Assembly (NCBI RefSeq): GCF_013155125.1
Contig: NZ_CP053564.1
Location: 6,393,501 to 6,457,500 of the forward strand
DNA from: Pseudonocardia broussonetiae
GTDB taxonomy: Bacteria; Actinomycetota; Actinomycetes; Mycobacteriales; Pseudonocardiaceae
Reading direction: 5' to 3'
DNA: 64,000 nt
In this document: positions 1 through 64,000 of the stretch, in pieces
Layout of the letters: the number at the start of each line of letters is the position of its first letter
How positions within the stretch are numbered: the stretch's first letter is position 1
Translations under genes and position numbers: made by a program
The notes under the pieces: model-generated
Told to the model about the DNA's origin: nothing
Databases searched by the model: none
What the model saw: only the letters and a program-made list of their open reading frames with translations

Positions 1-40
1 TGGAGAGCGCGGTGGCGAGGAGCAGGCGCCTGGTCGTCAT
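1..40 (-). CDS. 5' end of a secreted or membrane-anchored protein (partial)
   Basis: Only the first 13 codons lie in the window; the gene continues to the left. The peptide MTTRRLLLATALS has two arginines followed by a hydrophobic run, as at the start of a Sec signal peptide or a membrane anchor. The ATG is preceded by GGAGGAA with six bases between, a strong ribosome binding site, and by a well-formed promoter about 120 bp upstream. The product cannot be named from this fragment. Confidence 0.6.
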   Translation of the reverse strand, partial: MTTRRLLLATALS

Positions 41-158
41 GCGGTTCCTCCGTTGGACCCGGACTGTGTTCGATCGACCGATCTGGGACGTGCACGGGGG
101 CGGACCCCCACCGGCGACCCGCAGGATCGCGGGGTGTGACGCAGGCGACCCGGCGCCG

Positions 159-187
159 AATCTAGAGGCCGCCGAGTGCGTCGTCAA
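159..187 (-). promoter_or_regulatory. Sigma-70-type promoter for the leftmost gene
   Basis: On the minus strand a TTGACG -35 box (182-187) and a TAGATT -10 box (159-164) are separated by exactly 17 bp. Transcription would start near 152 and leave a leader of roughly 110 nt before the ATG at 40. The rest of 41-191 shows no other feature I can support. Confidence 0.55.
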
Positions 188-191
188 TGCT

Positions 192-1415
<1,224 letters not shown>

Positions 1416-1422
1416 CGGCGCG

Positions 1423-2178
1423 TCAGCCCGCGCGCAGGACGGCGAACAGGTCCGGGTCGCTGCGCAGGAGCCGGCGGTAGTTCGCCGCCCACATCTGCTC
1501 GCGGAACCCGTACTTCAGGTAGGCCGTCCGGTAGCTCTCCGCGCGGGTGCGGTCCAGGGGCTTGCCGCCCACCGCCATCGCCGCGAGCTGGTAGCCCGCG
1601 CACAGCTCCATGATCAGCGCCTCCATCGTGACGTGCTCGAGGGAGTCGCCGACGTGCAGCGAGCCGTGGTGGCCCATGAGCAGCGCCTTGCGGTCGCCGA
1701 GCACCTCGACCATCAGCTCGCCCTCCTCCGAGGGCACGAGCTGCGGGTCGTCGACCCACGGCACGACCTCGTCGAGCAGCAGCGCGGCGTAGTCGTAGTA
1801 GACGTCGAACGGGACGTCGGTCGTGCTGAGCACCGACATGTTGCGGGCGTGGGTGTGGATGACGCACTGCACGTCGGGGCGGGCCCGGTAGATCGAGGCG
1901 TGGAAGGTGATCCCGACGGACGCGGGCAGCGTGCCCTGCTCGAGGACGTCCATGTCGAACCCGACCTTGCTGACGTGCTGGGGCAGGGTCTCGTCGAAGT
2001 ACTGGAACGGCGTGACGAGGAAGGCCTCCTCCCCCGGCACCCGCAGGCTGACGTGCCCGCCGACCTGGCTGTCGAGGCCCTCGCGGTGCAGGATCCGCCG
2101 CGCGGCCGCGATCCGGAACCGCGGATCGCTCTCGTCGACCACGCGGGCGGGCGCGTTCCTGATCTCCGTGACGCTCAT
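1423..2178 (-). CDS. Class II aldolase/adducin-family protein
   Basis: 251 aa with the class II aldolase fold of L-fuculose-1-phosphate aldolase and adducin head domains. The metal-binding pair IHTHARN (His108, His110) and a later GHHGS supply the usual Zn ligands. The stretch before the first histidines reads PASVGITFH, where sugar-phosphate aldolases have S-E-x-x-x-H. The catalytic Glu therefore appears absent, as in many uncharacterised members, so true retro-aldol activity is uncertain and decarboxylase or other chemistry is possible. ATG 2178 has AGGAGGAG upstream. It is followed by the hydroxy-acid dehydrogenase seven bases later; together they could process a hydroxy acid. Confidence 0.85.
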   Translation of the reverse strand: MSVTEIRNAPARVVDESDPRFRIAAARRILHREGLDSQVGGHVSLRVPGEEAFLVTPFQYFDETLPQHVSKVGFDMDVLEQGTLPASVGITFHASIYRARPDVQCVIHTHARNMSVLSTTDVPFDVYYDYAALLLDEVVPWVDDPQLVPSEEGELMVEVLGDRKALLMGHHGSLHVGDSLEHVTMEALIMELCAGYQLAAMAVGGKPLDRTRAESYRTAYLKYGFREQMWAANYRRLLRSDPDLFAVLRAG

Positions 2179-2265
2179 CGGGCTCCTCCTGACGGCCGCC
2201 GATCGCGCGCCGGCGTCACCGCCCCGATCGAGGCTAACGTGACGGTGGACACGGCGCTAGAGGCC

Positions 2266-2298
2266 TAGATACGCTCGCCCTCCGAGCGGTCGTGGAGG
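2266..2298 (+). promoter_or_regulatory. -10 box and SD that set the reductase start
   Basis: TAGATA at 2266-2271 is a good -10 for the rightward reductase gene, giving a start point near 2278; no convincing -35 is seen. GGAGG at 2294-2298 lies five bases before GTG 2304, which favours that start over the in-frame GTG codons at 2292 and 2298. Confidence 0.4.
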
Positions 2299-2303
2299 TG
2301 GTC

Positions 2304-3245
2304 GTGGAGCGGCGGATCGGGGTGCTCGGCGCGGGCGGGATGGGGTCCGCCTTCGCGGCCTTCCTCGCCCGCTCCGGACAGGACGTCGTGCTCGTCGGGC
2401 GGGGCGGGCCGCACGTCGACGCGGTCGCGCGCGCGGGCCTGCTGGTGCACCCGCAGGACGGCGAGCCGTGGCGCGTCGCGGTCCCGGTGGCCGCCCGCGC
2501 CGCCGACCTGGAGCCCTCCTCGCTCGACGTCCTGGTCGTCCTCACCAAGGCGTTCGACGCCGCCGACGCCGTGCGCGCCGCCGCCCCGGCCCTCGCCGCG
2601 GACGGGGTGGCGGTGAGCCTGCAGAACGGCCTGGGCCTCGACGCGGTGCTCGCCGAGGCGGTCGGGGCGGACCGGGCGCTGGTCGGCACGACGACCGTCG
2701 GCGCGACCCGCCAGGAGCCCGGGCGCGTCACGATCACCCCGGTCACGGCCGCGGGCGGCGCGCAGAACCACTTCGGGGAGATGGGGCTGGCGGCCGGCGG
2801 ATCGCGCGGGGCGGGCGTCGCCGCCGCGCTGACCGCCGCCGGCCTGCCCGCGGTGCAGCACGACCACGTGGGCGAGCAGGTGTGGTCGAAGCTCGCGCTC
2901 GCGGTGATGAGCCCGGTCAGCGCCGTGCTGCGGGCGACGGTGGGCGCCGTGTGGGCGAGCCCCGAGGGCCGCGGGCTGGTCCGGGAGATGTTCGACGAGA
3001 CCGTCGCCGTGGCCGCGGCGGAGGGTGTCGTGCTCGACCGGGAGCGGGCCTGGACCCACGCGGCCGGCGTCTTCGAGGGCACGGGCGAGCACTTCACGTC
3101 GCTGTGCTCCGACGTGCTGGCCGGGCGCCGCACCGAGCTCGCGGTGATGGCGGGCGCGGTGCACGGGCTGGCCGTGCGCCAGGGCGTCCCCGCCCCGGCG
3201 CACCGCGTGGTGCTGGGCCTGCTGGGTGCGCTCGGCGTGCGCTGA
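2304..3245 (+). CDS. Ketopantoate reductase-like oxidoreductase (ApbA/PanE family)
   Basis: 313 aa in the 2-dehydropantoate 2-reductase superfamily: an N-terminal Rossmann domain with GVLGAGGMG for NADP(H), then the helical C-terminal domain. The LTKAFD segment and WSKLALAVMSP match the positions of the two family lysines, but the Asn that normally follows the second lysine (KLxxNA) is Ala here. The gene is divergent from the aldolase operon and far from pantothenate genes, so it more likely reduces another 2-oxo acid in this catabolic setting than serves CoA synthesis. Nine bases separate its stop from the convergent next gene. Start chosen by the SD at 2294-2298. Confidence 0.8.
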   Translation: MERRIGVLGAGGMGSAFAAFLARSGQDVVLVGRGGPHVDAVARAGLLVHPQDGEPWRVAVPVAARAADLEPSSLDVLVVLTKAFDAADAVRAAAPALAADGVAVSLQNGLGLDAVLAEAVGADRALVGTTTVGATRQEPGRVTITPVTAAGGAQNHFGEMGLAAGGSRGAGVAAALTAAGLPAVQHDHVGEQVWSKLALAVMSPVSAVLRATVGAVWASPEGRGLVREMFDETVAVAAAEGVVLDRERAWTHAAGVFEGTGEHFTSLCSDVLAGRRTELAVMAGAVHGLAVRQGVPAPAHRVVLGLLGALGVR

Positions 3246-3254
3246 CCGCGCCCC

Positions 3255-4130
3255 TCACGCCGGGTCCTCCGGCCGTCCACCGACGAGGAGCAGGTGCGCG
3301 GCGGTCGCCGCGGCCATGCCGATCTCCACACCGCGGGCGCGCGCCGCGGCGTTGGCCGCGCTGATGACGCCGTCGTGGTAGGTGGACAGGCCGTCGCCCA
3401 TCCGGGCGGTGCGGGCGTCGACCGTGGCCCCGGCCAGCCCGTCGGCCTCGACGACCAGCAGGCCCGCCATCCCCGAGTCGTCGCGGCCGCGGCCGCCGTC
3501 GGAGCAGATGAACCCCCACGGCCGGACGTCGCGCAGGTAGGGCACGGCGCTGCGGCCGGTGTGGCCGGCGGTGACGAGGACCGTGCGACCGGTGTCGGCC
3601 GGCGTGCCGAAGGCGATGGAGTCGGCGCACACGACCTGCCTGCCGTCGGGTGCCGTCTCCACGACCGTCCGGTGCGTGATCCCCCCCGGCGCCTGCGGCC
3701 GCGGGTCGCCGCGCAGCAGCAGCAGCGCGGCCTCGCGGACGCTGGTGCCGGGCTCGACCCCGCACTGCTGCGCGGGCGCGTTGACCCGGCTGACCACGCC
3801 GTGGCGGTGGACGTCGACGCCGTCACCGAGCAGCACGCCGGCGACGTCGGCCGTGGCGGCGGGGATGCCGAGCGCCTCGTAGAACCACAGCCCGGCGATC
3901 CCGGCCCCGTCGGGCCCGATGCCGCAGTCCAGCCCGATGGCGGCGCGGGGCCTGTGCTCGGCGACGAACCGGGCCGGCAGCACCCCGGAGTAGGAGGCGC
4001 TGACGACGACGTCGCGCCCGGTGTTGCGCCCGTCGACGTGGTAGGCCGAGTCGATCGCGACGACGCGCCCGCGCTCCTCGGTGTGCACGACCGTCTGCAG
4101 GTCCGGGCCGTGGTCCGCGCTGTGCTCCAT
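3255..4130 (-). CDS. Unknown protein made of two similar halves
   Basis: 291 aa, no family I can name. Residues about 27-140 and 158-285 align with each other. Both halves carry DS, then TGR, a D-x-G-x-G-x-D-x-(A/S)-G-(I/M)-AGL segment, LGDG or MGDG, HGV(V/I)S or DGVIS followed by NA-A, and GVE-G before an LLL helix. This indicates an ancient internal duplication. There is no signal peptide or membrane segment, so it is probably cytoplasmic. The abundance of Asp and Gly in the conserved blocks would suit a metal or phosphate site, but that is a guess. ATG 4130 has GGAGG eight bases upstream. The gene follows an SDR on the same strand with a 12-base gap, so the two are likely cotranscribed. 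Confidence 0.75.
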   Translation of the reverse strand: MEHSADHGPDLQTVVHTEERGRVVAIDSAYHVDGRNTGRDVVVSASYSGVLPARFVAEHRPRAAIGLDCGIGPDGAGIAGLWFYEALGIPAATADVAGVLLGDGVDVHRHGVVSRVNAPAQQCGVEPGTSVREAALLLLRGDPRPQAPGGITHRTVVETAPDGRQVVCADSIAFGTPADTGRTVLVTAGHTGRSAVPYLRDVRPWGFICSDGGRGRDDSGMAGLLVVEADGLAGATVDARTARMGDGLSTYHDGVISAANAAARARGVEIGMAAATAAHLLLVGGRPEDPA

Positions 4131-4142
4131 CGTCGCCTCCGC

Positions 4143-4937
4143 TCAGACCGCGGTCATGCCGCCGTCGACCGCCCACGCCTGCCCCGTCACCCACGACGAC
4201 TCGTCGGAGGCCAGGAACAGCGCGGCGTAGGCGATGTCGTCCTCCTCGCCCAGGCGGCCCAGCGGGAAGCGGCGCAGGCGCTGGAGCTCCAGCGTCTCGT
4301 CCGGGGTCTCCCCCGTGCCGGTGCCGTAGCCGCCGCGCTCGCGGTAGGTCTCACGGACCAGCGGCGTCGGAACGGTGCCCGGGCACAGCGCGTTGACCCG
4401 GATCCGGGCGGGCCCGTACTCCGCGGCGAGCTGGCGGGTGAGCCCGATGACGCCGGCCTTGGCCGCGGCGTACGGGGCGATCCCGGCGACGCCGACCAGC
4501 CCGCCGACGCTCGCCTGGTTGACGATCGAGCCCCCGGTGCCCTGGGCGATCATCCGGCGCAGGGCGTGCTTGGCACTCAGGAAGACCCCGGTCAGGTTCA
4601 CGGAGAGGACGCGCTCCCAGTCGGCCAGGGTGCAGTCGGCCCCGGTGCCGACGCCCGCGATCCCCGCGTTGGCGAACAGCACGTCGAGCCCGCCGAACGC
4701 CTCGACGGCCTCGGCGACCATGCGCTCGGCGTCGGGCTCCGAGGCGACGTCCGCCGCGCACGCGACCCCGGCACCGCCCGCCTCGCGGACCGCGGCGGCC
4801 GCGGACTCCGCGCTCGCCGCGTCGCGGTCCACGCAGAGCACGGCGGCGCCCTCCTGCGCGAAGCGCAGCGCCGAGGCGCGCCCGAGTCCCGATCCGGCCC
4901 CGGTGATCAGGGTCCGCTTGCCGGCCAACCGTTGCAT
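4143..4937 (-). CDS. SDR-family NAD(P)-dependent oxidoreductase
   Basis: 264 aa classical short-chain dehydrogenase. It shows the cofactor motif TGAGSGLG near residue 12, NAG at the end of beta-4 (ANAGIAG), a YAAAK catalytic Tyr-Lys pair, and PG-x-VPTP after it. The C-terminal GQAWAVDGG is typical. An Asp after beta-2 (CVDRDA) favours NAD over NADP. It lies downstream of the canonical P450 on the same strand and upstream of the duplicated unknown protein, so oxidation of a hydroxylated product is a reasonable role. ATG 4937 has GGAG upstream, directly beside a heptamer repeat. Confidence 0.9.
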   Translation of the reverse strand: MQRLAGKRTLITGAGSGLGRASALRFAQEGAAVLCVDRDAASAESAAAAVREAGGAGVACAADVASEPDAERMVAEAVEAFGGLDVLFANAGIAGVGTGADCTLADWERVLSVNLTGVFLSAKHALRRMIAQGTGGSIVNQASVGGLVGVAGIAPYAAAKAGVIGLTRQLAAEYGPARIRVNALCPGTVPTPLVRETYRERGGYGTGTGETPDETLELQRLRRFPLGRLGEEDDIAYAALFLASDESSWVTGQAWAVDGGMTAV

Positions 4938-4947
4938 GCCGCTCCAT

Positions 4948-4987
4948 CGTTCGTCGTTCGTCGTTCGTCGTTCGTCGTCGTCGTCGT
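4948..4987. repeat. Tandem heptamer (CGTTCGT)4 followed by (CGT)4
   Basis: Four perfect copies of CGTTCGT (4948-4975) run into four CGT units (4976-4987). The array sits between the P450 stop and the ribosome binding site of the SDR (both leftward), in the mRNA just upstream of the SD. Confidence 0.9.
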
Positions 4988-5001
4988 GCGTCCGGGGCCG
5001 T

Positions 5002-6234
5002 TCAGGTCAGGAGGAGCCGCAGCTCCGGGGCCGACCGCAGCATGAAGCCCGTGTCGGGGGCCGGCTCCCCCGCGTGGCGGAGCCCGCGGACGGTGTCGAG
5101 CAGGTGCGTGAGCACCTGCTCGATCTCGAGCTTGGCCAGCAGCGAGCCGGTGCAGGTGTGGGCGCCGCCGCCGAAGGCGCGCAGCGAGGCCGCCGGGGTG
5201 AACTGGGGGTCGGGGCCGTCGGCGAACCGCGCGACGTCGAACCGCTCGGGCTCGGCGAAGACCGCCTCGTCGTGGTTGGCCGACCCGAGCAGCAGGATCA
5301 GCTTGTCGCCCGCCCGGACGGGCTGCCCGCCCAGCTCGACGTCGACGAGTGCCTGCCGCACGGAGCCCTGCACGGGCGCGCGGTGGCGCAGGATCTCGGC
5401 CACCGCGGACGGCACCAGCGAGCGGTCGGCCCGCAGCCGCTCCCACTGGTCCGGGTCCGCGGCCAGCGCGCCGAGCAGGTTCACCATCGCCCGGTCGGTC
5501 GTCTCGATGCCCGCGGAGAGGAAGAACGCCGAGTTGCTGCGCACCTCGGCGTCGGAGAGCCGTTCGCCCTCGTACTCCACGGTGCACAGGTCGGAGAGCA
5601 GGTCGTCGGTCGGCTGCGCCCGCTTGTCGGCGATCGCGGGCGTGAGGAACGCGTCGATCTCCTCCTTGGCCTGCACCCCGCGCGCGTGCACGCAGGCGTC
5701 GCGGCCGACGTTGGAGACGCTGGCCGCGGCGAGGTCGTGGTACCACTGCGGGAACCGAGCGGCCTCGTGCATCGCCATCAGCTCGGCGATGACGGTGAGC
5801 GGCAGCGGGGTGGTCAGCCCGGCGCGCAGGTCGGCCACGTCCGGCGCCCGGGGCAGGTCGGCGACGAGGCCGGCGACCAGGTCGCGCACCCGCTCCCCCA
5901 GGTCGCCGCGCAGCACACGGCGGTTGCGGATGCGCCGCGCGACGATCGCCGCCTTGCGGCGGTGCTCGTCGCCGGTCATGTGCAGGATCGTCCGGCCGTA
6001 GATGGCGCTGCTGCCCGTGCCGGAGGCCAGCGGGCCGAAGGTCGCGGCGTCCTTGAAGCAGCGCCCGACGTCGGCCGACCGCGCCACCAGCCAGGCCTGC
6101 AGCACCGCGCTCCAGACCACCGGGCTCTCGGCGCGCAGGCGCGCGTAGACGGGGTAGGGGTCGCACGGCGCCGCACCGGTCGCGTGCGCCTCCAGCGCGG
6201 CCAGCGCGCCCGTGCTCGTGCTCGTGCTCGTCAC
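5002..6234 (-). CDS. Cytochrome P450 (canonical)
   Basis: 410 aa soluble bacterial P450. The I-helix AGIETTDR carries the acid-alcohol pair, the K-helix ExxR is EILR, and the heme loop is FGGGAHTCTG with Cys near residue 361. The N-terminal PYPVYARLR segment is normal for class I enzymes. GTG 6234 is chosen because GAGGAGG lies nine bases upstream and the length then fits; the first residues TSTSTST come from a GTGCTC-type repeat. It presumably hydroxylates the substrate of this island using an NAD(P)H reductase and ferredoxin; a ferredoxin gene is at 24.5 kb. It is divergent from a P450-like gene and followed by an SDR. Confidence 0.92.
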   Translation of the reverse strand: MTSTSTSTGALAALEAHATGAAPCDPYPVYARLRAESPVVWSAVLQAWLVARSADVGRCFKDAATFGPLASGTGSSAIYGRTILHMTGDEHRRKAAIVARRIRNRRVLRGDLGERVRDLVAGLVADLPRAPDVADLRAGLTTPLPLTVIAELMAMHEAARFPQWYHDLAAASVSNVGRDACVHARGVQAKEEIDAFLTPAIADKRAQPTDDLLSDLCTVEYEGERLSDAEVRSNSAFFLSAGIETTDRAMVNLLGALAADPDQWERLRADRSLVPSAVAEILRHRAPVQGSVRQALVDVELGGQPVRAGDKLILLLGSANHDEAVFAEPERFDVARFADGPDPQFTPAASLRAFGGGAHTCTGSLLAKLEIEQVLTHLLDTVRGLRHAGEPAPDTGFMLRSAPELRLLLT

Positions 6235-6256
6235 GCCGGCCGCCTCCTCGCCGTGG

Positions 6257-6287
6257 GCATAACTAGTAACATAGTATGCAGTGTCAA
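6257..6287. promoter_or_regulatory. Divergent promoter and operator between two P450 genes
   Basis: Positions 6257-6279 form an imperfect inverted repeat, GCATAaCTA - 6 nt - TAGTATGC. For the leftward P450 a TTGACA -35 (complement of 6282-6287) precedes a TAGTTA/AGTTAT -10 at 16-17 bp. For the rightward gene TAGTAT (6272-6277) could be a -10. The ATAACTAGTAAC part resembles elements at 12.27, 13.78 and 20.67 kb. Confidence 0.5.
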
Positions 6288-6306
6288 GACCGTCGATCGG
6301 AGCCGG

Positions 6307-7473
6307 ATGAACGACCAGGAGCTCGCCCGCGTCGAGGGCTTCGCCGAGGCCGACGAGATCCTGGGGTCGCGCCGGTTCGCCCAGGAGTCCAAGCACGAGA
6401 GCGCTCCGCTGATCGGCGGCACGGTCCTGGTCCTCGACGGGCCCGGGCACCTGCACCGGCGCCGACTGCTCAGCCCGCTCGTCACGCGCGGCGCGCTGGC
6501 CGACTACCACGACGTGGTCGCCCGCACGCTCGACCGGTGCCTCGCCGAGGCCGTCCGCCCCGAGGGCGACCGCTGGGCCGCGGACCTCGTCCCGTTCGGG
6601 CGCGCGGTGTTCCTGCAGTTCGCCGCCGCGCTCATCGGGTTCGACGACGTCACCGACCCCGCGGCGACCGCCGAGCTCCTGCACCACCTCGGCCCGCTGC
6701 TGGAGGCCGTCACCGTCGAGTGGTCCACCCGTGACCACGCCACCGTGATCGCCGAGGGCGAGGCCGCCCGGGACGCGCTGGTCGACCGCTTCCACACCCC
6801 GGCCGCCCGGCGCCGGGCCGCGCTGGTCGAGCGCGGCGACGCACCCACCGACCTGCTCTCTCTGCTCGCCGCGCACGGCGCCGAGTGGGACGACGACGCC
6901 GCGGTGCGGGAGGTGGTGCTGTTCCTGGCGGCCTCGACGCTGAACAACGCCGCGCTGCTGGTGCACACCGCCCACGCGCTGGGCGGCCTCGTCGACGACC
7001 CGACGACCGGCGACCCGACCACCGGCGACCCGACCGACGACGAGCTCCGCGACGCCGTGTTCGAGACCCTGCGGCTGCGTCCCCCCACGGTCGCGCTGGT
7101 GCGCCGCGCGCTGGGCGACGTGCGACTGCGCGACGGCCGGCTGATCCGGGAGGGCGAGCACGTGGCCGTCGACCTCGTGGCGGCGAACCGCGACCCCGCG
7201 GTGTTCGGGCCCGACGCCGACGCGTTCCGGCCGGGCCGCCCGCTGCCCGACCGCGTCCGGCCGTGGGGCCTGGCCTTCGGCAGCGGGCCGCACCTGTGCC
7301 TGGGCCGCGCCGTCGTCACGGGCAGCACGGCCGCGCCCGGCGTGCACGTGCAGGTGCTGCGCGCGCTGCTCGCCCTGGGCGTGCGGCCCGACCCGGACCG
7401 CCCGCCGGTCCTGGCCGCCAGCGCCCAGGTGCGCCACGACAGCTACCCGGTCCTGCTCACGCGCCCCCGGTAG
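6307..7473 (+). CDS. Cytochrome P450-like protein with an atypical I-helix
   Basis: 388 aa. The heme loop FGSGPHLCLG (Cys near 331) and the K-helix ETLR identify the P450 fold. The I-helix reads AASTLNNAA, so the acid-alcohol pair (D/E-T) used for O-O cleavage is missing. The N-terminus starts at the B-helix region, about 50-60 residues shorter than usual. After the Cys the usual LAxxE helix is replaced by AVVTGSTAAPG. A DPTTG repeat lies between the I and K helices. It is paralogous to the product at 24786-26027 (shared VEWST-DH, FGSGPH-C-GR). ATG 6307 has CGGAG upstream. It may be a peroxygenase-like or non-monooxygenase P450; function unknown. Confidence 0.85.
   Translation: MNDQELARVEGFAEADEILGSRRFAQESKHESAPLIGGTVLVLDGPGHLHRRRLLSPLVTRGALADYHDVVARTLDRCLAEAVRPEGDRWAADLVPFGRAVFLQFAAALIGFDDVTDPAATAELLHHLGPLLEAVTVEWSTRDHATVIAEGEAARDALVDRFHTPAARRRAALVERGDAPTDLLSLLAAHGAEWDDDAAVREVVLFLAASTLNNAALLVHTAHALGGLVDDPTTGDPTTGDPTDDELRDAVFETLRLRPPTVALVRRALGDVRLRDGRLIREGEHVAVDLVAANRDPAVFGPDADAFRPGRPLPDRVRPWGLAFGSGPHLCLGRAVVTGSTAAPGVHVQVLRALLALGVRPDPDRPPVLAASAQVRHDSYPVLLTRPR
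6997..7034 (+). repeat. In-frame 15-bp tandem repeat in the P450-like gene
   Basis: Two and a half copies of GACCCGACGACCGGC (second copy with one change) encode DPTTG-DPTTG-DPTDD in a surface loop after the I-helix. Confidence 0.8.
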
Positions 7474-7478
7474 CGCGG

Positions 7479-7498
7479 CCCCGCGCCTCAGGCCGGGG
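7479..7498. terminator. Hairpin at the convergent P450-like / BKACE junction
   Basis: CCCCG-(C)-GCC pairs with GGC-CGGGG around a three-base loop TCA. TCA is the complement of the leftward gene's TGA stop. There is no T-tract, as is common in actinobacteria. Confidence 0.5.
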
Positions 7499-8381
7499 GC
7501 AGCGGCGCCATGCCCAGCAGCTCGCGGGCGCGGGCGGGCCCGGCGACCGGGCGCCCGATCGTCTCGGCCAGCTGCGCCACCCTCGCCACCAGCTCGCCGT
7601 TGTGCGGGGTGCCGAAGCGGGCGTAGTCGTGGTCGCCCAGGCCGATCGAGACGTGCCCGCCCAGGACGATCGCCAGCGCGGCGAGCGGCAGGACGTCACC
7701 GCCGTAGCACATCAGCTGCCACGGCTCGCCCGGCGGGATCTCCGCGATCATGGCGTTGAGCGCGTGCACGTTGGTGCCCGCGCTCGACGGCCTGCTCGCC
7801 CCGGTGAAGACGAACTCCCACAGCGTGGTGGACGGGGCGAGCCCCATCTCGCGGTAGCAGAGCGCGGTGCGGATCTGGCCCACGTCCCAGCACACCGTCG
7901 TGACGAACGACGACAGGTCGCCGAACACGCCCAGCACCGAGGCGATGTCGCGGCGGCTGTTGACGTAGACGCCGTCACCGGGGACGAACCGCTTCCCCTC
8001 CTCGTCCCAGCTGTCGATGTTCATCGAGCCGAAGTCGACCGGCACGGCGTCGAAGCGCAGCCGCGGGTCGTCGGCCAGGGCGCGCACGTGCTTGACCCGG
8101 TCCTCCACCCCGCTCTGGCTGATGTAGCCCAGTGTCGGCTTGGTGATGAGGTCGGTGGCCCCCCGGATGCCCTCCTCGGCCTCGCGGTAGAGCTCCACGG
8201 AGTTGTCCGGTGCGCCCGTCACGGCGTCGCGGCCGTGCCAGTGGATGATCGCGGCGCCGGCGTCGTGGCTGCGCACGGCCTCCCGGACGATCTCCTCGGA
8301 CGAGTACGGCAGGTGCGGGTTGGCGCCCCGCATCGTCGACTCGTTGCAGCGGACCTCGATCATCAGCGGGTCGTCGCGCAT
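7488..8381 (-). CDS. BKACE-family (DUF849) enzyme with altered active-site motif
   Basis: 297 aa TIM-barrel protein of the beta-keto acid cleavage enzyme family, whose founding member Kce condenses a beta-keto acid with acetyl-CoA to give acetoacetate and a CoA ester. The metal pair HWHGR (His47, His49) is present. The distal motif usually reads GGHVRVGLEDN, with a substrate-contacting Arg and a zinc-ligand Glu; here it is GGHVSIGLGDH, so both positions differ. It may use a different ligand set or substrate. Start ATG 8381; an in-frame ATG at codon 7 is possible since only a weak GGAG precedes. It may act late in the pathway with the thiolase and hydratases. Confidence 0.85.
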   Translation of the reverse strand: MRDDPLMIEVRCNESTMRGANPHLPYSSEEIVREAVRSHDAGAAIIHWHGRDAVTGAPDNSVELYREAEEGIRGATDLITKPTLGYISQSGVEDRVKHVRALADDPRLRFDAVPVDFGSMNIDSWDEEGKRFVPGDGVYVNSRRDIASVLGVFGDLSSFVTTVCWDVGQIRTALCYREMGLAPSTTLWEFVFTGASRPSSAGTNVHALNAMIAEIPPGEPWQLMCYGGDVLPLAALAIVLGGHVSIGLGDHDYARFGTPHNGELVARVAQLAETIGRPVAGPARARELLGMAPLPPA

Positions 8382-8433
8382 CTCCGTGCTCCGATCTCGT
8401 GGCCCCGGCCGGCGGTCGGCGGGGCAGGACGCG

Positions 8434-8468
8434 CAGCACCCGCCCGGCGCGGGGCCGGACGGGTGCTG
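8434..8468 (-). terminator. Hairpin downstream of the Mo-hydroxylase operon
   Basis: CAGCACCCG (8434-8442) and CGGGTGCTG (8460-8468) are perfect nine-base arms, with a further G+C stem inside the loop. It lies after the large-subunit stop and before the BKACE start, both leftward. Confidence 0.5.
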
Positions 8469-8502
8469 GGCGTGTACTGGACGGCTGCTGGGCGGGCGGG
8501 CC

Positions 8503-10854
8503 TCAGCCGTCGATGACCCCGAGCGCGCCGAGGACCTTCGTCGGGGTCAGCGGGGTCGCGGTGATCCGCTTCCCGCCGACCTGGGCGAAGGCGTCGTCGA
8601 GCGCGTTGAGCAGCGCGGCCGGGGCGAGCACGGTGCCGCCCTCGCCGACGCCCCGGGACCCGACCATCGTCGTGGTCTCGTACTCGAGGTGCACGATCTC
8701 GATCTCGGGCACCTCCGGCGCCGACGGCATGAGGTAGTCCATGAACGTCCCGGCGAGGTACTGCCCGTCGTCGCCGTAGGCGGAGTGCTCCAGCAGCATC
8801 CCGCCCAGGCCCATCGCGACGCCGCCGATCACCTGGCCGTCGACGACCGACGGGTTGATGATCCGCCCGCAGTCCTCGACGACGAGGTAGCGGGTGACCC
8901 CGATCCGGCCGGTCTCCTGGTCGACCTCGATCCAGCAGGCGTGGCTGCCCTGCCCCCAGCCGCCGTTCTCCCCGTCGTACTTCACGGTCGCCTCGAGGTC
9001 GAGATCGACGCCCTGCGGCATCATCCCGGGGGCCATGTAGCAGCCCATGGCCAGCTCAGCGAGCGCCACCTTCGACGCGGGCGCGCCCTTGACCGAGATC
9101 ACGGAGTCCTGGATCTGCAGGTCGTCCGGGTTGGCCTCGAGCATGTGCGCGGCGATGTCGAGTACCCGGCGCCGCACCTCGCGCGCCGCGACCATCGCGC
9201 CGCCGGTGGCCATCATCCCGGCCTTGCTGCCGCCGGTGCCGATCATGGTGAACACCGTGGCGTCGGTGTCGCCGAAGACGATCCGGACGTCGTCGTAGGC
9301 GACGCCCATCTCGTCGGCGATGACCTGGGCCAGCGTGGTCTCGTGGCCCTGGCCGTGCGGCACCTGGGTGGTGAAGGCCGTGACCTTGCCGTCCGGCTCG
9401 ATCCGCAGCCGCACCGGCTCGTGGCTGAACGGGAAGCCGATCAAGCCCCAGAACTCCGGGGTGCCGGGAGCGGGCTCGTAGAAGGTGCCCATGCCGAAGC
9501 CGAGCAGCCGGCCCTCGGCGCGCGCCCGCTCCTGCTCGGCCCGGATCTCGTCGAGGTCGATCATCTCGACGAGCCGGTCGAACGTCTCGGAGGCGGTGAC
9601 GCCCTCCATGACGAAGCCGGCGCCGCTGGTGACGGGCTGCTCGGTGACCGGGACGAGGTTGCGCTTGCGGACCTCGACCGGCGAGATCCCGACCTCCCGG
9701 GCGATCATGTCCATCATCCGCTCGCGGATCAGCGTCTCCACCGCCCACGGCCCGCGCAGCGAGATGTAGGAGGCCTTGTTGGTGCACGCCACCGTCGAGG
9801 AGAAGCGGTAGGCCGGCAGCCGGTAGGGACCGGGGAGCATGTAGCCGGCGATGTTGGTGACGACCGGGGCCGGCGGCATGATCGGGTAGGCCCCGTTGTT
9901 CATCACCATGCCCACGCGGAAGCCGAGCAGGGTCCCGTCGGCCTTGACGGCGGCCTCGATGGTGACCGACTCGTCGCGCGCGGCGCCCGCCGCGGTGAGG
10001 TTCTCGTTGCGGTCCTCGACCCACTTGAGCGAGGCGCCGAGGTGCTTGGCCGCCGCGCACAGGGCGACGTCCTCGCGGTAGATCGAGAACTTCAGGCCGA
10101 AGCTGCCGCCGATGTCGCTGGTGACGACCCGCATGAGGTTGATCGGCTGGTTGATGAAGCCCGAGAGCAGCAGCCGCAGCAGGTGCGTGGTCTGCGTGGA
10201 GGCCTCGTAGGTCAGCATCCCGGTGGAGCGGTCGAAGGTCGCCACCCCGCCGCGGCCCTCCATCGGGGCGCAGCCCCACCGGTGCTGGTCGATCCGGTCG
10301 GTCAGCACGTGGTCGGCCTCGGCGAACGCCGCGTCGATGTCGCCGTGCTCGATCTCGCCGGTGTGGATGACGTTGCCCGGCACGTCGTCGAACAGCAGCG
10401 GCGCGCCCTCGGCCAGCGCCTGCTCGGACGTCACGACCGGCGGGAGCGTCTCGTACTCGACCTCGATGAGGCCGGCGGCGTCCTCGGCGACGTACCGGTC
10501 GCTCGCGACGACGAGCGCCACCGGCTCCCCGACGTAGCGGACCTTGCCGGTGGCCAGCGCGGTGTAGGTGGGGCTCAGCAGGTTCGGGATCGGCGCGCCG
10601 AGGTTGAGGGGGTTGGTCAGGGCCGCCATCTCCTCGCCGGTGATGACGGCGACGACGCCCTCCACCTCGCGGGCCGCGGCCACGTCCATCCCGACGAGGC
10701 GCGCGTGCGCGACGGTGCTGCGGACGAAGTGGCAGGTGAGCGTGCCGCGCTCCTGCACGTCGTCGATGTAGCGCCCGGTGCCGGTCAGGATGCGGACGTC
10801 CTCGCGGCGCTTGACCCGGGCCCCGACGAACCCGCCCATGACGCTCGAGCTCAT
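8503..10854 (-). CDS. Molybdenum hydroxylase large subunit (xanthine dehydrogenase/CoxL family)
   Basis: 783 aa molybdopterin-cytosine-dinucleotide-binding subunit. The N-terminal aldehyde-oxidase hammerhead domain (VKRREDVRILTGTGRYIDD) is followed by the Mo-binding domains with PHGQGHETT and GTGGSKAG. The C-terminal GVGEGG carries the catalytic Glu. The active-site loop reads SYISLRGPW, not the AYxCSFR of form I CO dehydrogenase, so it is not a CO oxidiser; hydroxylation of a heterocycle, aldehyde or CoA ester is more likely. ATG 10854 overlaps the stop of the Fe-S subunit (ATGA). Order in the operon is FAD, Fe-S, Mo subunits. Confidence 0.92.
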   Translation of the reverse strand: MSSSVMGGFVGARVKRREDVRILTGTGRYIDDVQERGTLTCHFVRSTVAHARLVGMDVAAAREVEGVVAVITGEEMAALTNPLNLGAPIPNLLSPTYTALATGKVRYVGEPVALVVASDRYVAEDAAGLIEVEYETLPPVVTSEQALAEGAPLLFDDVPGNVIHTGEIEHGDIDAAFAEADHVLTDRIDQHRWGCAPMEGRGGVATFDRSTGMLTYEASTQTTHLLRLLLSGFINQPINLMRVVTSDIGGSFGLKFSIYREDVALCAAAKHLGASLKWVEDRNENLTAAGAARDESVTIEAAVKADGTLLGFRVGMVMNNGAYPIMPPAPVVTNIAGYMLPGPYRLPAYRFSSTVACTNKASYISLRGPWAVETLIRERMMDMIAREVGISPVEVRKRNLVPVTEQPVTSGAGFVMEGVTASETFDRLVEMIDLDEIRAEQERARAEGRLLGFGMGTFYEPAPGTPEFWGLIGFPFSHEPVRLRIEPDGKVTAFTTQVPHGQGHETTLAQVIADEMGVAYDDVRIVFGDTDATVFTMIGTGGSKAGMMATGGAMVAAREVRRRVLDIAAHMLEANPDDLQIQDSVISVKGAPASKVALAELAMGCYMAPGMMPQGVDLDLEATVKYDGENGGWGQGSHACWIEVDQETGRIGVTRYLVVEDCGRIINPSVVDGQVIGGVAMGLGGMLLEHSAYGDDGQYLAGTFMDYLMPSAPEVPEIEIVHLEYETTTMVGSRGVGEGGTVLAPAALLNALDDAFAQVGGKRITATPLTPTKVLGALGVIDG

Positions 10855-11369
10855 CGTGCCCCCTCCGTCGTGGTGGTGGCGGTCGCGGTGGCGGCGGTCA
10901 GCGCGGCCTCGGCCCCGTCGACGATCGCCTGGTAGCCCGAGCAGCGGCAGATGTTGCCCGAGAGCTCCTCGCGGATCTCGGTCCGCGAGCGGGGGCAGGG
11001 CCGCCCGGCCCGCGCGTCCTGCTCCAGGCCGTAGATCGTCATCACGAACCCGGGGGTGCAGAAGCCGCACTGGAAGGCGCCGCTCTCCCACAGCGCCGAC
11101 TGGACCGGGTGCATCTCCCCCGGCTCGGCGATGCCCTCCACCGTGGTGACCTCGTGGCCGTCGGCGTGCACGGCCAGCGCCAGGCACGAGCGGACGGTGT
11201 CGCCGTCGAGCAGGACGGTGCACGCCCCGCAGACGCCGTGCTCGCACCCGAGGTGCGTGGCCGTCAGGCCCAGGTCCTGGCGCAGGAAGTCGGCCAGCGT
11301 GCGCCGCGGCTCGACCGTGGCCGTGCGGACCGCCCCGTTGACGGTCACCGTGATCTCCCGGTGGCTCAC
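10851..11369 (-). CDS. Molybdenum hydroxylase [2Fe-2S] subunit (CoxS type)
   Basis: 172 aa. The N-terminal plant-type ferredoxin domain has CEHGVCGACTVLLDG with its distal Cys in VRSCLALA. The C-terminal four-helix domain has the second cluster motifs CGFCTPG and CRCSGY. It passes electrons from the Mo site to the FAD subunit. GTG 11369 is chosen because AGGGGG lies five bases upstream and the GTGA overlap with the FAD-subunit stop gives tight coupling. The C-terminal TATATATTTT tract is a low-complexity tail. It needs the MCD-cofactor and sulfuration machinery, which is not in this window. Confidence 0.93.
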   Translation of the reverse strand: MSHREITVTVNGAVRTATVEPRRTLADFLRQDLGLTATHLGCEHGVCGACTVLLDGDTVRSCLALAVHADGHEVTTVEGIAEPGEMHPVQSALWESGAFQCGFCTPGFVMTIYGLEQDARAGRPCPRSRTEIREELSGNICRCSGYQAIVDGAEAALTAATATATTTTEGAR

Positions 11370-12244
11370 CGGTTCCCCCTCGCTCGGTCGGTGGCGGTCC
11401 CGAGGGCCCGCCGGACGAGCACGCCTGCGACGTGCTTGCGGTAGGCGCCGGACGCGTGGACGTCCGTCGCCGGGTGGAGCGCTGCGGACGTGGCCGCGGC
11501 GGCCGCGGCGAAGGCGTCGTCGCCCGGCGCCGCCCCGCGCAGCCCGGCCTCGGCCCCGGTCGCCCGCACGGGCGTGAGCCCGACACCGGAGACCGCGATC
11601 CGCGCCTCGGCGATCACGTCGCCCTCGAGGCGCACGTGGGCGGCGACACCGGCCATCGCGAAGTCGCCGTGCCGCCGCGCGACCTCGACGAACGCCGCTC
11701 CGCACCCGGGCCCGTCGACCGGGAACCGGACCGCGGTGAGCACCTCGTCCTCCGACAGCGCGGTGGACAGGAACCCGTCGAAGAAGTCCGAGGCGGCGAC
11801 GGTCCGCTCGCCCCCCGGGCCCTGGGCCACCATCCGGGCGTCGAGGCAGAGCGCCACGGCGGGCATCTCGGCCGCCGGGTCGGCGTGCGCGATGCTCCCG
11901 CCGATCGTCCCGCGGTTGCGGATGGCCGGGTGCCCGACGAGGCCCAGCGCCTCGACGACGAGCGGGACCGCGGCGGCCACGTCGGCGGACCGCTCGGCCG
12001 TCCGCTGGCGGCACAGTGCGCCGATGGTGAGCGTGCTGCCGTCGCGGGAGATGTCGGACATCCCGCCGACCGCGTTGAGGTCCACCACGTGCAACGGCTG
12101 GCTCAGCCTCAGGTTGAGCAGGGGCATCAGGCTCTGACCACCCGCCATGACCTTGGCGTCACCGGGGTCGTCGAGCCCAGAGAGGATCTTCACGGCTTCG
12201 TCGACCGAGGTCGGGGCCCAGTACTCGAAAGGTGCCGGCTTCAT
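11366..12244 (-). CDS. Molybdenum hydroxylase FAD-binding subunit (CoxM type)
   Basis: 292 aa, vanillyl-alcohol-oxidase-type FAD fold. The two family motifs are AGGQSLMPLL (residues about 35-44) and TIGGSIAHADPAAEMP (about 110-125). It transfers electrons from the Fe-S subunit to an acceptor. It is the first gene of the leftward three-gene operon; ATG 12244 is preceded by AAGGGGGAG. Its promoter region carries one of the TGATAAC elements, so it may share a regulator with the P450, SnoaL/CMD and TRAP genes. Confidence 0.93.
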   Translation of the reverse strand: MKPAPFEYWAPTSVDEAVKILSGLDDPGDAKVMAGGQSLMPLLNLRLSQPLHVVDLNAVGGMSDISRDGSTLTIGALCRQRTAERSADVAAAVPLVVEALGLVGHPAIRNRGTIGGSIAHADPAAEMPAVALCLDARMVAQGPGGERTVAASDFFDGFLSTALSEDEVLTAVRFPVDGPGCGAAFVEVARRHGDFAMAGVAAHVRLEGDVIAEARIAVSGVGLTPVRATGAEAGLRGAAPGDDAFAAAAAATSAALHPATDVHASGAYRKHVAGVLVRRALGTATDRARGNR

Positions 12245-12270
12245 CGCTCCCCCTTCCGAGGGGTGAATGC

Positions 12271-12317
12271 TTGATAACGATGAACCTAGAATCTCGGGTC
12301 CGGGAGCCGTGTGTCAA
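12271..12317 (-). promoter_or_regulatory. Promoter and putative operator of the Mo-hydroxylase operon
   Basis: On the minus strand TTGACA (12312-12317) is followed at 18 bp by GATTCT. TTGATAACGATGAAC at 12271-12285 would cover the start point and shares TGATAACNATNNAC with elements at 13.78 and 20.67 kb, a good position for a repressor. Confidence 0.45.
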
Positions 12318-12331
12318 GCGTCACGGGCTCC
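12303..12331 (-). terminator. Hairpin downstream of the SDR gene
   Basis: GGAGCCGTG (12303-12311) pairs with CACGGGCTCC (12322-12331) with one bulged G. It lies between the leftward SDR's stop and the promoter of the Mo-hydroxylase operon, and overlaps that promoter's -35. Confidence 0.45.
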
Positions 12332-12377
12332 TGCGTCGCCCACCGGGGACCTCGTCGCGCCGGCGCCGGGCGCCCGG

Positions 12378-13205
12378 TCACTCCGCGACGCGCGGCACGC
12401 CCGGCCGGGGCAGGATGTCGATCATCATCTGCATCATGCCGCCGTCCGCCTCGAGGTTCTGGCCGTTGACGAAGCCCGCGGCGTCGCTGAGCAGGAAGGC
12501 GATCACGCCAGCCACCTCGGCGGGGTCCCCGATGCGCCTGCTGGCGACCATCTCGAGCCTGCGCCGCAGTGCGTCGGGGTCGGAGTTGAACCGCTCCGCC
12601 ATCGGGGTGCGCATGATGCCCGGACTCACCGCGTTGCTGCGGATGCCCCGCGGACCCCACTCGACCGCCATCTGCCGGGCGAACATGATCGCCGCGGCCT
12701 TGCTCGGCGAGTAGGAGCCGGCGCGCGCCTCGGGCACCGTCCCGGCCACCGAGGAGATCGTGACGATGCTCCCGCTGCGCTGCGCGAGCATCGGCGCCCC
12801 GAAGTGCTTGGTGCACAGGAACAGCCCGCGGGCGTTGACCGCCATGACCCGGTCCCACTCGGCGACGTCGAGGTCCTCCAGGCGGGCCCAGCTGATCACG
12901 CCGGCGTTGTTGACCAGGCCGTCGACCGTGCCGAAGTGCTCCACGGTCTGCGCGGCCGCCGCCGCGACCGACCCCTCCTCGGCGACGTCGGCCTCGACGG
13001 CCAGTGCGCGCCCGCCCGCGTCGGCGACCTCCGTCGCGACGCGCTTCGCCGCCCCGGCGTCGACGTCGAGCACCACGACCGATGCGCCGAGCCCGGAGAG
13101 GACGTGCGCCGTGCTCTCCCCGAGGCCCTGCCCCGCCCCGGTGACGACGACGACCCGGCCCTCGAGCGTGACCAGGGGGGTGCCGCTCGCGTCCTGCTGC
13201 GCCAT
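12378..13205 (-). CDS. SDR-family oxidoreductase
   Basis: 275 aa classical SDR. TGAGQGLG binds the cofactor, with Asp (VVLDVD) after beta-2 favouring NAD. NNAG is at beta-4, the catalytic residues are in SYSPSK, and the C-terminal GQNLEADGG is typical. ATG 13205 has GAGGAG seven bases upstream; longer in-frame starts would run through the adjacent CMD gene in another frame and are rejected. It lies 35 bases downstream of the CMD-family gene and probably shares its transcript. Substrate likely a hydroxylated pathway intermediate. Confidence 0.9.
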   Translation of the reverse strand: MAQQDASGTPLVTLEGRVVVVTGAGQGLGESTAHVLSGLGASVVVLDVDAGAAKRVATEVADAGGRALAVEADVAEEGSVAAAAAQTVEHFGTVDGLVNNAGVISWARLEDLDVAEWDRVMAVNARGLFLCTKHFGAPMLAQRSGSIVTISSVAGTVPEARAGSYSPSKAAAIMFARQMAVEWGPRGIRSNAVSPGIMRTPMAERFNSDPDALRRRLEMVASRRIGDPAEVAGVIAFLLSDAAGFVNGQNLEADGGMMQMMIDILPRPGVPRVAE

Positions 13206-13240
13206 GCGTGCTCCTCGGTGAGGTGTTCGGTGGGTGCCGC

Positions 13241-13741
13241 TCAGGGTGCGACAGGTGTGGGCGGCGCGAGGCGCACCGGGCAGGACGTCGAGAGGTCGAG
13301 CACCGCGTTGACCCGGCCCAGCGCGAGCCACTTGGCCGCCGACACCGTCAGCACGACGACCTCCTGCGGGCTGAGCCCGGCCCGCACCCGCGCCCAGAAG
13401 GCGTCGTCGAAGGCGTCGGCACCCGCGACGAACCGCTCGGCGAACTCGATCGCGAGCACCTCCGGGGCGGAGTAGCGGTGGCGCTGCGCGGGGTCCCCGA
13501 CGCCGGCGTAGAAGTCCTCGTCCATCCCGTGCGCGGCCATGTCGTCCACGCGGGTCTCCCGGCAGACGACGCAGCCGTTGAGCTCGGCGATGCGCATCCG
13601 AGCGGCCTCGGCCACGCGGACCGGGAGCACGGCGCACTCCTGCACCGCCCGGCTGAACCCGTCGGTCGCCGGGCCCAGCTCCGGGACGAGCTCCCACAGC
13701 GGGGCGCGACCGTCCCCGGCCGGCAGTGCGATGCGGTCCAC
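13241..13741 (-). CDS. Carboxymuconolactone decarboxylase / AhpD-family protein
   Basis: 166 aa all-helical AhpD-like protein. The CMD core has NGCVVCRETR, a CxxC pair as in the alkylhydroperoxidase AhpD, followed by the usual HG; a proton-relay Glu is plausible. Such proteins in catabolic islands are often peroxide-linked or decarboxylase-like and rarely tested. GTG 13741 is chosen because GAGGAGG lies just upstream, though only four bases away. It is divergent from the SnoaL-like gene and is the first gene of a leftward pair with the SDR. Confidence 0.82.
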   Translation of the reverse strand: MDRIALPAGDGRAPLWELVPELGPATDGFSRAVQECAVLPVRVAEAARMRIAELNGCVVCRETRVDDMAAHGMDEDFYAGVGDPAQRHRYSAPEVLAIEFAERFVAGADAFDDAFWARVRAGLSPQEVVVLTVSAAKWLALGRVNAVLDLSTSCPVRLAPPTPVAP

Positions 13742-13779
13742 GTCGCCTCCTCGCCGGCGGCTCCGTCGCCGCCAATTCC

Positions 13780-13813
13780 TGTATATCGTTATCAGCGCAG
13801 AGCGAGGTGTCAA
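13780..13813. promoter_or_regulatory. Divergent promoter with TGATAAC-type element
   Basis: On the minus strand a perfect TTGACA (complement of 13808-13813) is followed by AACGAT/TAACGA at 16-17 bp for the CMD gene. The same stretch read leftward is CTGATAACGATATAC, matching the elements at 12271 and 20667. AGGAGGAGG at 13821 serves the rightward SnoaL-like gene. Confidence 0.5.
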
Positions 13814-13834
13814 CCCTCGCAGGAGGAGGTTCCC

Positions 13835-14407
13835 GTGACCGTCGACGACGCCGGACTGCGCCGCCTGCTGGACCGCGCCGAGATCCACGACGTCCTGATG
13901 CGCTACTGCCGCGGCGTCGACCGCGGCGACGCGGACCTGGTGCGCTCGGCCTACCACGAGGGCTCGTGGGACGACCACGGCTACTGGACGGGACCCGGCG
14001 AGGAGTTCGGCGACTTCATCGTCGAGCGGCTCACCGGCGCCACGCTCCGGACCACCCACGCCGTTGCGAACGAGCTGATCGAGCTCGACGGCGACTCCGC
14101 GCACGTCGAGACCTACGTCTTCGCCCACCTCTGGCGGGCGGACGGTGACGGCGACGGCGACGGCGGCGGCGGCGGCGGCGAGTCCCTCGACCTCTTCGCC
14201 GGCCGCTACGTCGACCGCTTCGAGCGCCGCGACGGCCGGTGGCGGATCGCGCGGCGCACCGTCGTGCACGACTGGAGCTGCACGCCGCAGGTGCTGCCGC
14301 CCGCGCTCGGCCTGCCCCTCGACGCGTTCGTGCAGGGCAGGCGCGACCACGGCGACCTCGCCCTCGACCCGGCCCGCCACCGCGAGCCCACCCACGACCA
14401 CGGCTGA
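13835..14407 (+). CDS. SnoaL-like / nuclear transport factor 2-fold protein
   Basis: 190 aa with the NTF2-like cone fold seen in SnoaL polyketide cyclases, ketosteroid isomerases and ring-hydroxylating dioxygenase beta subunits. IHDVLMRYCRGVDRGD opens the domain and RYVDRFERRDGRWRIARR closes it, both typical. A low-complexity Asp/Gly tract (GDGDGDGGGGGG, near residue 108) sits in a loop and comes from a GGC/GAC codon repeat. GTG 13835 follows AGGAGGAGG. It could isomerise or dehydrate an intermediate. The gene ends three bases before the convergent flavoprotein. Confidence 0.82.
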   Translation: MTVDDAGLRRLLDRAEIHDVLMRYCRGVDRGDADLVRSAYHEGSWDDHGYWTGPGEEFGDFIVERLTGATLRTTHAVANELIELDGDSAHVETYVFAHLWRADGDGDGDGGGGGGESLDLFAGRYVDRFERRDGRWRIARRTVVHDWSCTPQVLPPALGLPLDAFVQGRRDHGDLALDPARHREPTHDHG

Positions 14408-14410
14408 CCC

Positions 14411-16354
14411 CTACAGCCCGCGACCGGCCCGCTGCCCCTCGCGGACGGCCTCGGTGATCGTGCGCGGCGCCACGCAGTCCCCCGCCGCGACGACCTGCAC
14501 CCCGCGCCCTGCGAGCTCGGCGGTGAGCCGGTCGCGGACGCGGTTGCCCGCGGCCAGCACCACGGCGTCGGCGGGCCGCTCCAGCTCGACGTCGGTGAGC
14601 GTGTCGCGCAGGGCGACGCCCGTCGCGGTGACCTCCACGGCGGCCACGTGCGGGAGGAACTCGACCCCCTTGCGCGCCAGGCGCCGGTGCATCCGGACGA
14701 CGGTCGAGGAGTCGAGGTTGGCCCCGGCGGAGAGCCGCGGCGTCGCCACGACGACCCGGGCACCGCGGTCGGCCAGGACCTCGGCCGGGAGGTAGGCCGG
14801 GAAGTGCCCGACCTCGTCGACGACGACCACGGACCTCCCGGTCCAGTCCCCGTCGGCGGCGACGGCCTCCTCCGGCGTCAGGACCGGGGTTCCGGCGTGC
14901 GGGATCGACGGCGGCCGCGGCACGGAGCCGGTGGCGACCACGACGGTGCCGAAGCCCTCGTCGCCGAGCAGGTCGGCGGTGGCCTCGGTGCCCAGCCGCA
15001 CCTCCACGCCCAGCCGGCCGAGCTCGGCGGCCTGGAACTCGACGATCCCGGCGAGCTCGCGGCGGGCCTCGACGGCGGACGCCGTCACGACCTGCCCGCC
15101 GAGCCGTCCGGCGCTCTCGAACAGCACCACCTCGTGGCCGCGGCGGGCCGCGGTCAGGGCGGCCTCCATCCCCGCGGGCCCGCCCCCCACGACCGCCACG
15201 CGGCGGGGCTCGGCGGCGGGCCGCTCGGTGCCCTCCCCCAGCTCGGCCTCGTGCCCGACCGCGGGGTTGACGGTGCAGGTCAGGGCGCGGTTCGTGTAGA
15301 GGTTGCCGAAGCAGCCCTGGTTGCAGCCGATGCAGGGCCGCACCGTCTCGGGAGCCGTCAGGCTCTTGATCACCCACTGCGGGTCGGCGATCTGCGCCCG
15401 CGCCACCGCCACCGCGTCGGCCGAGCCGTCGGCGAGGACCCGCTCGGCGGACGCGGCGTGCGTGATCCGGCCGACGGCGATCACCGGCGTCGACACGACC
15501 TTCTTGATCGCCGCCGCCAGGTCGACGAAGACGCGGTGCTCGACGTCCATCGGCGGCACGATCATCTCGTTGTGCGCGGAGGTGCCGGCCGTGACGCTGA
15601 TGTAGTCGACGAGCCCGGTGGCCTCGACGCGCCGCGCCACCTCCACGTAGTCGTCGGAGGTGAGGCCGTCCTCGCGGAGGTCGCTGCCGTTGAGCCGGAC
15701 GCCGACCACCCGCTCGTCGCCGAACCCGGCGCGGACCCGCCTGATCGCCTCGAGCAGGAAGCGGATGCGGTTGTCGGGGGAACCGCCCCAGCGGTCGGTC
15801 CGGCGGTTGTTCACCGGGGACAGGAACTGGGCCGGCAGGTACTCGTGGGCCGAGTGCACCTCGACGCCGTCCACGCGCGAGCGGGCGACCACGGCGGCCG
15901 TCGCCTCGTAGCCGTCGAGCAGCTCCTCGATCTCCGCCTCGGTCATGGCGTGCGGGATCTCCGGGGAGATCGCGCTGCGCACGTCCGAGGGCGCCCACAG
16001 CGCGTGCTGGGTGTCGAGCGAGCCCATGCGCGACCCGCTGTGCGCGAGCTGCACCCACGCCTTGCAGCCGTGCTCGTGCAGCCCGTCGGCGAGCCGGTCC
16101 AGCGACGGGACGATGGCCTCGTCGTAGGCGAGCAGGTACTCGGGGAACTTGGGCGCGGTCGGGTGCACCGCGACGCCCTCCACCACGACGGCCCCGACCC
16201 CGCCCTTCGCGCGTTCCAGGTAGTAGCGGTGCATCCGGTCGCCGACGACGCCGTCGCGCGACATCACCGTCTGGTGCCCCGGGAAGACCGTGCGGTTCTT
16301 GAGCTCGAGCCGTCCGCGGACCAGCGGCGACCCGAGGAGCGTGGGGATCGGCAT
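14411..16354 (-). CDS. OYE-type Fe-S flavoprotein (2,4-dienoyl-CoA reductase-like)
   Basis: 647 aa with two parts. The N-terminal old-yellow-enzyme FMN barrel has NRTVFPGHQT and DGVEVHSAHEYLPAQFLSP. A 4Fe-4S motif, C-IG-C-NQG-C with a distal Cys in ALTC, follows, then a C-terminal FAD/NAD(P) module with VVGGGPAGMEAA. This is the layout of 2,4-dienoyl-CoA reductase FadH, trimethylamine dehydrogenase and bile-acid enzymes such as BaiCD. It would reduce a conjugated enone or dienoyl-CoA. ATG 16354 has GAGGAG upstream. It is the last gene of a leftward run with the ketosteroid-dehydrogenase-like flavoprotein, ligase and hydratase. Confidence 0.9.
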   Translation of the reverse strand: MPIPTLLGSPLVRGRLELKNRTVFPGHQTVMSRDGVVGDRMHRYYLERAKGGVGAVVVEGVAVHPTAPKFPEYLLAYDEAIVPSLDRLADGLHEHGCKAWVQLAHSGSRMGSLDTQHALWAPSDVRSAISPEIPHAMTEAEIEELLDGYEATAAVVARSRVDGVEVHSAHEYLPAQFLSPVNNRRTDRWGGSPDNRIRFLLEAIRRVRAGFGDERVVGVRLNGSDLREDGLTSDDYVEVARRVEATGLVDYISVTAGTSAHNEMIVPPMDVEHRVFVDLAAAIKKVVSTPVIAVGRITHAASAERVLADGSADAVAVARAQIADPQWVIKSLTAPETVRPCIGCNQGCFGNLYTNRALTCTVNPAVGHEAELGEGTERPAAEPRRVAVVGGGPAGMEAALTAARRGHEVVLFESAGRLGGQVVTASAVEARRELAGIVEFQAAELGRLGVEVRLGTEATADLLGDEGFGTVVVATGSVPRPPSIPHAGTPVLTPEEAVAADGDWTGRSVVVVDEVGHFPAYLPAEVLADRGARVVVATPRLSAGANLDSSTVVRMHRRLARKGVEFLPHVAAVEVTATGVALRDTLTDVELERPADAVVLAAGNRVRDRLTAELAGRGVQVVAAGDCVAPRTITEAVREGQRAGRGL

Positions 16355-16398
16355 GGACTGACTCCTCGTGGTGGTGGGGTGCGGCTCAGGAGGACGGC

Positions 16399-18024
16399 TC
16401 AGGCGGGGGCGCGCAGGCGGGCGGCGGCGGCGAGCCCCGCGGCGTAGGCCATCGTGGAACCGGGTCCCAGCGTCGCGCCCGCGCCCGGGTAGCCGGGGCC
16501 CATCGGGTGGGCGGTGGTGTTGCCGGCGGCGTAGAGCCCGGGGACCGGGTCGCCGAACGCGTCGAGCGCGCGGCCGTCGCCGTCGGTCACCACGCCGCCC
16601 TTGGTGCCGATGACGCCCGACACGACCTGCACGGCGTAGAAGGGCGGCGTCTCGACCGGCCCCAGCGCGGGGTGCGGCGCGTGCTGGTCGCCCCAGTAGC
16701 GGTCGTAGGCGCTCTCCCCGCGGTGGAAGTCCGGGTCGGCGCCCACCCGGGCGCCGGCGTTGAACCGCTCGAGGGTCTCGGCGAGGCCCCGGGCGTCGAC
16801 GCCGGTCGCGTCGGCGAGCCCGGCGACGGTCGGGGCGGTCCGGATCCAGGACGGCGTCGGTGCGCCCGCCCGATGGCTGAGGAAGCCGTACTCGGCGAGG
16901 TGGCGGTGGTCGAACACCAGCCACGCCGGCAGGTTCGCGTAGTCGTAGGCGCGGGGGTCGAACAGGTGGAAGGCCTTCGTCATGTCGTTGTAGTTGTGGG
17001 CCTCGTTGACGAACCGGCGCCCCGCCCGGTTGACGATGACGGTGTGCGGGCCGGTGCGCTCGAAGCGCAGCAGCGTCGCGGTCGGCGCGCCGTCGGTCTC
17101 GTCACCGGGCACCAGGACCATCGGGCCCCACCAGGCCTCGCGCATCGACCCCAGCCCGGCGCCCGCCTTGGCCGCCATCCGGATGCCGTCGCCGGTGTTG
17201 TGCGGCGGGCTGCAGCTGCCGTGCACCGGGCCGGACAGGAAGTCGGCGACCATGTCCGGCGCCCACTCGAACCCGCCGCAGGCCAGCACCACCTCGGCCC
17301 CCTCGAACCGCACGCCCCCGGCCGCGGTGACGCCGACGACGGCTCCGTCGGACACCAGCAGGCGCTCGGCCGGGCAGTCGGTCACCAGCGTCACGCCGGC
17401 GTCGGCGCAGGCCTTCACGAGCGGGGCGACCAGCGCGCGGCCCCGGGCGACCAGGCCCCGCTCCGCCCGGGCCCGCAGCTCCTCCTCGGGGAAGCGGGTG
17501 AAGATCCGCCACTCCTCGTACTCGCGCATGGTGAACGGCAGGCGCGCGTCGGGGCGCAGGCTCGCGGCGAGCCCGCCGAGGTGCGTGGCGTCGTAGAGCT
17601 CCGGGTCCAGCGAGCGGCCGCCGGGGTGCGCGCCGTCCCACTCCGGGTGGTAGTCCGGGAACGCGGCCATCGGCACCATCCGCAGGCCGGTGCGCCGCTC
17701 GAGGAACTCGAGCATCTCCGGGCCGCGGTCGACCAGGGACGCCAGGACGTCGGGGGCCGTGCGCCCCGCGGTGACGGCGGCGAGGTAGCGCAGCGCGGCG
17801 TCCCGGTCGTCCTCGATGCCCAGCTCCGCCATCCGCCGGTTCAGCGGCACCCACAGCATCCCGCCGGACACCGCCGCCGTACCCCCGAGGTAGGGAGCCT
17901 TCTCCAGCACCGTGACCCGTGCGCCGCCGTCGGCGGCGGCCAGCGCCGCCGTGAGGCCGATGGCCCCCGACCCCACGACGACCACGTCCGCCGGCGCCCC
18001 GACGTCCCCGCACCACACCCGCAT
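16399..18024 (-). CDS. FAD-dependent dehydrogenase, 3-ketosteroid-1-dehydrogenase-like
   Basis: 541 aa FAD_binding_2 flavoprotein. VVVGSGAIGLTAALAAADGG is the dinucleotide fold, followed by GGTAAVSGGMLWVP. The C-terminal GLYAAGNTTA-x-PMGPGYPGAGATLG matches the FAD-anchoring end of ketosteroid dehydrogenases (KstD) and related enzymes. It probably introduces a C=C bond next to a ketone in a ring. ATG 18024 has GAGGAG upstream. Lying beside an OYE-type enone reductase and an acyl-CoA ligase, it suggests an alicyclic ketone pathway; steroid as the actual substrate is not shown. Confidence 0.85.
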   Translation of the reverse strand: MRVWCGDVGAPADVVVVGSGAIGLTAALAAADGGARVTVLEKAPYLGGTAAVSGGMLWVPLNRRMAELGIEDDRDAALRYLAAVTAGRTAPDVLASLVDRGPEMLEFLERRTGLRMVPMAAFPDYHPEWDGAHPGGRSLDPELYDATHLGGLAASLRPDARLPFTMREYEEWRIFTRFPEEELRARAERGLVARGRALVAPLVKACADAGVTLVTDCPAERLLVSDGAVVGVTAAGGVRFEGAEVVLACGGFEWAPDMVADFLSGPVHGSCSPPHNTGDGIRMAAKAGAGLGSMREAWWGPMVLVPGDETDGAPTATLLRFERTGPHTVIVNRAGRRFVNEAHNYNDMTKAFHLFDPRAYDYANLPAWLVFDHRHLAEYGFLSHRAGAPTPSWIRTAPTVAGLADATGVDARGLAETLERFNAGARVGADPDFHRGESAYDRYWGDQHAPHPALGPVETPPFYAVQVVSGVIGTKGGVVTDGDGRALDAFGDPVPGLYAAGNTTAHPMGPGYPGAGATLGPGSTMAYAAGLAAAARLRAPA

Positions 18025-18050
18025 GACGACTCCTCGATCGGTGGGACCTC

Positions 18051-19736
18051 TCAGGACCGGCTGCGCGCCCGCTCGCGGTCGGCGGTGCCGGCGTCGACCC
18101 CGGTCTCGCGCAGCGGCGCCTTGCGGACCTTCCCCGACGGCGCCAGCGGCAGCTCGTCGGCGAACCGCACGTAGCGCGGCACGGCGAAGGCGGGCAGCCG
18201 CTCCTCGCACCACCGCCAGAGCTCCTCGGCGGTGGGCCCGGCGCCGGGCTCGGGCACGACGACGAGCAGCAGCTCGTCCTCGCCCGCCTCCGCGTCGGCC
18301 GGGACCCCGACCACGGCGCACTCCGCGACCCCGGGGTGGGCGAGGATCGGCTGCTCGACCTCGTAGGAGCTGATGTTCTCCCCGCGCCGGCGCAGCGCGT
18401 CCTTGAGCCGGTCGACGAAGTAGTACCAGCCCTCGGCGTCGCGCCGGAGGCCGTCGCCGGTGTGGAACCACAGGTTGCGCTGCGCCTCCGCGGTGCGCTC
18501 GGGCATCCCGTAGTAGCCCGAGCACATCGTCCACGGCAGGGCCGCCCGCACGACGAGCTCGCCGACCTCGCCGACGGGCACCTCCTCGTCGGTCTCGGGG
18601 TCGACGAGGCGCACCTCGAAGTACTCGTCGACGAGCAGCCCGGCCGCACCGGGCGGGCGCGGCTCGCCGTAGGGCGTCAGGATCGGCATGGCGATCTCGG
18701 TGAGCCCGAAGTTCTCGACGAAGGCCTCGATGCCGAACCGCTCGGCGAAGTCGTCGGCGACCGAGGTGGCGAGCGGGACCGCGTAGAGGCAGCGCAGCGC
18801 GTTGTCGGCGTCGTCGGGGCGGCGCGGCTGCTTGTGGACCCAGTCCATCATCACGCCGACGAAGTTGGTGACGGTCGCCCCGCACGCGCGCAGCTGGTCG
18901 ATCCACCGGCTCGCGCTGAACCGGCGCTGGAGCACGAAGCGGGCGCCCACGATCAGCGCCGGGTAGGCCGCGAGGAACTGGGCGTTGCCGTGGAACAGCG
19001 GCCCGACCGACATGTAGACGTCGTCGTCGGTGAGCCGGGTGAGCGCGACGCACTCGTCGGCGAAGAAGTGCATGTGGGCGTGCGGCATCATCACGCCCTT
19101 GGACAGGCCCGTGGTGCCCGAGGTGAACAGGATGGCGGCGAGGTCCCGCGCGCCGACCTCGGGCAGCACCGCGGGCCGCGGGGCCGAGGCGAGGACGTCG
19201 AACGGCTCGGCCGTCCGGCCCGCCGCCCGCAGCAGCGCCAGCGCCGCGCCGGAGTCGGTGCCGCGCCCGGTCACGTAGAACGTGCGGATCGCCTCCGCGG
19301 CGGGGACGTCGAGCAGGTGCGCGGCGAACTCCGGGTCCACGACCGCCGCCCGCGGGTCGACGGTCCGCACCTGGTGCTCGAGGAACGCCCCGCGGTAGGC
19401 GGTGTTGATCGGCACCTCGACCAGCCCGGCGACCGCCGCCCCGAACCAGCCGGTGATGTACTCGGCCGAGTTGGCCGCCATCAGCAGCACCCGGTCGCCG
19501 GGCTCGCAGCCGCCGTCGAGCAGGGCTCCCCCGATGCGCTCGGCCACGTCGAGCACCTCGGCGTGGGTCAGGCGCACGTCCTGGCCGGGGACGTCGAGGA
19601 AGACGCGGTCGGCGTGGGTGACGGCCCGGTGCCGGAGCACGGCGGGCAGCGTCCACGCGGAGCGGTCGGCGAAGGTGGGGACGAGGTCGCGGTAGAACCT
19701 CATCGCCGGGGTCGTCGTCGCCGGGGTCGTCGTCAC
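18051..19736 (-). CDS. Acyl-CoA synthetase (AMP-dependent ligase)
   Basis: 561 aa ANL-family ligase. The P-loop-like motif is FTSGTTGLSKG, the adenine-binding motif is NFGLTEIA, YGMPERTAE follows, then GWYYFVDRLKDALRRRGENIS (hinge), and the C-terminal catalytic Lys is in PSGKVRK. It activates a carboxylate with ATP and CoA. GTG 19736 overlaps the TGA of the upstream hydratase gene (GTGA), so translation is coupled; an in-frame ATG at 19703 is the alternative. Closest in style to the CaiC/medium-chain type ligases, but the substrate cannot be read from sequence. Confidence 0.92.
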   Translation of the reverse strand: MTTTPATTTPAMRFYRDLVPTFADRSAWTLPAVLRHRAVTHADRVFLDVPGQDVRLTHAEVLDVAERIGGALLDGGCEPGDRVLLMAANSAEYITGWFGAAVAGLVEVPINTAYRGAFLEHQVRTVDPRAAVVDPEFAAHLLDVPAAEAIRTFYVTGRGTDSGAALALLRAAGRTAEPFDVLASAPRPAVLPEVGARDLAAILFTSGTTGLSKGVMMPHAHMHFFADECVALTRLTDDDVYMSVGPLFHGNAQFLAAYPALIVGARFVLQRRFSASRWIDQLRACGATVTNFVGVMMDWVHKQPRRPDDADNALRCLYAVPLATSVADDFAERFGIEAFVENFGLTEIAMPILTPYGEPRPPGAAGLLVDEYFEVRLVDPETDEEVPVGEVGELVVRAALPWTMCSGYYGMPERTAEAQRNLWFHTGDGLRRDAEGWYYFVDRLKDALRRRGENISSYEVEQPILAHPGVAECAVVGVPADAEAGEDELLLVVVPEPGAGPTAEELWRWCEERLPAFAVPRYVRFADELPLAPSGKVRKAPLRETGVDAGTADRERARSRS

Positions 19737-20500
19737 TGCGCCCGCCCCGGGAACCGCGGCGGGCGCTTCTCCATGAAGGCCGCGGCGCCCTCGCGCATGT
19801 CCGGCGACCCGATGGCCTGCACGAGCATCCCGAGGCCCGAGACGAAGTTGTCGCGGCAGGCGTTCCACCACATGTTCGACGAGGTCTTGGAGATCTCCAG
19901 GTACCGGGGGCTCAGCGCCAGCAGCTCGTCGGCCCAGCGCGTGACCTCGGCCTCGAGCTCGTCGTCGTCGACCACGGCGTTGACCCAGCCCAGGTCGAGC
20001 GCCTGCTCCGCGGTGTAGCGGCGGCACATCATGGCGATCTCCTTCGCGCGCTTCTCCCCCACCGACACGGCCAGGAGGTTGGTCCCGCCGAGCACCGGGG
20101 CGCTGCCGACGCGCGGGCCGGTCTGCCCGAGCTTCGCGCTGCGGGCGGCGATCGCGAGGTCGCAGGCGACGACCAGCTCGTTGCCCCCGCCGGCCGCGGC
20201 GCCGTTGACCGCGGCGATCACGGGGCGCGGCGAGAGGCGGATGGCGTCGAACAGGTCCAGCGACGCGAAGAACATCCCGCGCAGCTCGTCGGGGTCCGGG
20301 TCGGCGAGCTCGGCCAGGTAGCCGCCGGCGCAGAAGGCCCGGCCCGTCCCCGTGATGACGATGACCCCGGCCGCCGAGGCGTCGCGCACCGCGCCGGTCA
20401 GCTCCGCCCCCATCGCCCGGTCGTAGGCGTTCATCCGGTCCGGTCGGTTCAGGCGGATCCAGGCGACCTCGCCGCGCTGCTCGACCTCGACGTCACTCAT
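19733..20500 (-). CDS. Crotonase-fold hydratase/hydrolase (MenB/BadI-like)
   Basis: 255 aa crotonase. The oxyanion-hole segments are CAGGYLAELA and NGAAAGGGNELV. The later block GQTGPRVGS and GEKRAKEIAMMCRRYTAEQA closely resembles 1,4-dihydroxynaphthoyl-CoA synthase MenB and the ring-opening hydrolase BadI (2-ketocyclohexanecarboxyl-CoA hydrolase). Where those have GS-x-D-x-GYG, this protein has GSAPVLGG, so the conserved Asp is missing and the chemistry may differ. ATG 20500 is chosen over an upstream ATG at 20533 because GAGGAGG lies seven bases before it. It is first in a leftward operon with the CoA ligase and flavoproteins. Confidence 0.85.
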   Translation of the reverse strand: MSDVEVEQRGEVAWIRLNRPDRMNAYDRAMGAELTGAVRDASAAGVIVITGTGRAFCAGGYLAELADPDPDELRGMFFASLDLFDAIRLSPRPVIAAVNGAAAGGGNELVVACDLAIAARSAKLGQTGPRVGSAPVLGGTNLLAVSVGEKRAKEIAMMCRRYTAEQALDLGWVNAVVDDDELEAEVTRWADELLALSPRYLEISKTSSNMWWNACRDNFVSGLGMLVQAIGSPDMREGAAAFMEKRPPRFPGRAQ

Positions 20501-20520
20501 CCGGGCCTCCTCGCCGTCAC

Positions 20521-20552
20521 TGATTACTATCACCCTGGATTTGGCCGGTCAA
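20521..20552 (-). promoter_or_regulatory. Promoter of the crotonase operon with palindrome over the -10
   Basis: TTGACC (complement of 20547-20552), 17 bp, TAGTAA (complement of 20524-20529) is a strong promoter. TGAT-TACT-ATCA (20521-20532) is a perfect inverted repeat lying on the -10 box, a likely operator. Confidence 0.6.
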
Positions 20553-20666
20553 CGGCCTTTGCGGCCGGATCGCGACCTCGTCGTGACACTACGTGGTTAG
20601 TCTCCTGACGACGCAGCGCGCACGGCCCGCGTAGCACCTTGTCCGCGCGAAAGTGACCCTGCTAAC

Positions 20667-20681
20667 GTGATAACTATATAC
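20667..20681 (+). promoter_or_regulatory. TGATAAC-type element upstream of the TRAP operon
   Basis: GTGATAACTATATAC shares a TGATAACNATNNAC pattern with 12271-12285 and 13780-13794. It lies about 30 bases before the dctP-like start in an otherwise G+C-rich region and probably also contains the -10 box. GGAGAGGTGAG just before the ATG is the SD. Confidence 0.5.
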
Positions 20682-20708
20682 ATCATCCCCACGGAGAGGT
20701 GAGCGTCG

Positions 20709-21863
20709 ATGACGATGCGCACGATGGATGAGCGTTCCGCCGGCACCGGCCGACGGGCCCCCAGGATCCGCGCCGCGGCGGCGCTCGCCGCCGTCGCGCT
20801 CGGCGCCGCTGCCTGTGGTGGCGCGACCGGTGGCACCCAGGAGGCGGGGGGCGTCGAGGAGCTCGAGCTGCAGATGGCGAGCTTCCTCAGCCCGACCACC
20901 GCCCAGGGTCAGGCCATCACCTGGTGGATGGAGCAGCTGGAGGAGCGCACCGGCGGCCGGGTCACCGTCGAGCCCTTCTGGGACGCGTCGCTGCTGGGGG
21001 CCGAGGAGGTCCGCGACGGCGTCCGCGACGGCCGCGTCGAGCTCGGCAACATGACCTACGCGTACACCCCGAGCGACTTCCCGATCACCTCGATGGTCGA
21101 GGTGCCGTTCCTCGGCGACAACATCGGGGCGCAGATCCGCGCCCTCAACTCCCTGTACCAGAGCGACCAGGCCTTCCGCGGGGAGTGGGAGGAGAAGCAG
21201 GGCATCAAGGTCCTGTCCTTCATCGGCATCCCGCCGGCCCTGACCGGCGCCAAGGAACCGGTCACCACGGTCGACTGGTACCGCGGCCGGACCGTCCGCG
21301 CCAGCGGCTTCTTCGTCCGCGCCCTCGAGGCCGTCGGGGGCAACCCCGCCGCCATCCCGGTGCCCGAGACCTACGAGGCCATGCGCACCGGCACGATCGA
21401 GGCCTACGGCGGGCTGATCCTCGACGTCATCACGCCCCTGAGCCTGCACGAGGTCGGCGGGCAGATCCACGACCCGGGCCTGGGGCACTACGCGAACTCG
21501 ACCTGGACCATGTCGATGGACTCCTGGGAGTCGCTCAGCCCGGAGCTGCGGGCCATCATCGAGGAGCTCAACGCCGAGTTCCCCGAGCAGCTCCTGATCG
21601 CCGCGGAGCGCACCGAGGACGAGGCCTGCACCACGATCCTGGAGTCCGGCGGGTCCGCCACGATCTTCAGCGCGGAGCAGACCCAGATCTGGCGCGACGC
21701 CATCGGCGACGCGCCGATGCGGGCGTGGATGGACAAGGCGGCGACCGCGGGCGTCGCCGACCCCGCCGCGCTCTACGAGCAGTTCCGCAGCATCTACCAG
21801 GAGGCGGAGACGGGCGAGTACGCCGACTACCGGTCTGGCATCGAGCGATGCGCGAGCCGGTAG
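20709..21863 (+). CDS. TRAP transporter substrate-binding lipoprotein (DctP family)
   Basis: 384 aa. An N-terminal arginine-rich signal ends in LGAAACGG with Cys36 as the likely lipidation site, so it is anchored outside the membrane. The mature part has the DctP fold: a conserved VPFLGDN segment, TVRASGF with the carboxylate-binding Arg region, and WTMSMDSW. TRAP binding proteins usually capture organic acids, here probably a carboxylate feeding the surrounding pathway. It is the first gene of the dctPQM set; its stop overlaps the small-permease start. Confidence 0.92.
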   Translation: MTMRTMDERSAGTGRRAPRIRAAAALAAVALGAAACGGATGGTQEAGGVEELELQMASFLSPTTAQGQAITWWMEQLEERTGGRVTVEPFWDASLLGAEEVRDGVRDGRVELGNMTYAYTPSDFPITSMVEVPFLGDNIGAQIRALNSLYQSDQAFRGEWEEKQGIKVLSFIGIPPALTGAKEPVTTVDWYRGRTVRASGFFVRALEAVGGNPAAIPVPETYEAMRTGTIEAYGGLILDVITPLSLHEVGGQIHDPGLGHYANSTWTMSMDSWESLSPELRAIIEELNAEFPEQLLIAAERTEDEACTTILESGGSATIFSAEQTQIWRDAIGDAPMRAWMDKAATAGVADPAALYEQFRSIYQEAETGEYADYRSGIERCASR

Positions 21864-22429
21864 CCACGACCGGGCGCGCCGCGGGGCTCCGCACCGCGCT
21901 CGACCTGCTGTCGCGGTGGTGCTCCTGGGTGTCGGGAGCCCTCACGCTCGTCCTGCTGGTGATGCTGGTGGCCGAGGTCGCCGTGCGCGAGGTCGTCGGC
22001 CGGTCGCTGCTCGGCACGATCGAGCTGAGCGAGGTGCTCCTCGTGCTCATCGTCGCCCTCGGCGCCGCCTACGCGCAGCGGACCGGTGCGCACGTGAGCA
22101 CCGACCTCGTGACCTCCCGGTTCGCCCCGCTCACGGCGGCGGTGATCCGCGTGAGCGGCATGCTGGTCGCCGCCGGGTTCCTGTTCTGGACGGCGTGGGC
22201 GAGCGCCGAGCGGGGCTGGGAGTCCTTCGAGTCCGGCGAGGCCCGGTTCGGCATCACCTCGGTGCCGGTCTGGCCCGCGCGGCTCGTGCTGCCGTTCGGG
22301 CTCGCCCTGCTCGCGCTGCAGTGCCTGTTCACCGCGCGCGACGCGTGGCAGCGCCGCACCGGGGACGCGCCACCGGCCGGACCGGGCACCGTCACGTCGT
22401 CGGGGAAGGAGCCGGCCGATGTCTCCTGA
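21848..22429 (+). CDS. TRAP transporter small permease (DctQ)
   Basis: 193 aa with four hydrophobic segments (about residues 25-48, 60-78, 98-118 and 140-162), the normal DctQ layout. REVVGRSLLGTIELSEVLLV matches the conserved first cytoplasmic-to-TM2 region. ATG 21848 overlaps the binding-protein stop by 16 bases and no good SD is visible, so it probably depends on translational coupling. It overlaps the large permease by 11 bases. Confidence 0.88.
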   Translation: MREPVATTGRAAGLRTALDLLSRWCSWVSGALTLVLLVMLVAEVAVREVVGRSLLGTIELSEVLLVLIVALGAAYAQRTGAHVSTDLVTSRFAPLTAAVIRVSGMLVAAGFLFWTAWASAERGWESFESGEARFGITSVPVWPARLVLPFGLALLALQCLFTARDAWQRRTGDAPPAGPGTVTSSGKEPADVS

Positions 22430-23795
22430 GCTCCTGCTCGGCCTGGTGGTCGCGCTGCTGGTCCTGCTCATCGCGGCCGAGGTGCCGGTCGCCTTCTCGC
22501 TGCTGGCCGCGGGCACGATCGGCCTGATCCTCCTGAAGAGCTCGGGCTACGCCACGAACACGCTGGCCAACCAGCCCTTCGCCACGACCGCCGCGTTCAG
22601 CCTCGTGCTGGTCCCCATGTTCGTGATCATGGGGATGTTCGTCGTCGCGGCGGGCATCGCGCAGGACGTCTACGCGGTGGCCGCCCGGACGTTCCGGCGG
22701 CTGCCGGGCGGGCTCGGCATCGCCACGGTCGCGGCCTGCGCCGGTTTCGCGGCGGTGACCGGCTCCAGCGCGGCCACCGTGGCCACGATCGGCCGGATCT
22801 CGATCAGCGAGATGCGCCAGCACGGCTACCGCACCTCGTTCGCCGCCGGCATCGTCGGGGCGAGCGGGACGCTGGGCATCCTCATCCCGCCCAGCCTCAT
22901 CCTGGTCATCTACGGCACGCTCACCGGCGAGTCCATCGAGAAGCTGCTGCTGGCCGGCGTCATCCCCGGCGTCTTCACCGCGGTCATGTACTCCGTGGTG
23001 GTCTTCATCCGGGCGCGCAAGGAGATCGGCCCGCAGTACGTCGTGCTCCCGGAGGACCACGGCGACACCGCCGGCACCGGGGGCGGCTCGGGAGGCGGCA
23101 CCGCGGTCGACGTCGAGGTGTCGACGCGCAAGGGCCTGGCGGCCTTCGCCAAGGTCGCCACGCTGTTCCTCATCGTCGTGGTCGGCATCTACAGCGGGCT
23201 GTTCACGGCCACCGAGTCCGGCGCGATCGCCGCCTTCGCCGCCCTGCTCATGCTGGTGTGGACGTCGGTGCGGCGCCGGGAGGTCCGCCTGTGGCCCCTG
23301 CTCAAGCAGGCCTTCGAGGAGACCACCGCCGTCAGCACCATGATCTTCATGCTGCTCATCGGCGGCGGCGTGTTCACGTTCTTCATGGTGGCGGGCGGCT
23401 ACGCCCGGGACTTCGCGCAGTGGATCACCGAGCTGCCGGTGAGCCCCTACCTCGTCGTCGTGGTCATCCTGCTCGCGCTCATCCCGCTCGGGATGATCCT
23501 CGACGGGATGTCCATCCTGCTGATCACCGTGCCGCTCACCTACCCCGTCGTCACCGAGCTCGGCTTCGACGGGATCTGGTTCGGCATCCTCGTGGTCAAG
23601 CTGATCGAGATCGGCCTGGTCACGCCGCCGGTCGGGATCAACTGCTACGTGGTCGCGGGGTCCTCGCCGGGCGTCCGGGCGGAGGACGCGTTCCGCGGCG
23701 TGGTGCCGTTCGTGGTCATGGACATGATCACGACGGCGATCCTGTTCGCGTTCCCGATCATCACGCTGTGGCTGCCGGACCTGGCGTCGGTCTGA
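22419..23795 (+). CDS. TRAP transporter large permease (DctM)
   Basis: 458 aa, about 12 hydrophobic segments, the sodium-coupled translocation subunit. Conserved pieces include VPVAFSLLAAG, GSSAATVATIGRI, ASGTLGILIPPS and the C-terminal VTPPVGINCYVV. A central Gly-rich hydrophilic loop (GTGGGSGGGT, near residue 223) is longer than in most DctM proteins. ATG 22419 has GGGGAAGGAG upstream. It ends at a strong bidirectional hairpin. Confidence 0.93.
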   Translation: MSPELLLGLVVALLVLLIAAEVPVAFSLLAAGTIGLILLKSSGYATNTLANQPFATTAAFSLVLVPMFVIMGMFVVAAGIAQDVYAVAARTFRRLPGGLGIATVAACAGFAAVTGSSAATVATIGRISISEMRQHGYRTSFAAGIVGASGTLGILIPPSLILVIYGTLTGESIEKLLLAGVIPGVFTAVMYSVVVFIRARKEIGPQYVVLPEDHGDTAGTGGGSGGGTAVDVEVSTRKGLAAFAKVATLFLIVVVGIYSGLFTATESGAIAAFAALLMLVWTSVRRREVRLWPLLKQAFEETTAVSTMIFMLLIGGGVFTFFMVAGGYARDFAQWITELPVSPYLVVVVILLALIPLGMILDGMSILLITVPLTYPVVTELGFDGIWFGILVVKLIEIGLVTPPVGINCYVVAGSSPGVRAEDAFRGVVPFVVMDMITTAILFAFPIITLWLPDLASV

Positions 23796-23818
23796 CGACC
23801 CTGCCGCCGCACCCGGCA

Positions 23819-23852
23819 GGCCCGGTCGCGCTCACTCCTGCGCGACCGGGCC
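23819..23852. terminator. Bidirectional terminator hairpin, 13-bp arms
   Basis: GGCCCGGTCGCGC (23819-23831) and GCGCGACCGGGCC (23840-23852) are perfect complements around an eight-base loop TCACTCCT. The first three loop bases are the complement of the TGA stop of the leftward CMD gene. It separates the convergent TRAP and CMD genes. Confidence 0.75.
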
Positions 23853-24455
23853 GCCCAGCAGCACGGCGTCGTCGGCACCCCCGTCGTCCCAGGGTGTGAC
23901 CAGCGCGCCGCTGGGGGCCCGGTAGCGGTCGGGCAGCTCCTCGACCATGTCGAGCGCCATCGACAGCCGGCCGTAGCCGACGAAGGCGGCGACGTTCATG
24001 CCCAGCTCCACGATCCCGGCCTCGTCGAAGTGCTCCCGCAGGTCGTCGATGGTGGCGTCGTCGATGGAGAGGTGGTCGGTGGCCAGCCGGTCGGCGAAGC
24101 GCAGCGCCGCGCGCTCGGCCGGGGTCAGGTCGGGGGACTCGTCCGGGGTGGCGAGCTGGCAGACCAGCCCCTCGTCCACCCCGTCGGCCGCGCCGTCGGC
24201 GTAGCGGACCGCCATGCAGCTGCGGCACTGGTTGTGGAACGCGACCCGCAGCCGCACCAGCTCCACGAGGCGTCGCGGCAGCAGCCCCGGACGCCGCAGC
24301 TCGGCCATGAAGCGCACGTACGCCTCGGCCAGCTCGGGGCGGTGGGCGTAGAAGCGGATGTTCCCCAGCTCGAGCGGGGTCTTCGTCCCGGCTCCGACGA
24401 GGTCCGCCAGGCTCGCGGGGAACTCCTCGGCGCTCAGCATCCGGATGCGGGCCAC
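23832..24455 (-). CDS. Carboxymuconolactone decarboxylase-family protein
   Basis: 207 aa helical AhpD-like protein. The redox pair is in NQCRSCMAVRYADG (CxxC), and a LTPAERAALRFADRLA helix is typical of the peroxidase-related subgroup. GTG 24455 is preferred: AGGAGG lies seven bases upstream, whereas the in-frame GTG at 24461 is too close to it. It is transcribed leftward, downstream of the ferredoxin gene with a 55-base gap, so it may be in one transcript with it. Possible peroxide or decarboxylation role linked to the P450 system; untested. Confidence 0.82.
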   Translation of the reverse strand: MARIRMLSAEEFPASLADLVGAGTKTPLELGNIRFYAHRPELAEAYVRFMAELRRPGLLPRRLVELVRLRVAFHNQCRSCMAVRYADGAADGVDEGLVCQLATPDESPDLTPAERAALRFADRLATDHLSIDDATIDDLREHFDEAGIVELGMNVAAFVGYGRLSMALDMVEELPDRYRAPSGALVTPWDDGGADDAVLLGGPVAQE

Positions 24456-24510
24456 GGGCACTCCTCCTGGTCGGTCGTCCGGCGGCCGGGCCGCGGCGCG
24501 GCCGGTCCGT

Positions 24511-24699
24511 TCACGGGGTCACCTCGATGGCCTGCTCCGGGCACGCCGCCGCGCCCGCCTCCGCGTCGTCCTCGGCGCCCGGCGGCACGGCCACGACGGG
24601 CAGGCAGAAGCCGTCGTCGTCGAGCTCGTAGACGGCCGGGGCGGTCGCGCTGCACTGCCCGTGCCCGGCACAGGCCTTCCGGTCCACCTCGACGCGCAC
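24511..24699 (-). CDS. Small P450-type ferredoxin
   Basis: 62 aa. Cys10, Cys16 (CAGHGQC) and a later CPEQAI give the C-x5-C...C-P pattern of actinobacterial [3Fe-4S] ferredoxins that feed P450s; one further Cys (GFCLP) lies between. GTG 24699 has CGGAGG a few bases upstream. It is divergent from the second P450-like gene, whose protein would be a natural partner, as would the P450 at 5.0-6.2 kb. No ferredoxin reductase gene is in the window. Confidence 0.88.
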   Translation of the reverse strand: MRVEVDRKACAGHGQCSATAPAVYELDDDGFCLPVVAVPPGAEDDAEAGAAACPEQAIEVTP

Positions 24700-24785
24700 C
24701 GCGCCTCCGCTCCTCGAAGCACCTCGTGGATCGGTCGATCCATGGATATAGTACTCAGGTTAGCGCCGCAGACGGAGGAGAACCG

Positions 24786-26027
24786 ATGAGGGAGTGGACG
24801 GAACCGCCGCACATCGCGACGATGACCAAGGTCGCGGACTACCGGGAGATCGACGAGATCCTGCGGTCGAAGGACTTCCGCCAGGGGTCGCACACCGAGA
24901 GCCGTCCGCTGTTCGGGGGATCGCTGCTCCTGCTCGACGGCCCCGAGCACCGGGAGCGGCGCCGCCTCGAGAACCCGCTGTTCGACCGCGCCGCCCTGAT
25001 GTCCTACGACCACGAGGCGCTGGGTCCGGTCATCGACCAGGTGGTCGAGGAGTGCCGCGCGCTGGCCGACGGGGACGGCCGCGTGCACGCCGACCTGGTC
25101 CCGCTGGTGCGGACCATGCTGCACCGCATCTCCGCGGCCACCACCGGGATCGACGGCGTCGACACCCCCGAGCGGACCGAGCGCTTCCGCTTCTTCGTCG
25201 ACCGGCTGGGTGCGGCGGCCACCGTCGAGTGGTCGACCGAGGACCACGACGAGGTGCTCGCCGAGGGCCTGCGTCTGCGCGCGGAGTTCGTCGAGGAGTT
25301 CTTCGGGCCCTCGGAGGAGCGCCGCAAGGACCTCGTCGCGGGGTTCCGCGCCGGGCGCGTCACCCGTGAGGAGCTCCCGGTCGACCTGCTGACGCTGCTG
25401 CACCTGCACCGGGACGACGCCTGGGACGCCGAGCTCCCGCTGCGGGAGGCGACGCTGTTCCTCGTCGCTGCCACCCAGACGACGACGCACACGCTGCCGC
25501 ACGCGCTGCTGCACCTGCTGGACTGGGTGCGCGACCACCCCGGGGACCGGGCCCGGGCGACGGAGCCCGACTTCCTGCGCCGGGTGGTCGACGAGTCGCT
25601 GCGGCTGCACCAGCCGGCCCCGACGCTGCTGCGCTACGCGACGAGCGCGGTCACCCTCGCCTCCGGGCGCCGGATCGCCGAGGGCGAGCGGGTGGCCCTG
25701 CTGTTCACCCCGGCCAACCGGGACCCCGGGCTGTTCGGGTCCGACGCGGACGAGTTCGACCCGTACCGCGCGACGCCGCCGGGGATCCGGCCGTGGGGGC
25801 TGACGTTCGGCAGCGGACCCCACGTGTGCGTCGGGCGCCCGCTGGTGACCGGCCTCGCCAAGCGCGACGGCGAGCAGCCGACGGAGGGCACCATGCTGCG
25901 GATCCTGCGCGCGCTGCTGCGGGCCGGCGTGGAGCTCGACCCGGACCGGCCGCCGGTCCGGAACCCCTCGAGCACCCACGACAACTACTCGAGCATGCCC
26001 GTGGTCCTCACCGCGCTCGGGCGCTGA
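24786..26027 (+). CDS. Cytochrome P450-like protein, paralogue of the 6.3 kb gene
   Basis: 413 aa. The heme loop is FGSGPHVCVG (Cys near 348) and the K-helix ESLR. The I-helix reads VAATQTTTH: the D/E before the Thr is Gln, so the acid of the acid-alcohol pair is absent. It shares HRERRR in the C-helix region, VEWST-DH, the truncated N-terminus and an inserted loop after the Cys (GLAKRDGEQPTEGT) with the paralogue. ATG 24786 has GGAGGAGAA upstream. Divergent from the ferredoxin. The two proteins may be parts of one pathway, but no function can be stated. Confidence 0.85.
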   Translation: MREWTEPPHIATMTKVADYREIDEILRSKDFRQGSHTESRPLFGGSLLLLDGPEHRERRRLENPLFDRAALMSYDHEALGPVIDQVVEECRALADGDGRVHADLVPLVRTMLHRISAATTGIDGVDTPERTERFRFFVDRLGAAATVEWSTEDHDEVLAEGLRLRAEFVEEFFGPSEERRKDLVAGFRAGRVTREELPVDLLTLLHLHRDDAWDAELPLREATLFLVAATQTTTHTLPHALLHLLDWVRDHPGDRARATEPDFLRRVVDESLRLHQPAPTLLRYATSAVTLASGRRIAEGERVALLFTPANRDPGLFGSDADEFDPYRATPPGIRPWGLTFGSGPHVCVGRPLVTGLAKRDGEQPTEGTMLRILRALLRAGVELDPDRPPVRNPSSTHDNYSSMPVVLTALGR

Positions 26028-26036
26028 GGCCGCGCC

Positions 26037-26084
26037 GCCGCCCGCCCCGGCAGGGACCGGGCGGCGCAGCCCGTCAGGCGGGCT
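26037..26084. terminator. Two hairpins between convergent P450-like and CMD-like genes
   Basis: GCCGCCCG (26037-26044) pairs with CGGGCGGC (26058-26065). A second, AGCCCG-TCAGG-CGGGCT (26068-26084), holds the complement of the leftward gene's TGA stop in its loop. Both are T-tract-free. Confidence 0.5.
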
Positions 26085-26814
26085 CGCGGGACTCCAGGAT
26101 CCCCTGGGCCGCCGGCAGCCAGGACGCGACGCCGGCGAACGGCATCGCGGTGAGCGCGGCCTCCACCAGCTGCTCCTCGGTCGCCCCCGCGCTGCGGGCG
26201 CCCCGGGCGTGGATCGTCACGAACCGCGCCTGGTACTCCCCCGCGTTGACCGCGCACAGCAGCAGCTCCATGTCGCGCGGGGGCAGCGGCGTCTCGGCGA
26301 GCGCCGCCTCCCGCATGAGGAAGTAGCCCTCCAGCGCCGGTCCCGCCCGCTCGCCGAGCAGCTCGACGTAGTCCGGCACGAAGCCGAAGTACCTCTCGAA
26401 GTAGGCGTACGCGCCGGGCACGTCGGCGTCACCGGGCGCGCCCGGCTCCCCCTCCGGCGGACCGTAGGTCCGCTCGACGGCCTCGGCCAGCAGCCGGTGC
26501 GGCTCGACCCCGCGGGAGATCAGCAGCCCGACGACCGCACCCTCGGCGTGCTCGCGGGGCAGCCCGGCGGCGGCCGCCGCGGCGACGTGGTGCCCGACGA
26601 GGCCGGCGTCCCGCTTCACCGCGCAGACCGCGGCGGCGAACAGCAGCTTCGTGGCCCGGGGCAGGGCCCCGTCGGCGTCGAGAACGTCCCCGACCCGCGC
26701 GAGGCCCTCCACGAACTTGGCCGAGCGCCGCTCCAGGCCCGGCAGCCCGGACCCCTCGGGCAGCCACGCCGCCACCCGTCGACCGCCCGGGGTCACGACC
26801 TCGTCGACCTGCAC
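26074..26814 (-). CDS. Tandem-domain CMD-like protein without the CxxC pair
   Basis: 246 aa with two AhpD/CMD-like helical halves: about residues 25-105 (TKLLFAAAVCAVKRDAG, HH) and 125-230 (MELLLCAVNAGEYQARFVTIHARGA). Each half has one Cys but no CxxC, so a thiol peroxidase mechanism is unlikely; gamma-CMD-like decarboxylase or another role is possible. GTG 26814 is chosen since longer frames overlap the next gene; GAGAGGA lies about ten bases upstream. It is 67 bases after the enoyl-CoA hydratase in a leftward run. Confidence 0.75.
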   Translation of the reverse strand: MQVDEVVTPGGRRVAAWLPEGSGLPGLERRSAKFVEGLARVGDVLDADGALPRATKLLFAAAVCAVKRDAGLVGHHVAAAAAAGLPREHAEGAVVGLLISRGVEPHRLLAEAVERTYGPPEGEPGAPGDADVPGAYAYFERYFGFVPDYVELLGERAGPALEGYFLMREAALAETPLPPRDMELLLCAVNAGEYQARFVTIHARGARSAGATEEQLVEAALTAMPFAGVASWLPAAQGILESREPA

Positions 26815-26881
26815 TCCACCACGTCCTCTCGGCTCGCCCGGGGCCCTCGGTCCCGGGACGTCGGTCCTGCGCGCCGCCGGG

Positions 26882-27679
26882 TCAGCGGCCCTCCCAGCGC
26901 GGGGCGCGCTTCTCGGCGAACGCCCGCGCGCCCTCGCGGGCGTCCGCGGAGCGCCGCACCGGGTCCACCAGCGGCTCCTGCCGGGCGAACGCCTCGTCCT
27001 CGGACCACTGCGCGCTGCGGTGGACGACCTCCTTGGAGACCCGCACCGCCAGCGGCGCGTTCCGCGCGATCTCCGCGGCCAGCTCCAGCGCGGCGGCACG
27101 GGCCGTCCCGTCCGGCACCACGCGGTTGACCAGGCCCAGCTCGGCGCACCGGGCCGCGGTCAGCGCCGCGCCGGTGAGCGCGGCCTCCATCGCGAGGTTG
27201 CGCGGGAGCCGCCGGGGCAGCCGGATGAGGCCGCCGCCCGACGCCGTGAGCCCGCGGCGGACCTCGGGCAGGCCGAAGGTGGCGCCCGCCGCGGCGACCA
27301 CGAGGTCGCAGGCGAGCACGATCTCGAACCCGCCGCCCAGCGCGGCCCCCTCGACGGCCGCGATCACCGGCTTCGACGGCGGCCGGGCGACGATCCCGAA
27401 GCCCCCGCGGCCCTCGACCACCGGCCGCTCCCCGGTCTCGGCGAACGCCTTGAGGTCCATCCCGGCCGAGAAGACGCTCCCGGTCCCGCACAGCACCGCG
27501 ACCCGCAGGGCGGGGTCGGAGTCGAGCTCGTCGAGGGCGTCGCTGATGGCCCGCGCGGTCGGGAGGTCGATGGCGTTCCGCCGGGCGGGGCGGTCGATCG
27601 TCAGCACCGCGACGCCGTCCCGGTGCTCGACGCGCAGGCCCTCCTCCGTCCCCGTCCGCCGGTCCGCGGTGCTGGTCAT
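26882..27679 (-). CDS. Enoyl-CoA hydratase/isomerase
   Basis: 265 aa crotonase. FSAGMDLKAFAE and EGAALGGGFEIVLACDL form the oxyanion hole, and GLPEVRRGLTASGGGLIRLPR is the trimer-core segment. In crotonase hydratases two Glu are catalytic; here PEVRRG supplies the first of the two positions, while the second aligns to a Gly/Ser region (ASGGG), so isomerase or other crotonase chemistry is possible. ATG 27679 overlaps the TGA of the upstream SDR (ATGA). With the SDR and thiolase it forms a beta-oxidation-like leftward operon. Confidence 0.88.
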   Translation of the reverse strand: MTSTADRRTGTEEGLRVEHRDGVAVLTIDRPARRNAIDLPTARAISDALDELDSDPALRVAVLCGTGSVFSAGMDLKAFAETGERPVVEGRGGFGIVARPPSKPVIAAVEGAALGGGFEIVLACDLVVAAAGATFGLPEVRRGLTASGGGLIRLPRRLPRNLAMEAALTGAALTAARCAELGLVNRVVPDGTARAAALELAAEIARNAPLAVRVSKEVVHRSAQWSEDEAFARQEPLVDPVRRSADAREGARAFAEKRAPRWEGR

Positions 27680-28440
27680 CGCGGGGCCATCCGGATGGCC
27701 CCGTCGAGCCGGATGGTCTCGCCGTTGATCATGGGGTTCTCCAGGACGTGCACGGCCAGCGCACCGAACTCGTCGGGCACCCCGAGCCGCTTGGGGTGCG
27801 GCACCATCTCGCCGAGCGAGTCGCGCACCTCCTGGGGCAGCCGGCCCAGCAGCGGCGTGTCGAAGATCCCGGGCGCGATGGTGGCCACGCGGATGAGGTG
27901 GGTGGCGAGGTCCCGCGCGGCCACGAGGGTCATGCCCACGACGCCGGCCTTCGACGAGGCGTAGGGGATCTGACCGACCTGGCCCTCCCACGCCGCCACC
28001 GACGCGGTGAGGACGACGGCCCCGCGCTCGCCGTCGACCGGCTCGGTGGTCGCGATGCGCGAGGCCGCCAGCCGCAGGACGTTGAACGACCCGACGAGGT
28101 TCAGCTGCACGATCGCGGCGTAGTCCTCCAGCGAGCCGGGGCTGCCGTCCTTGCGCAGCACGCGCATCGCGTGCCCGCGGCCCGCGCAGTGGACGACGGC
28201 CCGCAGCGGGCCCCGCTCCTGCGCGGCGTCGAGCGCCGGGACCACCCCGTCCTCGGTGGTGACGTCCCCGGCGACGAAGGACGCCGTGCCCCCGAGCTCC
28301 GCGGCCGCCTCGGCGCCCCGCGACCCGGGCAGGTCCAGCAGGACGACGTGCGCGCCGCCCTTCGCCAGCCGGTGCGCCGTCGCCAGGCCCAGCCCGGACG
28401 CGCCGCCGGTGACGACGGCCGAGATCCCTGCGATGTCCAC
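27676..28440 (-). CDS. SDR, 3-hydroxyacyl-CoA dehydrogenase type 2-like
   Basis: 254 aa. TGGASGLGLATAHRLA, an Asp after beta-2 (LLDLPG), HCAGRG at beta-4, YASSK, and APGIFDTPLL followed by PKRLGVPDEFGALAVH are the signature of HSD10-like 3-hydroxyacyl-CoA dehydrogenases. It would oxidise a 3-hydroxyacyl-CoA with NAD between the hydratase and the thiolase steps, matching its neighbours. GTG 28440 has GGGAGGAA six bases upstream. Confidence 0.9.
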   Translation of the reverse strand: MDIAGISAVVTGGASGLGLATAHRLAKGGAHVVLLDLPGSRGAEAAAELGGTASFVAGDVTTEDGVVPALDAAQERGPLRAVVHCAGRGHAMRVLRKDGSPGSLEDYAAIVQLNLVGSFNVLRLAASRIATTEPVDGERGAVVLTASVAAWEGQVGQIPYASSKAGVVGMTLVAARDLATHLIRVATIAPGIFDTPLLGRLPQEVRDSLGEMVPHPKRLGVPDEFGALAVHVLENPMINGETIRLDGAIRMAPR

Positions 28441-28510
28441 GTGGTTCCTCCCGTGGTGCGGAACGACGGCGTTCCGCTTCCGGCCGGCCGTCGAGGTGTC
28501 GGAGAAGGGG

Positions 28511-29692
28511 TCAGAGCCGCTCGACGATCGTCGCGTTCGCCATGCCGCCCGCCTCGCACATGGTCTGCAGCCCGTAGCGCCCGCCCGTGCTCTCGAGCGA
28601 GGCGAGCATCGTCGTCATCAGGCGGGCGCCGGACGCCCCCAGCGGGTGCCCGAGGGCGATCGCCCCGCCGCGCGGGTTCAGCCGGGCGGGGTCCGCGTCG
28701 AGCTCGGCCTGCCAGGCGAGCGGGACGGAGGCGAACGCCTCGTTGACCTCGTAGTGGGCGATCTCGTCGAGGCGCAGCCCGCTGCGCGCGAGCACCCGGC
28801 GGGTGGCCGGGATGGGTGCGGTGAGCATGAGCAGCGGGTCGTCGCCGACCACCGAGAACCCGGCGAACCGGGCGCGCGGGCGCAGGCCCAGCCGCTCGGC
28901 GGCGGCGGGGGCGGCCAGCAGGAGCGCCGCCGCGCCGTCGGTGATCTGCGAGGAGTTGCCCGCGGTGACCGACCAGGAGATCTGCGGGAACCGGCGGGCC
29001 GCGTCGTCGTCGGCGAACGCGGGCGCGAGCCCGCCGAGCCGTTCGACGGTGGTGCCGCGCCGGATCGTCTCGTCCGCGTCGACGACCGCGCCGTCGGGCG
29101 TGGTGACCGGCACGATCTCCGCGGCGGACCGGCCGGTGTCGGCGGCCTCGGCCGCGAGCGCGTGGGAGCGCGCGGCGTACTCGTCCTGCTGCTCGCGCGT
29201 GAGCTTCCACCGGGCGGCCACCAGCTCGGCGGACACGCCCTGCGACACCAGGCCGGGCTCGTAGCGCCGCCGGACGCCGGGACCGTGGGGGTCGGCACCC
29301 AGGCGGGCCGACCCCATCGGGACGCGGCTCATCGACTCGACCCCGCACACGACGACCAGGTCGTAGGCGCCGGACATGATCCCCTGGGCGCCGAAGTGCA
29401 CGGCCTGCTGGCTCGAGCCGCACTTGCGCTCGACGGTCACGGCCGGCACGTGCTCGGGCAGACCCGCGGCCAGCCAGGCCATCCGCCCGACGCCGCCCGA
29501 CTGCTCCCCCGCCTGGCTCACGCAGCCGGTGATGACGTCGTCGACCGCGCCCGGGTCCACGCCGGTGCGCTCCAGCAGCGCCGACACGGTCTGCGCCAGC
29601 AGCTCGACCGCGTGCACCGAGGAGAGGGCGCCGCCCGCCCGGCCCCGGCCCATCGGTGACCGGACCGCATCGATGATCAGCGCGTCGTCCAC
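28511..29692 (-). CDS. Thiolase (acetyl-CoA acyltransferase)
   Basis: 393 aa degradative/biosynthetic thiolase. The nucleophile is in ERKCGSSQQA, the NEAF motif and ALGHPLGASGARL provide the oxyanion site and His, and QTMCEAGGMANA the C-terminal acid/base Cys. It cleaves a 3-ketoacyl-CoA with CoA. GTG 29692 is preferred to the in-frame GTG 29698 because GGGGG lies seven bases upstream rather than one. It heads the leftward operon thiolase-SDR-hydratase-CMD and is divergent from a SnoaL-like gene. Confidence 0.93.
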   Translation of the reverse strand: MDDALIIDAVRSPMGRGRAGGALSSVHAVELLAQTVSALLERTGVDPGAVDDVITGCVSQAGEQSGGVGRMAWLAAGLPEHVPAVTVERKCGSSQQAVHFGAQGIMSGAYDLVVVCGVESMSRVPMGSARLGADPHGPGVRRRYEPGLVSQGVSAELVAARWKLTREQQDEYAARSHALAAEAADTGRSAAEIVPVTTPDGAVVDADETIRRGTTVERLGGLAPAFADDDAARRFPQISWSVTAGNSSQITDGAAALLLAAPAAAERLGLRPRARFAGFSVVGDDPLLMLTAPIPATRRVLARSGLRLDEIAHYEVNEAFASVPLAWQAELDADPARLNPRGGAIALGHPLGASGARLMTTMLASLESTGGRYGLQTMCEAGGMANATIVERL

Positions 29693-29743
29693 GTCCACTC
29701 CCCCGGATCCCTGGTGCGGCGCCCGTCTGCTTCCCCGCCTTCA

Positions 29744-29762
29744 AGGATTATTATATATATGG
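29744..29762. promoter_or_regulatory. AT-rich divergent promoter core
   Basis: Fourteen consecutive A/T bases (29747-29760) lie in a region that is otherwise over 70 percent G+C, between the thiolase and SnoaL-like starts. They probably hold the -10 boxes of one or both genes; I see no clear -35. Confidence 0.35.
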
Positions 29763-29813
29763 ATCGAGTGCGCCTCCGTCTGTTGTGGCGCCCCTGCGAG
29801 GAACGGAGTCCCG

Positions 29814-30374
29814 ATGCCCCCCACCGACGGCGACCTGGCGCGGCGGATCGCACTGCTGGAGGACCGAGCCGAGCTCCACGAGCTCGTGGCCGTGTACGGC
29901 CGGCTCATCGACGACCGCGACGTCGAGGGGATCGGGGCGATCTACACGGCCGACGCGGTGTTCGACAGCACGGCCGGACCGGTCTCGGGCCGCGACGCCG
30001 TGCTCGACTACTACCGGGGCCAGCTCGACCGCTACGGGATGACCTACCACTACCCGCACAGCCACACCATCGAGTTCACCGGGCCCGACACCGCCACCGG
30101 CGTGGTGTCCGCGCACGCCGAGCTGGCCATCGGCGACACCCCGTTCGTCGTGGCGCTGCGCTACCTGGACTCCTACCGCCGCGAGGACGGGCGGTGGAGG
30201 TTCCACGAGCGCCGGGCCCTGCAGCTCTACGCCGCGCCGCTGGCCGAGCTGCCCGCCGTCCTGCAGACCACCCTGCGCAAGCGGTGGCCCGGCACCGAGC
30301 CCGCCCCGGCCGACCTGCCCGAGCCCCTGCCGAGCTGGCGGGCGTACGCGGCGACGCGGGGCTCCGCCGGCTGA
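29814..30374 (+). CDS. SnoaL-like / NTF2-fold protein
   Basis: 186 aa of the same family as the product at 13.8 kb. It opens with LLEDRAELHELVAVYGRLIDDRD and continues with an internal YTADAVFDST strand; LDSYRREDGRWRFHERRA closes the domain. His-rich YHYPHSHTIEF lines the cavity. It could be an isomerase, cyclase or dehydratase. ATG 29814 has a GAGGAACGGAG leader upstream. It ends 11 bases before the convergent EthD-like gene. Confidence 0.82.
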   Translation: MPPTDGDLARRIALLEDRAELHELVAVYGRLIDDRDVEGIGAIYTADAVFDSTAGPVSGRDAVLDYYRGQLDRYGMTYHYPHSHTIEFTGPDTATGVVSAHAELAIGDTPFVVALRYLDSYRREDGRWRFHERRALQLYAAPLAELPAVLQTTLRKRWPGTEPAPADLPEPLPSWRAYAATRGSAG

Positions 30375-30385
30375 CCCCCGCCACG

Positions 30386-31015
30386 TCAGAGGACGACGTG
30401 CACCGCGGCGACCAGGTGCTCGGTGCCGCGGACCACCCCGGCCAGCGCCCGGCGGTCGCGCTCCGCGGCCGCCGAGCGCAGGTGCGCGACGGCCGCGCCG
30501 GCGTCGTCGAACCAGAGCGACTCCACGGCGTCGAACGCGTCGCCGGACGCGTCCGGGACCCGGGCGAACGCCTCGCGGCCGACCGCGTCGCCACCCCGGC
30601 CGGGCGCGGTCAGCACGGCCGCCACGTCGGCGGGCCCGCAGCGGGGCGCCGCCCGCAGGAACACCAGCAGCCGCACGCCGGCGGGGTCCGTCCGGCCGTC
30701 GGCCACGACGCGCTCGGTCAGCAGGTGCCCGCCGACGGAGCGGTCGACGAAGCGCCGCTCGTCGGCGCGCCCGTCGGTCAGGTAGGTCGGGTGGGCGAAG
30801 ACCGCGTCGAACGCCGCGACGTCGGGCGCGTCCAGCTGGGAGCAGGCGTCGAAGCCCGGCCACGGCAGCGGCGCGGCGAGGGCGTGGTTCTGCCAGTACC
30901 GCACCAGGCCGGGCAGCCCGCCGATGATCGGGCCGTGGCGCTCCCTCCAGTGCCGCTGGAACCGCTCGACCGTCCAGCCCTCCCGGCGCGGCGCGAGGCC
31001 GAAGCGCGTGATCAC
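30386..31015 (-). CDS. EthD-domain protein
   Basis: 209 aa, long enough for two ferredoxin-like alpha+beta halves. The first carries the EthD pattern RFQRHWRERHGPIIGGLPGL with Y-WQNH. The second, from about residue 115, ends with FDAVESLWFDDAGAAVAHLR. EthD proteins accompany P450 systems for ether degradation and also serve in dimeric ring cleavage or cyclase steps. GTG 31015 overlaps what should be the stop of the upstream VOC gene. No good SD, so translation is probably coupled. Confidence 0.8.
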   Translation of the reverse strand: MITRFGLAPRREGWTVERFQRHWRERHGPIIGGLPGLVRYWQNHALAAPLPWPGFDACSQLDAPDVAAFDAVFAHPTYLTDGRADERRFVDRSVGGHLLTERVVADGRTDPAGVRLLVFLRAAPRCGPADVAAVLTAPGRGGDAVGREAFARVPDASGDAFDAVESLWFDDAGAAVAHLRSAAAERDRRALAGVVRGTEHLVAAVHVVL

Positions 31016-31514
31016 CGGTCGGGCCCGGCGTCGCGGCGGGCGGGAGCTGGACCAGCTCGACCCGCACCCCGTCCGGGTCCTGCACGTACACGACGCGCCC
31101 GCCCCGCATCGGACCGGCGGGTGGGGCGACCACGTGCGACGAGACCGTCCGGACCCCCCGCGCCACGAGCGCGGCGTGCACGGCGTCGAGGTCCTCCACG
31201 ACGTAGCAGGTGTGGGCCGTGCCGGGGTTGGCGGTGGCGGTGTCGACCGCCCGCCGCTCGACGCCGCGGTACTCGGTGAGCTCGAGCAGCACCGCGGACG
31301 ACGGGGGCCGCAGGTGCGCCACCTCCACCACGGCGCCGGGGTGGCCCGTGATCGCGCCGACGGAGGGGTCGTCGCGGGTGGTGCGCAGGACCTCCTCGAA
31401 GCCGAGGAGGTCGCGGTAGAACGCCAGCGACCGCTCCAGGTCGGCCACCTGGACCCCCACGTGGTGCATGCCGACGACCGGCACCACGCCGCTCGCAGCC
31501 CGGTTCTCCGTCAT
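31012..31514 (-). CDS. VOC/glyoxalase-family protein, 3' end frameshifted
   Basis: About 167 aa. MHHVGVQVADLERSLAFYRDLLGFEEV opens a vicinal-oxygen-chelate domain that ends in VVYVQDPDGVRVELVQLPP. The metal-ligand pattern H...E is visible at MHHVG and VRVELVQ. In the frame of ATG 31514 no stop follows: the frame runs on antisense to the EthD and SnoaL genes to about 29751. A single-base shift near 31035-31045 (CCCGCCCGCCGCG) would give VELVQLPPARRDAGPDR and a TGA at 31012-31014 in a GTGA overlap with the EthD start, like other junctions here. I therefore place the natural end at 31012 and suspect an indel or sequencing error. Weak SD (GGTGATG). Confidence 0.6.
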
Positions 31515-31705
31515 ATCATCACCATAGATTACGGGGAGCCTGCCCGTCCGCGTCGAGCGGCGTCCCACCCCACCGCCCTCCCCCACTACCCGCGCGGGTG
31601 GGTCGCCCGGCCCGCACTCCCCCCACGGTGACCCCTGACACAGACGTCACGGACGGACCGGCTGCAGGAGCCGGCGTCCGGGCGCCGGGAACGGGGAGCG
31701 GGACG

Positions 31706-33358
31706 ATGACGTCGGACACCGGAACAGGCACCGACACGACCGGCCGGGGCGCGAGCGGCCCGGTCACCGAGGAGCTCGACGCGGTGGTGCTGGGGGCCGG
31801 CGTCGCCGGGCTCTACCAGCTGCACCAGCTGCGGCAGCAGGGCCTGCGCGTGAAGGCGTTCGACGCCGCGGGCGACGTGGGCGGGACGTGGTGGTGGAAC
31901 CGCTACCCGGGCGCCCGGTTCGACTCCGAGGGCTACATCTACCAGTACCTGTTCGACGAGGAGCTCTACAAGGACTGGAGCTGGAGCCAGAAGTTCCCGG
32001 CGCAGCCCGAGATCGAGCAGTGGCTGCACTACGTCGCCGACCGGCTCGACCTCCGCCGCGACATCCGGTTCGGCACGCGGATCACCGCCGCCCACTACGA
32101 CGAGGAACGCGGTCGGTGGACCGTGCACACCGACCGCGGCGACGTCGTCGACACGCAGTTCTTCGTCTCCTGCGCCGGCATGCTCTCGGCGCCGCTGAAG
32201 AACATCGAGGGCACCGACTCCTTCGCCGGTGAGCTGGTGTTCAGCTCCTCCTACCCGGCGGCGGGGCTGGACCTGGCGGGCAAGCGCGTCGGCGTGGTCG
32301 GCGTCGGCGCGACCGGCATCCAGATCATCCAGACCATCGCCCCCGAGGTCGGGCACCTGACCGTCTTCGCCCGCGGACCGCAGTACGTGCTGCCGATGAA
32401 GAACCCGACGTACACGCCCGAGGACCAGGACCGGTACAAGAGCCGGTTCGAGGAGCTGCGCGCGACGATCCCGCACACGTTCACCGGGTTCGAGTACGAC
32501 TTCGAGCACGCCTGGGCGGACTGCACGCCGCAGCAGCGCCTGGACATCCTGGAGGACATCTACCAGGACGGGTCGCTCAAGCTGTGGCTGGCCGGGTTCG
32601 GCGAGATCTTCTTCACCGAGGAGGTCAGCGAGGCCGTCTCGGAGTTCGTCCGCGGCAAGATGCGCGACCGCCTGCGCGACCCGCACCTCATCGACACCCT
32701 GGTGCCGACCGACTACGGGTTCGGCACGCACCGGGTACCGCTGGAGAACGGCTACCTGGAGGTCTACCACCGGGAGAACGTCGACCTGCTCAACGTGCGG
32801 GACAACCCGATCGCGCAGATCCGGCCGGAGGGCGTCGAGCTCTCCGACGGCACGGTCGTCGAGCTCGACGTGATCATCCTGGCCACCGGCTTCGACGCCG
32901 GCACCGGCGCGCTCACCCGGATCGACGTCCGCGGCCGCGACGGGCGCTCGCTGGCCGACGACTGGGGCCGCGACATCCGCACCACCATGGGCCTCGCCAA
33001 GCACGGCTACCCGAACCTGCTCACGACCGCGGTCCCGCTCGCGCCCTCCGCGGCGCTGTGCAACATGACCACCTGCCTGCAGCAGCAGACCGAGTGGATC
33101 TCCGGGGCGATCCGGGACCTGGCGGCCGAGGGCAAGACGGTGATCGAGCCGACCGCCGAGGGCGAGGACGCCTGGGTCGACCACCACGAGGAGCTGGTCA
33201 ACGCCACCCTCGTGCCGAAGACGACGTCCTGGTACCTCGGCTCGAACGTGCCGGGCAAGCCGCGCCGCCTGCTGTCCTACATCGGCGGCGTCGGCACGTA
33301 CCGGCAGAAGTGCGACGAGGAAGCGGCCAACGGCTACCCCACCTTCACCCGGCGCTGA
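31706..33358 (+). CDS. Baeyer-Villiger-type flavoprotein monooxygenase with altered fingerprint
   Basis: 550 aa class B flavin monooxygenase of the cyclohexanone monooxygenase type. It has VVLGAGVAGLYQL for FAD, GGTWWWNRYPGARFD (the family's second motif) and GVVGVGATGIQ for NADPH. The FxGxxxHxxxW fingerprint reads FAGELVFSSSYP, with His replaced by Phe and Trp by Tyr. It would oxidise a cyclic ketone to a lactone, which the next gene's esterase could hydrolyse, if the altered motif permits. ATG 31706 has GGGGAG upstream; longer frames begin inside the divergent promoter region. Confidence 0.9.
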   Translation: MTSDTGTGTDTTGRGASGPVTEELDAVVLGAGVAGLYQLHQLRQQGLRVKAFDAAGDVGGTWWWNRYPGARFDSEGYIYQYLFDEELYKDWSWSQKFPAQPEIEQWLHYVADRLDLRRDIRFGTRITAAHYDEERGRWTVHTDRGDVVDTQFFVSCAGMLSAPLKNIEGTDSFAGELVFSSSYPAAGLDLAGKRVGVVGVGATGIQIIQTIAPEVGHLTVFARGPQYVLPMKNPTYTPEDQDRYKSRFEELRATIPHTFTGFEYDFEHAWADCTPQQRLDILEDIYQDGSLKLWLAGFGEIFFTEEVSEAVSEFVRGKMRDRLRDPHLIDTLVPTDYGFGTHRVPLENGYLEVYHRENVDLLNVRDNPIAQIRPEGVELSDGTVVELDVIILATGFDAGTGALTRIDVRGRDGRSLADDWGRDIRTTMGLAKHGYPNLLTTAVPLAPSAALCNMTTCLQQQTEWISGAIRDLAAEGKTVIEPTAEGEDAWVDHHEELVNATLVPKTTSWYLGSNVPGKPRRLLSYIGGVGTYRQKCDEEAANGYPTFTRR

Positions 33359-33416
33359 CCGCATCACTCCACCGACCACCCCACCCGACCACCTCACCCG
33401 ACCCCGGAGGTCGAGC

Positions 33417-34583
33417 ATGAGCAGGACCATCGACAGCGGCGCCCTCGACGCGCTGCTGGACAAGGCCGTCGCCGGCGGGGCGGTGCCGCACGTCGCGGCC
33501 ATCGCCGCCGACCGCGACGGCATCCTCTACGAGGGCGGGGCGGGCCCCCGCGTCGCCGGCGGGACCGACACCGTCACCACCCGCACGCCGTTCCGGATCA
33601 TGTCGATGACCAAGATGGTCGCGACGACGGCCGCGCTGCAGCTGCACGAGCGCGGGCGGCTGGACCTCGACGCCCCGGTCGCGGAGTTCCGACCCGAGTT
33701 CGCCGACCTGCAGGTGCTCGACGGGTTCGACGGCGACACCCCGCGGCTGCGCGCGCCGCGGAGCCGGGCGACCGTCCGGCACCTGCTCACCCACACCTCG
33801 GGCCTGGGCTACTGGTTCTTCGACGCCGACCTCGCCCGGTACGAGCAGCTCACCGGCACCCCGAACGTGCTCGGCGGGGCCGGCGCGTTCGCCGCGCCGC
33901 TGCTGCACGACCCGGGCGAGCGGTTCACCTACGGCATCGGCACCGACTGGCTCGGCCGGGTCGTCGAGGCCGTCACCGGCACCGGCCTCGACGTGGTGGT
34001 GAAGGAGGAGATCACCGGCCCGCTCGGCATGGACGACACGATGTTCCTGCTCGACGAGGGTCGCACCGCCGACGCGGTGTCCGTGCACGTCCCCGCCGAG
34101 GGCGGCGGCTGGGCGTCGGCCGGTGAGCTGCTGCCGCAGGAGCCGGAGTGGTGGGCCGGAGGCCACGGGCTCTACTCGACGCCGCGCGACTACATCCGCT
34201 TCGAGCGCGCCCTGCTGCGCGGCGGCGAGCTCGACGGCGTGCGGATCCTGTCGGAGGCGACGGTCGACGAGGCCTTCACCAACCAGATCGGCGACCTCGA
34301 CTTCCCCGCCGCGATCCCGACCGCCGACCCGCCCATCACCGGCCCGTTCGACGCCGGGCCGGGCTGGAAGTGGGGCTACGGCCTGCTGCTCAACACCGCC
34401 GACGCCCCGGGCGGGCGCCGGGCGGGCAGCGGCGCCTGGGCCGGGCTGTTCAACACGCACTTCTGGGTGGACCGGACCAGCGGGGTCTGCGCGTCGATCT
34501 ACACGAACTCGCTGCCGTTCGTGACGCCGGAGGCGTTCGCGCTGTACGGCGAGTTCGAGCAGGCCCTCTACGCCGCTCTGTGA
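33417..34583 (+). CDS. Beta-lactamase-fold serine hydrolase (EstB-type esterase)
   Basis: 388 aa class C beta-lactamase/DD-peptidase-like hydrolase. The nucleophile is in SMTK (S-x-x-K), the Tyr motif is in FTYGIG, and the third motif region is near FNTHFWVD. HLLTHTSGLGYWF is characteristic of the esterase branch (EstB, LovD). No signal peptide, so it is cytoplasmic and not a resistance enzyme. It follows the monooxygenase by 58 bases with AGG-type SD (CCGGAGG), suggesting lactone or ester hydrolysis after Baeyer-Villiger oxidation. Confidence 0.87.
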   Translation: MSRTIDSGALDALLDKAVAGGAVPHVAAIAADRDGILYEGGAGPRVAGGTDTVTTRTPFRIMSMTKMVATTAALQLHERGRLDLDAPVAEFRPEFADLQVLDGFDGDTPRLRAPRSRATVRHLLTHTSGLGYWFFDADLARYEQLTGTPNVLGGAGAFAAPLLHDPGERFTYGIGTDWLGRVVEAVTGTGLDVVVKEEITGPLGMDDTMFLLDEGRTADAVSVHVPAEGGGWASAGELLPQEPEWWAGGHGLYSTPRDYIRFERALLRGGELDGVRILSEATVDEAFTNQIGDLDFPAAIPTADPPITGPFDAGPGWKWGYGLLLNTADAPGGRRAGSGAWAGLFNTHFWVDRTSGVCASIYTNSLPFVTPEAFALYGEFEQALYAAL

Positions 34584-34594
34584 GGGCGGGGTGG

Positions 34595-34619
34595 CCCGGG
34601 CCGGGAGGACCGGCCCGGG
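34595..34619. terminator. Bidirectional terminator hairpin
   Basis: CCCGGGCCGG (34595-34604) and CCGGCCCGGG (34610-34619) are perfect ten-base arms with loop GAGGA, between the convergent esterase and LuxR-type regulator genes. Confidence 0.65.
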
Positions 34620-34641
34620 TCACCGTCACCCCGGGAGGCCG

Positions 34642-37416
34642 TCACCCGAGCAGGCCGTGGCGGCGCGCCACCGACACGGCCTCGGTGCGGTTGCCGGCGC
34701 CGAGCTTCCCGTAGATGTTCTTGAGGTACCACTTCACCGTGTTCACGGTGACCCCGGTCGCCGTGGCGATCTGCTGGTTGCCGCGCCCGAGGTCGAGCAT
34801 CTGCAGGATCTCGCGCTCCCGCCCGGTCAGGTCCGTCGGCGACGGCGCGGCGGCCCCGCCCGGGGCGGCGAGCACCACCTCGAGCTGCTCGACGGCCGGC
34901 AGCGCGTCGGCCGAGGCCCCGTGCAGCGCGCGGGCGGCGACCCGTTCGAGCACCACCCGCACGTCCGGTCCCCCCTCGCGCACGAGCTGGGGCGCCCCCC
35001 GCGCCACGACGCGGTCCAGGACCCCGGCGAGGGTGCGCTCGGCCGCCATGAACCGCGTCGCCCGCTCCTGGATCCCGGCGAGCTGCACCGACAGCTCGAC
35101 CACCGTCCGCACCTGCCCCCGCCGCCGGGCCTCGACGATCAGGTCCTGGACCAGTGCGACCGCCCGCTCGTGGTCGCCCTCGGCCGAGTGCACCGCGGCC
35201 AGCGACGACGTCCGCAGCTGGTCGATCCGGGCCCCGATGCCCCCGTGCCGGCACGACCCCTCCGGCAGGTCACCGGCCACCCGCCGGGCCTCCCGGATCC
35301 GGCCGCGCGCCAGGAGCTGGGTGATCCGCTCCGCCCCGACCGCGGTGCGCAGCCGGTGCAGCCCGAGGCGGTCGGCGACCTGGGCGCCCTCCAGCAGCAG
35401 CTCGGCCGCCTCGTCGGCGGCGCCGCGGCCGGCCTTGATCCGGGCCAGCAGCGCGAAGCTGGCGATCATGAAGTCGACGACCCCGCTCTCCGCTCCGAGC
35501 TCCCCGCTCTCGGTCAGCAGCCGCTCCGCCTCGTCGAGCTGGCCGCGCACGTAGTGCAGCTCGCCGAGCAGCGCGCCGGCGAGCTGCGCGGCGTGCGACC
35601 GCCGCCCGGCCGACTCGCGGGCCAGCACGACCGCCCCCCGCAGCTGCACCTCCGCCCCGGTCGTGTCGAGCTGCGACAGCGCCGCGACACCGGCGAAGCA
35701 GCGCCCGTAGACCCCGGAGAACGGGCCGGTGGTGCGGTCGTGGAAGCGACGGGCCCACTGCTGCCGCTCCCGCGCCCGGGCGAAGCGCATCGCGTGGATG
35801 TCGCAGAACGACTGGATGTTGGCCGCGACCGACACGACCCACGGCCGGTAGCTCCCCGAGCGGTCCAGGCTCGTGCGGACCAGCCCCTCCGCCCGGTCGG
35901 TGCGGTCGCCGTAGATGTCGATGCAGGCCTGGACCACATCGGCCTCGCTGCGCATCTCCCCGAGCGCATCGACGCCGCCGGGATCGGCGCCGTCGGGATC
36001 GGCGCCGTCGGGGTCGACGCCCGGCGCCGGCAGCGCCGAGCGCAGCACGTCGAGCGACGACTGCGCCGCCTCGGCGCGCTGCAGCAGGCAGTTGGCCCAC
36101 GACACCGCCATGAGCAGCGCCGGCCGGTCGTCGGCCGCCGTCGCCGGCAACCGGCTGACCAGGCCCAGGAGGCTGACCATCCGGCTGTGCTCGACCAGCA
36201 GCATCGCGTGCTGCTCCACGAGGTCGGTGGCCCGTTCGACGTCGCCACCGGTCAGCGCGTGGTCGACGGCCTCGGACACCAGGTCGTGCGCGGCGAACCA
36301 CGCCGACGCCCGGGCGTGCAGCCCCGCCGCCCGGCCGGGGTGGTCCCGGTCCAGCCGCCGCCGCAGGTAGTCGGCGAACAGGTGGTGGTAGCGGAACCAC
36401 TCCCGCTCCCCGTCCAGCGGGCGCAGGAACAGGTCGCGCTCCTCCAGCTCCTCGAGCATCGCCTGCCCGTCGCCCCGACCGGCGAGCGCGCCGGCGAGCT
36501 CCCCGCACAGGCGGTCGCACACCGACGTGGCCAGCAGGAAGTCCAGGACGTCGGGCGCGAGGGCGTCGAGCACGTTCTCCGCGAGGTACTCCCCCACCGA
36601 GTGGTGCCGGCCCGAGAAGCCCCGGATCAGCGCACCCGGGTCGTCGCTGTCGCGCAGCGACAGCGACACCAGCTGCAGGGCCGCGACCCACCCGTCGGTG
36701 TTCTCCGACAGCCGCGCGACGTCGTCCCCGTCCAGGCGCAGGCCGTTGAGCTCGACGAGGAACTCCCGGGCCTCGTCGAGGTCGAACCGCAGCGCCTCGG
36801 CGTCGATCTCGACGAGCTGGCCCCGCACCCGCAGCCGGCTCAGGGGCAGCTGCGGGCGGCGGCGGCTGGTCAGCACGACCGACAGGTTCGGCGGCGCGAA
36901 GTCCAGCACGTGCACCAGGGCCCGGCGCACCGCGGCGTCCTCGACGAGGTGCCAGTCGTCGAACGCCAGCACGAACCCGCCCTCGTGCGCGGCGACGAGC
37001 TCGAGCAGGACCGACAGCGTGTAGCCCTGCACGTCCTCGGCGCTCTGCTCGACCAGCCCGGCCAGGTCGTCGATCGCGTCCACCCCGCCCGGGAGCGCCC
37101 GCCGCACCGCCTCGAGCAGGTGCGACAGGAACCAGTGCGGGGCGTTGTCGTCGCGGTGCAGCCCCAGCCAGGCGACGGACGCGCCGGCGTCGCGCAGCAC
37201 CTGCAGCCACTGGACCGCCACCGTGGTCTTGCCGTAGCCCGCCGGGGCGTGGATCACCGTCAGCTGCGCCCCGGCCGAAGCGCGCAGCGCGTCCAGCACC
37301 CGGCGGCGCTCGATCACGTTGCGGACGTGGGCCGGGGCGCGGAACCGGGTCGACGCGCTGCGCGGGACACCGCCGGTCGAGGACGTCTCCCGCACCCGCG
37401 GACCGGTCGTCGTCAT
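34642..37416 (-). CDS. Large ATP-binding LuxR-family regulator (LAL/MalT type)
   Basis: 924 aa. An N-terminal STAND ATPase has Walker A HAPAGYGKTT (about residues 56-65) and Walker B VLAFDDWH. FRYHHLFADYLR follows, then a long helical-repeat region, and a C-terminal LuxR helix-turn-helix (LTGREREILQMLDLG to NTVKWYLKNIYGKL) near residues 860-905. Such proteins activate transcription when an inducer binds the repeat region. A DPDGA repeat lies in the linker. ATG 37416 has GGGGAGGGG upstream. It could regulate the catabolic genes to its right or left, including the divergent FAD dehydrogenase. Confidence 0.92.
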   Translation of the reverse strand: MTTTGPRVRETSSTGGVPRSASTRFRAPAHVRNVIERRRVLDALRASAGAQLTVIHAPAGYGKTTVAVQWLQVLRDAGASVAWLGLHRDDNAPHWFLSHLLEAVRRALPGGVDAIDDLAGLVEQSAEDVQGYTLSVLLELVAAHEGGFVLAFDDWHLVEDAAVRRALVHVLDFAPPNLSVVLTSRRRPQLPLSRLRVRGQLVEIDAEALRFDLDEAREFLVELNGLRLDGDDVARLSENTDGWVAALQLVSLSLRDSDDPGALIRGFSGRHHSVGEYLAENVLDALAPDVLDFLLATSVCDRLCGELAGALAGRGDGQAMLEELEERDLFLRPLDGEREWFRYHHLFADYLRRRLDRDHPGRAAGLHARASAWFAAHDLVSEAVDHALTGGDVERATDLVEQHAMLLVEHSRMVSLLGLVSRLPATAADDRPALLMAVSWANCLLQRAEAAQSSLDVLRSALPAPGVDPDGADPDGADPGGVDALGEMRSEADVVQACIDIYGDRTDRAEGLVRTSLDRSGSYRPWVVSVAANIQSFCDIHAMRFARARERQQWARRFHDRTTGPFSGVYGRCFAGVAALSQLDTTGAEVQLRGAVVLARESAGRRSHAAQLAGALLGELHYVRGQLDEAERLLTESGELGAESGVVDFMIASFALLARIKAGRGAADEAAELLLEGAQVADRLGLHRLRTAVGAERITQLLARGRIREARRVAGDLPEGSCRHGGIGARIDQLRTSSLAAVHSAEGDHERAVALVQDLIVEARRRGQVRTVVELSVQLAGIQERATRFMAAERTLAGVLDRVVARGAPQLVREGGPDVRVVLERVAARALHGASADALPAVEQLEVVLAAPGGAAAPSPTDLTGREREILQMLDLGRGNQQIATATGVTVNTVKWYLKNIYGKLGAGNRTEAVSVARRHGLLG
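35981..36010 (-). repeat. In-frame 15-bp repeat in the LuxR-type regulator gene
   Basis: Two perfect tandem copies of GGATCGGCGCCGTCG, with partial copies on each side, encode repeated DPDGA units in the helical linker. Confidence 0.75.
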
Positions 37417-37597
37417 CGAGTGCCCCTCCCCGTCGACGGACGCCCGCGAGCGCCGGGTCGCGTGACCCCGACCACAGTGTCAGCCCTGTCGAGCCACCCG
37501 CCCACCCGAACGGGTAGCCGCGGCCGGTGCCGTGACGACGGCGACACCTGCCGGTGCCAGGCTCGTGCCCGTCACCGGAGCCGGGGAGGTCGTGAGC

Positions 37598-39268
37598 GTG
37601 GACGCGGACGTGATCGTGGTGGGGGCCGGGCTGGCCGGGCTGGTGGCGGCCGCCGAGCTGGCCGACGCGGGCCGGCGGGTGCTGCTGCTGGACCAGGAGG
37701 GTGAGCAGAACCTGGGCGGGCAGGCGTTCTGGTCGCTCGGCGGGCTGTTCCTCGTCGGCTCCCCGGAGCAGCGGCGGCTGGGCATCACGGACTCCGTCGA
37801 GCTGGCGATGCAGGACTGGCTCGGCACCGCCGCGTTCGACCGCGGCGTCGACGACCCGGCGGGCGAGGACCACTGGGGCCGCCGGTGGGCGAGCGCCTAC
37901 GTCGAGTTCGCCGCCGGGGAGAAGCGGTCCTGGCTGCACGCGCAGGGGATGCGCTGGATCCCGCTGGTCGGCTGGGCCGAGCGGGGCGGGCACCTCGCCG
38001 ACGGCCACGGCAACTCCGTGCCGCGCTTCCACACCACGTGGGGCACCGGGCCGGGGGTGCTGGCGCCGTTCGAGCGCCGCGTCCGCGAGGCGGTGGCGGC
38101 CGGGCGGGTCGAGTTCCGGTTCCGCCACCGCGTCGACGCGCTGCTCACCACCGACGGCGCGGTCGACGGCGTCGGCGGGGCGGTGCTGGATCCGACGGCG
38201 GTGGCGCGCGGGGAGCGCAGCTCGCGCACGGAGGCCGGGACGTTCGAGCTGCGGGCCCCGGCGGTGCTCGTCACCTCCGGCGGGATCGGCGCCGACCACG
38301 ACCTGGTGCGCGCGAACTGGCCCGCCCGGCTCGGGGCCGCGCCCGAGCGGATGATCTCCGGGGTGCCCGAGCACGTCGACGGCCGGATGCTGGCGATCAC
38401 CGAGCAGGCCGGCGGGCGGATCGTCAACCGCGACCGGATGTGGCACTACACCGAGGGCATCGCGAACTGGGACCCGATCTGGGCCCGGCACGGCATCCGG
38501 ATCCTGCCCGGGCCGTCGTCGCTGTGGTTCGACGCCCGCGGCCGCCGCTTCGGCGCCCCGAACTTCCCCGGGTTCGACACCCTCGGCACGCTCGCCGCGA
38601 TCACCGCCACCGGCTACGACCACTCCTGGTTCGTGCTCACCCAGAAGATCATCGAGAAGGAGTTCGCGCTGTCGGGGTCGGAGCAGAACCCCGACCTGAC
38701 CGGCAAGGACGTCAAGCTGACGCTGAGCCGCGTGCGGCCCGGGGCGGCCGCGCCGGTGGAGGCGTTCAAGCGCCACGGCGCCGACTTCGTCGTGGCCGAC
38801 ACCCTCCCCGAGCTCGTCGCGGGGATGAACGCGCTGACCGACGAGCCGCTGCTCGACCTCGCCGACCTCGAGCGCCAGATCGTGGCCCGCGACCGCGAGA
38901 TGGACAACGCGTTCACCAAGGACCTGCAGGTGATGGCCATCCACAACTCGAGGCGCTCGCTCACCGAGCGCCTGGCCCGCACCGCCGCGCCGCACAAGAT
39001 CCTCGACCCGAAGGCCGGGCCGCTGATCGCGGTGCGCCTGAACATCCTCACCCGCAAGACCCTGGGCGGGCTGCAGACCGACCTGTCCGGGCGGGTGCTG
39101 TCCGCGGACGGCACGCCGGTCCCGGGCCTGTACGCGGCCGGGGAGGTCGCCGGATTCGGCGGCGGCGGCGTGCACGGCTACCGCTCGCTGGAGGGCACCT
39201 TCCTCGGCGGCTGCCTGTTCTCCGGGCGCGGGGCCGGGCGGGCGATCGCCGCGGCGACCGCGTCGTGA
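37598..39268 (+). CDS. FAD-binding dehydrogenase (FAD_binding_2, KstD-like group)
   Basis: 556 aa. VDADVIVVGAGLAGLVAAAE at the N-terminus is the dinucleotide fold. NLGGQAFWSLGGLF follows, and GLYAAGEVAGFGGGGVHGYR with LEGTFLGGCLFSGR closes the FAD site. This layout belongs to a broad group of predicted flavin dehydrogenases related to ketosteroid dehydrogenases; the real substrate is not known. GTG 37598 is preferred since GGGGAGG lies eight bases upstream and related proteins begin at this point; an upstream GTG at 37532 lacks an SD. It is divergent from the LuxR-type regulator (181-bp gap). Confidence 0.85.
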   Translation: MDADVIVVGAGLAGLVAAAELADAGRRVLLLDQEGEQNLGGQAFWSLGGLFLVGSPEQRRLGITDSVELAMQDWLGTAAFDRGVDDPAGEDHWGRRWASAYVEFAAGEKRSWLHAQGMRWIPLVGWAERGGHLADGHGNSVPRFHTTWGTGPGVLAPFERRVREAVAAGRVEFRFRHRVDALLTTDGAVDGVGGAVLDPTAVARGERSSRTEAGTFELRAPAVLVTSGGIGADHDLVRANWPARLGAAPERMISGVPEHVDGRMLAITEQAGGRIVNRDRMWHYTEGIANWDPIWARHGIRILPGPSSLWFDARGRRFGAPNFPGFDTLGTLAAITATGYDHSWFVLTQKIIEKEFALSGSEQNPDLTGKDVKLTLSRVRPGAAAPVEAFKRHGADFVVADTLPELVAGMNALTDEPLLDLADLERQIVARDREMDNAFTKDLQVMAIHNSRRSLTERLARTAAPHKILDPKAGPLIAVRLNILTRKTLGGLQTDLSGRVLSADGTPVPGLYAAGEVAGFGGGGVHGYRSLEGTFLGGCLFSGRGAGRAIAAATAS

Positions 39269-39365
39269 GCGGGCGGCCCCCCGCCACACCCCGCGCCGCC
39301 CGCGCCGACGTGGTCGACTGGACGCCGCGGAACCCCGCGTCCCCGGAGATCGATCGGAGCAGATC

Positions 39366-39575
39366 GTGTCGGACAACACCTACCGCGTCATCGAGATCGT
39401 CGGAACCTCGGCGAACGACGTCAGCGAGGCGATCCGGAACGGCATCGCCCGCGCCGCGTCGACGCTCGACGAGCTCGACTGGTTCGAGGTCACGCAGACC
39501 CGCGGCCACATCGAGAACGGCGAGGTGGCCCACTTCCAGGTGCACCTGAAGGTGGGCTTCAAGCTCCGCCAGTAG
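39366..39575 (+). CDS. Dodecin family flavin-binding protein
   Basis: 69 aa, the full dodecin length. YRVIEIVGTS opens the fold, ARAASTLDELDWFEVTQTRG carries the aromatic residue (Trp) that stacks on flavin, and FQVHLKVGFKL closes it. Dodecins form 12-mers that store or buffer flavins or CoA. GTG 39366 has CGGAGCAG upstream. It ends 19 bases before the convergent manganese catalase. A flavin store is consistent with the many flavoenzymes here. Confidence 0.92.
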   Translation: MSDNTYRVIEIVGTSANDVSEAIRNGIARAASTLDELDWFEVTQTRGHIENGEVAHFQVHLKVGFKLRQ

Positions 39576-39594
39576 CCCTACCGGGCCGCGGCGA

Positions 39595-40578
39595 TCACTT
39601 CTTCACCTTCGGCTTCTTCTTCGCCGCGGCCTTCTTGGGCTTCACCGGCTCCTCGGCGTCGGCCAGCTCGAGCTCGGCGGTGGCCTGCACGAGCGCGAGC
39701 AGGTCGGGGTCGAGGCCGGGCCCGAACTCCTCGGGCCGCTCGGCCGCGATGTCCATCGGGAAGCCCTCGGGCATGACCTCGGTCGTCAGCCGCCCGCCGC
39801 CGACGCTGGCCGGCGCCTCGCCGCGGTAGATCTTCCCGGCCTCGGACAGGTCGTCGGCGCTGAACGTGAACTGCTTGAGGTGCAGACCCTGGTCGAGCAG
39901 CGTCTTGACCTCCGGGAACCGCTCGGCGTTCGTCTTCGGGATCGGCAGCGTCTTCCCCCAGTCGATCCCGAGGGACTCCAGCGCCTTCGCGTAGGCGTTC
40001 TCGTGGGCCTGGTCGCGGACGATCAGGTAGGAGATCGTGGCGCGGGCGGTCTTGTTGTCGGTCATCTCGTAGAGCCGGCACTTCTGCAGGCGCCCGGTCG
40101 ACTCGAGCATCAGGTTGTAGAGCAGGTCGAGCACGAGGTTGCCGCTGTTGTAGACGTAGGAGCCCGACCACGGGTTCCCGGCGGCGTCGACGGGCAGGGC
40201 GCCCTGGGCCCCCACCAGGTAGTGGTGGATGTTGCCGCCGCTGAGCGCCATCGCCAGCGGGGTCGCGCCGTCGGCGCCGGGGACGTCGAGGGGCTCGGTC
40301 GGGTCGCCGCCGTAGCCGGGGGCGCCGTCGGTGAGCCGGGCGATGGTGGTGGCGATCAGCTCGACGTGCCCGATCTCCTCGGTGCCCACCCCGTAGAGCA
40401 GGTCGCGGTAGGGCTTGCCCGTGGCGCCGCGGAAGTTGAAGGCCTGGAACAGGTACTGCATCATCGTGCGCATCTCGCCGAACTGGCCGCCCAGGCCCTC
40501 CTGCAGCGCGTTCGCCGCGGCGGGGTCGGGCTCGTCGGGGACGATCTCGTTGATCATGCGTTGCACGTGCAGGAACAT
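39595..40578 (-). CDS. Manganese catalase
   Basis: 327 aa non-heme dimanganese catalase. The four-helix bundle ligands are visible in EMRTMMQYLFQAFNF, GTEEIGHVELIATTI and RDQAHENAYAKAL, with a Glu in LMLESTGRLQKC. It removes hydrogen peroxide. The C-terminus is a lysine-rich tail (KPKKAAAKKKPKVKK), not part of the fold, perhaps nucleic-acid or surface binding. ATG 40578 has no strong SD. The 169-bp gap to the divergent hydratase gene shows no promoter I can name. Protection from peroxide produced by flavin oxidases fits the neighbourhood. Confidence 0.93.
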   Translation of the reverse strand: MFLHVQRMINEIVPDEPDPAAANALQEGLGGQFGEMRTMMQYLFQAFNFRGATGKPYRDLLYGVGTEEIGHVELIATTIARLTDGAPGYGGDPTEPLDVPGADGATPLAMALSGGNIHHYLVGAQGALPVDAAGNPWSGSYVYNSGNLVLDLLYNLMLESTGRLQKCRLYEMTDNKTARATISYLIVRDQAHENAYAKALESLGIDWGKTLPIPKTNAERFPEVKTLLDQGLHLKQFTFSADDLSEAGKIYRGEAPASVGGGRLTTEVMPEGFPMDIAAERPEEFGPGLDPDLLALVQATAELELADAEEPVKPKKAAAKKKPKVKK

Positions 40579-40747
40579 GGCGGACCTCGTCGTCTCGGTG
40601 GGTGCGCCCGTCGGCGTCCTCGGGAGGGCGTCGATCGGACCGTCTGGGGCCGGGTAACCCCGAACGGTCGCGCGCTACACGCGTGGAGATCATCGGAGTG
40701 CGCCGCGGGGGTCGCCCGCGGCGGTCCCGTGACCGAGACTCGGGGAC

Positions 40748-41566
40748 GTGGAACCGACCGCCGACGCCCTCGCCGCCCTCCTGCACCGCGCGCGGAGCGG
40801 GCGCACGCTGCTCGACGGCGCCCGCGAGGCGACGGGGCTCTCGCTCGACGAGGCCTACGCCGTCCAGGACCGGCTGACGGCGCTGCGGCTCGGCGAGGGA
40901 CGCCGCCGGGTCGGGTGGAAGCTGGGCTACACCTCGGCGGTGATGCGGGAGCAGATGGGCGTGGACGCGCCGAACCACGGCCCGCTGCTGGACGACATGG
41001 TGCTCGACGGCACGGTGGCGGGTGGTGGCGCCGAGGCCGCCGGGCACCTCCACCCCCGCGTCGAGCCGGAGATCGGGATCGTCCTCGCCCGCGACCTGGC
41101 GGGCACCGGCCTCGGGATCGCCGACGTCGCCGCGGCCGTCGCGGAGGTGCGGGCCTGTCTGGAGGTCGTCGACTCGATCTGGCTCGACTACCGCTTCACC
41201 GCGGCGCAGAACACCGCCGACGGCTCGTCGGCCGCCGGCGTCGTGGTCGGCCCGGTCCTCGACGTCGACCCCGCGGAGTGCCACGGGATCCCCGTGGAGC
41301 TGACCGGCGACGGCACCGTCCTCGCGACGGCCACGTCCGCAGCGGCCGGCGGGCACCCCCTGCTCGGCGTCGCCTGGCTGGCGGGTGAGCTCGCCGCGCG
41401 CGGGCGGGGCCTGCGCGCGGGCGAGCTCGTCATCACCGGCGGGCTCACCGCCGCGGTGCCGCTGCGGGCCGGGCACGCGCTGGCGGCGCGGTTCGGCACC
41501 GGGGCCGTGGTGGCGGTGCGGCGGCCCGCCGGCGAGACCGACGCCGGGTGCGCACCGCCGCCGTGA
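40748..41566 (+). CDS. 2-keto-4-pentenoate hydratase-like protein (MhpD/FAH superfamily)
   Basis: 272 aa. RRVGWKLGYTS with MREQMGVDAPNHGPLL and RVEPEIGIVLARDL (metal-binding E-x-E) match hydratases that add water to 2-hydroxy-2,4-dienoates after meta-cleavage, and oxalocrotonate decarboxylases. GTG 40748 lies after a weak CGGGGAC. The C-terminus is Cys/Pro-rich and short. No extradiol dioxygenase is nearby, so the parent ring-cleavage step is not in this window. Confidence 0.87.
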   Translation: MEPTADALAALLHRARSGRTLLDGAREATGLSLDEAYAVQDRLTALRLGEGRRRVGWKLGYTSAVMREQMGVDAPNHGPLLDDMVLDGTVAGGGAEAAGHLHPRVEPEIGIVLARDLAGTGLGIADVAAAVAEVRACLEVVDSIWLDYRFTAAQNTADGSSAAGVVVGPVLDVDPAECHGIPVELTGDGTVLATATSAAAGGHPLLGVAWLAGELAARGRGLRAGELVITGGLTAAVPLRAGHALAARFGTGAVVAVRRPAGETDAGCAPPP

Positions 41567-41574
41567 GACCCGGC

Positions 41575-41598
41575 GGCGGAGGCTCCGCGCCTACCGCC
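41575..41598. terminator. Hairpin between convergent hydratase and amidohydrolase genes
   Basis: GGCGG-A-GGC pairs with GCC-TA-CCGCC around TCCGC. The TA in the right arm belongs to the complement of the leftward TAG stop. Confidence 0.4.
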
Positions 41599-43033
41599 CT
41601 GCCCCCACCGCCCGCACCGCCTCGTCGCGGAAGCCGCGGGCGACCGGCTCCAGCGCCTCGAAGGCGCCCGGCGGCGTGCCCGGGAGGGCGCGGCCCGCGT
41701 CCCGGACCCGGCCGAGGATCGCGTCCGCGGCGGTGTCGGCCTCCGCGGTGAGCCGGGGCAGGTCGACGCCGGTGAGCACGCCGTCGCGCTTCACGACCCG
41801 GCCGTCGACCAGCACGGTGCGGACGTCGGCCGCGGTGGTCTGGAAGACCAGCGTGGCGTAGGGGTCGATCCGCGGGTGCTGCTCGATCGCTCCCCCGCCG
41901 ACGAGCTGCAGGTCGGCGCGCTTGCCCGGCGTCAGCGAGCCGATCCGGTCGCCCAGCCCGAGCGCGTCCGCGCCGTTGACCGTCGTCCAGGCCAGCGCCT
42001 CCTTCGCGGTCGTCGTGACCGCCTCGGGCATCGCGCCCGCGAGGTTCGTCGCCTCGGTGGCCTCCCAGCGCGTGAGCCCGAGCCCGAACCGCATCTCGTG
42101 CCAGAGGTCGCCGGAGTTGAGCGAGATGACGTCGGCGGACAGGGTCGGGGCGATGCCGTGCCGGTGGCAGCGCGCGAACGCCGGCCGTCCCATGCCCATG
42201 TTGAGCTCGGTCTCCACGGAGATCGAGACCTTGCCGCCGCTGCGGGCGACCGCCTCCCACTCGGCGTCGTCGAGGGTGTTGCAGTGCACGTGGACCAGGT
42301 CCGGCCCCAGCAGGCCGTGGGCGTCGAGCTCGCCGATGCCGCCGGTCAGCACGCTGCCCCACACGCACCCGGTGTGGTTGACGATCAGCGCGCGGCGCTC
42401 GCGGGCCGCGGCCAGCTCCGCGACGGTGCGGTCCCACGGCAGCCCGTACAGCTCCGAGAGCGAGACGCCGAGGGTGAGCAGACCGTCGGAGGCGAAGTGG
42501 GTGTCGGCGACGCGGTGGAAGTCCGCGAGCCGCGCGGAGTGCTCGCCGAACCGGGTGGCCTCGGGCGAGCTCTCGAAGAACCCGTAGCAGAAGGCCGCGC
42601 GGATGCCGGCGTCGCGCAGGCCGAGGACGGCGCCGTCGCTGTGGTCGGGGGTGTTGTTGCAGTGGGAGAAGTCGAGCAGCGTCGTCACCCCGGCGTTGAG
42701 CGCGTCGAGGGCGCCGAGCCGGTTGCCCAGGCGCACGTCGTCGGCGGTGTAGGCCGGGGAGATCGCGAGCCGGATGCCGAAGTAGTAGTCGCCCAGCGTC
42801 CAGTCGCCGCAGATGCCGCGGACCAGGGACTGCCAGGTGTGGCGGTGGGTGTCGACGAGCCCGGGCAGCACGAGGTGCCCGGTCGCGTCGATCACCTCCG
42901 CGTCCGTGACCGGCAGCGACGGGGCGATGGCGGCGATCACCCCGTCCTCGACGAGGACGTCACCGGTGGGGAGGTCGCCGAGGGCCGGGTCCATCGTCAG
43001 GACGTGCCCGCCGCGGATGAGGGTGCGTGTCAT
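41591..43033 (-). CDS. Amidohydrolase (AtzA/TrzN/SsnA-like deaminase group)
   Basis: 480 aa metal-dependent hydrolase. The N-terminal beta-sandwich is followed by the TIM barrel with DTHRH (HxH metal ligands), [14 protein letters not shown] (third His region) and LSADVIS (metal-binding Asp). The C-terminal sandwich ends with [10 protein letters not shown] and [13 protein letters not shown]. The family deaminates or dechlorinates N-heterocycles such as cytosine, guanine or triazines. ATG 43033 has only a weak SD. It is divergent from a LysR regulator that probably controls it. Substrate unknown. Confidence 0.9.
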
Positions 43034-43148
43034 GGGGCCAGCGTGGCGACGCCGCCACCGGGGTGCATGTGCCGAAGAGGTTGCGATCCCGGGGCCCGGG
43101 GGACGTAGCATCGCCCGGGCCCGGCAGGCGCGCGCGAGGTGGTGGGAC

Positions 43149-44036
43149 ATGGACGTCCGTTCGCTCCGGTACGCGGTGACGCTCGCCGACACGCTCCACT
43201 TCGGACGCGCGGCGCAGGTGCACTACATCGCGGCCCAGCCCTTCGGGCGCCGCATCCAGGCCCTGGAGCGCGAGGTCGGGGCGCCGCTGTTCGCCCGCAC
43301 CAGCCGCCGCGTCGCGCTCACCCCGGCCGGCGAGCGCTTCCTCCCCCGCGCCCGGCAGGTCCTCGCGCAGCTCGACGCCCTGCTGGCGCCGGCCGAGGGC
43401 CGCAGCGACGACCCGGGCGTCCTGCGGATCGGCGTGCTCGGCTTCGGACTGGCCGACCTGTGGCCGCACGTGCGCGAGCTGGTCGGGGCGCGTCTGCCGG
43501 AGCTGGTCGTGACCACCGTCGAGCTCGACTGGGAGGGCCAGTACGACGCCGTGCGCAGCGGCGAGGTCGACCTCGCGCTCACCCACGACGTCGGAGGGGC
43601 CGACGACCTGGTGCTGGACCGGGTGCTGGAGGTGGACCGCTACGCCGTCGTGCCGGTGCGGTCCGACCTCGCCGCGGCCGAGCGGCTCACCGCGGCCGAC
43701 GTCGACGGGCGGCGGTGGATCTGCCCGGTCGGCGACGCCCCGGGTCTGTCGGAGTGGGGCGACCGGAGCGGTCGCCGCGACAGCGTCGACGTCCGCTCGC
43801 CGTCCGGCGTCCCGACCGCGGTGGCCACCAGCGGCCGGCTGGGCCTGCACGCGGAGCCCGCGCGCCGGTTCTTCCCGCACCCCGACGTCCGGTACGTGCC
43901 GATGGAGGGCCCGGGCGCCACGGTGTCGGTCGCGAGCCGCCCGGGCGACGGGCGCGAGGCCGTCGCGGTGTTCCGGGCCGCGGCCCGCGCCGCCGCCGCG
44001 GTCGACCTGCCGGACCGGAACCGATCCGGACCATGA
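43149..44036 (+). CDS. LysR-family transcriptional regulator
   Basis: 295 aa. The N-terminal winged HTH ([19 protein letters not shown] ... [21 protein letters not shown]) covers residues 4-60, and an effector domain follows from about 90 ([21 protein letters not shown]). An unusual feature is PFGRRIQ where most have PALSRQI. It lies divergent from the amidohydrolase with 115 bp between; the classic arrangement suggests autoregulation and control of the neighbour. ATG 43149 has GAGGTGGTGGGA upstream. The FAH-family gene follows 70 bases later. Confidence 0.92.
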
Positions 44037-44106
44037 TCGGCGGCGCCGCCCGGGGCAGGCTGGGGAGGCGGGGCAGGCCGGGGCGGCCGACGACGAGGGG
44101 AACGCG

Positions 44107-45021
44107 ATGCGCTGGAGCAGCTACGCCGAGTCGGACGGGACCGTCCGAGCGGCGGTGTGGCGGGAGGACCGCCTGCACCCGGTGCCGGCGGGCACCGGAC
44201 TGGTCGACCTGCTGGGCGACGACGGCACGCGGCTGCGCGCCGCCGCCGACGCCGCGCTCGCGGGCCCGTCCGTCGACCCGGGGACGGTGACGCTGCTGCC
44301 GCCGGTGCCGCGCCCGCCGTCGGTCCGGGACTTCATGGCGTTCGAGGAGCACGTCGTCACCGCGAGCGCCGCGATCGGCCTCACGGTGGACCCGCTCTGG
44401 TACCGGCAGCCGGTCTTCTACTTCACCAACCCCGCGGCCCTGCGGGGCCCGCACGAGCCGGTCGCGGTCTCCCCCGGCAGCACGGCCTTCGACTACGAGC
44501 TCGAGGTGGCCGCCGTGATCGGGCGCGAGGGCTCCGACCTGGGCCCGGAGGAGGCGGTGGACCACATCGCCGGCTACCTCGTCCTCTGCGACTGGAGCGC
44601 CCGGGACCTGCAGGCCGAGGAGATGAAGCTCAACCTCGGCCCGGCGAAGGGCAAGGACTCGGCGACGAGCTGCGGGCCGTGGATGCTCACCCCCGACGAG
44701 CTGCCCGCGGCCGCCGCGATGACGGCGTCGGTCAACGGGCGGCCCTACAGCGCGGGCCGGCTCGACGCGCTGCACTGGAGCTTCGGGGAGATGGTCGCCT
44801 ACGCCTCGCGCGGCACGCGGGTCGTGCCCGGCGACCTGATCGGCAGCGGGACCGTCGGGACCGGCTGCATCCTGGAGCTGTCCCGCGTGCACGGCGCCGA
44901 GGCCTACCCGTGGCTGCGGCCCGGCGACCGCGTCCGCCTCGAGGTCGACGGCCTGGGTGCCGTCGACGCCCCGGTCGTCGCGGGGGCCGCCGTGCGCCCG
45001 CTCCGGGAGGAGCTCGCGTGA
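44107..45021 (+). CDS. Fumarylacetoacetate hydrolase-family protein
   Basis: 304 aa. The metal-binding FDYELEVAAVIG, GYLVLCDWSARDLQ, KGKDSATSCGPW and GDLIGSGTVGTG are standard FAH catalytic-domain blocks. The N-terminal about 80 residues are an extra small domain seen in many bacterial members. It likely hydrolyses or isomerises a dioate from ring cleavage. ATG 44107 has GAGGGGAA upstream. Its TGA overlaps the next start (GTGA), coupling the two genes. Confidence 0.9.
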   Translation: MRWSSYAESDGTVRAAVWREDRLHPVPAGTGLVDLLGDDGTRLRAAADAALAGPSVDPGTVTLLPPVPRPPSVRDFMAFEEHVVTASAAIGLTVDPLWYRQPVFYFTNPAALRGPHEPVAVSPGSTAFDYELEVAAVIGREGSDLGPEEAVDHIAGYLVLCDWSARDLQAEEMKLNLGPAKGKDSATSCGPWMLTPDELPAAAAMTASVNGRPYSAGRLDALHWSFGEMVAYASRGTRVVPGDLIGSGTVGTGCILELSRVHGAEAYPWLRPGDRVRLEVDGLGAVDAPVVAGAAVRPLREELA

Positions 45022-45962
45022 GCGCGCACACCCACGACATCACCGTGCCCGGACCGCCCCGGCTCGAGGAGGTCTCGGACGGGATCTTCGCCTACGTCCA
45101 GCCGGACGGGACCTGGTGGATCAACAACACCGGCTTCGCCGTGGGCCCGCAGGGGGTGGTCGCCGTCGACTCCTGCTCGACCGAGCGCCGCACCCGCGCC
45201 TTCGTCGACGCCATCACCTCGGTGACGGCCGCCCCCGTCCGGACGCTGGTGAACACCCACCACCACGGCGACCACACCTTCGGCAACGCGCTGTTCGGCA
45301 CCGCGACGATCGTCGCCCACGAGCGCGCCCGCGAGGAGATGATCGCGTTCGGCCCGCCGCGCGAGCTGCCGTTCTGGGAGAACCCGGACTGGGGCTCGCT
45401 GCCCCTGGACCCGCCGTTCCTGACCTTCACCGACGGCGTCGCGCTGCACGTCGGCGACCTGCGCGCCGAGGTCCGCCACGTCGGCACCGCCGCGCACACC
45501 ACCAACGACTCGCTGGTCTGGTTCCCCGAGCGGTCCACCCTGTTCTGCGGCGACCTGGTCTTCCACGGCGGCACGCCGTTCCTGCTCATGGGCTCGGTGG
45601 CGGGGGCGGTCGACGTGCTGGAGAACGTGGTGGCGCCCCTGGGCGCGACGACGACCGTGCCCGGGCACGGCCCGGTGTTCCACGACCGCGCCCCGCTCGA
45701 CGCCACCCTGGACTACCTGCGCTTCGTCCTGGACCTGGCCGCGCGCGGCCGCGCGGCCGGGGTCACCCCGCTGCAGGCCGCCCGCGACACCGACCTGGGC
45801 GCCTTCGCCGACTGGCCCGACGCGGAGCGGATCGTCGGCAACCTGCACCGCGCCTACGCCGAGCTCGACGGGCTCGGCCGCGGCGCGCCCGTCGACGTGA
45901 TGGCGGCGCTGGGCGACATGGTCGCCTACAACGGCGGCCGGCCGCTGACCTGCCTCGCCTGA
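45018..45962 (+). CDS. Metallo-beta-lactamase-fold hydrolase
   Basis: 314 aa. NTHHHGDHTFGN is the HxHxDH dinuclear metal site; VRHVGTAAHTTND, LFCGDLVF and VPGHGPVF give the remaining His/Asp ligands. No signal peptide. Such enzymes include lactonases, glyoxalase II and cyclase-like hydrolases; the SoxH-like C-terminal region suggests a general hydrolase. GTG 45018 is coupled to the FAH-family gene. It ends at a strong hairpin. A lactone or thioester substrate is plausible but not shown. Confidence 0.9.
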   Translation: MSAHTHDITVPGPPRLEEVSDGIFAYVQPDGTWWINNTGFAVGPQGVVAVDSCSTERRTRAFVDAITSVTAAPVRTLVNTHHHGDHTFGNALFGTATIVAHERAREEMIAFGPPRELPFWENPDWGSLPLDPPFLTFTDGVALHVGDLRAEVRHVGTAAHTTNDSLVWFPERSTLFCGDLVFHGGTPFLLMGSVAGAVDVLENVVAPLGATTTVPGHGPVFHDRAPLDATLDYLRFVLDLAARGRAAGVTPLQAARDTDLGAFADWPDAERIVGNLHRAYAELDGLGRGAPVDVMAALGDMVAYNGGRPLTCLA

Positions 45963-45982
45963 CCCGGCCCGGCCCGGCCCGA

Positions 45983-46016
45983 GCGGCGCGCGCCGTCACG
46001 AGCCGGCGCGCGCCGC
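45983..46016. terminator. Bidirectional terminator hairpin, 13-bp arms
   Basis: GCGGCGCGCGCCG (45983-45995) and CGGCGCGCGCCGC (46004-46016) are perfect complements around loop TCACGAGC. The loop begins with the complement of the TGA stop of the leftward oxygenase gene. Its layout is the same as at 23819-23852. Confidence 0.75.
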
Positions 46017-47009
46017 CAGCAGGTCGGCGTGGTGCGCGGCGGCGACGTCGGGGTGGGCGCGCAGGCGCGCCTTGAGCAGGTTCTCCCCGAACGTGCCGGA
46101 GATGACGTTGTCGGGGTCGCGGGTCAGCCCGCGGGCCTGCGCCGCCAGCTCCGGCGGCAGCTCCACGCGCGGCACCGAGGAGTCGAGCGCGGGGTTGAAG
46201 AAGAACGGGATCGACAGGCGGGTCTCCCCCGGCGGCGGCGACACGACCCGGTGCACGGTGGCCCGGAGGTAGCCGTCGGTGGCGAACTCCAGCAGCTCCC
46301 CGATGTTGACGACGAACGCCCCCGGCAGCGCGGGCGCCTCGATCCAGCCGTCGTCCGTGGCGACCTGCAGGCCGCCCTTGCCCGGCTCGACCAGCAGCAG
46401 CGTCATCACGCCGGGGTCCTTGTGCGCGCCGACGCCCTGCCCGCGGTCCTCGCGCCCGGGGTAGCGCACGAGCTTGATCAGCGTGGACGGGCGGTCGCCG
46501 AAGGCGCTGTCGAACAGGTCCGGCTCGCCGCCGAGGGCGACGGCCCAGCTCCGCACGAGCCGGCGCGCGACCGCGGTGCAGCGCCGCTCCCAGTCGGTGA
46601 ACACCTCGCGCAGGCCCGGCTGCGCGTCGGGCCACAGGTTGGGCCCCTCCAGCCGCATGTAGGCGGGGGCGTCGAGGTCGTCGCAGGCAGGGCGCTCGGC
46701 GCCGATGTCGATCTGCTCGCGCCAGTCGACCCGGCCCTGGGTGAGCTCGCCGCCGGTGCGGGTGTAGCCCCGGAACTGCGGGCTGCGCAGCATCTCGACC
46801 CGGCGCTTGTCCTCGTCGGGGAGCGCGAAGAACCGCGCGGCCTCGGCGAACGCGCGCGCCATCACGTCGTCGCCGATCCCGTGGCCGACGAGGGAGAAGA
46901 ACCCGACCTCGTGCGTGGCCGTGCGCAGGGCGGAGCGGAACTCCTCGGCGCCCTCCTCGCCCCGGTCGAGCAGGGCCATGTCGAGGACCGGGAGGCTCGT
47001 CGTCGTCAT
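45996..47009 (-). CDS. 2-oxoglutarate/Fe(II) oxygenase, isopenicillin N synthase-like
   Basis: 337 aa. A DIOX_N domain (GFFSLVGHGI) precedes the jelly-roll with Fe ligands GAHKDPG (H-x-D) and ATVHRVV (His); RLSIPFFFNP provides the R-x-S co-substrate motif. It acts as a cytoplasmic oxidase or hydroxylase on an unknown small molecule. ATG 47009 has no strong SD directly upstream. It is divergent from alanine dehydrogenase with 140 bp between. Confidence 0.9.
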   Translation of the reverse strand: MTTTSLPVLDMALLDRGEEGAEEFRSALRTATHEVGFFSLVGHGIGDDVMARAFAEAARFFALPDEDKRRVEMLRSPQFRGYTRTGGELTQGRVDWREQIDIGAERPACDDLDAPAYMRLEGPNLWPDAQPGLREVFTDWERRCTAVARRLVRSWAVALGGEPDLFDSAFGDRPSTLIKLVRYPGREDRGQGVGAHKDPGVMTLLLVEPGKGGLQVATDDGWIEAPALPGAFVVNIGELLEFATDGYLRATVHRVVSPPPGETRLSIPFFFNPALDSSVPRVELPPELAAQARGLTRDPDNVISGTFGENLLKARLRAHPDVAAAHHADLLAARAGS

Positions 47010-47149
47010 GCTCGACCCCTTCGCGGTGCGCCGCCCGCTCGGCCGCGGGCGGACCTCCCGAGGCTAACCGGCCCGGCTGACGGTGCGGGGCGCGGAGGGC
47101 CAGGATCAGCACCTGACCGCACGCGTCCCACGCCACCGAGGAGACCCGC

Positions 47150-48283
47150 ATGAGCACGCTCGTCGTCGGAGTACCGAGCGAGATCAAGGACAACGAGAAC
47201 CGCGTCGCGATGACCCCCGACGGCGTCGTGGAGCTGGTGCACGCCGGTCACCGGGTCGTGGTGCAGGCGGGCGCGGGCGAGGGCTCCCGGTTCACCGACG
47301 ACGAGTACACCGCCGCGGGCGCCGAGCTCCTGCCCGACGCGGACGGGGTGTTCGCCGCGGCCGACCTCATCGTCAAGGTCAAGGAGCCGGTGCCGGCGGA
47401 GTACCACCGCTTCCGCGAGGGCCAGCAGCTGTTCACCTACCTGCACCTCGCCGCCGACCGCGGGCTGACCGAGTTCCTGCTGGAGCGGTGCATCTCCTCC
47501 ATCGCCTACGAGACGGTGCAGACCGCGGACGGCAAGCTCCCGCTCCTGACCCCGATGAGCGAGGTCGCCGGCCGGATGGCCGTGCAGGCCGCGGCGCACC
47601 ACCTGGAGAGCCCCAGCGGCGGGTCGGGGATCCTGCTCGGCGGCGTGCCGGGCACCCCGGCGGGCAAGGTCCTCATCATCGGCGGCGGGGTGTCGGGCAC
47701 CGAGGCGGCGAAGATCGCGCTGGGGATGCGGGCCATGGTCCGGGTCCTCGACACCAACCCCAACCGGCTCGCGTACCTCTCCGACATCTTCGGCGGCCGC
47801 CTCGACCTGATCACCCCGAACCGGGCCCGGACCGCGGCCTACGTCGCGGAGGCCGACGTCGTCATCGGCGCGGTGCTCGTGCCCGGCGCGAAGGCGCCCA
47901 CGCTCGTCACCCGCGAGATGATCGCGGCGATGCGCCCGGGGAGCGTCGTCGTCGACATCGCGATCGACCAGGGCGGCTGCTTCGAGACCAGCCGGCCCAC
48001 CACGCACTCCGACCCGACCTACGTCGAGGAGGGCGTGACGCACTACTGCGTGGCCAACATCCCCGGCGCGGTCGCGCGCACCTCGACCCTCGCCCTGACC
48101 TCCGCCACCCTCCCCTACCTGGTGAAGGTCGCGCGGCACGGCGTCGTCGGGGCGGCGGCGGGCGACCCGGCCCTGCGCCTGGGGCTGAGCACGCTCGACG
48201 GGAAGCTGACGAACCACCCGGTCGCCGAGGCCCACGGCCTGCCCTCCACCGACGCCGCGGAGCTGCTCACGGCGCACCCGTGA
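47150..48283 (+). CDS. ald: Alanine dehydrogenase
   Basis: 377 aa, typical length. VGVPSEIKDNENRVAMTP is the family N-terminus. The catalytic Lys is in IVKVKEPV and the His in TYLHLAADR. The NAD site is IIGGGVSGTEAAKIALGM, and VVDIAIDQGGCFETSRPTTH is the substrate-side signature. It interconverts L-alanine and pyruvate plus ammonia with NAD. ATG 47150 has GAGGAGA upstream. Its last 17 bases overlap the convergent nitroreductase gene. Confidence 0.95.
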   Translation: MSTLVVGVPSEIKDNENRVAMTPDGVVELVHAGHRVVVQAGAGEGSRFTDDEYTAAGAELLPDADGVFAAADLIVKVKEPVPAEYHRFREGQQLFTYLHLAADRGLTEFLLERCISSIAYETVQTADGKLPLLTPMSEVAGRMAVQAAAHHLESPSGGSGILLGGVPGTPAGKVLIIGGGVSGTEAAKIALGMRAMVRVLDTNPNRLAYLSDIFGGRLDLITPNRARTAAYVAEADVVIGAVLVPGAKAPTLVTREMIAAMRPGSVVVDIAIDQGGCFETSRPTTHSDPTYVEEGVTHYCVANIPGAVARTSTLALTSATLPYLVKVARHGVVGAAAGDPALRLGLSTLDGKLTNHPVAEAHGLPSTDAAELLTAHP

Positions 48284-48926
48284 CGCGGGCCCGGGTGGCG
48301 CCCCACCGGTCGAAGTGAACGACCTGATCGACAGGCAGCCGCGCCGGCTGCGCCCACCGCCCCCGCGCCGGGTAGCCCATCGGCACGAGCGCCATCGTCA
48401 GCGCGTCGGCGGGCAGGCCGAGCAGCTCCCGCAGCTCGTCCTCGTGGCCGCCGTACAGCGTGGTGAGCGAGGTGCCGATGCCGTGCGCGCGTGCGGCGAG
48501 GCACAGGTGCTGCACGGCCCCGTAGATCGACGAGCCCAGCCGCGGGTTCGTCGAGCCGGCGGCGTCGCGCAGCACCGGGAAGACCCACACCGGCGCGTCC
48601 TCGAGGTGGTGGGCCAGGTGCTCGGCGCCCCGGAACCCGGCGGGGGTGAGGCCCCCCGCGCCGGGCCCCGCACCGAGGATCTGCGCGCGCCTGCTGCCGT
48701 AGACGCGCTCCCAGTTCTCGCGGTACCAGCCCGCGACGGTCCGCTTGACGTCCGGGTCGGTGACCACGACCCAGCCCCAGCCCTGCTGGTTGCCGCCCGA
48801 CGGACCGCGGACGGCGGCGTCGAGGACGGCCCACAGCACGTCGTCGGGGATGGGGTCGGGCGCGAGGTAGCGCCGCGAGGGCGTGCTGTGCAGCGCGTCG
48901 AGCGCGGAGAGCGACTCCGGTGCCAC
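48267..48926 (-). CDS. Nitroreductase-family FMN protein
   Basis: 219 aa. The fold is recognised by RRYLAPDPIPDDVL, AVRGPSGGNQQGWGWVVV (FMN phosphate contact), and IYGAVQHLCLAARAHGIGTSL. It reduces nitro groups, quinones or flavins with NAD(P)H, or acts as a dehydrogenase in a subgroup with modified substrates. GTG 48926 has AGGAGG upstream. It is the last leftward gene after the MFS transporter (24-bp gap) and could belong to the flavin-rich operon upstream. Confidence 0.87.
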   Translation of the reverse strand: MAPESLSALDALHSTPSRRYLAPDPIPDDVLWAVLDAAVRGPSGGNQQGWGWVVVTDPDVKRTVAGWYRENWERVYGSRRAQILGAGPGAGGLTPAGFRGAEHLAHHLEDAPVWVFPVLRDAAGSTNPRLGSSIYGAVQHLCLAARAHGIGTSLTTLYGGHEDELRELLGLPADALTMALVPMGYPARGRWAQPARLPVDQVVHFDRWGATRARVTGAP

Positions 48927-48950
48927 GTGGTCCTCCTAGGAGCGGGCGGG

Positions 48951-50453
48951 TCAGGTGAGCGGGGTGGCGGCCGGCGGCGAGAGCGCCACGTCGGCCCCGG
49001 GGCCGGCCGGCGGCGGGACCCGGCGGGGCAGGACGACGGCGGCGAGCACCGCGCCGAGCAGGGCGACACCGGACGCGACCAGCAGCGCGAACCGCTGGCC
49101 CGCCAGCGTCGCCGCGACGGCGTCACCGGCGGGCCCGAACGCGGTGCCGAGCTGCGCCAGCAGCGCCACCAGGGCGATCGCGAGCGCGCTGCCCACGGCC
49201 TGGGTGCTGGTGAGCGCCCCCGCGCCGACGCCGTGGCGCCGCCGCGGGATGCCCGACATCGCCGTGACGGTGCACGCGACGCCGGCCGCGCCGGTGCCCA
49301 GCCCGAGCAGCAGGAACGCCGGCAGCAGGCCCGTGAGGTACGTGGCGCCGGGCCGCAGGGACAGCGCGAGCAGCGTCCCGCCGGCCGCGACCGAGGTCAG
49401 CGCGAGCGGCACGAGCAGCCGCGGCCCCACCCGGTGGAGGTTCCGGGACACGACCTGCGCGACCACGGCGATGAGCGCGGCCCACGGGACGAAGGCGAGC
49501 CCGGCCTGCAGCGCCGACCAGCCGAGCGTGTCCTGCATGTAGAGCGAGCTCGTGAAGTACGACCCGATCGACGTCCCCGCGGTGATGAGCACGAACAGGA
49601 ACGCGGTCGCGGTGCGGGTGCGGAACAGCGACAGCGGGAGCAGCGGGTCGGCCGAGCGCGCCTGGAGCAGCGCGAACAGCCCGCCGAGCACGACGGCCAC
49701 CGCCACCAGACCGGCGCCGAGCAGGACGGCCCCGGACTGGACCTGGGTGAGCCCGAGGATCAGCGCGGCCACCGCGCCCGTCGCCAGCAGGCCGTCGGGC
49801 AGGGCGAGGCGCTGCCCCGGCACCCGCGGTACGGCGGGCACCAGGGAGAACGCGGCGACGAAGGCCAGGACGCACACCGGGACGTTGACGAGGAAGATCC
49901 ACCGCCAGCCGCCCACCGAGGTCAGCAGGCCGCCGATGACGTTGCCCAGGGTGGCCCCGATCGCGCCGACCGCGGCCCACATCCCGAGGGCGCGGCTGCG
50001 CTCACGGGGCGTCACGAACACGGTGGTGAGCAGCGACATCGCCGCGGGTGAGGCCATCGCGGCGCCGGTGCCCGCGAGCACCCGCGCCGCGATGAGCGGC
50101 CCTGCCGAGGTCGCCACGGCGCAGAGCAGGGAACCCACCGCGAACACGGCGAGCCCGATGAGGAACAGCCGCCTGCGGCCCAGCACGTCCGCGGCCCGGC
50201 CGCCGAGCAGCAGCAGGCAGCCGAAGGTGAGCATGAAGGCCGTCAGCACCCCCTGCGCCTGCCCCGGGGTGAGCGCGAGCTCGGCCCCGATCGCCGGGAG
50301 CGAGACGGTGACGACGGTGCCGCCGACCAGCAGCACGAACTGCGTGCTGCAGACCAGCGCGAGGAACAGGCCCGTGCCGCGGACGGCGGGCGGGGCCGGA
50401 TCGGCGGTGACATCCACGGGGACGGGGACGGGAACGGGGACGCGTGCGGGCAC
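48951..50453 (-). CDS. MFS transporter, 14-TM DHA2 (EmrB/QacA) type
   Basis: 500 aa, mostly hydrophobic, about 14 predicted segments. GGRAADVLGRRRLFLIG is the conserved A-motif loop and VLAGTGAAMASPAAMSLL the C-motif region of antiporters. It probably exports a toxic intermediate or the pathway substrate. GTG 50453 begins with the repeat VPVPVPVPV, encoded by a GGGGAC-type hexamer array, and lies three bases after the RibB-like stop; a later GTG before DVTADP is possible. Weak SD suggests translational coupling. Confidence 0.9.
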   Translation of the reverse strand: MPARVPVPVPVPVDVTADPAPPAVRGTGLFLALVCSTQFVLLVGGTVVTVSLPAIGAELALTPGQAQGVLTAFMLTFGCLLLLGGRAADVLGRRRLFLIGLAVFAVGSLLCAVATSAGPLIAARVLAGTGAAMASPAAMSLLTTVFVTPRERSRALGMWAAVGAIGATLGNVIGGLLTSVGGWRWIFLVNVPVCVLAFVAAFSLVPAVPRVPGQRLALPDGLLATGAVAALILGLTQVQSGAVLLGAGLVAVAVVLGGLFALLQARSADPLLPLSLFRTRTATAFLFVLITAGTSIGSYFTSSLYMQDTLGWSALQAGLAFVPWAALIAVVAQVVSRNLHRVGPRLLVPLALTSVAAGGTLLALSLRPGATYLTGLLPAFLLLGLGTGAAGVACTVTAMSGIPRRRHGVGAGALTSTQAVGSALAIALVALLAQLGTAFGPAGDAVAATLAGQRFALLVASGVALLGAVLAAVVLPRRVPPPAGPGADVALSPPAATPLT

Positions 50454-50456
50454 CGC

Positions 50457-51140
50457 TCAGCCGGCCAGCGCGTCGGTGACGACGACGGCCCGGCCCATGC
50501 CGAGGTCGTGCAGCACGTGCGCGAGCTCCGCGCGGCGCCGCGCGAGGACCTCCGACACCCGCACGAGCACCAGGCCGTGCCGGGCGGCGAACCGCTCCAG
50601 CGCCTCCGGGCCCCTCGGCTCGCCGTCGTCGTCGACGACCGTGGCCAGTGCGGCGACCGGGCTCAGCCCGGCGGCCCGGCACAGGTCGACCGCGGCCTCC
50701 TCGGCGCGCGGGCGGGACAGCACGCCGCCGTCGCGCACCCGCACGGGCAGCACGTGGCCGGGCAGGGTGAGGTCCTGCGCGCGGGTCGCCGGATCGGCGA
50801 GCGCCCGGACGGTGGCGGCGCGGTCGTGCGCCGAAATGCCCGTGGTGACGCCGGCACGCAGGTCCACCGACACCGCGAACGCCGGGCGGCCGGGGTCGGA
50901 CCGCCCGCCCGCCTGGGGCGGGATGCGCAGCAGGTCGAGCCGCTCGGCGGTGACGGCGACGACGACGACGCCGCTGGTCTCGCGGACGAGCAGCGCCATC
51001 GTGGCGGCGTCGACGTCCGCGCCGGGCACGACGAGCGCCCCGGACACCGGAGGGTCGGGCGCCAGGTCGTCGACCAGGACGACCGGCCGGGCCGCGGCGA
51101 GCGCGGCCGCCGCGGCGTCGGCGCGCGCCCCGGCGCTCAC
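50457..51140 (-). CDS. RibB-like protein lacking the RibB catalytic residues
   Basis: 227 aa with the 3,4-dihydroxy-2-butanone-4-phosphate synthase fold. TTGISAHDRAATVRALADP and PGHVLPVRVRDGGVL match RibB/RibA2. The catalytic loop DDEDRENEGD is DLAPDPPVSG here; the R-P-G-H-T-E-A motif is RPRAEEA (His and Thr lost); the E in CEI is T (ATV). All three catalytic clusters are therefore changed, and the GTP cyclohydrolase II domain is absent. It is most likely a pseudoenzyme or a re-purposed flavin-related protein. GTG 51140 overlaps the FMN-reductase stop (GTGA). Confidence 0.85.
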   Translation of the reverse strand: MSAGARADAAAAALAAARPVVLVDDLAPDPPVSGALVVPGADVDAATMALLVRETSGVVVVAVTAERLDLLRIPPQAGGRSDPGRPAFAVSVDLRAGVTTGISAHDRAATVRALADPATRAQDLTLPGHVLPVRVRDGGVLSRPRAEEAAVDLCRAAGLSPVAALATVVDDDGEPRGPEALERFAARHGLVLVRVSEVLARRRAELAHVLHDLGMGRAVVVTDALAG

Positions 51141-51748
51141 GACCCCTCCCCCGGCTGCGCGCCCGACAGCACGCCGCGGCGCCGCTCGGTGACCAGGTCG
51201 GCGAAGCGGACGACCTCGTCGGCGACGGTGTGGAGCTGGTCGAGCACCTGCTGCTCGGCGCACGCCCCGTCGACGAACCGCGTCTGCAGCGAGTTCACCG
51301 CGGCCCCGTAGGGTGTGACCCACCCGCGCAGCGCGTGCACGATCGCCCGCAGCGCGGTCAGCGTGGTGACCGCCGCCTGCCAGCCGTAGGCGGTGACGAT
51401 CAGCCCGACGGACCGGTCGGCCAGGTAGGGCAGGCCGTCCCCGCGCATGTCCTCGGTGTAGTCCAGCGCGTTCTTGACCAGCCCGGAGATGGAGCCGTGG
51501 TAGCCCGGCGAGGCGACGATGACGCCGTCGGCCCGGCGCAGGTGCTCCACCAGGTCCGCGGCCACCGGCCCGCCGTCGCCGGCCTCCGGGGCGTACATCG
51601 GCAGCCGTGCCAGCTCGGCGCCGGCGAACAGGCGCGTGGTCGCGCCCGCCGCCTCGGCGCGGGCCAGCGCGATCCGCAGGGCCTGCTCGCTCGACGAGCC
51701 GGTGCGCACGGTGCCGCCGATGCCGACGACGTGCAGCGGGCGGTTCAC
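51137..51748 (-). CDS. NADPH-dependent FMN reductase
   Basis: 203 aa flavodoxin-like protein. GIGGTVRTGSSSEQALRIAL binds the FMN phosphate, ASPGYHGSISGLVKNALDY is the isoalloxazine-contact block of the SsuE/chromate reductase group. It likely supplies reduced FMN to the luciferase-like monooxygenase two genes upstream, since such oxygenases need free FMNH2. GTG 51748 overlaps the hydrolase TGA (GTGA); no other start fits. Confidence 0.9.
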   Translation of the reverse strand: MNRPLHVVGIGGTVRTGSSSEQALRIALARAEAAGATTRLFAGAELARLPMYAPEAGDGGPVAADLVEHLRRADGVIVASPGYHGSISGLVKNALDYTEDMRGDGLPYLADRSVGLIVTAYGWQAAVTTLTALRAIVHALRGWVTPYGAAVNSLQTRFVDGACAEQQVLDQLHTVADEVVRFADLVTERRRGVLSGAQPGEGS

Positions 51749-52593
51749 GACCCCGCTCCCGCCACCGCGGCGAACGGGCCGGCCGCCTCCGCGTGCTCGG
51801 GCCGGTCGAGGAACGCGGTGATCGCGGCGAGCGTGTCGTCGGGGTACTCGACGACCATCCCGTGCCCGCCGCGCGGCAGCACCTGCAGCACGGCGTCCGG
51901 GAGCAGCGCGGCCATCTCGACCGACTGCGCCACCGGGGTGAGCACGTCCTCGGCGCCCGCGAGCACCAGCGTCGGCGTGGTGGCGCCCGGGAGCCCGGGC
52001 CGCGAGTCGTACACGCGCAGGCCCGCGGCCTGGGCCTCGAACCCGGCCAGGGTGGTGGGGTGCGGGTCCTGGCGCAGGAGCTCGGCCTGCGCCGCCGCGG
52101 CGTCGTGGTCGGCGAGCATCCGCCCGGTGAAGCCCCACGGCATGCCGGTCAGGGCGATCGCCACCGGGTCGACGCCGGCCCGGCGCAGCACGAGGCCGCA
52201 GTCGAGCCAGGCGTCCTGCACGGGCGTGTAGGACGGGAAGGCGTTGAGCAGGACCGCGCGGCGGAGGTGGTGCCCGTGGCGGATGAGCATCGACTGCAGG
52301 ACCGAGCCGCCCAGGGACCAGCCGACGGCCGCGACCGGGCCGAGGCCTACGTGCTCGACCAGCGCGGCCGTGTCGTCGGCGAGGTCGTCGATCGCGTACG
52401 GGCCGGGCGGCACTGCACTGCGGCCGGTGCCCCGGTTGTCCACGGTGATCACGGTGTGGTCGGCGACGAGCCGCGGCACGACCGCGGCCCAGGCCGACGA
52501 GCTCGCGCCGAGGCCCGAGACGAGCAGCAGCGGCGGGCCCTCGCCCCGGACGTCGTAGTGCAGCGTCGTGCCGTTGACGGTTGCGGTGGCCAT
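51745..52593 (-). CDS. Alpha/beta hydrolase
   Basis: 282 aa. Oxyanion segment VSGLGASSSAW, nucleophile elbow GWSLGGS, and the catalytic Asp and His in LAGAEDVLTP and PRGGHGMVVEYP. No signal peptide. The cap region (residues about 130-200) is aromatic- and Leu-rich. It could cleave an ester, lactone or C-C bond produced by the monooxygenase. ATG 52593 has GGGAGG nine bases upstream and lies two bases after the monooxygenase stop, so the genes are translated together. Confidence 0.9.
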   Translation of the reverse strand: MATATVNGTTLHYDVRGEGPPLLLVSGLGASSSAWAAVVPRLVADHTVITVDNRGTGRSAVPPGPYAIDDLADDTAALVEHVGLGPVAAVGWSLGGSVLQSMLIRHGHHLRRAVLLNAFPSYTPVQDAWLDCGLVLRRAGVDPVAIALTGMPWGFTGRMLADHDAAAAQAELLRQDPHPTTLAGFEAQAAGLRVYDSRPGLPGATTPTLVLAGAEDVLTPVAQSVEMAALLPDAVLQVLPRGGHGMVVEYPDDTLAAITAFLDRPEHAEAAGPFAAVAGAGS

Positions 52594-52595
52594 CG

Positions 52596-53879
52596 TCAGT
52601 TGCCTCCCACGAGCGCCGCGGCGCCCACGGTCGTCGGGGTGGTCGTCGGGGTGGTCGTCGGGCCCGCGGGCCGCCGCTGGCTCGCGACCGGTGTCCAGTG
52701 GTCGGGCTCGTCGGCCCACAGGTCCCGCAGCTGCGGGATGACCTGCGAGCCGAACAGGTGCGTGTTCTCCGCGGCCGTCTCCTCGGGCAGGTCGCCCATG
52801 TGCAGCGAGGCGATCAGCTGGCCGACGCGCAGCTCGGTGGCGAGCTCGCGGACGCGCTGGGCGACCCGGTCGGGCGTGCCGGCGATGATGTAGCCCTTCT
52901 CGTCGTACTCCCAGAAGCTCATCTCGCCCGACACGGCCCGGCGCTTGTCCTCCAGCGCCTCGGGCGTCGCCGTGCGCCCCAGCATCCCGCGCATCGACGC
53001 GGGCGAGGTGTAGCCCGGCGGCGTCGCGAACCGCATCGACGGGTCCTTGACGCGCTGGAAGTACTTCACGGCATCGGCGTAGCGCCGTTCCGCCTCGGCG
53101 TCGGAATCGGCGACGCAGATCAGCTGCGTGAACGCCATCCGGTGCGGATTCATGTCGCCGCCATTCGCCGCGACGTAGTCCCAGTAGCGGTCGACGAGCG
53201 GTTTCGCGGCCCGCAATCCCGAGAACGAGAGGTGCCCGTAGCAGTAGTTCTCGCGGGTGACCAGTTCCCAGGTCTCCACGCTCCCCGATCCGGGCACCCA
53301 GATCGGCGGCCGCTCCTGGACCGGGCGGGGCCACACGTTGACGTAGCGGAGCTGGTTGTACTTCCCGTTGAACGCGAACGGCTCCGGTTCCCGCCACGCC
53401 CTCAGCACCAGGTCGCGGGCCTCGTGGAAGCGCTCGCGCAGCTCGATCGGGGGCCGGGCGTAGGCGAAGGCGGAGTCCATCGGCGTGCCGAACACGAAGC
53501 CCGCGATCACCCGCCCGTCGGACAGGCAGTCGAGGTAGGCGAGCTCCTCGGCCACGCGCGTCGGCGGGTTGTAGAGGGCGAGCGAGTCGCCGATCACGAG
53601 GATCGCGGCGTGCTCGGTCGAGCCCGCCACGCTCGCTGCCAGCAGGTTCGGCGACGGCGTCATCGCGAACGGCGTCTGGTGGTGCTCGTTGACGGCGAGC
53701 CCGTCGAAGCCGTCGCGGTCGGCCTGCTGCATCAGCCGCACGAACATGCGGTAGTTCTCCCCCACGCGGCGCGGGTCGGCCAGCCCGATCGGGCTGTCCA
53801 CCCACGCGCCCTGGCCCGGGGCCGGGAACGCGTCCGGCAGGCCGTCGTAGGTGACCTCCGCGAACCAGTGGAACTTCAT
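52596..53879 (-). CDS. Luciferase-like (LLM) flavin-dependent monooxygenase
   Basis: 427 aa, TIM-barrel LLM class. GFDGLAVNEHHQ and GSTEHAAILVIGDSLALYNP near the N-terminus, then LDCLSDGRVIAGFVFGTP and RPPIWVPGSGS, match FMNH2- or F420-dependent members. It would use reduced flavin from the reductase and O2 to oxidise a small molecule. The C-terminal 20 residues are a PTTT repeat. ATG 53879 has AGGATGG upstream. It heads the leftward operon LLM, hydrolase, FMN reductase, RibB-like, MFS. The substrate is unknown; the divergent ABC importer suggests a peptide-like or other polar molecule. Confidence 0.9.
   Translation of the reverse strand: MKFHWFAEVTYDGLPDAFPAPGQGAWVDSPIGLADPRRVGENYRMFVRLMQQADRDGFDGLAVNEHHQTPFAMTPSPNLLAASVAGSTEHAAILVIGDSLALYNPPTRVAEELAYLDCLSDGRVIAGFVFGTPMDSAFAYARPPIELRERFHEARDLVLRAWREPEPFAFNGKYNQLRYVNVWPRPVQERPPIWVPGSGSVETWELVTRENYCYGHLSFSGLRAAKPLVDRYWDYVAANGGDMNPHRMAFTQLICVADSDAEAERRYADAVKYFQRVKDPSMRFATPPGYTSPASMRGMLGRTATPEALEDKRRAVSGEMSFWEYDEKGYIIAGTPDRVAQRVRELATELRVGQLIASLHMGDLPEETAAENTHLFGSQVIPQLRDLWADEPDHWTPVASQRRPAGPTTTPTTTPTTVGAAALVGGN
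52629..52662 (-). repeat. In-frame 12-bp repeat at the end of the LLM gene
   Basis: Nearly three copies of GGTCGTCGGGGT encode PTT-PTT type repeats in the tail of the monooxygenase, outside the barrel. Confidence 0.8.
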
Positions 53880-54226
53880 CGCTGCACCATCCTCGGAACC
53901 GGTGGACTCCCGGTGTCGGGCGTCGTCCACACCGTCGACGCAGCAATCGTCAGCCGGTCCGTCGAGCCCCGACAACGGAACGGCGCACAGTTCACGGGCC
54001 GCCCGTGTGGACGTCTCCACACACCGGGCCGCCCCTACCGGAAAATCGCACCCGGGCCATTGCGACGCCGACCACTCTCGGCTTAGCGTCCGGGTCCGGC
54101 GCCACCGCGCCCCCCGCCGCAGAAGCCGGCGAATCGCATTCCCCGACCGAATCCCAGACTGCCACGCGCGGTCTGCGGTCGCCTGTCGAAAACGCCCGTC
54201 GACGCCGACGAGGAGGTTGACCCACG
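53880..54226. other. Divergent intergenic region, 347 bp
   Basis: This is the only gene-free stretch over 300 bp. It holds the promoters of the leftward LLM operon and the rightward ABC operon, the two palindromes at 53993-54022, and the SD AGGAGG at 54211 for the rightward operon. I see no small open reading frame with an SD, no riboswitch-like structure I can name, and no TTGACA-type box. Confidence 0.5.
53993..54022. promoter_or_regulatory. Two abutting palindromes, probable operator
   Basis: CACGGGC-C-GCCCGTG (53993-54007) is a perfect palindrome with one central base. It shares its last three bases with GTGTGGA-CGTC-TCCACAC (54005-54022), perfect seven-base arms. The pair sits midway between two divergent operons, so it may be the binding site of a regulator not encoded here. 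Confidence 0.5.
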
Positions 54227-55171
54227 GTGCTGAAGTTCTTCGCTCTCCGCGTGCTGACCACGGTCCCGGTGCTGGTCCTGGTCACGTTCGTGGTGTTCGG
54301 GCTCGTGCTGCTCATCCCGGGCGACCCCGCGGTGACCATCGCGGGCCCGGACGCCACCGTCGAGCAGGTGGCCGCGGTGCGCGAGCGCCTCGGCCTGGAC
54401 CGGCCGACCATCGTGCAGTACTGGGACTGGGTCACCGGCGCCCTGTCCGGTGACCTGGGCACGTCGCTGTTCACCAGCCGCCCGGTGGCCACCTCCATCG
54501 CCGACGGGCTGCCCGTCACCGTCGCGCTGGCGTCGACGGCGCTGCTGATCTCGCTGGCGATCGCGGTGCCCGTCGCCATCCTCTCGGCCCTGCGGCGCGG
54601 GACGTGGATCGACCGGGTGGCGACCGCCGGCTCGTCGCTGGGGATCGCGCTCCCGTCGTTCTGGCTCGGCCTGGTGTTCGTGCTCGTGTTCAGCCTGGCG
54701 CTGGGCTGGCTGCCCGCCACCGGGTACGTGCCGATCTCGGAGGACCCGGGGCTGTGGCTGACCCACATCCTGCTGCCGGCGCTGACGCTGGGCATCGCCG
54801 GCGCCGCCGAGAGCACCCGCCAGCTGCGCGGCTCGATCATCGGGGTGCTGCAGCAGGACTACGTGCGCACGGCCCGCGCCAAGGGCCTGCGCAGCCGGAT
54901 GGTCATCGGCAAGCACGTGCTGAAGAACGCGAGCGTGCCGCTGGTGACCGTGCTCGGCCTGCAGATCACCGCCCTGCTCGGCGGCGCCGTGCTCGTCGAG
55001 CAGGTGTTCGGCGTGCCGGGCCTCGGCCAGGTGGCGATCAACGCCGTGACCACCCGGGACGTCCCGGTGATCCAGGGGATCGTGCTCGTCGCCGTGCTGG
55101 TGGCGGTGGTCTCCAACCTGCTCGTCGACCTCGCGTACGGCTACCTGAACCCGAAGGTGCGGCCCCGATGA
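54227..55171 (+). CDS. ABC importer permease 1 (DppB/OppB family)
   Basis: 314 aa, six predicted membrane segments. The N-terminal TVPVLVLVTFVVFGL, the EAA-like loop DYVRTARAKGLRSRMVIGKH, and the C-terminal YGYLNPKVRPR are typical for the first permease of dipeptide/oligopeptide or nickel importers. GTG 54227 follows AGGAGG. Its stop overlaps the next ATG (ATGA). Confidence 0.95.
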   Translation: MLKFFALRVLTTVPVLVLVTFVVFGLVLLIPGDPAVTIAGPDATVEQVAAVRERLGLDRPTIVQYWDWVTGALSGDLGTSLFTSRPVATSIADGLPVTVALASTALLISLAIAVPVAILSALRRGTWIDRVATAGSSLGIALPSFWLGLVFVLVFSLALGWLPATGYVPISEDPGLWLTHILLPALTLGIAGAAESTRQLRGSIIGVLQQDYVRTARAKGLRSRMVIGKHVLKNASVPLVTVLGLQITALLGGAVLVEQVFGVPGLGQVAINAVTTRDVPVIQGIVLVAVLVAVVSNLLVDLAYGYLNPKVRPR

Positions 55172-56079
55172 CCGATCCCCGGACCCCTCCCACGACCTCC
55201 GGCCCGACCGCGGAGATGGTCGCCCACGGCGGCGGCGTCTGGGCGGACTTCCGCCGCCGCGTCGGCCGCAACCACGCGGCGATGACCGCCCTGGGCGTGC
55301 TGGCGCTCCTCGCGCTCGTCGCCGTGTTCGGCCCCCTGATCACGCCCGCCGACCCGAACGCGCAGAACCTGCGCGGCGTGCTGCTGGACCCGTTCTCGCC
55401 GGGGCACCTGCTGGGCACCGACCAGCTCGGCCGCGACATCCTCTCGCGGCTGATCGTCGGCACCCGCGTCTCGCTGCTGGCGATCTGCCTGGCGCTGGCC
55501 GTGGCCATGGCCATCGGCGTGCCCCTGGGCTTCGTCACCGGCTACGTCGGCGGCCGGTTCGACGGCCTGGTCATGCGCCTCAACGACGCCGCGATGAGCT
55601 TCCCGCCGCTGCTGCTCGCGATCGCCCTGGTCGCGGTGCTCGGGCCGAGCCTGCGCAACGCGATGCTCGCCGTCGGCCTGCTGATGGCCCCGCGGTTCCT
55701 GCGGCTGGTGCGGGGGGTCGTGATCGGCCTGAAGGAGGAGACCTACGTCGAGGCCTCCCGCAGCATCGGCACGCCGACCTGGATGATCATCGTCCGGCAC
55801 ATCCTGCCCAACACGCTGTCCCCGCTGACCGTCGCGGTCGCCGTCACCGCCGGCTACGCGATGCTCTCGGAGGCCGGCCTGAGTTTCCTCGGGCTCGGCG
55901 TCCAGCCGCCCGACGCGAGCTGGGGCTCCATGATCCGCGAGGGCTTCCTCTACTACGGCCGCTCGCCGTGGCTCGGGATCTTCCCCGGGGTGCTCATCGC
56001 ACTGACCGTGTTCACCTTCGTGACCCTCGGCGACGGCCTGCGCGACGCGCTGGGCCGCGAGGAACGGACCGAGTCGTGA
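55168..56079 (+). CDS. ABC importer permease 2 (DppC/OppC family)
   Basis: 303 aa. A hydrophilic N-terminus precedes the OppC N-domain (HAAMTALGVLALLALVAVF), then GTDQLGRDILSRLIVGTR, the EAA loop TYVEASRSIGTPTWMIIVRH and GLGVQPPDASWGSMI near the end, all family hallmarks. It pairs with the first permease. Start ATG 55168 overlaps the DppB-like stop. Confidence 0.95.
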   Translation: MTDPRTPPTTSGPTAEMVAHGGGVWADFRRRVGRNHAAMTALGVLALLALVAVFGPLITPADPNAQNLRGVLLDPFSPGHLLGTDQLGRDILSRLIVGTRVSLLAICLALAVAMAIGVPLGFVTGYVGGRFDGLVMRLNDAAMSFPPLLLAIALVAVLGPSLRNAMLAVGLLMAPRFLRLVRGVVIGLKEETYVEASRSIGTPTWMIIVRHILPNTLSPLTVAVAVTAGYAMLSEAGLSFLGLGVQPPDASWGSMIREGFLYYGRSPWLGIFPGVLIALTVFTFVTLGDGLRDALGREERTES

Positions 56080-56096
56080 CGGCCCAGGAGGCTCCC

Positions 56097-57107
56097 ATGA
56101 CGACGACGCTCATCCCCCCGGTCACCCTGGAGGTCGAGGACCTCGTCGTCGAGGTGCTCACCGAGCACGGCTGGGCCACCGTCGTCGACGGCGTGAGCTT
56201 CGCCGTCGCCCGCGGCGAGACGCTCGGCATCGTCGGCGAGTCGGGCTCGGGCAAGAGCGTGACCTGCCTGTCGATCGCCGGCCTGATGCCGCCCCGGCAG
56301 ACCCGCGTCCGCGCCACCACGCTCCGGGTGCTCGACCACGACCTCACCGGGCTCACCCCGAAGCAGATGTCCGACGTCCGCGGGCCGAACATCGCGATGA
56401 TCTTCCAGGAGCCGATGACGAGCCTGAACCCCGCGTTCACCGTCGGCGACCAGATCGCCGAGGTGCTGCGCCGGCACGAGGGCCTGTCGCGGAGGGCGTC
56501 GTGGGCCCGGGCCGTCGCGCTGCTCGAGCGGGTGGGCGTGCCCGACCCCGGGCGGCGGGCCCGCCAGTACCCCTTCGAGTTCTCCGGCGGGATGCGGCAG
56601 CGCGTGATGATCGCGATCGCGCTCGCCTGCAACCCCGACGTGATCATCGCCGACGAGCCGACGACCGCGCTCGACGTCACCGTCCAGGCGCAGATCCTCG
56701 AGCTGCTGCGGGAGATCCAGCGCGAGCACGGCATGTCGGTCATCGTCATCACCCACGACCTGGGCGTCGTCGCCGACGTCTGCGACCGCGTGCTCGTCAT
56801 GTACGCCGGGCAGATCGTGGAGGGCGCCCCGGTCGACGACCTGTTCGAGGACCCCCGCCAGCCCTACATGGAGGGGCTGCTGGCCGCGATGCCGCGGATG
56901 GACCAGCCCGCCGCGGCGCTGGAGAGCATCCCCGGCTCGCCGCCGCGCGTCGGCGGGATGCCCGAGGGCTGCCGGTTCCACCCCCGCTGCCGGTACGCGC
57001 AGCCGGAGTGCCGCACCGGGGCCCCGCCGGTCCTCGAGCGCACCGACCCCGACCGCTCCGTGCGGTGCCTGCGGCACCGCGAGCTCACCCTGCGAGGTAC
57101 CGCGTGA
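56097..57107 (+). CDS. ABC importer ATPase 1 (DppD/OppD family)
   Basis: 336 aa. Walker A GESGSGKS, Q-loop FQEPMTSLNP, signature FSGGMRQR and Walker B IIADEPTTALD. The C-terminal oligopeptide domain has GCRFHPRCRYAQPEC, which in DppD/OppD can carry an Fe-S cluster or a metal. ATG 56097 has CAGGAGG seven bases upstream, preferred to an upstream in-frame GTG (56076) inside the previous gene. Confidence 0.95.
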   Translation: MTTTLIPPVTLEVEDLVVEVLTEHGWATVVDGVSFAVARGETLGIVGESGSGKSVTCLSIAGLMPPRQTRVRATTLRVLDHDLTGLTPKQMSDVRGPNIAMIFQEPMTSLNPAFTVGDQIAEVLRRHEGLSRRASWARAVALLERVGVPDPGRRARQYPFEFSGGMRQRVMIAIALACNPDVIIADEPTTALDVTVQAQILELLREIQREHGMSVIVITHDLGVVADVCDRVLVMYAGQIVEGAPVDDLFEDPRQPYMEGLLAAMPRMDQPAAALESIPGSPPRVGGMPEGCRFHPRCRYAQPECRTGAPPVLERTDPDRSVRCLRHRELTLRGTA

Positions 57108-58156
57108 CCGCGTCGCCGACCGTTCCGCTGCTCGACGTCGAGGACCTCGTCGTCGGCTTCCCCTCCCGCCGGAGGCTGTTCCGGCCCGCGCCCCCGCCCG
57201 TGCGGGCCGTCGACGGCGTGAGCTTCCAGCTGCACGCGGGCGAGACCGTCGGGCTCGTCGGCGAGAGCGGGTGCGGCAAGTCGACGACCGCGCGCGGCGT
57301 GATGCGCCTGGTCGAACCCACCTCCGGATCCGTGCGCCTGGACGGGCGCGAGCTGCTCGGACTGCCGCCGCGGCAGCTGCGCGCCGCCCGGCGCGACATC
57401 CAGATGGTCTTCCAGGACCCGTACTCGTCGCTGGACCCGTCGATGCTCGTCCGGGAGTCGGTGGGCGAGCCGCTCGACGTGCACCTCGACCTGTCGCGCC
57501 GGGAGAAGGCCGAGCGGGTGGCCGAGCTGCTGCGCCGGGTCGGGCTGCCGCCCGAGTACATGATGCGGTACCCGCACGAGTTCTCCGGCGGGCAGCGCCA
57601 GCGCCTGACGATCGCGCGGGCCATCGCCGCCGACCCGCGGATCCTGGTGCTCGACGAGGCCGTCAGCGCCCTGGACGTCTCCACGCAGAACCAGGTGATC
57701 GGGCTGCTGGAGGAGCTGTCGGCGGCCATCGGGCTCACCTACCTGTTCATCGCCCACGACCTGTCGGTCGTCCGCCACATCTCCGACCGGGTCGCGGTGA
57801 TGTACCTGGGGCAGATCGTCGAGCACGGCGACGCCGCCCGCGTCTTCGACTCCCCGGCGCACCCCTACACCGAGGCGCTGCTGTCGGCCGTGCCGGTGCC
57901 CTCGCCGCGGGCGCAGCGCGACCGGGAGCGGATCGTGCTGGCGGGCGACCCGCCCGACCCGTCGCGCGTGCCGCCGGGCTGCCGGTTCCACACCCGCTGC
58001 CCCTACGTCATGGACGTCTGCCGCACCGAGGTGCCGGTGCCGGTGCGGGCGCTGGGCTCCGGCTCGGTGTCGTGCCACCTGCACACGTCCGGCCCCGGGC
58101 TGGCGGGCGCGTCGGTCCGGACACTGGGCCGCGGCCGCACGGGGGTGCCGGCATGA
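57104..58156 (+). CDS. ABC importer ATPase 2 (DppF/OppF family)
   Basis: 350 aa. Walker A GESGCGKST, Q-loop FQDPYSSLDP, signature FSGGQRQR, Walker B ILVLDEAVSALD (the usual Pro after DE is Ala), and C-terminal GCRFHTRCPYVMDVC. GTG 57104 overlaps the previous TGA. Together with the first ATPase and the two permeases it completes an ABC importer; the substrate-binding lipoproteins are encoded 3-5 kb downstream. Confidence 0.95.
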   Translation: MTASPTVPLLDVEDLVVGFPSRRRLFRPAPPPVRAVDGVSFQLHAGETVGLVGESGCGKSTTARGVMRLVEPTSGSVRLDGRELLGLPPRQLRAARRDIQMVFQDPYSSLDPSMLVRESVGEPLDVHLDLSRREKAERVAELLRRVGLPPEYMMRYPHEFSGGQRQRLTIARAIAADPRILVLDEAVSALDVSTQNQVIGLLEELSAAIGLTYLFIAHDLSVVRHISDRVAVMYLGQIVEHGDAARVFDSPAHPYTEALLSAVPVPSPRAQRDRERIVLAGDPPDPSRVPPGCRFHTRCPYVMDVCRTEVPVPVRALGSGSVSCHLHTSGPGLAGASVRTLGRGRTGVPA

Positions 58157-59196
58157 GGGCCACGCGCTGGCAGGGCATCGGCGCGGTCGCCCTCGTCGAC
58201 GAGCCCGATCCCGAACCCGGGCCCGACGCCGTGGTGCTCGACGTCGAGGCGTGCGGCATCTGCGGCTCCGACGTCCACGCGTTCGCCGAGGGCGCCTGGA
58301 TCAGCGAGGGCGCCGTCATGGGCCACGAGTTCGCCGGCACGGTGAGCCGCGTCGGCGACGCCGTGGCGTCCTGGACGGTCGGGGACCGCGTGGCCGTGAT
58401 CCCGATGGGCCCGTGCGGGACCTGCGCGCAGTGCCGCGGCGGGCGCACCAACCTGTGCGCGGCCCCGGGCAGCAGCGCCCGCGGCGGGCTGGCCGACCAG
58501 GTGCTCGTCCCGCGCGCCGACGACGCCAAGCTGCACCGGCTGCCCGACGCGCTGAGCTTCGAGGAGGGCGCGTTCCTCGAGCCGCTCTCGGTGGCGGTGC
58601 GGGTCGTGCGGCACGCCGCCGTCGACCCGGCGCTGCCCGTCGTCGTCTCCGGGCTCGGGTCGATCGGGCAGTGCGTGCTGCGCGTGCTGGGCGCCCTGGG
58701 CTGCACCGAGGTGCTGGGGATCGACGTGTCGGCGCCGCGGCTGGCCGCCGCGGCGCTCACCGGGGCCCCGGTCCTCGACGCCCGCACCGAGGACGTCCGG
58801 GCGCACGTGCTCGACCGGTGGGGCACGTCGACGTCGCCGTACCAGGCGGGCAGCGGGAACGTCGCCGCGTTCGTCGAGTGCTCGGGCGCCCTGCCGATGC
58901 TGGAGCTCGCCACCGCCGTGACCCGGGCCGCCGGCACCGTCGCGCTCGCCGGGCTCACCAGCTCCACACCCGCCGTGGACCTCAACACGGTCGTGCAGAA
59001 GGAGCTGCGCCTGCTGGGCAGCTTCGCCTACACCGCCGACGACGCCGCGGAGGCGCTGCGGCTGCTGGCGACGGGCGCCGTGCAGGTCGCGCCGCTGGTG
59101 TCGCACCGCGTGCCCCTCTCCCGCGTGGAGGAGGCGTTCGCGACGCAGCACGCGGTGGACGGCTCGGTCAAGGTCGTCGTGGTGCGTGACCGGTGA
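58153..59196 (+). CDS. Zinc-dependent alcohol dehydrogenase (MDR family)
   Basis: 347 aa. Catalytic zinc residues CGICGSD and GHEFAG, structural-zinc cysteines in CGTCAQCRGGRTNLC, and the nucleotide fold SGLGSIGQCVLRVLGALGC. It resembles threonine/sorbitol-dehydrogenase-type MDRs and would oxidise an alcohol with NAD(P). ATG 58153 overlaps the ATPase stop. It sits among transport genes, so it probably acts on the imported compound. Confidence 0.92.
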   Translation: MRATRWQGIGAVALVDEPDPEPGPDAVVLDVEACGICGSDVHAFAEGAWISEGAVMGHEFAGTVSRVGDAVASWTVGDRVAVIPMGPCGTCAQCRGGRTNLCAAPGSSARGGLADQVLVPRADDAKLHRLPDALSFEEGAFLEPLSVAVRVVRHAAVDPALPVVVSGLGSIGQCVLRVLGALGCTEVLGIDVSAPRLAAAALTGAPVLDARTEDVRAHVLDRWGTSTSPYQAGSGNVAAFVECSGALPMLELATAVTRAAGTVALAGLTSSTPAVDLNTVVQKELRLLGSFAYTADDAAEALRLLATGAVQVAPLVSHRVPLSRVEEAFATQHAVDGSVKVVVVRDR

Positions 59197-60149
59197 ACGC
59201 CCCCACCATGCGCGCCATAGGGGTGCGCGAGCCCGGCGGCCCCTCCGCGCTGCAGCTCGTCGAGCTGCCCGTGCCCGAGCCCGGTCCCGGGGAGATCCGG
59301 GTCCGCGTGCGCGCGGCCGCGGTAAACCCGACCGACACCGTCTACCGGCAGCTCGGCCCCGCGCCCGAGGAGGGCCTGGACCCGCCGTGGATCCCGGGGA
59401 TGGAGCTCGCCGGCACCGTCGACGCCGTCGGGCACGGCACCCCGTGGAGCGTCGGCGACCGCGTCATGGCGATCGTCATGCCGCGGCGGCCGCAGGGCGG
59501 GGCCTACGCCGAGCAGGTCGTGGTCCCCGCCGACGCGGCGGCCGCGGTCCCCGAGGGCATCGGCGACGCCGAGGCGTCGACGCTGCCGATGAACGGCCTC
59601 ACCGTCGTCTCCGCGCTCGCGCACCTGGCGCTGCCGCCCGGTGCCGTGCTCGGGGTGACCGGGGCGGCGGGCGCGGTCGGCGGCTACGCGATCGAGCTGG
59701 GCCGGGCGGCCGGGCTCACCGTCGTCGCCGACGCGAGCGCCGCCGACGAGGAGCTGGTCACCTCGCTGGGCGCCGACGTCGTCGTGCGCTCCTCGCGCGA
59801 CCCGCGCGAGGAGGTCGCGGCGTTCCGGGCCGCGGTGCCCGGCGGCGTCGACGGCCTGATCGACGCCGCCGTGCTCGACGCGGGGGCGCTCGGCATCGTG
59901 CGCGACGGCGGCGCCCTGGCCACCGTCCGCTTCTGGGACGGGCCGACCGAGCGCGGCATCCGCGTGCACCCGGTCCGGGTGCGCGACCACCTGCACGACG
60001 GCGCGGGCATCGCCCGGCTCGCCGACCTCGTCGTCCGGGGGCGACTGACGCTGCGCCTGGCCGGCACGGTCCCCGCCGCCGAGGCGGCGTCGGCCCACGA
60101 GCGCCTGGAGGCCGGCGGCGTCCGCGGCCGGCTCGTCCTCACGTTCTGA
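59193..60149 (+). CDS. Zinc-independent MDR (quinone oxidoreductase-like)
   Basis: 318 aa. VNPTDTVYRQLGP and IPGMELAGTVDAVG are the quinone-oxidoreductase N-terminal blocks, GVTGAAGAVGGYAIELGRAAG the NADPH site. No zinc cysteines. It reduces quinones or enones with NADPH. GTG 59193 overlaps the previous TGA (GTGA). A second possible start is ATG four codons later (TMRAIGV). Confidence 0.9.
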   Translation: MNAPTMRAIGVREPGGPSALQLVELPVPEPGPGEIRVRVRAAAVNPTDTVYRQLGPAPEEGLDPPWIPGMELAGTVDAVGHGTPWSVGDRVMAIVMPRRPQGGAYAEQVVVPADAAAAVPEGIGDAEASTLPMNGLTVVSALAHLALPPGAVLGVTGAAGAVGGYAIELGRAAGLTVVADASAADEELVTSLGADVVVRSSRDPREEVAAFRAAVPGGVDGLIDAAVLDAGALGIVRDGGALATVRFWDGPTERGIRVHPVRVRDHLHDGAGIARLADLVVRGRLTLRLAGTVPAAEAASAHERLEAGGVRGRLVLTF

Positions 60150-60200
60150 CACCCCCCGACAGCACCCGAAGCAGGCCATCCACCGAAGGGAAGGACCCCC

Positions 60201-60998
60201 ATGAGCGCAGCGCTCGAGGGCAAGGTCGCCGTGATCACCGGCGGCGCCAGCGGCATCGGCCAGGCCACCGCCGCCCGGTTCGCCGAGGAGGGCGCCGACG
60301 TCGTCGTCGGCGACCTCGCCCCCGCCGACGACACGGTCCGCCTGGTCGAGAAGGCGGGCCGGCGCGCCCTCTACGTCCGCACCGACACCACGAGCGAGGA
60401 GCAGTGCGACGCGCTCGTCGCCGCGGCCGTCGCCGAGTTCGGGAAGGTCGACGTCGGCGTCGCGTCGGCGGGGATCGCGACCGCCGCGGGCCCCAGCAAC
60501 GTGCAGACCCGCGCCGCGGGCGAGCGCTCCACGCACCTGGTGAACCTCGACACCGAGGCGTTCACCCGCGTGCTCGACATCAACGTCACCGGCGTGATGC
60601 TCACCTGCCGGGCGCTGGCCCGGCAGATGCTCGAGCAGGGCACCGGCGGCTCGATCGTCACGATCGCCTCCAGCGCGGCGAAGATCCCGCTGGCCGGGGC
60701 GGCGCCCTACTGCGTGTCCAAGGCCGGCGTGCACATGCTCACCAAGGTCCTCGCGCTGGAGCTGGCGGCCACCGGCATCCGCGTCAACGCCGTCGGCCCG
60801 GGCTACACCGCCACGCCGATGATCGCGGGCATCGAGGACAACACCACCGCCTACGACCTCGCCATGAGCATCACGCCGATGAACCGGCTGGGCCGCCCCG
60901 AGGAGATCGCGGCGACCTGCCTGTTCCTCGCCTCCGACGAGTCCTCGTTCACCACCGGGCAGCTGCTGCTCCCGGCCGGTGGACAGTTCACGGGCTGA
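60201..60998 (+). CDS. SDR-family oxidoreductase
   Basis: 265 aa classical SDR. TGGASGIGQATAARFA, an Asp after beta-2 (VVGDLA), ASAGIA at beta-4 (Asn replaced by Ala-Ser), Ser in ASSAAK, and YCVSK. GQLLLPAGG closes it. A long insert (TAAGPSNVQTRAAGERSTHL) follows beta-4, reminiscent of mycofactocin-linked or other extended SDRs, but no mycofactocin genes are present. ATG 60201 has GAAGGGAAGGA upstream. Probably acts after the ADH step. Confidence 0.88.
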   Translation: MSAALEGKVAVITGGASGIGQATAARFAEEGADVVVGDLAPADDTVRLVEKAGRRALYVRTDTTSEEQCDALVAAAVAEFGKVDVGVASAGIATAAGPSNVQTRAAGERSTHLVNLDTEAFTRVLDINVTGVMLTCRALARQMLEQGTGGSIVTIASSAAKIPLAGAAPYCVSKAGVHMLTKVLALELAATGIRVNAVGPGYTATPMIAGIEDNTTAYDLAMSITPMNRLGRPEEIAATCLFLASDESSFTTGQLLLPAGGQFTG

Positions 60999-61002
60999 GC
61001 CG

Positions 61003-62547
61003 GTGTCCGCGCCCCGCCGCCTGCTCACCGGCCTCGTCGCCGTCCTCGCGCTCGCGCTCACCGCCTGCGGCGGCGCGGGCGCCGGGCGCGCCGCCGGTGG
61101 CGAACCCGACCCCGAGGCCGTCCTGCGCTACGCGTTCGTGCAGTCGACCTCCACCTTCGACCCGCACCGCTCCGGCAACGCCTGGGACATGGTCAACCTC
61201 CGGCTGGTCTACGACCAGCTCCTGCGGGAGGACCCCGACGGGAACATCGTCCCGATGCTCGCCACGGGCTACGAGTTCCTCGAGGAGGGCCGCGTCCTGG
61301 CCCTGACCCTGCGCGACGACGTCGTCTTCCACGACGGCACGCCGTTCGACTCCGCGGCGGTCAAGGCCAACCTCGACCGTGCCCGCACCCTGGAGGGCGG
61401 CACGCTCGCCGGCGCGCTCCGGGCGATCGAGAGCGTCGAGGCGCCGGACCCGACCAGCGTGCGCATCACGCTGAACGCGCCCGGCGGCAACCTGCCCGCC
61501 CTGTTCACCGAGCGGCACGGCTCCATGATCAGCCCGGCGGCGTTCGCCAACCCCGACCTCGACCAGAACCCCGTCGGCTCCGGCATGTTCACCCTCGTCG
61601 AGCACATCCCGGGCCAGATCTCGCGCTACACCCGCGCCGAGGGCTACTGGGACCCCGACGCGGTGCGCGTCGCCGGCGTCGACGTCCTCGTGCAGACCTC
61701 GTCGCCGACACGGCTCAACATGCTGCTCAGCGGGCAGGTCGACATGACCTACCTGGATCCGTCCACACAGGACCAGGCGGTGGCGGCCGGGCTCAACGTG
61801 GAGCCCTCGCAGAGCACGACGATCTTCCGGATGACGATGAACACGGGGTCCCCGCCGTTCGACGACATCCGCGTGCGGCAGGCGATGGAGCACGCCGTCG
61901 ACCGGCAGGCCATCGTCGACGGGGTCTTCTTCGGCATCGGCGAACCGGTCGCGCAGCTGATCCCGCCCGGCCACTGGGCCTACGACCCGGCGGTGGCGGC
62001 GGACTCCCCCGAGCACGGCTACGACCCCGCCCGGGCCCGCGCCCTGCTCGCCGAGGCCGGGTACCCGAACGGGCTCGACTTCGACATGCTCATCCCCGCC
62101 CTCGACGACCACCGCACGGTGGCCGAGGCGGTTCTCCCGATGCTGGCCGAGGTCGGCATCCGGGCCCGCACCCAGGTGGTCGAGCCCGCCACCACGCCGG
62201 CCACGTTCTTCGGCCGCCAGGAGGGCGACGCCTACATCGGGGCCCAGGCCCCGTTCACCGACCCGTCCAACCAGTACGAGTCGAACCTGACGGGGCAGTT
62301 CACCAACCCGTGGAACACCACGTCGCCGGAGTTCACGCAGGCCTGGGACGACTCCCTGCGCGGCGACACCCGCGAGGCCCGGCTGCCCGCCGTGCACCGC
62401 ATGATCGAGGCGGAGAAGGGGCTGCTGCGGCAGTTCGGCATCTTCGCCGCCCAGCCGCCCAGCGTGTGGACCGACGCCGTCCTGTTCCCGGACGGCTACC
62501 GCCCCGCCTACGCGGCGACGTTCCGGGGCGTGGCGATCAGCCGCTGA
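61003..62547 (+). CDS. ABC substrate-binding lipoprotein, family 5 (paralogue 1)
   Basis: 514 aa. The signal peptide ends in ALTACGG with Cys22 as the lipidation site. The mature part is SBP family 5: FVQSTSTFDPHRSGNAWDM, DGTPFDSAAVKANLDRA, DDIRVRQAMEHAVDRQAIVD. It delivers substrate to the upstream permease/ATPase set. GTG 61003 starts four bases after the SDR stop, with GAGCCGG nearby as a weak SD. A 31-bp gap separates it from a second, similar gene. Confidence 0.93.
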   Translation: MSAPRRLLTGLVAVLALALTACGGAGAGRAAGGEPDPEAVLRYAFVQSTSTFDPHRSGNAWDMVNLRLVYDQLLREDPDGNIVPMLATGYEFLEEGRVLALTLRDDVVFHDGTPFDSAAVKANLDRARTLEGGTLAGALRAIESVEAPDPTSVRITLNAPGGNLPALFTERHGSMISPAAFANPDLDQNPVGSGMFTLVEHIPGQISRYTRAEGYWDPDAVRVAGVDVLVQTSSPTRLNMLLSGQVDMTYLDPSTQDQAVAAGLNVEPSQSTTIFRMTMNTGSPPFDDIRVRQAMEHAVDRQAIVDGVFFGIGEPVAQLIPPGHWAYDPAVAADSPEHGYDPARARALLAEAGYPNGLDFDMLIPALDDHRTVAEAVLPMLAEVGIRARTQVVEPATTPATFFGRQEGDAYIGAQAPFTDPSNQYESNLTGQFTNPWNTTSPEFTQAWDDSLRGDTREARLPAVHRMIEAEKGLLRQFGIFAAQPPSVWTDAVLFPDGYRPAYAATFRGVAISR

Positions 62548-62578
62548 CCCCGTCCCCCTCCCCTGTCAGGAGATCGAA

Positions 62579-64000
62579 GTGAGCTCAGCAACGACGCTGC
62601 GATGGCGCCCCCGATGGTCGATCGTCCTGCTCGCCGTGCTCGCGCTGGTCCTGTCCGCCTGCGGCGGGACGGCGCGCTCGGCGGGCACGGGCGAGATCGA
62701 CCCCGAGGGCACGTTCCGCTACGTGTTCGTGCAGAACCCGTCCACGTTCGACCCGCACAAGTCCGCCAACCCGTGGGACATGATCTTCTTCCGCCTCGTC
62801 TACGACCAGCTGATCATGGAGGACGAGACGGGCGAGCTCGTCCCGCAGCTCGCCACCGCGTGGGAGTTCGTCGACGACGACACGGCGATCGTGCTCACCC
62901 TGCGCGACGACGTCACGTTCACCGACGGCACCCCGTTCAACGCGGAGGCGGTGAAGGCCAACATCGAACGGGCCATGACGATGGAGGGCAGCACGCAGAA
63001 GGGCGCCCTCGCCCGGGTGGCGGGCGTCGAGGTGGTCGACGAGTTCACCGCGCGCGTCAACCTGAGCGGGCCGGGCGGCAACCTGCCCGCGCTGTTCAGC
63101 GGCACGCTCGGCTCGATGATCAGCCCGGCCGCGTTCGCCAACCCGGACCTCGACCAGAACCCGGTCGGCTCCGGGATGGCGACGCTGGCCGAGTACATCC
63201 CCGGGCAGATCACGCGCTACGACCGCAACCCGGGCTACTGGGACCCGGAGGCCGCGAAGGCCGCGCACTACGAGATCTACGTGCAGACCTCCGCGCCGAC
63301 GCGGATGAACATGCTGCAGACCGGGCAGGCGGAGCTGACCTACCTCGACCCGTCGCAGGCCGACCAGGCCGCCGCGGCCGGGCTCAACACCGCGCCGTCC
63401 AAGAGCCTGTCGATCATGTCGATGTACATGAACACCGGCCGTCCGCCGTTCGACGACATCCGGGTGCGGCAGGCGATGCAGCACGCCGTGGACCGGCAGG
63501 CGATCGTCGACGGCGTCTTCTTCGGCATCGGGCAGCCCGTGGCCCAGTACATGCCGCCGGACTACTGGGCGTTCGACCCGGCCGTCACGCCCGAGGGCGA
63601 GAACGGCTACGACCCCGCGCTGGCCCGGCGGCTGCTGGCCGAGGCGGGGCACCCGGACGGCGTCGAGTTCGAGATGATCGTGCCCGGGCTCGACGACCAC
63701 CGCGCCGTGGCCGAGGCGCTCGTGCCGATGCTCGCCGAGGCGGGCCTGCGCGCGAAGACCCGCGTCGTGGAGTCGCCGACCACCGCCGTCACCTTCTACG
63801 GGCGGCAGGAGGGCGACGCGTTCCCCGGCATGGGGGCGCCGTTCCAGGACCCCACCACGGTGTACCAGGCCAGCCTGCCCGGCCAGTACGCCAACCCGTG
63901 GAACACCTCGACGCCGCAGTTCCAGGAGGCGTGGCTGGAGGCGCTCGCCGGCTCGACGCGGGAGGAGCGCCTGCCCGCGATGCACCGGATGGTCGAGGAG
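62579..64000 (+). CDS. ABC substrate-binding lipoprotein, family 5 (paralogue 2, partial)
   Basis: 474 codons, running off the window without a stop. The lipobox is VLSACGG with Cys28. It is strongly similar to the preceding protein throughout: FVQNPSTFDPHKSANPWDM, NPDLDQNPVGSGMATL, YLDPSQADQAAAAGLN, DDIRVRQAMQHAVDRQAIVDG. The divergent stretches are in the ligand-facing segments around VYQASLPGQYANPWN. GTG 62579 has AGGAGA seven bases upstream. It is a tandem duplicate, possibly with shifted ligand preference. Confidence 0.93.
   Translation, partial: MSSATTLRWRPRWSIVLLAVLALVLSACGGTARSAGTGEIDPEGTFRYVFVQNPSTFDPHKSANPWDMIFFRLVYDQLIMEDETGELVPQLATAWEFVDDDTAIVLTLRDDVTFTDGTPFNAEAVKANIERAMTMEGSTQKGALARVAGVEVVDEFTARVNLSGPGGNLPALFSGTLGSMISPAAFANPDLDQNPVGSGMATLAEYIPGQITRYDRNPGYWDPEAAKAAHYEIYVQTSAPTRMNMLQTGQAELTYLDPSQADQAAAAGLNTAPSKSLSIMSMYMNTGRPPFDDIRVRQAMQHAVDRQAIVDGVFFGIGQPVAQYMPPDYWAFDPAVTPEGENGYDPALARRLLAEAGHPDGVEFEMIVPGLDDHRAVAEALVPMLAEAGLRAKTRVVESPTTAVTFYGRQEGDAFPGMGAPFQDPTTVYQASLPGQYANPWNTSTPQFQEAWLEALAGSTREERLPAMHRMVEE

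Follow-up and report, generated by a model that had tools for sequence, protein, structure and literature searches.

A RibB-fold protein without the RibB catalytic residues, probably kept as a non-catalytic subunit in a Pseudonocardia flavin-monooxygenase operon

The window analyzed here, i.e., a whole stretch of 64,000 nucleotides from Pseudonocardia broussonetiae, encodes a RibB paralogue, RibB*, within an operon for an LLM flavin-dependent monooxygenase. With moderate confidence, we read RibB* as a retained pseudoenzyme, most likely a non-catalytic subunit.

Gene, predicted fold and catalytic residues

The PF00926 match of RibB* spans residues 9–199 at 177.6 bits (E 2.5e-52, cut-off 26.4). 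The protein carries the RibB landmarks TTGISAHDRA, PGHVLPVRVRDGGVL and EAAVDL, and the assignment of the gene to RibB paralogues in the first-pass annotation stands. Its score against the NCBIfam RibB equivalog TIGR00506, 126.9 bits, is below the cut-off of 177.45. Single-chain prediction gave a RibB fold, in which the two C-terminal blocks had pLDDT of 75 and 45. Three further PF00926 loci in the same genome (G000, 7.29 Mb) scored 272–290 bits vs 177 for RibB*, and the motifs are intact in all three. The gene, its parts and its neighbors are as follows (all positions in the window).

48267–48926, minus strand: nitroreductase-family protein (PF00881, E 2.8e-18), a frequent neighbor in relatives
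48951–50453, minus: MFS transporter (PF07690, E 1.2e-51), downstream of RibB*; in this place in some relatives only
50457–51140, minus: RibB*, a RibB-fold protein predicted to be catalytically dead, 227 aa, GTG start
50457–50519, minus: residues 208–227, putative C-terminal relic of RibA (GTP cyclohydrolase II), from alignment to two-domain relatives
50637–50645, minus: residues 166–168, ATV, former C-E-I, Glu lost
50697–50714, minus: residues 143–148, RPRAEE, former loop 3 (R-x-G-H-T-E), His lost
50739–50765, minus: residues 126–134, LPGHVLPVR, with His129 invariant across dead and intact copies
50784–50876, minus: residues 89–119, strand, loop 4 lid (TTGISAHDR) and helix
51033–51071, minus: residues 24–36, what was loop 1 (DDEDRENEGD), now lacking the Arg and three acidic residues
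51137–51140, minus: GTGA start/stop overlap of RibB* and the FMN reductase gene, from the sequence
51137–51748, minus: NADPH-dependent FMN reductase, 203 aa (PF03358, E 3.9e-24)
51745–52593, minus: alpha/beta hydrolase, 282 aa, PcaD/RutD-like (PF00561, E 9.7e-27; TIGR02427 131 bits, under its cut-off)
52596–53879, minus: LLM flavin-dependent monooxygenase, 427 aa (PF00296, E 4.3e-39)
54227–58156, plus: divergent four-gene ABC transporter (two permeases and two ATPases by eye), conserved beside the LLM operon by synteny

The GTGA coupling to the FMN reductase gene described earlier is present at 51140–51137, and a four-base overlap with the upstream gene recurs in 8 of 11 Pseudonocardia relatives. 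The LLM gene, previously placed two genes away, actually lies three genes upstream, with two genes between.

Catalytic residues are replaced in three places: the RENEGD loop by PPVSGA, R-x-G-H-T-E by RPRAEE and C-E-I by A-T-V. Glu39 and Glu41 of the acidic Mg loop (V. cholerae numbering) correspond to P31 and S33, the catalytic His154 to A146, and the conserved Glu of C-E-I to T167; according to the accessible part of the source, DHBP synthase activity is lost on changing Glu39, Glu41 or His154 (PMC5228156). R30, E31, E33, D35, H146, T147 and E167 are kept in 0 of 10 thinned operon-clade rows and are 97–100% conserved in 36 intact accessory copies, by construction for E31, E33, H146 and E167, which define “intact”, and independently for R30, D35 and T147, so that their loss from the clade is not a matter of chance. 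The initial claim that all catalytic clusters are replaced was correct for the three replacements and too strong in its “all”, since part of the active-site shell (Thr100, Gly101, Ser103, Asp106, Glu148) is retained and, of the two His motifs of RibB, the PGH His (residue 129) is kept and the GHTE His alone lost. As for the refuting outcome named beforehand, which joined alternative Glu or His residues in the site to measured activity, no new Glu/His cluster appeared. We infer that RibB* makes no dihydroxybutanone phosphate; to the extent that sequence allows such a conclusion, the RibB route of catalysis is ruled out.

Operon distribution and accessory RibB(A) genes

Across the family (390 genomes), 14 have an LLM orthologue (≥79% identity), which in one of them (G269, genus g20) is truncated by a contig end. 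Among the other 13, RibB* lies within the LLM operon in 10 (G000, G023, G017, G021, G020, G036, G034, G060, and the near-duplicates G014 and G015), the LLM operons of G056 and G047 are without it, and in G059 it is cut to ~30 N-terminal residues fused to the hydrolase. There, at L057 7815–8762, the last ~30 residues of the hydrolase match the RibB* start of G014, a deletion having fused the remnant. The FMN reductase is part of the operon in 7 of the 13 genomes, all with RibB*, and three of the six without the reductase also have RibB*. Since LLM operons without RibB* exist, it is not an obligatory LLM subunit; RibB* is also retained with a broken LLM in G004 and without an LLM orthologue in G010 and G058. 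Overall, synteny across relatives bears out the conserved operon with LLM and FMN reductase that had been proposed, and this genome context rules out the other refuting outcome named in advance, a random neighbor.

Dead forms with open frames occur in three genera. In genus g11, a 169–172 aa RibB* form overlaps the end of the hydrolase gene in 3/3 genomes examined (G155, G201, G205), and in G269 a further dead form, lacking RENEGD and GHTE and with S-D-I in place of C-E-I, follows a ligase-type gene at the opposite contig end from the LLM and is likewise truncated by the contig end. No RibB* match was found in the two stretches searched of G388, which has only a more distant LLM. Neighbors that recur across relatives are a hydrolase, a nitroreductase, an AMP-ligase-type gene and transporters; at L036 (9352–10506 and 6031–6678) RibB* and the nitroreductase are separated by a transposon-type gene, TnpB-like by eye, and only part of the LLM is recovered. 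A search for regulatory RNA left every Rfam family below its gathering score within the window. Beyond the right end of the window, a second LLM paralogue (63% identity; G000:C1:6460566–6461780, L063 4567–5811) extends the island in many relatives, accompanied by a hydrolase, SDR genes and two proteins of ~650 aa.

To place RibB* among its paralogues, we surveyed 140 RibB genes among the matches listed in 62 genomes, with 4 listed places left out; ten false hits, the near-duplicate genome G015 and two loci without a called RibB gene were dropped, the window's RibB* is outside the 140, and G000:C1:3746826 is counted twice (L003, L267). By eye, 59 of the 140 sit in the riboflavin operon beside riboflavin and lumazine synthase genes, and none of these 59 has a PF01613-type flavin reductase or a clustered LLM within three genes. 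Of the 81 located elsewhere, 44 are near a PF01613 flavin reductase (immediately adjacent in 41 of 44 records), 26 near an LLM, and 8, including 7 dead copies, near a PF03358-type reductase; these counts are lower bounds, since families were named from one scanned member per cluster and the loci, at 3.5 kb, offer little context. With 7 PF01613 and 88 PF00296 hits in G000, the expectation per locus is ~0.9% and 11%, for copies that are related and not independent. Among the 81 accessory genes, all three motifs are intact in 62; the 19 others comprise 11 of the operon clade, L044, L048, L053, L279, L282 and the trio L052/L054/L276. RibB* shares the accessory context, i.e., it lies beside a flavin reductase in an LLM operon and away from the riboflavin operon, and its RibB catalytic residues are not intact as flavin supply would require. 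Its membership among accessory RibB(A) genes beside flavin reductases and flavin-dependent monooxygenases, most of them intact, is supported by sequence.

Several other arrangements were noted in the survey. The trio L052, L054 and L276 has lost loop 1 and the His, keeps the C-E-I Glu, and stands in a conserved cluster without a clustered flavin reductase or LLM; L048, L279 and L282 are other dead RibB-type genes beside an LLM, with L048 overlapping a PucR-type regulator gene. A gene of the dihydroorotate dehydrogenase family (PF01180 in the one member scanned) is a repeated neighbor of intact RibB genes, at L187 6279–7313 and 17 similar places. Three places were inspected among 301 matching plasmid records: intact RibBA adjoins a flavin reductase in Pseudonocardia sp. 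EC080619-01, the annotation of Rhodococcus oxybenzonivorans puts a RibBA after an LLM, and intact RibBA has neither flavin reductase nor LLM in view in Rhodococcus sp. JS3073.

A tree that leaves out the catalytic columns groups 14 operon-type genes, two of them from genus g11, in one clade (98/93) and does not place L044; the seven remaining dead genes lie with the canonical genes within a clade of 26 rows (100/98). Holding all 22 dead genes together as a single lineage was weakly rejected (AU p 0.029, an optimistic value, as the grouping was named after the first tree and long branches are present), and at least two losses of catalysis are therefore likely. Neither the seven other dead genes as one clade (p 0.355) nor the placement of L044 (p 0.314) was rejected.

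Several close relatives of RibB* are two-domain proteins of 331–412 aa, whose RibA halves keep the zinc-type cysteines and miss the R-G-H-E-G-R-G-I-G segment; this motif is missing in 13/13 long dead copies. The last 20 residues of RibB* align with the far end of the relatives' RibA half, which suggests, for so short a stretch, that the middle of that half was probably deleted and that the RibB* C-terminus is probably, with the uncertainty of its length, a relic of a lost RibA half. Decay apparently begins with the RibA half, as 17 of 57 long accessory copies with intact RibB lack the RibA motif. L046, L047, L050, L051, L241, L265 and others are RibBA genes beside flavin reductases with intact RibB motifs and a missing RibA motif, an RibBX-like arrangement in actinobacteria.

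Selection on RibB* and candidate roles

RibB* is under purifying selection, mostly weaker than in active copies. By NG86, dN/dS was 0.15–0.48 in seven RibB* pairs (L040 and L070 each used twice), with upper bounds of 0.31–0.66, i.e., all seven confidence intervals were below 1, consistent with retention by selection; the shortest RibB* form had 0.15 (CI 0.06–0.31). Three other dead pairs gave 0.40–0.51, the bounds of the two closest pairs extending to 0.87 and 2.17, nine intact accessory pairs 0.12–0.28, and five canonical RibB pairs 0.15–0.26. Neighbor genes in the window–L035 and L038–L040 pairs ranged from 0.00 to 0.19, with one exception at 0.29; elsewhere, the MFS gene reached 0.42 (L037–L042) and an ABC gene 0.47 (L040–L049). 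Two operon pairs allowed the halves to be compared: the RibB half had 0.18 and 0.35 vs 0.31 (CI 0.12–0.62, L038–L040) and 0.73 (CI 0.43–1.21, L037–L042) for the RibA half, and the L282–L048 pair gave 0.38 vs 0.72.

Constraint within the dead clade is uneven. This clade is more diverged overall than three intact accessory subclades, with loops 1 and 3 released, and residues 89–119 are conserved at 0.75–0.86, above those subclades; the largest dead-vs-intact difference falls in the helix after loop 4 (alignment segments starting at 106–110) and comes partly from one variable intact subclade. Folding alone could explain part of this conservation in hand-picked segments, as loop 4 of canonical RibB is equally conserved (0.88 at 0.80 overall). 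Nucleotide-level constraint or gene conversion was not supported as its source by an identical-codon share of 0.55 in the loop-4 region vs 0.57–0.67 elsewhere, and by nucleotide identity of 0.66–0.69 and amino-acid identity of 0.63–0.71 to the genome's own three RibB copies.

On this reading, the RibA half of an accessory RibBA probably decayed first, leaving at most a 20-residue relic; the RibB half has lost its Mg-binding acidic loop, catalytic His and conserved Glu and keeps the predicted RibB fold under purifying selection, with constraint shifted onto loop 4, the following helix and the PGH motif. In the RibB dimer, loop 4 covers the active site of the partner. RibB* may thus lend its lid in trans to a working RibB(A), a pairing that may tune local flavin supply upon operon induction; alternatively, it may hold a phosphorylated ligand or an operon partner without turnover. 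A partner role fits a protein that keeps the across-dimer element and drops those of its own site. That RibB* dimerises, with which partner and to what effect, is inference. The fuller version, an operon-encoded regulatory subunit that forms mixed dimers with working RibB(A), provides the lid in trans and thereby retunes riboflavin synthesis at the protein level when the operon is induced, is in our view unlikely; the disappearance of catalysis from at least two accessory lineages would mean that such a role may have arisen more than once. Against the reading as a retained pseudoenzyme stand dN/dS values mostly above those of intact copies and neighbors, and the genomes G047, G056 and G059, where the LLM does without RibB*.

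These same observations favor the main rival, to which we give a modest chance: a slowly decaying relic of a once-working RibBA, no longer needed once flavin supply ceased to be limiting, whose frame persists mainly through translational coupling and short time. Its RibA half is gone or, at 0.73 and 0.31 in the two splittable pairs, near neutral, the dN/dS of RibB* exceeds that of intact copies in most pairs, and RibB* is absent or a fused remnant in the three genomes just named. Decay is harder to square with confidence intervals below 1 in every pair, a shortest form constrained as strongly as working copies, unfaded constraint on residues 89–119, and open-frame dead forms in three genera. 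We consider it quite improbable that RibB* is a new enzyme or ligand-binding protein, its pocket remade for a different substrate in the LLM/hydrolase pathway. Pocket-side conservation of Thr100, Asp106, His129 and Glu148 would suit such a protein, as would R72 in 13/15 and R145 in 11/15 dead rows including L044 (R72 also in 8/36 intact rows); however, the thinned dead clade has 13 fixed positions that depart from the intact consensus, and of these just R72, R145 and S91 carry polar residues, with no new Asp, Glu, His, Cys or Lys. That RibB* is still a DHBP synthase through other residues is very improbable: RibB* preserves the fold and some of the active-site shell, but the equivalents of all three residues needed for activity are lost and the genome has three motif-intact RibB copies.

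A flavokinase in the cluster is a feature of the riboflavin lyase (RcaE) system. The early lead toward a flavin-degrading system of this type, which the LLM and flavin reductase could suit, is hardly credible and not supported: no flavokinase lies near the operon, the genome's single PF01687 hit being 3 Mb away (G000:C1:3435138), the recurrent neighbors listed above point elsewhere, and none of the P450, thiamin-dependent or Rieske-type enzymes used by the riboflavin/lumichrome pathway, as given in the accessible part of its description (PMC12746152), is among the family-named genes around the operon.

Relation to known systems

Some database entries call close relatives of RibB* “DHBP synthase” or RibBA despite the lost residues (e.g., P0012, P. 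thermophila), and another, P0004, is a “hypothetical protein” at NCBI. The named proteins nearest to RibB* come from Pseudonocardia, and a P. alaniniphila contig encodes a relative at 64%. A literature search whose coverage took in few subscription papers found no report of a dead RibB in flavin-monooxygenase operons. Beyond RibB* itself, the survey suggests that in Pseudonocardia an enzyme of riboflavin synthesis has repeatedly been linked with flavin reductases and monooxygenases, and that some of these accessory copies, mostly intact in motif, became pseudoenzymes. If RibB* does modulate RibB(A), it would couple cofactor-hungry catabolism to cofactor supply at the level of proteins.

Compared with RibB/DHBP synthase (PF00926; 1g57, 4p8e, 3mio), RibB* is alike in predicted fold, loop 4, PGH motif and length, and differs in lacking the loop 1 acidic residues, the loop 3 His and the later Glu. 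RibBX (6mnz, A. baumannii) is also an RibBA paralogue with one changed half, and its RibB half is taken to work, as the title of the entry calls it a two-domain DHBP synthase. Unlike RibBX, the window's protein has a dead RibB half and a deleted RibA half, and thus falls outside that type. In lux-type loci, the riboflavin-synthesis genes work and supply flavin. Such loci have been depicted with domains of DHBP synthase and GTP cyclohydrolase II, and in the accessible part of that source riboflavin-synthesis genes are listed with luciferase-family and flavin reductase genes, as here (PMC1793995). A parallel in position is orf2560 of the Rhodococcus sp. D-6 ipp cluster, a RibB-like gene product of 214 aa that the accessible part of its report lists only as “Synthase”; the two genes of a two-component monooxygenase flank it, that for the oxygenase on one side and that for the flavin reductase on the other, and it is co-induced with them (log2 FC 4.46) (PMC12442392). 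The oxygenase there is of group D and the window's is an LLM; the likeness seen is that a RibB-like gene adjoins the flavin reductase gene in a monooxygenase locus (PMC12442392).
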